A DNA stretch of 34,338 nt from Methanosarcinales archaeon. Its GTDB lineage: Archaea; Halobacteriota; Methanosarcinia; Methanosarcinales; Methanogasteraceae. Made by a program: the position numbers and the translations under genes. Positions 1 to 34,338 of the stretch are shown piece by piece. The stretch covers positions 1-34,338 of the forward strand of contig JAUVWP010000006.1 in assembly GCA_030604085.1 (NCBI GenBank), given 5' to 3'. The notes beneath the pieces were generated by a model. The model was not told where the DNA came from. It did not search any database and worked only from the letters and a program-made list of their open reading frames with translations. The number at the start of each line of letters is the position of its first letter. The stretch's first letter is position 1.

Positions 1-2
1 AA

Positions 3-919
3 ATGACAAGAGGCATAGATGTTTTGCAAAACGGACCTAAAGAAAGAAAACTGTCAGGTTTGGAAAATAAAAGCTGGTGGAAAATAATCCTTTATTGCAC
101 GAGCTTTTTCTTGATTTTTTTTATTTCAGCAATTGTAGTCAGCCTGCTTACAGGCGGGATACAAGACCCTTCTGCGAGATTTGCTATCAGGGAGATCTTC
201 CTGAGATTGCCCATCACCCTTGTTTTGTTCTGGCTGTTTGCACATTATGTTGTTAAGAAGCCGTTATCCTTCTTTATGATAAGAAAACCTACAAACGAGA
301 TACTGAAGTGGGTTGGTATTGGGTTCGTTTTGCCTTTATCTGTGATTTTAATTTATTTGATATTTGGTAAAATTGAACTTCTTGGTCATGCAGACCCATT
401 ATCCTCTTCTGTAATTATATATCTCATTGTTGCAACAATTTCAATGGCTCTGCGGGCGGAATACTTGAAGAAGTTCTCTTTAAGAAATACATGTTCAGGA
501 TTCTTGAAGAAAAATGGAACACTACAATCGCAATTCTCGGTCCTGCAATACTATTTGGTTCAATTCATCTATTGATGATAGACCGCATTGATTTAGTGAA
601 CGTGATTCTTGTAGTAATTCCCATAACATTAGTCGGTGTTGTGTTTGGTTTAATTGTACATATCACAAGAAATGTCTGGAATGCGGTGGTTGTACACGGT
701 ATCTGGAATCTCTTTCTGGCAGGACGAATCATCAGGGTATCTGCTTTTGAAGATCATCAGTTTAATGCCATTTATCAACTTCAAATAACAAGCGATAACA
801 TATTGTTGACAGGAGGAAGTTTTGGGGTTGAGTCGGCAGTGCCTGCCATCGCAGTTTATCTTACTGCAATTCTTGTGTTGCTACGGTACACGGTAAGGAA
901 ATATTCAAGAGATACTTAA
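3..919 (+). pseudogene. CPBP-family (CAAX-like) intramembrane metalloprotease, frameshifted
   Basis: ORFs 3..575 and 491..919 are two halves of one polytopic protein. Reading the second frame upstream gives AGGILEEVLFKKYMFRILEEKW..FGSIHLL, matching the CPBP EExxF[RK] and FGxxH motifs. The frame changes near 450-470. Confidence 0.75.
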
Positions 920-935
920 AAGGAGGAGATATAAG

Positions 936-1548
936 ATGGAGAATAAATTTTTGTTTAATGATAGTATAATCGTCAGGTTTATCAGCCTTTTCGTGATCGG
1001 TGCAATTCTCTTCACAACGGTATGGTATCTGAGTTACCACTTCTTACCCGAAGGTATTTTGCAAGGTAAAACCGGCTCAGCTATTATTGTGGGTTCGGAT
1101 GCAGCACCCACCATGCTTGAAGAATGGGGCACGATTGTGAGGTACAATCTCGGGGTTTTAGTTTTAATCGCCCTGGTCAACCTTATCCGGTATCTGGACC
1201 GCATTCCGCTTGGCTACATAACGCCTCTTGGCATGATTAACCATGTATGCCGTCTTTTTGGGAACGAACTCATTTTCCATCCCTATGGCGGAGCCAATGG
1301 CACCAACATTAGCAGTATTGGGGCGTGGCGGACCTTATGAGATGACCGCCTTCATACTTATGGCAGTTGCAACTTACAACCAGTCTCGTATTGCGCTCAC
1401 AAAAGAAGAAATACACAGCTTGAAAGACATCCACCACATCGATCCGGTTCCACGGATGTCGCTGGAACAATGGGCTGGAGTTGGGCTTGCAATTGCAATG
1501 ATACTCCTTGCCGGATGGCGTGAAGCAACTATGATTATGGCGTTATAG
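936..1548 (+). pseudogene. Polytopic membrane protein, possibly SpoIIM/DUF95-like, frameshifted
   Basis: ORFs 936..1340 and 1243..1548 read as one membrane protein with a frame change near 1235-1250 (..PLGMINHV / YAVFLGTNSFSIPM..RGGPYEMTAFILMAVATYN). Good RBS (aggagg) upstream of 936. Confidence 0.5.
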
Positions 1549-1567
1549 GACGTGTACATGGAATAGA

Positions 1568-2311
1568 ATGATGAAATCGGAATTAGACAAAGACATCAAA
1601 ACTCTTTTTACAGCTTCGGAAAACGTTTCTGGCAAAGTTTACACTTCAAATCAGATCAAAGACCTGCCCTTGCCAGTCCAGAGGTATTTCAAGTATTCAC
1701 TGAAGGAAAATCAGTCTTATGTGAGTTACGCCAGATTACAGCATGGTGGAGAATTTAAAGCAAGTAAAAATTGGGTATCTATCAAAGGAGAAGAATATTT
1801 CACAGTGAAAAAACCAGGATTTGTCTGGTTTGGGAGAGTTCCGTTATTTTCGGCAAAGGATGTCTATATTGACGGTACGGGAAATCTTAAAGTCAAATTG
1901 TTATCTCTCATAAAAATTGTTGATGCGAAGGGAAGAGAAACCGATCAAGGTGAACTTCTCAGATGGTTAGGTGAAGCCCCTTTGTTTCCTACAGCACTAT
2001 TACCTTCAGAGAATCTAAGATGGGAACCAATAGATAACAATTCTGCAAAAGTGATTTTTACTGATAAAAACCTGACTATTGAAGGTGTATTCTATTTTAA
2101 TGAAGAAGGACAGATCACTCAATTCAAAACAAAAAGATACAAAGATAATACCCTGGAGAACTTCACAGGTTATTGTGGCGACTACAGGACTGTCGATGGT
2201 ATGAAAGTACCTTTCTACTTAGAGGCTACCTGGAATCTTGAATCTGGTGATTTAAGTTATGCAAAATTCAAAATAGTTAGAATTGAATACAACACCCCTT
2301 CAAAATTTTGA
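1568..2311 (+). CDS. DUF6544/DUF6920-like protein
   Basis: Intact 247-aa ORF with LPLPVQRYFKYSL near the N-terminus and GGEFK..W..IKGEEYF..KPGFVW, typical of this family. Confidence 0.6.
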   Translation: MMKSELDKDIKTLFTASENVSGKVYTSNQIKDLPLPVQRYFKYSLKENQSYVSYARLQHGGEFKASKNWVSIKGEEYFTVKKPGFVWFGRVPLFSAKDVYIDGTGNLKVKLLSLIKIVDAKGRETDQGELLRWLGEAPLFPTALLPSENLRWEPIDNNSAKVIFTDKNLTIEGVFYFNEEGQITQFKTKRYKDNTLENFTGYCGDYRTVDGMKVPFYLEATWNLESGDLSYAKFKIVRIEYNTPSKF

Positions 2312-2459
2312 TAGCCAGCCCCCGGATTCACTCTTTGTTGCGCTTCCAGTCGGGACTCGTTCTCTAAAGTCTGCACTCCGATTGTCAGCAAGGCGCATTC
2401 CTCCGCACATACCAAAATTTGCATTTTATTGTTAGATATCACTCTCCACCACAATACCT

Positions 2460-2527
2460 TTCGATTAATCGAAATGTTTAAGTACTATTACTTACACCCA
2501 TACAATCAGACCAGTCGATTAATCGAC
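2460..2527. promoter_or_regulatory. Two copies of the palindrome TCGATTAATCGA upstream of a small His-rich ORF
   Basis: TTCGATTAATCGAA at 2460-2473 and GTCGATTAATCGAC at 2514-2527; 54 bp between equivalent positions. Confidence 0.6.
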
Positions 2528-2554
2528 AAGTCTGAACAAAAGGAGGTAAACAAC

Positions 2555-2767
2555 ATGAACAACCACAGCCACCACGACCACAACGAACCACTATATGATG
2601 GACATCCATTCGAGGGGCTCATCGAGAGGGCACTGCTGCATCAGCATCAGCAGGACGAGAGCACCTACACCGCGCAACACAGGTCCGCCATCCCTGCGTA
2701 CCGGATCACAATCGAGCACGGATCGATCCGGATCAGGCAGGAATGCGCTGCCAGCGCGGGGGTGTAG
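2555..2767 (+). CDS. Small His-rich protein
   Basis: ATG at 2555 preceded by aaaggaggt. Product MNNHSHHDHNEPLYDGHPFEGLIERALLHQHQQDES... Follows the twin palindromes and precedes an exported-protein gene. Confidence 0.55.
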   Translation: MNNHSHHDHNEPLYDGHPFEGLIERALLHQHQQDESTYTAQHRSAIPAYRITIEHGSIRIRQECAASAGV

Positions 2768-2771
2768 TACC

Positions 2772-4001
2772 ATGACCCAAAGCACCGCAAACCGGATACG
2801 ATATCTCTTCATTCTCGCAATACTCGCATCAGCAATCACGATCACCTCTGCCTCTGCGGCAGGAGGCGCGCTTAAGGTAGATATCACGAGATACGAGCCG
2901 TACCCGGCAGAGATCGGGAAGTACGTGGATCTATGGGTGAACGTCGAGAACATGGGCGGCGGCACAGCAGAGGATGTGACGATCGAACTTATGCCAAAAT
3001 ATCCATTCACACTCGACTCGAGCAGCAATGCCTGCCAGAACAAGGGAAGCATCGGGGCAGACTCCTCTGCAATGTATGAATACCGGCTCTTCGTAGCCGC
3101 TGACGCAAAACCCGGAACCCACGAGATCACGATCAGGTATCAGGGCGATGAAGGCACGACATGGTCTGAAAGGGACTTTGAGATCAAGGTGGGCACAGAC
3201 ACCCTCGACAGCAGGGGCACGCTCAAGCTCGAAGCGATAAATATAGACCCGGAGGTGCTTATTCCCGGAGACGAGGGTACTGTGACGATCACGCTCACAA
3301 ACACCGCATCCCAGTACTCAGTAACGATTAACGGTAAGGATTACGATACCAATGCGCAGTTAAAGGAGGTAGAACTCATAGGGTCGGATGGGATCGATGT
3401 TGTGACCGGTTCCTACCAGAATATGGGTGTTCTCGGACCCGGTGACTCAATCGAGATCTCATATAACGTGCGGGTTAGCGATGATGCAACGGATGGAACC
3501 GAGCATCTGAACCTCGCGCTCACTGGAAGTTCTCACACATACAATGCAAAGTGGAACATACCTATCATGGTCGAATCCGCTGGAATTAAGATCATTCCGT
3601 CCAAGCCACTGAAACTCGCCTGTGACGGGGGCAAGATCGAGTTTGACGTCGCAAACACGCACTCAAGCACGTTTACGTCCGTGAGCATCGAACCGCGGTC
3701 AGAAGGCATCACGTTTACGCCTGCCGAGTACTTCATCGGAACAATGGAACCTGACGAACTCTTCACAATCGAGTTCGATTGCGAGGTTACAGGAAATTCA
3801 TCCGATGACGCCGAGCTCCACCTCTATGCAGAGTACCGAAATGGCAACAACCAGCATGAGCGGGTCATCAACAACCGGGTGATCGAGATCGAACCCGTGG
3901 TTCCGGAGGGTAATTCCAGTACTATCATGATCGGTGCAGCGCTGCTTTTGGTGGTCGTTGTTGGCGCAGGCGTCTACCGCAGAAAGAGACGAAAGAACTA
4001 A
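2772..4001 (+). CDS. Secreted/membrane-anchored COG1361-like (S-layer type) protein
   Basis: Signal peptide (MTQSTANRIRYLFILAILASAITITSASA), NEW1/CARDB-like beta domains, C-terminal TM plus RRKRRKN. ATG at 2772 is in frame with the supplied ORF. Confidence 0.75.
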   Translation: MTQSTANRIRYLFILAILASAITITSASAAGGALKVDITRYEPYPAEIGKYVDLWVNVENMGGGTAEDVTIELMPKYPFTLDSSSNACQNKGSIGADSSAMYEYRLFVAADAKPGTHEITIRYQGDEGTTWSERDFEIKVGTDTLDSRGTLKLEAINIDPEVLIPGDEGTVTITLTNTASQYSVTINGKDYDTNAQLKEVELIGSDGIDVVTGSYQNMGVLGPGDSIEISYNVRVSDDATDGTEHLNLALTGSSHTYNAKWNIPIMVESAGIKIIPSKPLKLACDGGKIEFDVANTHSSTFTSVSIEPRSEGITFTPAEYFIGTMEPDELFTIEFDCEVTGNSSDDAELHLYAEYRNGNNQHERVINNRVIEIEPVVPEGNSSTIMIGAALLLVVVVGAGVYRRKRRKN

Positions 4002-4029
4002 AATCCAGTCAATCAGGAGCTGATTCACA

Positions 4030-5241
4030 ATGATAAACCCGGCACAATCGGCGCGGATCGCAATCGGCAGCATCACGAGCGCCAAGATGCGATCTGCATT
4101 GACCGCTCTTGGAATCATCATCGGCGTTGCAGCAGTCGTTGCCAACGTCGCGCTCGGCGCAAGCTTTACCCAGTACTTCGCAGACGAGCTTGACTCGATC
4201 GGCACGAACTTCATCATCATTCAAGGAAAGGAAGATAATCTCTTCTTTGATAACGAACTGAAACTGATAAAGAATACCCCGGGCATTGCGAGCGTGTCTC
4301 CTATAATATGGCGATCTGCTGAGGTGAAATACATGTCCGAGTCCAGGATCGCCACTGTCGAGGGAGTTTCTGAAGATTGTTATGAAGTTCGCAACATGAA
4401 TATCGCAGAGGGATCTTTTTTAACAGACAAAGATCGGTACGCGGTAGTTCTTGGATACAATGTTGCAAACGATAAGTTTGACCGGAAGATCGGTCTGCAG
4501 AACTCGATCGATCTAACGTTCCGGCTGGACGACGGGACATCAGTCACCAGGAAATTTAAGGTGAAAGGGATCATTGGGGAGATTAATTTTTTCGGCGATC
4601 CGAGTGGAGCTTCGAATAACGACATCTTAATCCCGATCGATACGATGATTGCGCTAACAGGAGAGAACGACTACAGCGCATTCTTTGCATCAGCATCCAG
4701 CCTCGACACAGTGGAAGAAACCGCAGAAGAGATGGATAAGCGGCTCGCCAGAAACTTCGGAGTCTCCAAGCGTGACATGGACGATAAAGATGCGAAACCG
4801 TACGTGATAACCACGCAGACCGAACTTCTGGAGAAGACGGGCGTTTGGGCTGACGCGATCGGCGCACTCCTGACAGCCGTTGCACTGATCTCGCTTGTCG
4901 TTGGCTCGATCGGGATTGCGAACATCATGCTTGTGACGGTTAACGAGCGGACAAATGAGATCGGGCTGATGAAATCGCTTGGATTCACGAGCAGGGATGT
5001 TCTTTCGCTCTTTGTCGTGGAGTCGGCGGTAATCGGACTCTTCGGCGGAATGCTTGGCTCACTCCTTGGAGTTGTCGGAGCTTACGGCGCAACGAGTATA
5101 ATAGGTCTACCAAACGTATTTCCAGTCTTGCTGATCGTGGTCGGATTCGGTGTCTCTGTCGGGGTCGGTCTGATCGCGGGGGCGTTTCCCGCGTACAAGG
5201 CTGCGAAGATGAATCCGGTGGATGCGCTGCGGCACGAGTGA
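4030..5241 (+). CDS. ABC transporter permease, MacB/FtsX type
   Basis: N-terminal SALTALGIIIGVAAVV, periplasmic MacB_PCD-like region, C-terminal SIGIANIMLVTVNERTNEIGLMKSLG. Confidence 0.9.
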   Translation: MINPAQSARIAIGSITSAKMRSALTALGIIIGVAAVVANVALGASFTQYFADELDSIGTNFIIIQGKEDNLFFDNELKLIKNTPGIASVSPIIWRSAEVKYMSESRIATVEGVSEDCYEVRNMNIAEGSFLTDKDRYAVVLGYNVANDKFDRKIGLQNSIDLTFRLDDGTSVTRKFKVKGIIGEINFFGDPSGASNNDILIPIDTMIALTGENDYSAFFASASSLDTVEETAEEMDKRLARNFGVSKRDMDDKDAKPYVITTQTELLEKTGVWADAIGALLTAVALISLVVGSIGIANIMLVTVNERTNEIGLMKSLGFTSRDVLSLFVVESAVIGLFGGMLGSLLGVVGAYGATSIIGLPNVFPVLLIVVGFGVSVGVGLIAGAFPAYKAAKMNPVDALRHE

Positions 5242-5306
5242 AATATATGAGGATGGTTGAAGAAGCGATGAAACAAGATGAGTACGAAACAGGAGGCGGA
5301 AAAACC

Positions 5307-6356
5307 ATGGACAAAATTGTAAAGAATTTATTGTGCGCTGCAATAATATTATTTGCAGCCATTTCGCTTGCATCTGCAACAGAGGTATTTATATATCCTG
5401 CACATCACCATCTTGGAGATGATTTTAAAGAAGAATTGACCCCGGGAGAACCGGAAGGTCTGGTTTACACCACCACTTTCAATCTGGATTCTCGGGCAGA
5501 TATAACGGGTGCGGAACTCAGATTGACAACTAAAAGCGTTGTCCCATGTCCGACCGATGAATTTTTGGACGAGGTTTACCTGAATGAAATGTGGATCGTG
5601 ACCCTTAACGACCATACCCCGGAACAAACTCCGGATGATGGCGCGATAGATATTGTAATCCCGGTTGATCCAAGCATTTTAAAATCCGGGATAAACACCA
5701 TAAGAATCACATCCGGAGGCGATGCGGAAGGAAGTAATTATGACGACTTTGAGTTTTACAACCTTCAACTAACGATATGGAAATCCGGAGGGGTCCTATC
5801 GGGCAGTGTCGCATACAAAGGCGAACCTGCCAGTTATGTATGGGTCCATATCTATCGTTACGGAACCGAGGAATTAGTGAGCTCTTGCATGACCGATGAA
5901 AACGGCTTTTATTCCATCGAACTCCCAAAGGGTGTTTATGGTGTCAAAGCAGAGCGATATGACAATCTGTATGGCGGTCATGCTTCAGATATCGAAAAGA
6001 TCGTGATTGCGGATTCAGATGTTTCGCTTGACCTGGAAATGTCCGATTTTGGAGGGTGGACAATAATCGTACTTCTTCTGGCACCTGTTGTGGTGTTCGC
6101 CTTGCACGGATTTGCTACTGCAATCACTGTGTACGTATTCACCAGGAAAAGAAAGTTGGCTGTGATCGGGTTCGTACTCGGGACAATAGCAGCGTTTGCT
6201 GTGCTTTTCCTGCTTTACCAGATCGGTGTTTCGGACATGTTAGAACGATGGACTCTGCTGCTATCAGCAGGCATTGTTATCGGTGTAGTTGCGGTTCCGA
6301 TCATCCTGCTTGAGCAAAAGAAACCCGGGGTGGCAGATGAGGTGAAAAGAGTATGA
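5307..6356 (+). CDS. Exported membrane protein with carboxypeptidase-regulatory-like (CNA-B type) domain and C-terminal TMs
   Basis: ATG at 5307 with aggaggcgg RBS; signal peptide; GVLSGSVAYKGEPASYVWVHIYRYGTEELVSSCMTDENGFYSIELPKGVYGV. Confidence 0.65.
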   Translation: MDKIVKNLLCAAIILFAAISLASATEVFIYPAHHHLGDDFKEELTPGEPEGLVYTTTFNLDSRADITGAELRLTTKSVVPCPTDEFLDEVYLNEMWIVTLNDHTPEQTPDDGAIDIVIPVDPSILKSGINTIRITSGGDAEGSNYDDFEFYNLQLTIWKSGGVLSGSVAYKGEPASYVWVHIYRYGTEELVSSCMTDENGFYSIELPKGVYGVKAERYDNLYGGHASDIEKIVIADSDVSLDLEMSDFGGWTIIVLLLAPVVVFALHGFATAITVYVFTRKRKLAVIGFVLGTIAAFAVLFLLYQIGVSDMLERWTLLLSAGIVIGVVAVPIILLEQKKPGVADEVKRV

Positions 6357-6991
6357 GAACAATCACAAAACTCGGAATCGGAATGCTTGCCGTGATCGTG
6401 CTGCTCTCCTGCGCATGGATGTATCACACCCACAGCCTTTATGAGGAGACGTACAGAAGCGAATACCGCTATGAGGTCACAGTAAGAACTGATTCGGTTC
6501 TGCAGAACGCAACATTTTACGTGCCGCTGCCGGCATCAGAAGATGGATCGAAGATCGGCGAAGAGATCATAGCAAAAAACGCCTCCATACCTGCTGGGTG
6601 GAACTGCGACCTCATCGAAACCGAGCATGGGACGATGTTGAAGATACACGCAGAGGGAATGATTCCTGATCGTTACACCCCTCCTGTGCCATTACCAGAA
6701 GAAGAGTGTGGTCCGGACGCAATTCCCTGCCCGGTTCAGACACATATGGTCAAATGGGTTTCGGTGAGGGTACATGCCGATCACGAGATAAACACAAAAA
6801 ACCCGGCTGGAAACGAGCCAATGCTCTCCCCGAAGTACAACCTTGCCAGTTCGGTCTACAGGATGCCGCATCCCAAAGACCGGACGCCTCCGGCATGTTA
6901 TGAATACGAGAGCCGCATCTATGCGAATTACACAGCATCAGCCGATGCGGAAATATCGATTCACGTTGAACTCACCGGAGAGAACATGTGA
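6353..6991 (+). CDS. Membrane-anchored exported protein of unknown function, possibly truncated by TGA
   Basis: ORF overlaps the preceding stop; N-terminal TM. The same frame continues past TGA (6989-6991) as WVYGWSGNKYMDRVGVMLTGAQDGWCAASGNLVTGEGRY to TGA at 7109-7111. Confidence 0.6.
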   Translation: MRTITKLGIGMLAVIVLLSCAWMYHTHSLYEETYRSEYRYEVTVRTDSVLQNATFYVPLPASEDGSKIGEEIIAKNASIPAGWNCDLIETEHGTMLKIHAEGMIPDRYTPPVPLPEEECGPDAIPCPVQTHMVKWVSVRVHADHEINTKNPAGNEPMLSPKYNLASSVYRMPHPKDRTPPACYEYESRIYANYTASADAEISIHVELTGENM

Positions 6992-7196
6992 TGGGTCTAC
7001 GGATGGTCTGGCAACAAGTACATGGATCGGGTCGGCGTGATGCTCACAGGAGCGCAGGACGGATGGTGTGCTGCATCAGGGAATCTTGTCACGGGAGAGG
7101 GCAGGTATTGAGATGCGAGGGGTGAATGTGATCGCCTGCACCGCACCCACCCGCTGACCGGATTGTGCGCGGGAGATGGGGTGCTTGTGAAGGGAT

Positions 7197-8564
7197 TCAA
7201 CCAATCTTCGACCTGAAATCCGAAAGATCCATGACCAGATAACCGGACTGCCTTAGATCCTCTTTTTTATCGATTGATTTCGCTATCAGTCCGAAGTCTT
7301 TCCTGTTCGAGTCCCATGACACGTGCTCTGACTTTTCTTCGAGTTTGCCAAGTTCCCTCTTTGCATCCCTTGGGCTCATATCCTTCCATTTACACTCGAT
7401 AAAGAGAATTTCCCTGCTCTTTTCATTCAATGCCACGAGATCGATCTCCTTGTCACGGTGCCACCACTTCCCGATGCGATCAAAACGATTTGATAGTGGA
7501 ATATAATTGAATAGATCATCCCTCACAAAAATTTCGAATCGTTTGCCAAGATAACTGGATAATTCGTCGTTGCGCAGGATAAATGCCCCTCTTTCCATCC
7601 GCTCCCTGTGTTTGTGAACGAAATTGAACCAGAAATCGAAGAGATTGTCCTTGATCGTATATATGCCCGCCTTTCCACTGCTCACGATCGGTACGGTTCT
7701 CTCGACGAAACCAAGTCGGATCAGGTTATCCAGATACGGATAAATCTTTCTTGCGTCGATTCCAACAGAGTTTGCTATCTCGCCGGGTCTTGTGCTGCCG
7801 TACGCGATCGCGTTTAAGATTGAGAAATATGTCTTCAGTTCTTTGAATTCCTGTGATATTATAAAATATGGCTCCCTGTAGAAATACCCATCCTTTCTGA
7901 AGAACTCAAGTTCTATAAAATCGGTGAACGTTTCATATTCCGCTGCTTTGAGCAGATATTCAGGCACCCCTCCGATTGTCATGTACAGTTTCGCACGATC
8001 CTCAAAGTTCATCCCGGAAAAATCACCGGTAAACGAAAAAGGCAGTTTATCTAGAAGAATGTCCCTGCTCCGCCGCCCATACAGCGGAGAAGACTGTGAT
8101 AGAACCTTCTCACTCATCAGACCGAGAAGGGAACCTGAAAGCACGATAAATATATTTGTATTCGAGAACTTCAGATCCCACAATCGCTGAAGCGTGCTCA
8201 GAATGGTCTTATCGCTCCGTATCATGTATGAAAACTCATCAATCACCAGATAGGTTCGTTTATCAGGAACATTTTTTACAAAATATTCAAATAGTTGATT
8301 CCAATCTTTAATCTCCAGTTGAGCGAGGAGCGGATCTCTGAGATACTCCGCCATCTTCTCTTTCAACTCTTCGATCTGCTGTTTTGGTGTGGAATCGGCA
8401 GCGATGTAGAATACCCCCTCGCGACCTCTGATGAATTCGAGGAGCAGTCGCGTCTTTCCGATCCTGCGCCGCCCGTACAGGACGATCAATCTCGCGCCGC
8501 TGCCCCCCCATTCCCTGTTGAGTAGTTTCAGTTCGGGTTCTCGATTTACGAATGTACTAATCAT
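7197..8564 (-). CDS. Archaeal AAA ATPase with wHTH and DUF234 PD-(D/E)XK-like domain
   Basis: NREPELKLLNREW, Walker A YGRRRIGKTRLLLEF, VIDEFSYM, wHTH (GEIANSVGIDARKIYPYLDNLIRLGFVER), C-terminal EIDLVALNEKSREILFIECKWK. Confidence 0.9.
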   Translation of the reverse strand: MISTFVNREPELKLLNREWGGSGARLIVLYGRRRIGKTRLLLEFIRGREGVFYIAADSTPKQQIEELKEKMAEYLRDPLLAQLEIKDWNQLFEYFVKNVPDKRTYLVIDEFSYMIRSDKTILSTLQRLWDLKFSNTNIFIVLSGSLLGLMSEKVLSQSSPLYGRRSRDILLDKLPFSFTGDFSGMNFEDRAKLYMTIGGVPEYLLKAAEYETFTDFIELEFFRKDGYFYREPYFIISQEFKELKTYFSILNAIAYGSTRPGEIANSVGIDARKIYPYLDNLIRLGFVERTVPIVSSGKAGIYTIKDNLFDFWFNFVHKHRERMERGAFILRNDELSSYLGKRFEIFVRDDLFNYIPLSNRFDRIGKWWHRDKEIDLVALNEKSREILFIECKWKDMSPRDAKRELGKLEEKSEHVSWDSNRKDFGLIAKSIDKKEDLRQSGYLVMDLSDFRSKIG

Positions 8565-8590
8565 AATTAGTACTAATTTGGATTAGTACT
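8554..8590. promoter_or_regulatory. Two adjoining palindromes over the ATPase start codon
   Basis: GTACTAAT-cata-ATTAGTAC (8554-8573) and AGTACTAAT-ttgg-ATTAGTACT (8569-8590). The minus-strand start codon (8562-8564) lies inside the first. Confidence 0.7.
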
Positions 8591-8707
8591 TAACAGTTTT
8601 CATCGGACAATAAGTCAGTCCGGACAGTCATTTGTAGAGGTGCCACATCTCGGGCATTGGCAGACCCTGCATGGGTGGAGAAGTGATCAATGATACTCCA
8701 TTTTTAA

Positions 8708-11302
8708 TCATTTTTGTGGTATTTTATCAAGCGGCATGCTTTCGATTTCCATTATTATACTTTCAGGATCCAACTTTTCCTGAGCTAATTCTTCTATAAT
8801 TTTAGATTGAATCTCTTCTTCATCATATGTTGTAAACTGGCTTCGAAGTCTTCTGTAAACTCCTGAAATCGATTCAAAAATTTCACGAACACGACTAATG
8901 TGCATAAAATAAAGATTTTTGGCAAAGGGCAAAGCTTGTTCATCAATTTTTTCCCTATGAGGGACTACAACTACATATTTTTTGTCAATTCTATCAAATG
9001 ATGATATTGAAGATTCTGCCCAATTATAATGATTATTTGCCTCTCTACAGGTACTAACTGAAATACCACCTTCTTTGTTTTCATCGCTTTTAGCCTCAAA
9101 TATAATTAGAATCGAATCACTAATTTGCCAAACACTATCAGGAGCAGCTTGGTTAGATGGATGATCGGTCACAAAGCCTAAGAGTTTCCCTAGTTTAGTC
9201 ACACCTTCTTCGAATTTTTTTGGAGTGTCGACACTAATTAAGTTTTCAATTCCCCCAATTTTTTCTTCAAAATTTGGACCAGTAAGACCGAATTTAATAA
9301 TATTTGTTTGAATATTCTCGGCGGATTGAATATTTGCTTTAGTTAAATTATCAATTGTTGGGATTTTTAATTCAGTTGGTAAAATCACATTAGAAAACCA
9401 ACTTCTTGTGTTAATGCAATTTACAGATCTATCGAAATTATCCTTCGCTAATTTTTCAAAGCCTTCATCGGGAAATGAATGCCATATTTGCCAAGCAATA
9501 CAACCCGCAAAATAGTACCATAAAGCACGATAGCCTTTAAAGTCGTCTCCAGATAATCTATCTATCACATTTTGTGCTGATGTTAAAGCATTATGGTAAT
9601 CTCCTTTCCACAAGTTGTATTGAAATTGAACTTCGTGCTTTACTACTTCCATCAAAGTTTCTGAACGTTTGTCATTTGAAACATTACAACCGTGCCGCAA
9701 GTCTTTGATTTCTTGGTCTGCCTCTTTCCATTCGTCTCCTTGTTGTAAAAACAATTCACATAATTCAGAGAGTTCATCAGTTTTGTCTACATTTGAATTT
9801 GCTAAACCAAATTTTATTTCTGCCTGTAATTCTGGATGCATAACTTCAACATTCTCTTTCCTTAAACAAACTTGATGAAGTGATTCTCCAACTAAAATAA
9901 CCAAAGAATAATCTCTAACCCCTCGTGTACATCGACCAGTGGCTTGAGTAAATCGGGTAATTATCCTATCTTTGAGTAGCGAGATGATTCTAAGTCGATT
10001 TAGAATAAATTTTTCTTGAAGGTTGGTGGCATCTGGATTACCAGCAATAATCATTTGACGGCATTCGTCATCTGGCAAATCAATCCCATCATACCTATTA
10101 GTGAGAATTAGCGCAGCTTTATTATTTTTAACGAATGGTTCTAAAGTATTTTCAATGTCTCCAGAATTCAAAATTGTAGTAGCATCACACACTTCTTTTA
10201 TACGTTCTTCCATTGTAAGTGCAATCTTGTTATTGGGACAAAGAACTATAGTTCGGTCAAAATCACAAATCCTACTAATTATCCAATGCCTATAATCTTT
10301 CGGAGCAAGAGATTGATCCGGGAATACAAAAAAACGTCTCCCAGAACCTTGTTTATCCCATCCAGCAGGCACGGGCAATCGATCAATCCTTTGAATACCT
10401 GTAATCCTCTCAAGTTCGCCACCCGCTCCTAAAGTCGCAGACATATAAATTCTCTGGTTCGAATTTGCGAACGGCAAATGAGTAAGAGTTGGTGGAATCC
10501 AAGGACGAATTAAAATTTTATTCCGCAAAATGAAAACGTTGCAAGCAGCTAAATTTTCTTTTATTAAACTCCATGAATATGAATATGAAGGATTCAGATC
10601 ATTTTCAATGAGTGATCTTAAGCTATCCAAACGCTCCCAAAGAGTTGGGGCTGGAATCATATCAACTGAATCGTCATGAATGTGTTCAGCACCTTCTTCT
10701 CGAATGGATTCCACGAGGAAAACTGATAATTTATCTTCAAATAAACTAATAATTTTTGCAAAAAGTGTCTTATGATCAAATGGATTTATTTCTACTGACC
10801 ACAAAGACGCGATATAATTTTCACCAGCGTGGGCATCATCTAATATTATAACATTAGAATCATTTAATTTTGGATTTGTATTAAATAAACCACTATATGT
10901 AGAAATCGCAATTGCTTTGCCAGATAAATATTCATTATACGCAGATATTGGATATTTGGACTGGCTTCCTACAAAAACATGGGATTTTAGACCATATTTG
11001 GAGGCATGCTTCTGTACTTGATAAGCTAATTGTTTAGTGGGGCATAAGTATAATATTCTTTCATTAAAAGCACGTCTTCTAAATTCACCAATTAAAAGTC
11101 CAACAAGTGTCTTTCCAGTACCAGTTGGCAATTCTATAGCTATATCATCAGATTTTAAATATTTGTTATTATATTCTCTTAAAATGTCTGCTTGATGAGA
11201 CCATAGACTCTTAATATCAGTGGAAATTACAGGCAGGTCACGAAAGAGCGACTCAGGGTCAGTCGGTATAGCGGATTTTGTTGAAACTTTTTTAAAGCCC
11301 AT
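8708..11302 (-). CDS. DEAD/DEAH-box helicase with C-terminal PD-(D/E)XK nuclease-like domain
   Basis: ELPTGTGKTLVGLL, VIILDDAHAG, MSATLGAGGELE, QATGRCTRGVRD; C-terminal EGVTKLGKLLGFVTDHPSNQAAPDSVWQISDSILIIFEAKSDE. MGFKK start at 11302 preferred over 11440 because the extra N-terminus overlaps the LCM remnant. Confidence 0.8.
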   Translation of the reverse strand: MGFKKVSTKSAIPTDPESLFRDLPVISTDIKSLWSHQADILREYNNKYLKSDDIAIELPTGTGKTLVGLLIGEFRRRAFNERILYLCPTKQLAYQVQKHASKYGLKSHVFVGSQSKYPISAYNEYLSGKAIAISTYSGLFNTNPKLNDSNVIILDDAHAGENYIASLWSVEINPFDHKTLFAKIISLFEDKLSVFLVESIREEGAEHIHDDSVDMIPAPTLWERLDSLRSLIENDLNPSYSYSWSLIKENLAACNVFILRNKILIRPWIPPTLTHLPFANSNQRIYMSATLGAGGELERITGIQRIDRLPVPAGWDKQGSGRRFFVFPDQSLAPKDYRHWIISRICDFDRTIVLCPNNKIALTMEERIKEVCDATTILNSGDIENTLEPFVKNNKAALILTNRYDGIDLPDDECRQMIIAGNPDATNLQEKFILNRLRIISLLKDRIITRFTQATGRCTRGVRDYSLVILVGESLHQVCLRKENVEVMHPELQAEIKFGLANSNVDKTDELSELCELFLQQGDEWKEADQEIKDLRHGCNVSNDKRSETLMEVVKHEVQFQYNLWKGDYHNALTSAQNVIDRLSGDDFKGYRALWYYFAGCIAWQIWHSFPDEGFEKLAKDNFDRSVNCINTRSWFSNVILPTELKIPTIDNLTKANIQSAENIQTNIIKFGLTGPNFEEKIGGIENLISVDTPKKFEEGVTKLGKLLGFVTDHPSNQAAPDSVWQISDSILIIFEAKSDENKEGGISVSTCREANNHYNWAESSISSFDRIDKKYVVVVPHREKIDEQALPFAKNLYFMHISRVREIFESISGVYRRLRSQFTTYDEEEIQSKIIEELAQEKLDPESIIMEIESMPLDKIPQK

Positions 11303-11345
11303 GTTATGCCACCCACAAAATTTTGACAAATTCTTTGAGGTATAA

Positions 11346-11904
11346 TCATTCAGATAGTATAAGAATATTTGCAAACGTGATTCCCGGAGTCCACGCTTCC
11401 ATCTCTCTGCTCTCTCTGATCCCGAAATGAAAAGTCGCATCCTTTCCGAGGTGCAGCTCCTTTCGCATCTTGAAATTGACCAGCCCTTTTAACGGCTTCT
11501 TCAGCCACAAATCATTAAAAACCTCCCATACAAGTTCTGAACCAGGAAATTCTGATTGAAGCTCGAGTACCAGTGATTTCACGTCCCCTCTGTGAAGGTA
11601 CATGAAAACATCCTCGGAAACATTGAGGAACGGACCATCACAGGTCTGCAAGAGCGGCGACATCCAGCCATAGTCCAGTAGTGAGGGGATACCGGTCAAT
11701 CTCCTCAAATAACCTCCTCTTGATCCCGATCACATCCGGCAGATCAAGGTCATAGAAACGCACTCGCCCATTGTCAATACGCGAAAAACGCTAATCCAGC
11801 CCGCACCCGATGTTGACCACGACCCCGTCCGGCGGGGACTTGAGAAACTCTGTTACATACTCGTCGTATCTCTTTGCACGAATCGCGATATGAACGAACT
11901 CCAT
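11346..11904 (-). pseudogene. LCM-family (class I SAM) O-methyltransferase remnant
   Basis: Minus-strand reading MEFVHIAIRAKRYDEYVTEFLKSPPDGVVVNIGCGLD*RFSRIDNGRVRFYDLDLPDVI..., TAG at 11791-11793, then a frameshift into IPSLLDYGWMSPLL...SEDVFMYL. Confidence 0.8.
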
Positions 11905-11961
11905 CCTGGCGAGGATATCGATAATCCGACCCCAGCATCTTAATTCCGCTTACGCAAGTGT

Positions 11962-12534
11962 TTACGCCTGCCCCCGCGACTCTCCGCACACGATTCCTGT
12001 TGCGATCAGGTGCGCGATACGGAGCGGCTCAGGGATGTGGCTGTGGGTCGTTGCGAGTTGCACGATCTTCCTTGCATCCACTATCTCGATTCCTGCGCAC
12101 TGAATATACAGCAGATTGCCATGCACATCGATCTCATATATCCTGCCGGCGTTTTGGATGGCGTGCCACCTGCTGTCAAAACCGGGAAGATTCTGCATCG
12201 CATCCCTGATCCGCCCCATATCCGGCTCGGCACGCATCACAACGATTACAGGCAGCCCGGTTCGCCTCTGCAACTCGGTTATGTCAACCACATTGAACCC
12301 GCCGTAGGTCACGCCATCGAGCATGATCACGCGGATCTGCGGGTAATGACGGATCGCAGTCACCATCTCCGCGATCACATCGGTTGCGTCCAGCCCGTCC
12401 CGTGTGACCTCTGCCCTGAGCACGCCATCCATCCATTCCCCGCCCCGGAAGACCACGCCGACGATCATGATGCGCTCGCTCACAAGCGCGGAATCATCGA
12501 TTGCGAGGATCCGGATCTCCGGTTTGATGTGCAC
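11962..12534 (-). CDS. DUF99 family protein
   Basis: KPEIRILAIDDSA..VGVVFRGGEWMDGVLRAEVTRDGLDATD; MLDGVTYGGFNVVDI. Confidence 0.85.
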   Translation of the reverse strand: MHIKPEIRILAIDDSALVSERIMIVGVVFRGGEWMDGVLRAEVTRDGLDATDVIAEMVTAIRHYPQIRVIMLDGVTYGGFNVVDITELQRRTGLPVIVVMRAEPDMGRIRDAMQNLPGFDSRWHAIQNAGRIYEIDVHGNLLYIQCAGIEIVDARKIVQLATTHSHIPEPLRIAHLIATGIVCGESRGQA

Positions 12535-13003
12535 GGTATTTCACCTTCTCAACCACCCTGATATCCATTATCGCGGTATCCGGGTAATTCCCGGTCTCGT
12601 CCTTCTCTGCGGACTTGACCATGTCCCAGATCGTTAAAAGGCAGGCGCTCACCCCGGAGAGCGCTTCCATCTCAACTCCGGTGCGCCCGACCGACTTCAC
12701 CTCCACGAGCGCATGGATCGCATCGTCAGTAACCTCGAAATTGACATCGATTCCTGTGATCGGGATCTGGTGGCACATCGGGATCGTGGACGGAGTCTCC
12801 TTGACCGCCATTATAGCGGCGACCCTTGCTGTTGCAAGCACGTTTCCTTTCTCGACGCTGCCTCTATTGATTGCTGCGATCGTCTCCCGTCTGAGCGCGA
12901 TTCTGCCGGTTGCAACAGCGCGTCTGGTGATCGCGTCCTTTCCGCTGATGTCTACCATCGCTGCACGGTCGTCTGTGATGTGAGTGAATATCGGATTGCT
13001 CAT
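12494..13003 (-). CDS. moaC: Cyclic pyranopterin monophosphate synthase MoaC
   Basis: MVDISGKDAITRRAVATGRI; AAIMAVKETPSTIPMCHQIPITG; VKSVGRTGVEMEALSGVSACLLTIWDM. Confidence 0.95.
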   Translation of the reverse strand: MSNPIFTHITDDRAAMVDISGKDAITRRAVATGRIALRRETIAAINRGSVEKGNVLATARVAAIMAVKETPSTIPMCHQIPITGIDVNFEVTDDAIHALVEVKSVGRTGVEMEALSGVSACLLTIWDMVKSAEKDETGNYPDTAIMDIRVVEKVKYRAHQTGDPDPRNR

Positions 13004-13090
13004 GGTCGGAACTATCTGAAAGCTCAGTGGTATTCAAACTTTTTATCGATCCAGCACTTCCGAATCAAACCGCTCTTCCTCGCCTCGAAT

Positions 13091-13147
13091 GTTAGGTTTT
13101 TCGGAAAAAAACTAATTTTGTTAGGGAAGGCTATTTGATTACCTAAC
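13091..13147 (+). promoter_or_regulatory. Iron-regulon bipartite element, copy A (upstream of DUF454)
   Basis: gttaggtttttcggaaaaaaactaattttgttagggaaggctatttgattacctaac. Confidence 0.7.
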
Positions 13148-13163
13148 AGACAGATATGATCAC

Positions 13164-13562
13164 ATGCACAAACGACCAAAACGGGCAGCGGGGGCGCTTC
13201 TGAAAATCGCGGGCACAGCGTTCCTCATAATCGGGGGTGTGGGAATCGTTCTCCCGCTCCTGCCGACCACTCCGTTTCTCATGCTTGCCGCGGTGTGCTA
13301 TGCCAGAAGTTCGGAGCGGGGGTACCGCTGGCTCCTGACCAACCGCTGGTTTGGAGAATACATCAGAAACTGGCACGAAGGGAGAGGGATTCCGATGAAG
13401 ACAAAGATCCTGTCGATTGCGTTTTTAATCCTGACGATGGGGTATTCAGCTGCCTTTGTGGTTCCGTCTTTCATCGGCAAGGTTGTGCTGATCCTAATTG
13501 CGATATGCGTCAGCATGCACATCCTCTCCTTTCCGACACTGAAACCGGATGCGGGAGCATAG
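13164..13562 (+). CDS. DUF454 (YbaN-like) inner-membrane protein
   Basis: GTAFLIIGGVGIVLPLLPTTPFLMLAAVCYARSSERGYRWLLTNRWFGEYIRNWHEGRGIPMKTK. Confidence 0.9.
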   Translation: MHKRPKRAAGALLKIAGTAFLIIGGVGIVLPLLPTTPFLMLAAVCYARSSERGYRWLLTNRWFGEYIRNWHEGRGIPMKTKILSIAFLILTMGYSAAFVVPSFIGKVVLILIAICVSMHILSFPTLKPDAGA

Positions 13563-13625
13563 CCGAAGCTGCTTCTGGTTCAAAATTAATTAAATATTAA
13601 AAAATAAAAAGAGAGTCGAGGCGGG

Positions 13626-14069
13626 TCAGAGCGCTTCGGCAACTCTTGAGCCCCATGCTTCGGCATCCCCGAATGCAGGTTCAACATCTCCATCGACCTT
13701 AAAACTCTCGGCAACGATCTCGGCACCGCTATTCTTTAGCGCATCCTCGAGAATGTCCACTGCCTCGCAGAACGTGTCAGGATAATCATCGCTATCGCCA
13801 GGACCAAAAACCGCTGCCTTCTTGCCTTCCAGGGATGCGCCGTCCATCTCATCGTGGAACTCGATGAAATCATCCTGCAATTCGCCAGCGCCCCATGTAG
13901 AGCAACCAAATACGACCGCATCATATCCGGCGAGTTCACCGACACTTGCATCTGTCACATTCTTCACCGTGACATCCGCACTAGCCTGCTTGAGACCTGC
14001 TGCCACATGCTCGGAGAGCGCTTCTGTGTTTCCTGTGGTCGAACCATATACCAGAACTACCTTTGCCAT
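13626..14069 (-). CDS. Flavodoxin
   Basis: VLVYGSTTGNTEALSEHVA; FGCSTWGAGELQDDF; AVFGPGDSDDYPDTFCEAVD. Confidence 0.93.
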   Translation of the reverse strand: MAKVVLVYGSTTGNTEALSEHVAAGLKQASADVTVKNVTDASVGELAGYDAVVFGCSTWGAGELQDDFIEFHDEMDGASLEGKKAAVFGPGDSDDYPDTFCEAVDILEDALKNSGAEIVAESFKVDGDVEPAFGDAEAWGSRVAEAL

Positions 14070-14129
14070 TGTTTATTCCTCCATGTACTTTCGGATATTT
14101 TGGATAAAGATTGAAGATGTGTATGGTAA

Positions 14130-14184
14130 TTAGGTAGATAAATACTAAACCCTAACAAAATTAGAAAAAATGCAAAATCCTAAC
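14130..14184 (-). promoter_or_regulatory. Iron-regulon bipartite element, copy D1 (upstream of flavodoxin)
   Basis: Minus strand gttaggattttgcattttttctaattttgttagggtttagtatttatctacctaa; N16 spacing as in the other copies. Confidence 0.65.
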
Positions 14185-14188
14185 TTTA

Positions 14189-14272
14189 TTCGGTTTTTTT
14201 ATCCACAACCAAATCTTTTTAGGGTATGTTATTTATGTACCTAAATGATAAACATGAATTAGGATAACCTAA
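14189..14272 (+). promoter_or_regulatory. Iron-regulon bipartite element, copy D2 plus extra TTAGGataaCCTAA (upstream of DUF3793)
   Basis: ttcggtttttttatccacaaccaaatctttttagggtatgttatttatgtacctaa, then ttaggataacctaa at 14259-14272. Confidence 0.6.
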
Positions 14273-14280
14273 CACAGGTG

Positions 14281-14859
14281 ATGATTGTGAGATACTTGAT
14301 TCAAAGAATCGTGAGATGTGCCGCAGCAACCATTGCAGGCAGGAAACCAGCAACGCTGATGAACATCTCCAACGACAACGGCGGGCTCCTGGACGCATGG
14401 GATCGTTACAGGGAAGATATTTTTATCGGATCTGAAATCGATTATTATGAGCTGAAAAGGACAGCTAAAAATGTAATTGTTCTATTTTTCGATCAAAATC
14501 GGTTGAACGAACTGCTGAGAAACGAATCAGTGAAGAAATTCCTGTTCGAATGCGGATATGAGTCCGATTCCATCGACCATGCATTGAGCATGCTCAAACA
14601 GAGATATGCCATAGGCAGGTGCCCTCCGGAGATCGGGATATTCTTAGGCATTCCGCTGAAGGATGTTAAAGGGTTTATGGGGCTCAATTCCCTCCGGAAT
14701 ACAAAGTGCGGTATGTGGCGGGTATATGGAGACCCTTCAGCATCCGAAAAAAGAATGAACGAATACCGCCGTGCAAGGAACCTGATAACCAGACGGCTCT
14801 TTTCAGGAGAGGATCCTGTTAACCTCATCAGGGCAGGAGGATTCGGTTTTTTTGAATAA
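14281..14859 (+). CDS. DUF3793 family protein
   Basis: CPPEIGIFLGIPLKDVKGFMGLNS...CGMWRVYGD pattern; sits beside flavodoxin. Confidence 0.75.
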   Translation: MIVRYLIQRIVRCAAATIAGRKPATLMNISNDNGGLLDAWDRYREDIFIGSEIDYYELKRTAKNVIVLFFDQNRLNELLRNESVKKFLFECGYESDSIDHALSMLKQRYAIGRCPPEIGIFLGIPLKDVKGFMGLNSLRNTKCGMWRVYGDPSASEKRMNEYRRARNLITRRLFSGEDPVNLIRAGGFGFFE

Positions 14860-14897
14860 ACCTAATTTTATTAGGGAAGGTTACTTGCATACCTAAC
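14842..14897 (+). promoter_or_regulatory. Iron-regulon bipartite element, copy B (upstream of triple-FeoA gene)
   Basis: ttcggtttttttgaataaacctaattttattagggaaggttacttgcatacctaac; begins within the end of the DUF3793 gene. Confidence 0.7.
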
Positions 14898-14953
14898 TAT
14901 CCATCATGGATCAGACCCGCAAGGTCAATAAATCCAAAAAGGAGGTATATAAA

Positions 14954-15661
14954 ATGAAATCATTGAAAGACGTGGAGCCTGAAACCACTGTGGTCGTTAA
15001 GGAGATCACAGGTGGTTTTGATGTCAAAGAGCACCTCGAGGAACTCGGCGTGAAGGAAGGAGTCGAACTCGATGTGGTGGCAACCGAACCCGTGCACGTG
15101 CACTGGGGACCGATCTCCCTAACAGTGGGTGATCAGGAATTGATCACAGCTCGCGGATGGGCTGATAAGGTCTATGTGGAGAAGGGAGGAGAGGTACTCC
15201 CGCTGCTGAGACTGGAGGAAGGAGACAGAGGAACCGTCAGGTCAATCGAAGGTGGAAAGGATTTCGAAGGTTTTCTTTCCGAATACGGCGTCGTGAAAGG
15301 AAGCGAACTCGCATTCCTGCGCCATGTCCCAGACCGCACCATGGTGTTTGCGGTCGAGGGTGCGGAGATTAAAATGGGTGAAGGTCAGGCATCGAAGGTG
15401 TTTGTGATCAAGGATGGGAAATCCGTCCAGATCAACTACCTGAAAGAGGGCGAAAAGGCTGCGGTGGAACGGATCGTTGGTGGAACTCATATCAAAGAGA
15501 AGTTTGAGCAACTCGGACTCAATGAGGGCGCTGAGATCATTCTGCTCAGAAGAGAAACGCCAGCGCCGACTCCCAGAAGAGGCACATACATACTTGCAAA
15601 GATGGGGGAGCAGTTGATCACCATCGGTCACGGTCTGGCTGAAAAGGTGCTGGTCGAGTAG
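14954..15661 (+). CDS. Protein with three tandem FeoA-like domains
   Basis: RBS aaaggaggt before ATG 14954. Three repeats, each with a [VA]-x-x-I-x-G-G-x(2-3)-[IVF] start and a GW/GQ/GHxx[AD]KV end. Confidence 0.75.
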   Translation: MKSLKDVEPETTVVVKEITGGFDVKEHLEELGVKEGVELDVVATEPVHVHWGPISLTVGDQELITARGWADKVYVEKGGEVLPLLRLEEGDRGTVRSIEGGKDFEGFLSEYGVVKGSELAFLRHVPDRTMVFAVEGAEIKMGEGQASKVFVIKDGKSVQINYLKEGEKAAVERIVGGTHIKEKFEQLGLNEGAEIILLRRETPAPTPRRGTYILAKMGEQLITIGHGLAEKVLVE

Positions 15662-15669
15662 ATGAACAC

Positions 15670-15692
15670 GAGCCCGATGATGAATCGGGCTC
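15670..15692 (+). terminator. Hairpin after triple-FeoA gene
   Basis: gagcccgat-gatga-atcgggctc, perfect 9-bp stem 8 bp after the stop codon. Confidence 0.55.
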
Positions 15693-15731
15693 AAATACTT
15701 AAGGGGAATGTATCGTGTCAGAGAGAAAGAT

Positions 15732-15881
15732 ATGGAAGAGAGCATGATCTCAAAAACCAGCACCAAACTCGGAATATACGGCGGGCAGTTCATCCCTGAG
15801 ATTCTGATGCCAGCCATAGAAGAACTGACAGCGGGATACGCGAAGTACAGAGACGATCCCGTATTCCCATCCGAATGTTAG
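15732..15881 (+). pseudogene. Truncated trpB 5' end, copy c1
   Basis: [49 protein letters not shown]; aligns with the N-terminus of TrpB at 19500..20690. Confidence 0.85.
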
Positions 15882-15933
15882 ATTTTTCGGAAAAAACCTA
15901 ATTTTGTTAGGGTAGGGTATTTGCACACCTAAC
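15877..15933 (+). promoter_or_regulatory. Iron-regulon bipartite element, copy C (upstream of feo operon)
   Basis: gttagatttttcggaaaaaacctaattttgttagggtagggtatttgcacacctaac; overlaps the stop codon of trpB fragment c1. Confidence 0.7.
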
Positions 15934-15978
15934 ACCGTCGGATTACGTTTGTAAGACAACCCAAAAGGTGGTAGCGAG

Positions 15979-16212
15979 ATGTATTCAAGCGATACGAACT
16001 TGTCACAAATAAAACCAGGCATTCCCGCAAGAATCGTGGAGATCGGAGGCGGTCATGGCATCAGACAGAAATTAAACCTGAGGGGCATCTCCGAGGGCAG
16101 CGTCGTGCGTGTGATCTCCAATAACAGTGGTCCGGTTACGATCGAGGTCGATAGAAATATGGTTTCGATCGGTCGCGGGATGGCGCGGAAGATCAGGGTT
16201 GTCACGGTGTGA
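15979..16212 (+). CDS. feoA: FeoA
   Basis: PARIVEIGGGHGIRQKLNLRGISEGSVVRVISNNSGPVTIEVDRNMVSIGRGMARKIRV. Confidence 0.9.
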   Translation: MYSSDTNLSQIKPGIPARIVEIGGGHGIRQKLNLRGISEGSVVRVISNNSGPVTIEVDRNMVSIGRGMARKIRVVTV

Positions 16213-16216
16213 TATA

Positions 16217-16444
16217 ATGAAAAAGAAATTATCTGAGATGGATTATGCTGAACAGGGCACCGTAACAGGGATCGAAGACGATCTGCGGAAACGGGTTGCT
16301 GGCATGGGCATCAGGGTCGGTAAGAAGCTCAGGATGGTTACGAAACAGCCGATCAAAGGTCCTGTTGATGTGGTTGTTGAAGGGGCAGAGACATCATTGG
16401 GACTGGACATGGCAGGAAAGATCACTATAGAGGTGACGAAATGA
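16217..16444 (+). CDS. Second FeoA-like protein
   Basis: MKKKLSEMDYAEQGTVTGIEDDLRKRVAGMGIRVGKKLRMVTKQPIKGPVDVVVEGAETSLGLDMAGKITIEV. Confidence 0.85.
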   Translation: MKKKLSEMDYAEQGTVTGIEDDLRKRVAGMGIRVGKKLRMVTKQPIKGPVDVVVEGAETSLGLDMAGKITIEVTK

Positions 16445-17004
16445 AGATTCTTCTGATGGGACACCCCAACGTTGGAAAAAGCGTCTTTTTCAACCGACTA
16501 ACAGGAGCGAACGTCACCGAGTCGAATTATCCCGGAACAATGGTCGATTACACGAAAGGATGGATGAAGATCGAGGGCGAGGACGTCGAGATCGTGGATG
16601 TGCCGGGGACGTTCTCTCTTGACCCGAAGGACAGGGCAGAGGAGGTCGCTGTTGCGATGCTGCACGAGAACAGGGATGCGAAGGTGATCTCGGTAATCGA
16701 CGCATCCAAGATCGAACGCGGGATTTATCTGGCACTGGAGATCATCGAGGAGGGTTATCCACTGGTGATCGCTCTTAATATGCGGGATGTTGCCGAAGAC
16801 AAGAACATCGTGATCGATGCTGACAGGTTAGAGCGGATTCTCGGAATTCCTGTGGTTTCGACAGTCGCAATCGCAGGCGAAGGGATCAAAGAACTTGTAT
16901 CGAGGCTTAAAGAGGCGAAACCTATCAATGTGGAGGATATTATCGCAAATGCTGCGAACGCTTCAAATACGGAAAGCGTGGCAGACGCGGGAGGTGCGGC
17001 ATGA
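16441..17004 (+). CDS. feoB: FeoB N-terminal GTPase domain (split FeoB)
   Basis: G1 GHPNVGKSVFFNRLTG, G3 DVPGTF, G4 NMRD; ends after the G domain; ATGA overlap with the preceding FeoA-like gene. Confidence 0.92.
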   Translation: MKILLMGHPNVGKSVFFNRLTGANVTESNYPGTMVDYTKGWMKIEGEDVEIVDVPGTFSLDPKDRAEEVAVAMLHENRDAKVISVIDASKIERGIYLALEIIEEGYPLVIALNMRDVAEDKNIVIDADRLERILGIPVVSTVAIAGEGIKELVSRLKEAKPINVEDIIANAANASNTESVADAGGAA

Positions 17005-18236
17005 AACTGAGTACTGGCGATCGCTGGGATCTGATCGATAAGATATCGAAGGAGACCGTGACGTTTGGCGCGTATAAACACACGCTCAAGGATGCTATCG
17101 GGGAACTCACAGTAAAGCCAATGACCGGCATCCCGGTTGCGATCGCGATTATGTACGGTTTCTGGAGCATGTTCGGTTCGTTTGCAGGATTTTTCACAGA
17201 CGGATTCTTTGTCAGACTCTTTGATGCGTACTGGCTGCCATGGCTACAGGAAGTATTCCCGGGGCAGGGTGGCTGGCTATATGCCATAATGGTCGATGCA
17301 GGCGGAATCGAGAGCGGAGAGTTCGTGCTTTCCAGTAATTGTCTGGAGTCGTTTGGCGTCTTGACATCAGGGCTATTCGTTGCAATCGGTGTCGTTCTAC
17401 CTGCGATAATCATATTCTACCTGATGCTTGCACTACTCGAGGATATCGGATACATGCCACGGCTTGCGGTTCTTCTCGACACGGTGTTGCACAGAGTCGG
17501 TCTGCACGGATATGCGATCGTGCCAACGATCCTCTCACTCGGGTGCAATGTGCCGGGTGTTACTGCGACAAGAATCCTCGAGACGAAGAAGCAGCGGTTC
17601 ATCATGATGACGCTCCTTGCCATATTCATCCCGTGTGGTGCACAGATCGGGATCATGCAGGATGTGGTGCCGGATCTTATGGGATGGATTCTACTCTATC
17701 TGATCATCGGGTACTTCATCTTCGGTTACATCTTAAACAAGATTGTTCCAGGAAAAGCTCCTGAGTTTCTGATCGATGTGCCGCCGTACCGGAGACCGAT
17801 GCCGAGTAATATCGGAAAGAAGGTGGGCGGCAGGGTCAGGGGCTTTTTCATGATTGCGATTCCCTTCGTACTGATCGGCTGCGCTCTCGTGGGCATTCTC
17901 TACCAGCTCGGAGTTATCCAGTTCCTGGGTGATATGTTAGCTCCGGTCTTTGTCGGCTGGTTCGGCGTTCCCGCGGAGACTGCAGGTCCGCTCATCGCTG
18001 CGTTCTTAAGAAAAGACCTCGCTGTCGCGCAACTCTCTGTAATCGAGATGACCAAGTATCAGATGATCACAGCGGTTGTGCTCGTCTCGATCTACTTCCC
18101 GTGCGTTGCAACGTTTGCGATGATGCTAAAAGAGGGATGGAAAGAGTTGCTTGGATCGCTGGCTGTTCTTACCGTGGTCGTATTCGCTTATGGCGGACTG
18201 ATACACCTGATAGGAAAACTCCTGGGGGTGGCATAG
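17001..18236 (+). CDS. feoB: FeoB C-terminal permease domain (split FeoB)
   Basis: Gate domains with GYMPRLAVLLDTVLHRVGLHGYAIVPTILSLGCNVPGVTATRILE and FLRKDLAVAQL; ATGA overlap with the GTPase gene. Confidence 0.92.
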   Translation: MKLSTGDRWDLIDKISKETVTFGAYKHTLKDAIGELTVKPMTGIPVAIAIMYGFWSMFGSFAGFFTDGFFVRLFDAYWLPWLQEVFPGQGGWLYAIMVDAGGIESGEFVLSSNCLESFGVLTSGLFVAIGVVLPAIIIFYLMLALLEDIGYMPRLAVLLDTVLHRVGLHGYAIVPTILSLGCNVPGVTATRILETKKQRFIMMTLLAIFIPCGAQIGIMQDVVPDLMGWILLYLIIGYFIFGYILNKIVPGKAPEFLIDVPPYRRPMPSNIGKKVGGRVRGFFMIAIPFVLIGCALVGILYQLGVIQFLGDMLAPVFVGWFGVPAETAGPLIAAFLRKDLAVAQLSVIEMTKYQMITAVVLVSIYFPCVATFAMMLKEGWKELLGSLAVLTVVVFAYGGLIHLIGKLLGVA

Positions 18237-18716
18237 ATGGCTGGACAATCATCCGGTGGAGCGATCTACTTCGCCATACTCGGAATCGTAACAACAGCAT
18301 TCGGACTTGCAGACCTGCTCGTAACAGTCAGCGGAAGCGAGTTTGCGTACGGAGGTCTTGAGATACCAGGCGACCTATTCAGAGGCGGCTGGGGCGGGAT
18401 CATCGTGCTCTTTGCAGGACTCTTCTACCTTTCAGGCATCAGGAACTTTGACGATATCCACCAGTTTGCAAAGGTTGCTATGGGAAGCATCCTGATCTGG
18501 GTCGTAGCAGGGAGCGACATCTTTGCGATGATCTCGGAATCGATACCAAGCTGGAATGAGGAGACCGGACCATGGTTCAACACACTCCCTGGCTTTATTG
18601 GGGCGTACGCACCTCCTTATGCGCCAGCCGTGCTATTGCTGCCGTTCTCGCTTGTGGTGATCTATTATATCCGCAAGAGAGCGTCAGGGGAAGTGGGGGG
18701 CGGGAATTCACCATGA
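18237..18716 (+). CDS. Feo-operon integral membrane protein of unknown function
   Basis: Starts immediately after the feoB TAG; several TM segments. Confidence 0.6.
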   Translation: MAGQSSGGAIYFAILGIVTTAFGLADLLVTVSGSEFAYGGLEIPGDLFRGGWGGIIVLFAGLFYLSGIRNFDDIHQFAKVAMGSILIWVVAGSDIFAMISESIPSWNEETGPWFNTLPGFIGAYAPPYAPAVLLLPFSLVVIYYIRKRASGEVGGGNSP

Positions 18717-18976
18717 GCAGAATGGAAGAGGTTTTGTCAAGAATCAAGAAAGGAACTACCATTCGTTCGATCGTTAAGGAGCTTGACATGAACCGGTCCA
18801 CGCTCCTGGCGATGATCGAATTCATGGTGGACGAGCAGTATCTGAAGCAGGTAGACATGCACTGCTCCTGCTCGACCTCGAATCTATGCGAACAGTGCCA
18901 GTGCAGCGACGCGGACACCGATCACGGGACCGTGATGTATACATTGACCCCGAAAGGGCTCCGGTTCATTTCATGA
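18713..18976 (+). CDS. FeoC-like winged-helix protein with Cys cluster
   Basis: MSRMEEVLSRIKKGTTIRSIVKELDMNRSTLLAMIEFMVDEQYLKQVDMHCSCSTSNLCEQCQC; overlaps upstream stop. Confidence 0.7.
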   Translation: MSRMEEVLSRIKKGTTIRSIVKELDMNRSTLLAMIEFMVDEQYLKQVDMHCSCSTSNLCEQCQCSDADTDHGTVMYTLTPKGLRFIS

Positions 18977-19000
18977 ATTCTGTCAACGAAAATGTTAAAT

Positions 19001-19020
19001 GTAGTAGGGTACCCTAATAC
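19001..19020. promoter_or_regulatory. Palindromic operator upstream of DtxR-family gene
   Basis: gtagTAGGGTACCCTAatac with a perfect 12-bp TAGGGTACCCTA core; ends 6 bp before the ATG at 19026. Confidence 0.7.
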
Positions 19021-19025
19021 TAACC

Positions 19026-19485
19026 ATGCTATCCCGAAAAGCCGAGGACTACCTTGAAGCGATCCTCAATATCACGGAAGAGAAGGGACATTCCAGAATA
19101 AAGGACATTGCAGCCACCATGGACGTTAGACCGCCAAGCGTTATAGAAATGGTAAAAAAACTCGATAAAAAAAAAGTTTGTTTTCTACCGGAAATATGAT
19201 GGAGTGATACTGATCGAACGGGGGCGAGAGGTTGCGTCGATCATAAAGGATCGGCATGATACCATCAAAGCATTCTTAAAGATCATAAGCGTGCCTGAAC
19301 AGATTGCAGAGAGGGATGCATGTACAATGGAGCATGAACTGGACTCAATAACGACGAAACAGATCAAAAATCTGGTAAATTTTGTGAAGACCGCGCCAGA
19401 GTACCCTCAGTGGCTTGAACATTTTGACGAGTTTTGCATGACCGGGGAGCATCCGTGCGAGGGGAAGGTGCGGGGATCGAAGTAA
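19026..19485 (+). pseudogene. DtxR/MntR-family metalloregulator, frame broken at an A9 run
   Basis: MLSRKAEDYLEAILNITEEKGHSRIKDIAATMDVRPPSVIEMVKKLDKKK, then stop. Removing one A from 19167-19175 restores LDKKKFVFYRKYDGVILIERGREVASIIKDRHDTIKAFLKIISV... Confidence 0.85.
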
Positions 19486-19499
19486 GGAGATATCATCAC

Positions 19500-20690
19500 T
19501 CAAAATCCCGCCCGCTTAGCAACAGAGTCCACATCCTTGTCCCCCCTGCCTGACAGATTGATCACAACAACATCCCCGAGTTCCCCGGTCTCAGCCGCCT
19601 TCTTCACATACGCAACCGCATGTGCCGATTCAAGCGCGGGGATGATCCCCTCAAGCCTCGAGAGCTCGAAGAACGCATCAAGAGTCTCGTCATCGCTCAC
19701 ATTCCTCGGCTTGATCCTGCCGATATCCGCAAGGTACGCGAGTTCAGGACCGACGCCGGCATAATCGAGACCCGTGGCAATCGAGGACGATTCAAGGATC
19801 TGCCCGTACTTATTCTGCAGTATCTTTGTCATCGCGCCGTGGAGCGACCCGAGTTCGCCGGTACAGAGCGATGCCGAATGGTACGCGGTCTTCTCGGTAA
19901 CCATAAGGTTGCTGCCACCCGCCTCAACCGCGAATAGATCGACATCCGCGTCGTCCAGAAATGGATAGAATACGCCGATCGCGTTGCTGCCCCCGCCTGC
20001 ACATGCAACGATCGAGTCAGGGAGCCGCCCTTCCGCATGCATGATCTGATCCTTCGCTTCATTCCCGACGATTGTCTGGAAGTCCCTGACGATCACAGGA
20101 TACGGGTACGGACCGACTACGGATCCGATGATGTAATACGTGTTCTCGACAATTGCGACCCAGTCCCGGAGCGTCTCGTTGATCGCATCCTTAAGCGTCT
20201 TTGATCCCGACTCCACTGGAACTACTTTCGCTCCGAGAAGCTGCATCCGGTAGACGTTCATCCGCTGGCGTTCCATATCGACAGAGCCCATGTAGACCAC
20301 GGTCTCGATCCCGAGGTTTGCGCCAGCCATCGCAACTGCGGTTCCGTGCTGCCCGGCTCCTGTTTCTGCGATGATCCGCGTCTTTCCCATGTACTTCGCA
20401 AGGAGCGCCTGCCCTATCGTGTTGTTCAGTTTATGCGCGCCGCCGTGCACGAGATCCTCCCGCTTGATGTATATTTTGACGCCGTACGCATTGCTCAGGC
20501 GTTTCGCGTGATAGAGCGGCGTCGGTCTGCCCGCGAAGTCTGCGAGATAGCGGTCAAGCTCGGCTGTGAATTCAGGATCGTTCTTGTATTTCTCGTAACC
20601 CGCGGTCAGTTCTTCTATGGCTGGCATCAGGATCTCAGGGAGGAACTGCCCGCCGTATATCCCGAATTTGGTGGTAGTTTTTGGGGTCAT
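19500..20690 (-). CDS. trpB: Tryptophan synthase beta chain
   Basis: [76 protein letters not shown]. Confidence 0.97.
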
Positions 20691-20841
20691 GGTTTTTCTG
20701 TGCTTCGTGATGGTGTTTTGTTTGGTGGTTGCGGCTTAAGATGGATGTAAGTTCACCAGTGGTATATCGATTACATAGCTGAGCGTGTAACCGTGGAGGA
20801 TCTGCTTTTCTCTCGTAAAACTAACATCAAATATCATGAAA

Positions 20842-21429
20842 TCAACTTGCATTAGCAGCTGGAAGACCCTGAAGAGTTACCAGATTAAACTCCTCAAGAA
20901 AGGTTATCGCAGTTTTGGCTTCGTCCTCACTGATCTTCCATCCCAACGCTTTCGCCTCCTCCAGTATCTCATCGGATGTCATCGGCTTTCCTTCGAGTTT
21001 CAGAATATGGTCCATCTTTGCCGCTATCGAGAGGTTCTTATAATCCTGCACCATGCCCAACTCCTGCAGCTTATATAGCGATTGCTTTATCTGCTTTGCC
21101 TCATCCCCATACTTCTCTTCGATAAATTCTGCAATATCTTTTCCTATATCTGTTAAATAATAGATATATTTTCTCGGCTCGAATGTGATGTGGAAATCAA
21201 AGGACGGATATTCCACAATCTCTTCCTTTACAATACCACTGGCTTTCAGACTTTCCAGCGCGTCAGCGATCTCAGTGCAGTACGGTCCATAGTAATATGG
21301 GGTAAACTCGATCCCCAATCCAATCTTTTCGTTCAGGAAATATTCAGTCTTCTGTAACAATGTTCTGCCAGCAATCATCTTCTTCTCGCTGTACAGCAGC
21401 GTCAATAGTATCGATTCGTCCACCCTCAT
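20842..21429 (-). CDS. YwgA-like protein, paired with HD hydrolase
   Basis: MRVDESILLTLLYSEKKMIAGRTLLQKTEYFLNEKIGLGIEFTPYYYGPYC...; start overlaps the stop of the HD gene. Confidence 0.5.
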   Translation of the reverse strand: MRVDESILLTLLYSEKKMIAGRTLLQKTEYFLNEKIGLGIEFTPYYYGPYCTEIADALESLKASGIVKEEIVEYPSFDFHITFEPRKYIYYLTDIGKDIAEFIEEKYGDEAKQIKQSLYKLQELGMVQDYKNLSIAAKMDHILKLEGKPMTSDEILEEAKALGWKISEDEAKTAITFLEEFNLVTLQGLPAANAS

Positions 21430-22772
21430 ATCAATTCCTCCTTGATGATTTCCATTATATTCTCTCTGTTATCTCGTATAAAGTCCTGTCGTTCTTTGCG
21501 AATGGCCATACTATCAAGTGGTGCATAAATGTATAGCATTTCCTTCTCTGGATCAACAGAAGGGTTGCTAAAAATTTCTGAAACATATGCGAACGGTTTT
21601 CGCTTGCCCAGCCTTGTTTTTACCATGATATCCTCGACAGCTATCTTAACCCGGTAATCCTTGAATGTTGGATTCGAAGTGCTTTTTCTATCCAGTATCA
21701 CCAATTCTCTCGGTACTTTAAGAATCTCTGCAACTCTGCCGCATATTTGTTCCATCTGATCATCGGAGGGGTTCCGCGCATTCATGAGCAATATCCCATC
21801 ATCGAAATTCCCTTCGTTGATCTCTATATTAAAAATCTCCTTAAATAATTTTCTATTAATTATATTTCTAAAATATTTCTTTGCCCAGCCATTGCTTTTC
21901 GATACAATGGCATGCGCAAGTGTGGTATCATCATATCGGATAAAATTTGATAAATAGTCAGAATCATTGTTGAATTTATATACGTTTTCAACATCCTCTA
22001 TACGCTCTTCCAGCGCAAACTCCACTCCCCTCACAAGCATAGCATCGGTGATTCGCCTTATTCGGTGCTGATACACCTGCACGTTCATGTGATATTTCGC
22101 AAGCAATAATTGCTCGATTGCATGGATACCTTCCTCTTTTATGCCCAGTTGTGTTCCATCCCTACCAAGTTCTACTGGGGTCATGCTCTCAATTACTTTA
22201 TCTAGATCAAATTTCCCATACTCAACCCCCGCAAAATAACTGTCTCTCCGTAGATAATCGAACTTATCGACATCAAGCGGTCCAGATACGATATCTTTCT
22301 CTATGGATCGCTTTGGCTGTTTCTGAAGCAGTGCGATTATATTGTTTTGCTCTTCATCAGAAAGTATGCTTCTTATTTCTTCATTCTGCTCAATAAGGAT
22401 TATACTCATCAATTCATGCGCATTATGAGCTTTATATTCAGTTAAAATACTTTTATCTACATTTTTATCCATGATATATTCCGAAACATGAGAGAAAGGA
22501 CCGTGACCGATATCGTGGAGAAGTCCTGCCAACCTCAGGATTTTTATTTTATCTTCGCCCAATTCCAGTTCGCTGCTAATCCTTCCACATAAATGCATTA
22601 CACCGAGTGAATGTTCGAATCTGGTATGATGTGCTCCCGGGTATACAAAATTTGCAAGAGCCAGTTGCTTTATCCCTCGCAGCCGCTGGAACAGACGCGT
22701 ATTCATAATCTGCTCTTCTTTATCATTGTATTCGATCAATCCGTACAGAGGGTCTCTTACTTCCATCTTCAA
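21426..22772 (-). CDS. HD-domain hydrolase, SAMHD1/dNTPase-like
   Basis: RDPLYGLIEYNDKEEQIMNTRLFQRLRGIKQLALANFVYPGAHHTRFEHSLGVMHL; LRLAGLLHDIGHGPFSHVSE. Confidence 0.85.
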   Translation of the reverse strand: MKMEVRDPLYGLIEYNDKEEQIMNTRLFQRLRGIKQLALANFVYPGAHHTRFEHSLGVMHLCGRISSELELGEDKIKILRLAGLLHDIGHGPFSHVSEYIMDKNVDKSILTEYKAHNAHELMSIILIEQNEEIRSILSDEEQNNIIALLQKQPKRSIEKDIVSGPLDVDKFDYLRRDSYFAGVEYGKFDLDKVIESMTPVELGRDGTQLGIKEEGIHAIEQLLLAKYHMNVQVYQHRIRRITDAMLVRGVEFALEERIEDVENVYKFNNDSDYLSNFIRYDDTTLAHAIVSKSNGWAKKYFRNIINRKLFKEIFNIEINEGNFDDGILLMNARNPSDDQMEQICGRVAEILKVPRELVILDRKSTSNPTFKDYRVKIAVEDIMVKTRLGKRKPFAYVSEIFSNPSVDPEKEMLYIYAPLDSMAIRKERQDFIRDNRENIMEIIKEELI

Positions 22773-22781
22773 TCTCCTGAT

Positions 22782-22952
22782 TTATTGTTCGCCTTTTAAT
22801 ATATGGCTCATATCTAGCATCAAGCTTTCGGGCACGAATTGCCCACCGTATATTCCAAATTTGGTGCTGGTTTTTGGGGTCATGTGTATTGTGTTTCTGG
22901 GTGCTTTCGTGATGATGTTTGTTCGATGTTGATGTTTAAGATTGTTGGCTAT
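22782..22952 (-). repeat. trpB 5'-end plus upstream region, copy c2 (mini-ORF 22883->22782)
   Basis: Mini-[36 protein letters not shown]. Similarity to trpB and c4 extends upstream of the ATG to ttaagattgttggctat (22936-22952). Confidence 0.85.
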
Positions 22953-24529
22953 TTTATGAACTCTGCCGATTTGGGTTTTATCGCCTTGCCTTCGGTGTCC
23001 CGAGACAATTCAAGTCCAGATGGACCGACCTTGAAATAATTAGATTCCGAAAATAAAACTGTTGCAGTCAATAAACTCATGAGAAATACAACGAGTGCAA
23101 CAAATTCAGTACCGGATAATTTATCATGACAGAATAAATAATATGTGCTAATACTTACAAGGATGATTGCTGCCATAAGTCCGCGAGGTACTGTCAGTAT
23201 TTTGGTCTCAGATATCTTCCTTACCGCTCTAAGATTGTGATACGCTTTGCTGTGCGTTGAATCAGAATATATTGCCGCTTCAAAGTTTTCTTTTGCTTTC
23301 TTTTGCTGACCCAGTTCTACAAGAACGTATCCGAGACTGTTTAAATAATCTGCATTTGTCGGCTCCAATTCCAACGCGCTCTCATATTCTTTCTTTGCAT
23401 CTTCATAGCATTCTTCGTCTGTTAATATGTTTCCAAGATTATAATGAGACTCATCAAAATTGAAGTCTATCTGTATTGCTTTTCTTAATTGTTCTTCTGC
23501 GTCGATAGGTCTTTTCAATTTGTACAATACCTCGCCGAGATTATTATATATGCCAGCATCCTCTGGATCGTATCGAATTGCTTTTTCATAACAGTATAGG
23601 GATTTTTCATACTTTTCAAGACTCCAGTAGGCAACCCCCTTGTTATTCCAAGCATAGCTTGGTTTATCAAAGTTTTCATCCTCAAGCGCTTTTTCATAGC
23701 AGTCTACGGCTTTCTCATATTCTCCAAGATTTTCGTAGGCAACCCCCATGTTATTCCGGGCATCGCCGGATATTTCAAAAGTTTCATCCTCAAGCGCGTT
23801 TTCAAAGCATTCTATGGCTTTTTCATGCTTTTCAAGTCTCCCGTAGGCAACCCCTATGTTATTCCAAGCATTGCCGAGTGTGGCATAGGTTTCATCCTCA
23901 AGCGCGTTTTCAAAGCATTCTATGGCATTTTCATACTTTTCAAGTATCCCATAGACAACCCCCATGTCATTCCAAACATCACTGGGCGTAGCATAGGTTT
24001 CATCCTCAAGTGCGTTTTCAAAGCATTCTATGGCTTTTTCATGCTTTTCAAGACTCCAGTAGGCAACCCCCATATTAAACCATGCATTATTGAGCGTAGC
24101 ATAGGTTTCATCCTCAAGCGCTTTTTCATAGCAGTCTATGGCTTTTTCATACTTTTCAAGACCCTTATAGGCAACCCCCATGTTATTCCAAGCATCACCG
24201 GGTGTTCTAAAGTTTTCATCCTCAAGCGCTTTTCCAAAACACTCTATGGATTTTTCATGCTCTCCACGACCCACATAGGTAACCCCCATGATGTACCAAG
24301 CCTTGCCGGGCATATCATAGTTTTCATCATCAAGTGCTTTTTTGAAGCATGCTATGGCATTCTCATACTCTTCGAGAAATCCATAGGCAACCCCCATGTT
24401 AAACCATACATCGCCGGGTGTAGCATAATTTTCATCTTCAATCGCTTTTTCAAAGCACTCAATCGCCTTTGAGTACTCCCCCTGATCGTAAAATTCCTTT
24501 CCACGTTCGAATACTGCTTCTCCGTTCAT
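22949..24529 (-). CDS. TPR protein with C-terminal transmembrane pair
   Basis: About eight 36-aa TPR variants (EKAIECFENALEDETYATPxDAWNNMGVAYxxLEKY) plus canonical TPRs, then GLMAAIILVSISTYYLF / FVALVVFLMSLLTATVLF. Confidence 0.85.
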   Translation of the reverse strand: MNGEAVFERGKEFYDQGEYSKAIECFEKAIEDENYATPGDVWFNMGVAYGFLEEYENAIACFKKALDDENYDMPGKAWYIMGVTYVGRGEHEKSIECFGKALEDENFRTPGDAWNNMGVAYKGLEKYEKAIDCYEKALEDETYATLNNAWFNMGVAYWSLEKHEKAIECFENALEDETYATPSDVWNDMGVVYGILEKYENAIECFENALEDETYATLGNAWNNIGVAYGRLEKHEKAIECFENALEDETFEISGDARNNMGVAYENLGEYEKAVDCYEKALEDENFDKPSYAWNNKGVAYWSLEKYEKSLYCYEKAIRYDPEDAGIYNNLGEVLYKLKRPIDAEEQLRKAIQIDFNFDESHYNLGNILTDEECYEDAKKEYESALELEPTNADYLNSLGYVLVELGQQKKAKENFEAAIYSDSTHSKAYHNLRAVRKISETKILTVPRGLMAAIILVSISTYYLFCHDKLSGTEFVALVVFLMSLLTATVLFSESNYFKVGPSGLELSRDTEGKAIKPKSAEFIK

Positions 24530-24831
24530 TCTTCAAACCTTTTCACAACTTCATAACACCCATATTCTGCGGTCGAACTTCCCACCATCTTACTTCCAAA
24601 AGGAAACAACGACTTCTTTGCTTGCATGAAATCAGAATCTGTGAACTCGATGTCATCCAGCAGCGAACACATATCCTCAAGCGGATGGCGAGTTTTTTCT
24701 ATGATGATTTTGCTATCGCTCAAAGATAGGCTGACAGAAGTTCCGTCATCCAGTCCAAGAGAATTAACCCAATCATCCGGAATTGCAATGCGCCCATCTG
24801 AAATCGTCTGCGTTTTAGCGGTTGTTATCAT
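24526..24831 (-). CDS. AbrB/SpoVT-like DNA-binding protein
   Basis: MITTAKTQTISDGRIAIPDDWVNSLGLDDGTSVSLSLSDSKIIIEK; overlaps start of TPR gene. Confidence 0.65.
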   Translation of the reverse strand: MITTAKTQTISDGRIAIPDDWVNSLGLDDGTSVSLSLSDSKIIIEKTRHPLEDMCSLLDDIEFTDSDFMQAKKSLFPFGSKMVGSSTAEYGCYEVVKRFEE

Positions 24832-24879
24832 TTTGCTTGAACCTCAATATCAATCAAAGACTTCCGCCGTCTTTATATT

Positions 24880-24993
24880 TTATTTTTCGCGATTATGCGG
24901 TTTAAGCTTGTGGTCAACTCGCATGGACGCTATCCTCGGAATCTTATGGATGAACTGCCCGCCATATATTCCGAATTTGGTTTTGAAGATCAT
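24880..24993 (-). repeat. trpB 5'-end fragment, copy c3
   Basis: Mini-[40 protein letters not shown]; gaactgcccgccatatattccgaatttggt matches the trpB start region. Confidence 0.75.
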
Positions 24994-25077
24994 TTTAAGA
25001 ATCGATGACTTTTGTAATACCGTTTGAATCGATCATATCTTTAACATTTTCGCAAGAACACCCGCATAACTGCATAA

Positions 25078-25653
25078 TCAAGTTTTTGATCGTGCCCCCG
25101 CACCAAACTCCTCCAACCATTGATTAACCTTCTCCCCTACCCTTTCGCTCTGATTTCTAAGCTCACCCTCCACGATCTTCATATCAATCCTCTCATAGAT
25201 CCTCTTTGCATCCCCTATGGCATCGGTTCCATAATCATCCATGGAATGGCACGCCTTCAAGATGAACAGATCCTCAAGCGATGGAATCCAGACACTCATA
25301 TTTTGTATCTTCTCCTCAATAAGCCTTGAAAAGACCGATTGAGTCAGTAAAACTTCGCCTACCTTCCCATAAGAGATGTCAACATAAAGATCCCGCTCAA
25401 AATCTATAAACCGCCATACTCTTGTACTCCTTCTCGGTTCATACCCCATTTTCGAGAGCGCATCCGCAAACCAGAAACACTCGCCTTGTGTCGGAAAAAC
25501 AAAATCGAGGTCCTTTGGGGATCGTTTCAGCCCATGATAGACCAGTGCAGTACCGCCGATCACAATGATCCTCGGGCGGTCCTGCAGGTGAGTCTCCACA
25601 ACCATGAGTACTTCTCGTATCTCCTGCCAGCTTCTAAATCTCAATCTGATCAC
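25078..25653 (-). CDS. Nucleotidyltransferase-fold protein
   Basis: RPRIIVIGGTALVYHGLKRSPKDLDFVF..., YVDISYGKVGEVL, SLEDLFILKACHSMDDYGTDAIGDAKRIYER; GTG start overlaps the stop of the preceding gene. Confidence 0.75.
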   Translation of the reverse strand: MIRLRFRSWQEIREVLMVVETHLQDRPRIIVIGGTALVYHGLKRSPKDLDFVFPTQGECFWFADALSKMGYEPRRSTRVWRFIDFERDLYVDISYGKVGEVLLTQSVFSRLIEEKIQNMSVWIPSLEDLFILKACHSMDDYGTDAIGDAKRIYERIDMKIVEGELRNQSERVGEKVNQWLEEFGAGARSKT

Positions 25654-26113
25654 CAAAGTATCTCTTGAGTTCAGCGCCGTGGAATGGTAGTAGATGGCAA
25701 TCCCGGTAGATCTTGTAAAAGTCATCGAACGTGAATGCAATCCTGACATTCCATCTCTTCTCGATATCTTCGAGAAAACTCCTTTTTATGTGCCTTCTAA
25801 ACTCGTTGTACGGAAAGATTGCGTCTTCGAGTACCGCAGTCGCTGTATTCGCGCTGCTATGTTCTGTTAGCACCACTTCAAACTCATCTTTGCGCTCCAT
25901 GTAATTCGCGATCTCGATCAGTGCAAGAATCTCAGATAATACACCATCACCAATCGCCATCTCAACCAATCTCTCGAAATCGACGCGTTCGTTCATCAAA
26001 AGCGTTGGAATATCCAATATCTCATCCTTGTCTCTCGATTGCAGTCTCTCGATGACCTGTCCTTCGATGGACTGTCTGTTGTATATGGGATTGGTGGTGG
26101 TTTCTGGGGTCAC
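25634..26113 (-). CDS. Uncharacterised partner of nucleotidyltransferase; N-terminus derived from trpB copy c4
   Basis: From GTG 26113: VTPETTTNPIYNRQSIEGQVIERLQSRDKDEILDIPTLL..., compare Trp[16 protein letters not shown]. Confidence 0.5.
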   Translation of the reverse strand: MTPETTTNPIYNRQSIEGQVIERLQSRDKDEILDIPTLLMNERVDFERLVEMAIGDGVLSEILALIEIANYMERKDEFEVVLTEHSSANTATAVLEDAIFPYNEFRRHIKRSFLEDIEKRWNVRIAFTFDDFYKIYRDCHLLPFHGAELKRYFGDQIEI

Positions 26114-26182
26114 GGTTTTTTGTGCTCTCGGGTGTTTTGTGATGTTATTTGTTTGGGGCGATGGCTTAAGATTGTTGGCTAT
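26076..26182 (-). repeat. trpB 5'-end plus upstream region, copy c4
   Basis: ggtggtggtttctggggtcacggttttttgtgc...cttaagattgttggctat parallels trpB and c2 upstream regions; 17 bp identical to c2 (26166-26182). Confidence 0.75.
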
Positions 26183-26221
26183 CACTCTTCACCCGAATTC
26201 AAGTGATCTCCCCCATCACCA

Positions 26222-26581
26222 CTATCCGAATCGATCGACTACCGCCTGCAGGATTACGCGTGCATCGAGCACGTTCACATGTCCGTTCCCGTCCATGTCC
26301 GCCGCACTCCGGTATCCGCCGGATACCGCGATCTGAAGCACGATAATCATATCTTCTGCCGTGATCTTGCCATCGCCATTGAAATCTCCTTTTTCCGGCA
26401 GAGTGACCAGAGATAACCCGTTTCGGTGGTAGTTCCCCCTGCCTGTGCTCGACGTAATTGGCATCTAGTTCGTACGGTCATACCCTAACTCTACGCGCCA
26501 GATAAGATTGCATGTTGTGCCGTTGAGCGCGAGCCATTGATACGAAATTCTTATTATGTCGCTTTCATAGTTTTGATAAAC
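26222..26581 (-). pseudogene. Fragment of secreted dockerin-containing protein
   Basis: ESDIIRISYQWLALNGTTCNLIWRVELGYDRTN*MPITSSTGRGNYHRNGLSLVTLPEKGDFNGDGKITAEDMIIVLQIAVSGGYRSAADMDGNGHVNVLDARVILQAVVDRFG; in-frame TAG before MPITSS and no 5' part. The 5' limit is approximate. Confidence 0.65.
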
Positions 26582-26634
26582 ATGTAACTATATAATTCTC
26601 TACTGGAAATCACTGTATTTTAGAGATGGTGCTC

Positions 26635-27408
26635 TTATTTCCATCTTCGCAATAGCCCTGGACCGAGTAAAAAAGTCAACACCCCAACAATAAGTATAGA
26701 TACAATTATATAAGTTTGTATATTATTTTGTTTATCATATACTATTTTGTGGATTACTACTTTATGGTTAAAATCTTGAGATGGATTATAATCAACAGAA
26801 TGAAGAGAAGATAGTAGGCTAAGAAGACAATCATATATTGGGTTGAGATTTTTACCAGTCGGTCCTGGATCCATTGGGTTGGACGACGGTTCTTTCACCG
26901 TGAGCGGATGTGTCAGCGATATCTGCTGGAAAGCGTCCTTATCATCATCGGACCAGTACAACCCTGTGAAGTGCACAGTGTAGTCACCGACCTTATCGGC
27001 TTTGATATTGATATAAATCGTTCTGGCGGTTCCGGGCGGCACCGTGAACGTCCCGGCGACTGTTCCGGCTGCACCACCGTATCCGAATCCTTCCCCATAG
27101 ACGTGAATCCCTGATGGCACGGCAATCTGCACATCAGAAGTCAGTGTTACGTTATTTAAGGATGGGTTGTTTATGTAGAGTTCAACAAGCCCGTCCTGCG
27201 ACTTATCGATCACATCGTTTACCGGGCGCAGCGTCACAGTCGGGCCGACCAGAAACTTCGATTCGGTAGGCGCTACCGTTGGCTCAATAGCAGGAGCTGC
27301 AGTAGCATTTGTTTCATCTACAGTTGTGGTACTCTCCTGCGCCATCATTGGTATGGCAGATATGCATAGGCACACGATGCATATCGCAACAAGTTTCTTC
27401 ATATTCAT
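26635..27408 (-). CDS. Secreted, C-terminally anchored S-layer-like protein
   Basis: Signal peptide MNMKKLVAICIVCLCISAIPMMAQ, Thr/Pro-rich segment, beta domain, C-terminal TM plus RRWK. Confidence 0.7.
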   Translation of the reverse strand: MNMKKLVAICIVCLCISAIPMMAQESTTTVDETNATAAPAIEPTVAPTESKFLVGPTVTLRPVNDVIDKSQDGLVELYINNPSLNNVTLTSDVQIAVPSGIHVYGEGFGYGGAAGTVAGTFTVPPGTARTIYINIKADKVGDYTVHFTGLYWSDDDKDAFQQISLTHPLTVKEPSSNPMDPGPTGKNLNPIYDCLLSLLSSLHSVDYNPSQDFNHKVVIHKIVYDKQNNIQTYIIVSILIVGVLTFLLGPGLLRRWK

Positions 27409-27420
27409 TTTTGATTCCTC

Positions 27421-27440
27421 TTTTTGTTAAAGAACAAAAA
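27421..27440. promoter_or_regulatory. Short palindrome upstream of S-layer-like gene
   Basis: tttttgtt-aaag-aacaaaaa, 8-bp arms. Confidence 0.35.
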
Positions 27441-27475
27441 TAATTTTATTATTGTATATAGAAAGTTCGTTTTAT

Positions 27476-28441
27476 TCACTTGATTCCAGTGATCACATCC
27501 CGCCCGAAATCAAATACCGTGACCCTGTCATCCCCTTCATAAATATCGAGGCACAATCCGTCATCGATAACCCCGACAACCGCCGCATCAAGCCCGGCGG
27601 CTTCAAAAACCCTCACGCACTCGTCCGCATCCCGCGTTGTCACCACATAGCCGGTTGCAGGGTATATCTTTAACCAGTGGACAAAGTCCACCCCGCCAGG
27701 ACGGGGTATAGCTGTTATATCGACGCTTGCACCCTTTCGGCTGGTTTCGAGAAGCATCCCAAGCGTCCCGATCGTGCCGGGGTTGCTGATGTCCTTTCCG
27801 GCAGTCACAAGACCGCGCTCCCCGAGCGTCTGCATGACCATGAACTTTTCGCGGACGCTTGCAGCGGTCTTCATCGTTGTACTGTCCCACGAATAGATCG
27901 AATTCTTCCCGACCTGCCCGTCAAGATCGTAGGCGAGAACGATCGCATCTCCTGCCTCTGCTGTGTCGCTCCGGATGACCGCGTCCCTCTTTGCGATGCC
28001 GACGATGGCAACCGAGCTTGAGGTGTACGGCGTATCCGGATGCAGATGCCCGCCGACCATCGGGACGCCGAACTTGGCGACCCCGTCCCTGATCCCGCGG
28101 ACCAGTTCGGCTAATGTCTCTTTGGTGTCGGTTGCGAATATGTTGACCATGCCTATCGGGCGCCCGCCCATCGCGGAGATGTCGTTTACGTTTACAAGGA
28201 CTGCGCCGTATCCTGCCCACCATGGATCCCCGAGCATCGCACTCCATATCCCGTCCGCTGCAAATAGCAGCACATCGTCCCCGCCGATGTCGATTATTGC
28301 AGCGTCGTCGCCGATATCCGCGATGCAATCCGTGTACTCGGATCGCACGGTCCCAAGGATCTCTGCGATGTCCGCGATCGACTTTTTCCGTGTCACTCCT
28401 TCGAAGTTCCTGATCTCTGACGCGATTGCCTCAAGGTTCAT
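27476..28441 (-). CDS. AIR synthase-related protein, methanogenesis marker 2-like
   Basis: DIGDDAAIIDIGGDDVLLFAADGIWSAMLGDPWWAGYGAVLVNVNDISAMGGRPIGMVN; GGHLHPDTPYTSSSVAIVG. Start MNLEAIASEIRN chosen. Confidence 0.85.
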   Translation of the reverse strand: MNLEAIASEIRNFEGVTRKKSIADIAEILGTVRSEYTDCIADIGDDAAIIDIGGDDVLLFAADGIWSAMLGDPWWAGYGAVLVNVNDISAMGGRPIGMVNIFATDTKETLAELVRGIRDGVAKFGVPMVGGHLHPDTPYTSSSVAIVGIAKRDAVIRSDTAEAGDAIVLAYDLDGQVGKNSIYSWDSTTMKTAASVREKFMVMQTLGERGLVTAGKDISNPGTIGTLGMLLETSRKGASVDITAIPRPGGVDFVHWLKIYPATGYVVTTRDADECVRVFEAAGLDAAVVGVIDDGLCLDIYEGDDRVTVFDFGRDVITGIK

Positions 28442-28556
28442 TATGATCTGGCTTGCGGTAGGATATATTAAAGGTGTGGGCAGCATCCGGTTTGTACGAT
28501 CGACACATTTAAATGATATTGCGGCGGAAAGATTCTTTGCCTTTTGCGATAGTTAT

Positions 28557-28639
28557 GCGGGGGTAGCCAAGCGGTCAAAGGCGGCAGACTCAAGATCTGT
28601 TCTCGAAGGAGTTCACGGGTTCGAATCCCTTCCCCCGCA
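28557..28639 (+). tRNA. tRNA-Leu (anticodon CAA)
   Basis: Acceptor gcggggg/cccccgc, D-arm tagccaagcggtcaaaggc, anticodon arm gcaga-ctCAAga-tctgt, long variable arm, T-arm gggttcgaatccc. Confidence 0.95.
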
Positions 28640-28763
28640 TTCATGGGTTTGTGCAATGTGAGTTCTCGATTTAGATTTGAATGGAAACTGACGCGGGAAA
28701 TCGTGGCGTGGATGCCACTCAAAAAGAGTATATACTCGGGTAACTTGTGGATAAAATCAGTGA

Positions 28764-28828
28764 AATCAGTGTTAATCTGTGGCTAAAAACTTTTATCAGC
28801 CACTGATTTACACAGATTAACACAGATT
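28764..28828. repeat. Imperfect inverted repeat of aatcagtgttaatctgtg type
   Basis: aatcagtgttaatctgtggct (28764-28784) versus agccactgatttacacagattaacacagatt (28798-28828). Confidence 0.7.
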
Positions 28829-28959
28829 GGGGGCTATCTGCTCAACATGAGATTTATTTAAAGGATTTCATACGGCATTCGATCCTATTCAATCGCCCCA
28901 CCAAAGAGGATATTACTCGAACACCACATAATAATATGGTCAGGAGGTGAATTGCAACA

Positions 28960-29226
28960 ATGGACATGGGAAAATTGGCGATCAGCATCATCGGTCTGAT
29001 CGTCATTGCAGCAGTGGTAACAGTGATAGCAGCGGTAGTTACTGACAAGATTGACTCAACAGGTGATATCCCCGCGGGTAGCGCATGGAACTCAACAGAA
29101 AATCCTGGCATTTATACCGGTGCCGATCTATTGAAAGACTGGTGGTGGCTGGCAGCAATCGTAGTATTCTTCGGTGTTGTTGCGTGGGTACTATACAAAA
29201 ATGGCATCGGCGGCGGAGGCGTGTGA
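28960..29226 (+). CDS. Small two-TM membrane protein
   Basis: RBS caggaggtga upstream; LAISIIGLIVIAAVVTVIAAVV and WWWLAAIVVFFGVVAWVLY. Confidence 0.6.
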   Translation: MDMGKLAISIIGLIVIAAVVTVIAAVVTDKIDSTGDIPAGSAWNSTENPGIYTGADLLKDWWWLAAIVVFFGVVAWVLYKNGIGGGGV

Positions 29227-29272
29227 ACCCTACCCAGTCTTCTCTCTTTTTTGCGTACCCAATTGAATATAT

Positions 29273-30760
29273 CTACACCACAACCGATTCCCCGGTCATC
29301 CCTGCGGGTTTCGGCACGCCAAGCAGCTCAAGCATCGTAGGCGCGATATCTGCAAGTTTCCCGTCCCTGACACCAACCACCGGATCCGCGACCAGTATCA
29401 GCGGCACCGGATTCGTGGTATGTGCGGTATACGGCGTGCCGTCCGCAGCAACCATCTTCTCGGCATTGCCGTGATCTGCCGTGATGATCGCAGACCCACC
29501 AACCTTCAGAACCGCATCGATGACCCTGCCAACGCATGTATCGACCGTTTCCACCGCTTGCACGGCAGCATCGAAGATGCCGGTGTGCCCGACCATGTCG
29601 CAGTTTGCATAGTTAAGAATGATCACATCGTACGACCCGATCCTCTCGATCACGGCATCGGTGACTGCATAAGCGCTCATCTCTGGCAACAAGTCGTACG
29701 TTGCCACCTTCGGAGACGGTATCAGGCAGCGATCCTCACCCGGATTCGGAGTTTCGACGCCGCCATTAAAGAAGAACGTGACATGCGCATACTTTTCAGT
29801 CTCTGCAATCCGCAGTTGCGTAAAATTCGTCTTTGATAAGACCTCGCCAAGCGTATTCTTGAGCTCTTCCGGCGCAAACGCAACCGGTACATCGATGGTT
29901 GCGTCATACTCGGTCATGCACACGAAACAGAGGTTACCTAACTTGCTGCGCTTGAAATGGCTGAAATCATCGTCCACGAACGCACGGGTAATCTGGCGGG
30001 CGCGATCCGGTCTGAAGTTAAAGAAGATGATCGAATCATTATCAGCGATCGGGACGTGGTCATTCAAGACCGTTGGCAGCACGAACTCATCGGTCTCGCC
30101 TCGTGCGTACGCCTTCTGCACGGCATCGGATGCACTCTCTGCGAGTATGCCATTCCCGGAAACAAGGGCGCGATATGCTTTTTCTATTCGATCCCAGCGG
30201 TTATCACGGTCCATCGCATAGTATCTGCCCATCACGGTGTTCACGCGGAATCCATCGACCGTGCCATCAATCACGCTGATATATTCAAGAGCGCTTTTGG
30301 GCGGCACATCCCTGCCGTCAAGAAACGCATGTACCTGTGTGCGCACCCCCACTGCCGACGCCATCTCTAGAAGAGCGAGGAGATGTGTGATGTGGCTGTG
30401 CACGCCGCCGTCCGAGAGAAGCCCGATCAGGTGCAGGCAGGAACCGTGCGTCTTCGCGTGTTCGATCGCTTTTCGTAGAACCGGATTTCTAAAGAACGTT
30501 TCATCAGATATCGCCTTATTTATGCGGGTCAAATCCTGATACACGATCCTTCCTGCACCAATATTCAGATGCCCGACCTCTGAGTTTCCCATCTGCCCCT
30601 CAGGAAGCCCGACCGCCTCGCCTGACGCCTGCAGGGTGCACGTCGGATATTCTTTGCGCAGGCGATCGAGATTGGGTGTCTTTGCGTGTGTGATCGCGTT
30701 GCCGCCGGTCGGCTCGGCAAGCCCGAACCCGTCAAGAATGATCAGGATCAGGCATTTCAT
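29273..30760 (-). CDS. gpmI: 2,3-bisphosphoglycerate-independent phosphoglycerate mutase
   Basis: [71 protein letters not shown]. Confidence 0.96.
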
Positions 30761-31829
30761 TTCGTTCTCCGTATCTCTTTGTCGCAACATAGATCCCTAA
30801 AAGCGCGATCGCAATAGCGCCCACGATCGAGAGTATGAGATGCTGGATGCCGTAACCCTGCTGATACTCTGTGGTTGTGAGGATGTATGCGCTTGCAGAC
30901 CATAGAAGGAGTCCGGCGGCAATGACGAAGAACGGGAATGCCCACGCCCTCCCGATGGCTCTCCCTTCGAGGCGCAGATCAACGATCTTCCCGAAGCCTA
31001 AGAAAAATCCGGCAGCCACATACCACTAGACCGAGGTCTGCACGAAGATCATCGATAATATGACATATCCCGGAAAAATATCGCCGGCGATACCGTCCCA
31101 GCAGGCATTTGCTCCCTGCACGGTTGCGATGATTCCGATTATGATCGCTGCGATATATGTGATGAAACTGATCTTACCCCTGTACAGGGACTCGGTTGCG
31201 GTTTCACGGTACCGGTCTATGGACGATCCGACACCAAAACCATTGTACAGAAGGTAAGTCCCGACAACCCCGAGAATGCCTGCAACCGCAAGTTCAGGTC
31301 GTTTTATTATATATGCTAGGGCAAAAGTGATGAAAGCAAGCCCGATCGGGATAAATATCGTGCCTCTGATCTTCGGATCACTGAGAACCTCTTTAATGAG
31401 GTAATATGTGCTCTCTATGCTCTCGCTCTGCTTGACCCGGATCCGCTTGACCGAATTTATCTTTATCCTCGACTCTATGATCGGCAGCACAGACTCGTCC
31501 TCGGCTCCGTCTGATACGAAGATCACGTTCTCAAACTCATCCTTGCCAAGGAGATCGTCGATCTGCAAAGCGATCTTGTTATCGGATACTACTCCGACAT
31601 CACGATCCCCTGCTATGCAGACGATCTCAACGTCCGTGCCAGCTGCGCTCAACCGGTCGTACTCCTGTATCCCGCCAAAGATCGTGTTGATATCCGAATC
31701 CTCCGGATCCGCCACCGCAAGTTTCGTTGCTGCCTCTATGTTTGCGCTTCTACCGATAACCGGACTTGCGATGCCGGCTTTCCGTCCAATATCGTCATCC
31801 CGATCCAGGCATAATACAAGAGTTCTCAT
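30732..31829 (-). pseudogene. DUF373 family membrane protein interrupted by in-frame TAG
   Basis: MRTLVLCLDRDDDIGRKAGIASPVIGRSANIEAATKLAVADPEDSDINTIFGGI...MIFVQTSV-TAG(31026-31028)-WYVAAGFFLGFGKIVDLRLEGRAIGRAWAFPFFVIAAG...; same frame on both sides. Confidence 0.8.
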
Positions 31830-31832
31830 AAC

Positions 31833-32690
31833 TCATAGCAGGTCAGACCGCTGAAGCAACATCAAATCCTCGGTACTGATCTTCTCCCCCCGTCTAAACA
31901 GATTGTATATCGACTCTGCCTCTTTTCTAACCTTCATTCGCTCCACTTTCCTCTTATCCTCTCTGCCTCTTCTCGTGATGCTGACAATCATCTTCTCCAG
32001 TTCCCTGATTTCCTTCTGGGTCTTGATGAAATGGTGATGATGGCGGTCTGCTTCGTCTTGAATTTTTACGAATTTTCTGTGGATGCGATCTGATTTGGCT
32101 CTGATGCCCTCACCTTCCCGAAACACCTTGATCATCTTATCATGGTATTCCTGTGCCAGATCCGCATATTCCGTAACCTTTTCGTGATACAGAGACGCCT
32201 CTTCACGCAGATCCTCCAGCTCCCCAAGCGCTGACTTGAGTTCTGCATTTCTCTCGATCTCTGTCATCTTCATCTTGTATTCGCTGACCAGTATGGCGAT
32301 CGCGCCGACTAGTTCTTTCTCCTTTTCTGACGATAAAACGTTGGTCTGCTGCCTGAATTCAAGGCTTTCAATCTCTTTTTTGAGCTCGCTTACGGATGCA
32401 CCGGTGAGATTTGCGTCTTTCTTGATTTCTTCGATCTTTGCATTGGCAGCATTGATCTTTTTGTTACATTCGTCCCTCTTCACCTTGTACTCGCTTACCT
32501 TTTTGTTGTGCTCGTCACGTTCATGTTTGAACTGCTGTGCCTCATCTGTCAGCATCCGCGATGTCCGATTCAACTTATTACGCTCTGCAGACCATTTGCT
32601 TGCCTCGGTATTCAATTCGTTGCGCTTGTCTCTGTACTCTTCGAGTTCTTTCACAAGTATCGCTTTTTTATCCTGTAATTCCTTCAACAT
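31833..32690 (-). CDS. Archaeal coiled-coil protein (COG1340-like)
   Basis: Long coiled coil rich in K/E/R; adjacent to serB. Confidence 0.75.
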   Translation of the reverse strand: MLKELQDKKAILVKELEEYRDKRNELNTEASKWSAERNKLNRTSRMLTDEAQQFKHERDEHNKKVSEYKVKRDECNKKINAANAKIEEIKKDANLTGASVSELKKEIESLEFRQQTNVLSSEKEKELVGAIAILVSEYKMKMTEIERNAELKSALGELEDLREEASLYHEKVTEYADLAQEYHDKMIKVFREGEGIRAKSDRIHRKFVKIQDEADRHHHHFIKTQKEIRELEKMIVSITRRGREDKRKVERMKVRKEAESIYNLFRRGEKISTEDLMLLQRSDLL

Positions 32691-32754
32691 TTGCTTGGTA
32701 TCCTCCTTTTTCAGCTTACTGCTGATACTGTGCCTCTCCGTTTTCGGATCTTGC

Positions 32755-33390
32755 TCATTTCTCTATCTTTTCGATGATCGGAATGATCGCCCTCATATCT
32801 TTTTGATCGACCACTGCATCTGCGTACTCTTTCAGGATCGGCTTTGCATTGAATGCAATCGAATATCCGGCATTCGCAAACAGGTAAATATCATTCGCAC
32901 CATCGCCGATTGTAATACACTCCGATGTGTCGATTCCACACCGGTGAGCAAGATCTTTGAGCACACGTGCCTTCGAGTCAGCCTCTGTCAGATTGCCGAC
33001 CACTTCTCCGGTGAGTTTTTCACCGTTCGTAGCCAGATCGTTTGCGATCACGTGATCTATGCCAAGTATCTCGCCGATACGCCTCGCAGAGATCATAAAA
33101 CCGCATGTGATCATAGCGGTCTGGTATCCCATGCGCTTGGCAGCATCCACCAGTTCTCTTGCGCCGGGCATCAGCGGGAGACTCTCGCAAGCATGCCTGA
33201 CACGCTCGATGCTAAGTCCCTTCAGCAGACCGACACGCTCGCGGAGAGCCTCGCCATAGTCGAGTTCTCCGTTCATAGCCCGTTCTGTGATCTCTGTAAC
33301 ACGATCACCAACGCCAGCCGCCGCAGCAAGTTCGTCAATAGTCTCAGCGTCGATCAGCGTACTGTCCATATCAAAAACGATCATCTTCAT
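32755..33390 (-). CDS. serB: Phosphoserine phosphatase
   Basis: FDMDSTLIDAETIDELAAAAGV; ITCGFMISARRI; ITIGDGANDIYLFANAGYSIAFNAKPILKEYAD. Confidence 0.93.
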   Translation of the reverse strand: MKMIVFDMDSTLIDAETIDELAAAAGVGDRVTEITERAMNGELDYGEALRERVGLLKGLSIERVRHACESLPLMPGARELVDAAKRMGYQTAMITCGFMISARRIGEILGIDHVIANDLATNGEKLTGEVVGNLTEADSKARVLKDLAHRCGIDTSECITIGDGANDIYLFANAGYSIAFNAKPILKEYADAVVDQKDMRAIIPIIEKIEK

Positions 33391-33534
33391 CGAGTGATTA
33401 TGATATTGGGCGTACTGATACTTAAATGTTCATGGAGACTGTTGACCTACGTTATGTTGGATCAAAATTCTCCGGTTGTTTTAGTGCACTTGTTTATCAG
33501 AAGCGAGTTGATTTCCTTCCAATCACTCAAAGCG

Positions 33535-34338
33535 CTATTTTTTACGCCCGATAGTATCATAAGCTATATTTAGTAGTTTCATCTTTTCCTCGGCATCCGG
33601 GTCAGTGGATCGGTCAGAATGATAAATCATGGAAAGTTTGCGATATGCTGCTTTTATCTCATTCTGGTGGGCATATGTACTGACGCCAAGCACTTTGTAA
33701 TAATCCGATGTGCCCGTTTCGAAAGCGGTTTCAAAGTTATCGTATCGTGCACGCTTATCTGGGTCTGATAGCACACTATAAGCTTTATCTAATACATTCG
33801 CCGGTTTATCGGCATTCATAGAAAGTCTGCGATATGCGTTATTTACTTCATCCAAGCGGGCATCTGTGCTGATGCCGAGCGCTCCGTAATAATAAGGGGG
33901 CGCGTTATGTCTTTTTTCTTTTTTACGTCTTTCTTTTTCACGTCTTTCTTTTTCACGTCTTTCTTTTTCACGTCTTTGATGTGAAAATACCTTGTCACTT
34001 TCACGCTCGTGGGCGTTCCCATGGTTTACAGGGGTTTCTTTTTCACGTCTTTTGGCAAATCTGCCAACTTCTATAATTATAAAAATTAAAATGACAATCC
34101 AGATCCAATTAGATCTTGTTTTTATCGGAACCAAATTTTTAGACACCGGTACCGCCCTACCAGCAGAAATATATATTTCTTCAGTATGATCTTCATAACC
34201 CGATTTTACCAATTTTATGATATGGTATCCAGCTGACACATCAGAAACAGTCAATGGAGTGGTCCCATTATATACACCATCTAAATATACATTCGCATTA
34301 GGTGGTGTGGAAGATATTAAAACAGATCCTGTTTTTAG
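33535..34338 (-). CDS. PEGA domain - TM - charged linker - two J-like domains (5' end outside window)
   Basis: Reading upstream of 34254: KTGSVLISSTPPNANVYLDGVYNGTTPLTVSDVSAGYHIIKLVKSGYEDHTEEIYISAG (PEGA). TM WIWIVILIFIIIEVG, then REKER repeats and two J-like domains. Confidence 0.8.
   Translation of the reverse strand, partial: LKTGSVLISSTPPNANVYLDGVYNGTTPLTVSDVSAGYHIIKLVKSGYEDHTEEIYISAGRAVPVSKNLVPIKTRSNWIWIVILIFIIIEVGRFAKRREKETPVNHGNAHERESDKVFSHQRREKERREKERREKERRKKEKRHNAPPYYYGALGISTDARLDEVNNAYRRLSMNADKPANVLDKAYSVLSDPDKRARYDNFETAFETGTSDYYKVLGVSTYAHQNEIKAAYRKLSMIYHSDRSTDPDAEEKMKLLNIAYDTIGRKK
33926..33977. repeat. 15-bp tandem repeat (cgtctttctttttca) encoding REKER units
   Basis: Three exact copies at 33926, 33941 and 33956 plus a partial fourth. 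Confidence 0.85.

What the first reader, a model, noticed from the sequence alone, without database searches (positions are those of the whole stretch)
8708..11302. Helicase with C-terminal PD-(D/E)XK-like domain: candidate single-gene defence protein
SF2 helicase motifs are followed by a ~200-aa helical region and then FEEGVTKLGKLLGFVTDHPSNQAAPDSVWQISDSILIIFEAKSDE, a good fit to a D...ExK nuclease core. The gene is visibly AT-richer than its neighbours and lies next to a decayed methyltransferase and a DUF234 ATPase, as expected for acquired DNA.
Basis: partly seen in the sequence, partly recalled or inferred. Interest (0 to 1): 0.65.

Follow-up and report, generated by a model that had tools for sequence, protein, structure and literature searches.

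The report
Archaeal Hna-family antiviral helicase-nuclease

Summary
In detail: window 8708-11302 (-) encodes an intact 864-aa protein with an SF2 helicase, a helical linker and a C-terminal PD-(D/E)XK nuclease. It belongs to a known family. It matches PADLOC candidate PDC-S28 along its full length (E 1e-126), and Sinorhizobium meliloti Hna, an experimentally studied single-gene abortive-infection system, matches the same models (1020 bits). AlphaFold (pLDDT 88.9) puts the Hna cryo-EM structures first among solved folds (E 1.5e-39), ahead of XPD/DinG. The catalytic P/D/E/K residues align (P721, D722, E736, K738). The gene is acquired DNA: 34.8% GC in a 46.7% GC window; family members in 11 of 186 genomes of the order and none of its 16 searched genus and family relatives; in a congener the flanks are collinear but an unrelated gene sits there; the closest copy, in another family, shows nucleotide homology over the gene alone. 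It falls in a branch diverged from S. meliloti Hna (22% identity) in which the studied dimer-interface and ATP-site residues are mostly not conserved. Best reading: an archaeal single-gene DNA-degrading antiviral effector working like Hna. Activity and trigger are inferred. New member of a known kind.

The parts
8708..11302 (-). hna-family gene (PDC-S28), 864 aa, intact
   Evidence: ORF and translation; PADLOC PDLC04987 E 1.2e-126 over residues 5-859; best PDB sequence match 10uj/9yhn/9ykj = Hna, E 8.9e-38
11192..11221 (-). Residues 28-37, equivalent of the S. meliloti Hna dimer loop and Q-motif (TDIKSLWSHQ; Q37 = Hna Q39)
   Evidence: Hna T30/D31/P34/R36/Q39 align with T28/D29/S32/W34/Q37; only the Q is conserved in the branch
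11108..11131 (-). Walker A, residues 58-65 LPTGTGKT
   Evidence: G61, G63, K64, T65 invariant in all 42 rows with residues there; Pfam DEAD/ResIII
10829..10840 (-). Motif II DDAH, residues 155-158
   Evidence: D155, D156 and H158 invariant in the 42 rows with residues there
9233..9835 (-). All-helical region between helicase and nuclease, residues about 490-690
   Evidence: AlphaFold model secondary structure
8903..9235 (-). PD-(D/E)XK nuclease domain, residues about 690-800
   Evidence: [quoted passage not shown] Hna monomer 9yhn is the top fold match
9089..9142 (-). Nuclease active-site motif P721-D722...E736-x-K738
   Evidence: Aligns with Hna P712/D713/E727/K729; the paper reports that K729A abolishes cleavage (PMC13381803)
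8697..11372 (-). Acquired block holding only the hna gene; outside it the DNA is collinear with a congener
   Evidence: Junction alignments with G004 and G006: homology resumes left of about 8697 and right of about 11372
11373..11926 (-). Remnant of an LCM-family (PF04072) methyltransferase gene: in-frame stop, frame change, 3' end replaced by the hna block
   Evidence: PF04072 E 8.2e-08 for the 5' piece; homologous piece with its own 3' end in G004/G006
7197..8564 (-). DUF234 AAA ATPase, PADLOC PDC-S27 candidate; neighbour, not part of the same acquisition
   Evidence: Pfam, PADLOC PDC-S27 E 2.3e-43; 95% identical copy at the same site in G004, which lacks hna

Best explanation
The gene encodes an archaeal member of the Hna family: a stand-alone antiviral helicase-nuclease. 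Inferred mechanism, by analogy with S. meliloti Hna: in an uninfected cell the ATP-bound helicase part holds the C-terminal nuclease inactive; an invader-derived signal (for S. [quoted passage not shown] the nuclease then degrades DNA with single-stranded 3' ends and the infection aborts. Shown here: domain architecture, intact catalytic residues, fold, family membership, purifying selection, horizontal acquisition. Inferred: nuclease activity, ATP inhibition, trigger, antiviral effect in this archaeon. The confidence refers to an Hna-family antiviral nuclease; the exact switch is less certain.
For: Full-length PADLOC PDC-S28 match, to which S. meliloti Hna itself scores 1020 bits. The best sequence match among solved structures is Hna, and the top three fold matches are Hna monomer/dimer, E 1.5e-39, 1.5e-28 and 6e-17, against 8.1e-13 for the best XPD. 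Catalytic P/D/E/K present. dN/dS 0.19-0.28 against the two closest relatives. Patchy: 11 of 186 genomes in the order, 0 of the 16 searched in the same genus or family. Site occupied by an unrelated ORF in a congener. Nucleotide homology to a copy in another family covers only the gene. Homologues in 230 plasmid records and 33 virus-contig loci; type I restriction-modification genes recur beside homologues.
Against: Only 22% identity to the one characterised Hna. Of the dimer-loop residues mutated in the Hna study, T and D are present here but P34 is S32 and the ATP-site R36 is W34, and none of these four is conserved in the branch, so the regulatory switch may differ. I found no experiment on this branch or on any archaeal member in the literature I could search. 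The trigger in an archaeal virus is unknown.
Confidence: 0.82

Rival explanations
1. A DNA repair helicase of the XPD/DinG kind with a fused nuclease, serving the host's own replication or repair.
For: XPD and DinG are the next fold matches (E about 1e-12); weak hits to Hef, DinG and rad3 models.
Against: Absent from nearly all relatives; site polymorphic; AT-rich; homologues on mobile elements; no cysteine between residues 87 and 254, so no four-cysteine iron-sulphur cluster as in XPD/DinG; Hna matches far better.
Confidence: 0.06
2. A defence protein of the same family and fold but with a different control logic from S. meliloti Hna: for example a helicase-coupled, target-directed nuclease rather than an ATP-inhibited abortive-infection effector.
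For: The dimer-loop and ATP-site residues studied in S. meliloti Hna are not conserved in this branch; K738 is H or Y in 18 of 43 members; a deep split separates the two branches.
Against: Same full-length architecture, fold and catalytic core; even within the S. meliloti branch the dimer residues vary (L027, L033).
Confidence: 0.25
3. A two-gene system with the neighbouring DUF234 ATPase (PDC-S27).
For: Same strand, 143 bp apart, and both are PADLOC defence candidates.
Against: The ATPase is at the same site in congener G004 without hna; in the annotated plasmid records I opened, no neighbour of an hna homologue is annotated as a DUF234 ATPase.
Confidence: 0.04

Closest known systems
Hna of Sinorhizobium meliloti (SMa2245; PDB 9yhn, 9ykj, 10uj; Sather et al. 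2023; PMC13381803)
   Same: Single gene, two SF2 helicase domains, helical linker, C-terminal PD-(D/E)XK nuclease with P/D/E/K, no Fe-S cluster; top fold and sequence match
   Different: 22% identity, other main branch of the family; P34 and R36 equivalents are S32 and W34; archaeal host; trigger unknown
PADLOC candidate PDC-S28
   Same: Full-length match to both models (422 and 379 bits)
   Different: Nothing that excludes it; it is a computational candidate label that covers Hna itself
DinG / ExoDinG / XPD helicases
   Same: SF2 helicase core; the Hna paper notes resemblance to ExoDinG 3'-5' exonucleases (PMC13381803)
   Different: XPD and canonical DinG carry Fe-S clusters (own knowledge and PMC13381803); much weaker fold score
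Other helicase-nuclease defence systems: Hachiman, Gabija, Nhi, Cas3, CasDinG
   Same: Helicase coupled to a nuclease for antiviral defence; weak helicase-domain hits to HamB, Cas3 and type IV DinG
   Different: The hits are confined to the helicase part and weak; different nucleases or partner genes

Membership tests
Hna (PDC-S28) | Full-length sequence similarity across helicase and nuclease parts | tested here: met
   PDLC04987 E 1.2e-126 over residues 5-859; S. meliloti Hna hits the same models; phmmer to Hna E 8.9e-38
Hna (PDC-S28) | PD-(D/E)XK nuclease with catalytic P712/D713/E727/K729 | tested here: met
   P721/D722/E736/K738 aligned; core topology in the model
Hna (PDC-S28) | Hna three-dimensional fold | tested here: met
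   Top three Foldseek matches are Hna 9yhn and 9ykj
Hna (PDC-S28) | SF2 helicase without the DinG/XPD iron-sulphur cluster | tested here: met
   No cysteine between residues 87 and 254
Hna (PDC-S28) | Single-gene system, horizontally mobile | tested here: met
   Acquired block holds only this gene; plasmid and virus-contig homologues
Hna (PDC-S28) | ATP-stabilised autoinhibitory dimer through T30/D31/P34 | tested here: inconclusive
   Residues are T28/D29/S32 here and not conserved in the branch; also variable within the S. meliloti branch. Dimerisation itself cannot be tested with these tools
[quoted passage not shown]
   Needs biochemistry
Hna (PDC-S28) | Abortive infection triggered by a phage SSB | not testable with these tools
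   Needs a virus-host assay
XPD/DinG repair helicase | Four-cysteine iron-sulphur domain | tested here: not met
   Cysteine positions
Hachiman (HamAB) | HamB helicase with a separate HamA nuclease gene | tested here: not met
   Only a weak helicase-domain hit to HamB (E 0.0017); the nuclease is fused in the same protein

The most novel reading that the evidence does not exclude
The branch that holds this protein (archaeal copies plus Firmicutes, cyanobacteria, proteobacteria and others) is a second functional class of Hna with a different switch: without the residues studied in S. meliloti Hna's dimer and ATP sites it may sense a different invader signal, in archaea an archaeal-virus replication protein, and tailed viruses may carry it against rivals (L115).
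Probability: 0.3. Interest if true: 0.55.

Novelty: new member of a known kind. Interest (0 to 1): 0.33.

Why it matters
It places an Hna-type system in Methanosarcinales-related archaea, with a mobile single-gene history and apparent transfer between archaeal families. The one archaeal defence survey I could read does not name Hna in its main text (PMC12988326). Because the studied switch residues are not conserved in this branch, it offers a direct test of whether ATP-inhibited dimerisation is general to the family.

Tried and rejected
A first viral-contig scan with the single protein found nothing; the profile scan worked. The idea that the DUF234 ATPase is a partner was dropped after finding it at the same site without hna. 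The idea that the decayed methyltransferase shows a lost restriction-modification system was dropped: it is PF04072 LCM. The DDE transposase seen in the nearest copy (L072) was checked for a link to the window block: none, the homology covers the gene only. The unrelated 301-aa gene that replaces hna in G004 has no Pfam or PADLOC match. A host for the virus contig L115 could not be fixed from its terminase. Sather et al. 2023 is not held in the library, so statements about it come through PMC13381803 and PMC12445080.

Full report
What is there. The minus-strand ORF 11302-8708 is open and encodes 864 aa. Pfam finds DEAD/ResIII at residues 32-161 and Helicase_C_2 at 349-481. PADLOC gives PDC-S28 over residues 5-859, E 1.2e-126. 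The best solved-structure match by sequence is an 845-aa protein in entries 10uj, 9yhn and 9ykj, E 8.9e-38; a literature search ties 9ykj and 10uj to Hna, the helicase-nuclease abortive-infection protein of Sinorhizobium meliloti (PMC13381803).

Is it the same family? I took S. meliloti Hna from pSymA (L028:3830-6367) and scanned it: it matches PDC-S28 at 1020 bits, so PDC-S28 and Hna are one family. The two proteins align along their length at 22% identity. Hna's P712, D713, E727 and K729, which the paper mutates, align with P721, D722, E736 and K738. Across 43 homologues of this branch P721, D722 and E736 are invariant, whereas K738 is K in 25, H in 15 and Y in 3.

Fold. [quoted passage not shown] Foldseek ranks the Hna monomer (E 1.5e-39) and the two Hna dimer chains (1.5e-28, 6.0e-17) first; the best XPD is 8.1e-13.

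Host. The window is contig C100 of a 2.0-Mb, 181-contig genome that encodes McrA. A genome of the same order has a contig that equals a Candidatus Methanoperedens record in length and match position (G029:C8 and L035), so the host is a Methanosarcinales-related archaeon. I did not fix the genus.

Acquired DNA. The gene is 34.8% GC, the window 46.7%. PDC-S28 proteins at E <= 1e-30 occur in 11 of 186 genomes of the order and in none of the seven searched in the same genus or nine in the same family; most of those 16 are incomplete, so single absences are weak. In congener G004, window 7152-8695 and 11906-13057 are collinear at 95% and 93%, but between them hna is replaced by an unrelated AT-rich 301-aa gene (30.8% GC). 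The methyltransferase gene next to it loses its 3' end at about 11372 in the window but keeps it in G004 and G006. The closest copy (L072, coordinates matching G184, another family of the order) is 83-84% identical in nucleotides over 11332-8703 only, that is, the gene alone; at the protein level hna is 76-77% identical while MoaC, a conserved housekeeping protein, is 68% identical. This points to transfer between families; one housekeeping gene is a thin yardstick.

Selection and decay. dN/dS is 0.28 against L072 and 0.19 against L035, so the gene has been maintained. Yet L072 is split by a DDE transposase, G026 has in-frame stops and a frame change, and G029 is cut by a contig end.

Family tree. 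In a 59-protein tree (quick IQ-TREE, SH-aLRT only, midpoint root) S. meliloti Hna falls with four plasmid proteins on one side and the window protein with all other rows on the other. The archaeal copies (Methanoperedens, Methanosarcinaceae, Methanolobus, GoM-Arc1, Bathycorpusculum, Thermoplasmata) plus one virus contig form one group (support 98) among bacterial sequences. Methanosarcinales also carry the S. meliloti-type branch (G065, G073, G076, G140; 35-36% to S. meliloti Hna), so the order has received both.

Context elsewhere. tblastn finds homologues in 230 plasmid records, 165 of which are typed conjugative or mobilizable. Among 124 neighbour ORFs of 31 homologues, type I specificity subunits match 7 and type I methyltransferases 9. 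No random-gene control was run for that count.

How it probably works. By analogy with PMC13381803: ATP binding holds Hna as an autoinhibited dimer, a phage SSB breaks the dimer, and the nuclease degrades 3' single-stranded DNA, with host death or dormancy. For the window protein the catalytic parts are shown; the switch is inferred, and the equivalents of Hna P34 and R36 are S32 and W34, with only the Q-motif glutamine conserved in the branch.

Known or new. An archaeal defence survey (7747 genomes) does not mention Hna in its main text but lists the neighbour's family, PDC-S27, as enriched in archaea.

Noticed in passing
L115:1678-9657 (IMGVR_UViG_3300042902_000350): A tailed-virus contig carries an hna homologue (50% to the window protein, sister of a Methanolobus copy) between its terminase large subunit and portal genes. 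Host not determined.
   Followed up: partly
L072:5268-9147 (Methanosarcinaceae archaeon CSMAG_2493): The closest hna copy is interrupted by a DDE transposase ORF at 6319-7482.
   Followed up: yes
L164:2646-3551 (same-genus genome G004): An unrelated AT-rich 301-aa gene, apparently with several membrane segments, occupies the hna site; no Pfam or PADLOC match.
   Followed up: partly
window 7197-8564: DUF234 ATPase matching PDC-S27; its C-terminus holds EID...ECK, resembling a second PD-(D/E)XK core.
   Followed up: partly
Alignment A2, column of P0001 K738: The nuclease lysine is H in 15 and Y in 3 of 43 homologues, so part of the branch may use another residue there.
   Followed up: no
L029:2845-5379 (Lactococcus lactis pMRC01): pMRC01 carries an S. 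meliloti-type hna homologue; from memory this plasmid has a phage-resistance phenotype, which this gene might explain.
   Followed up: no
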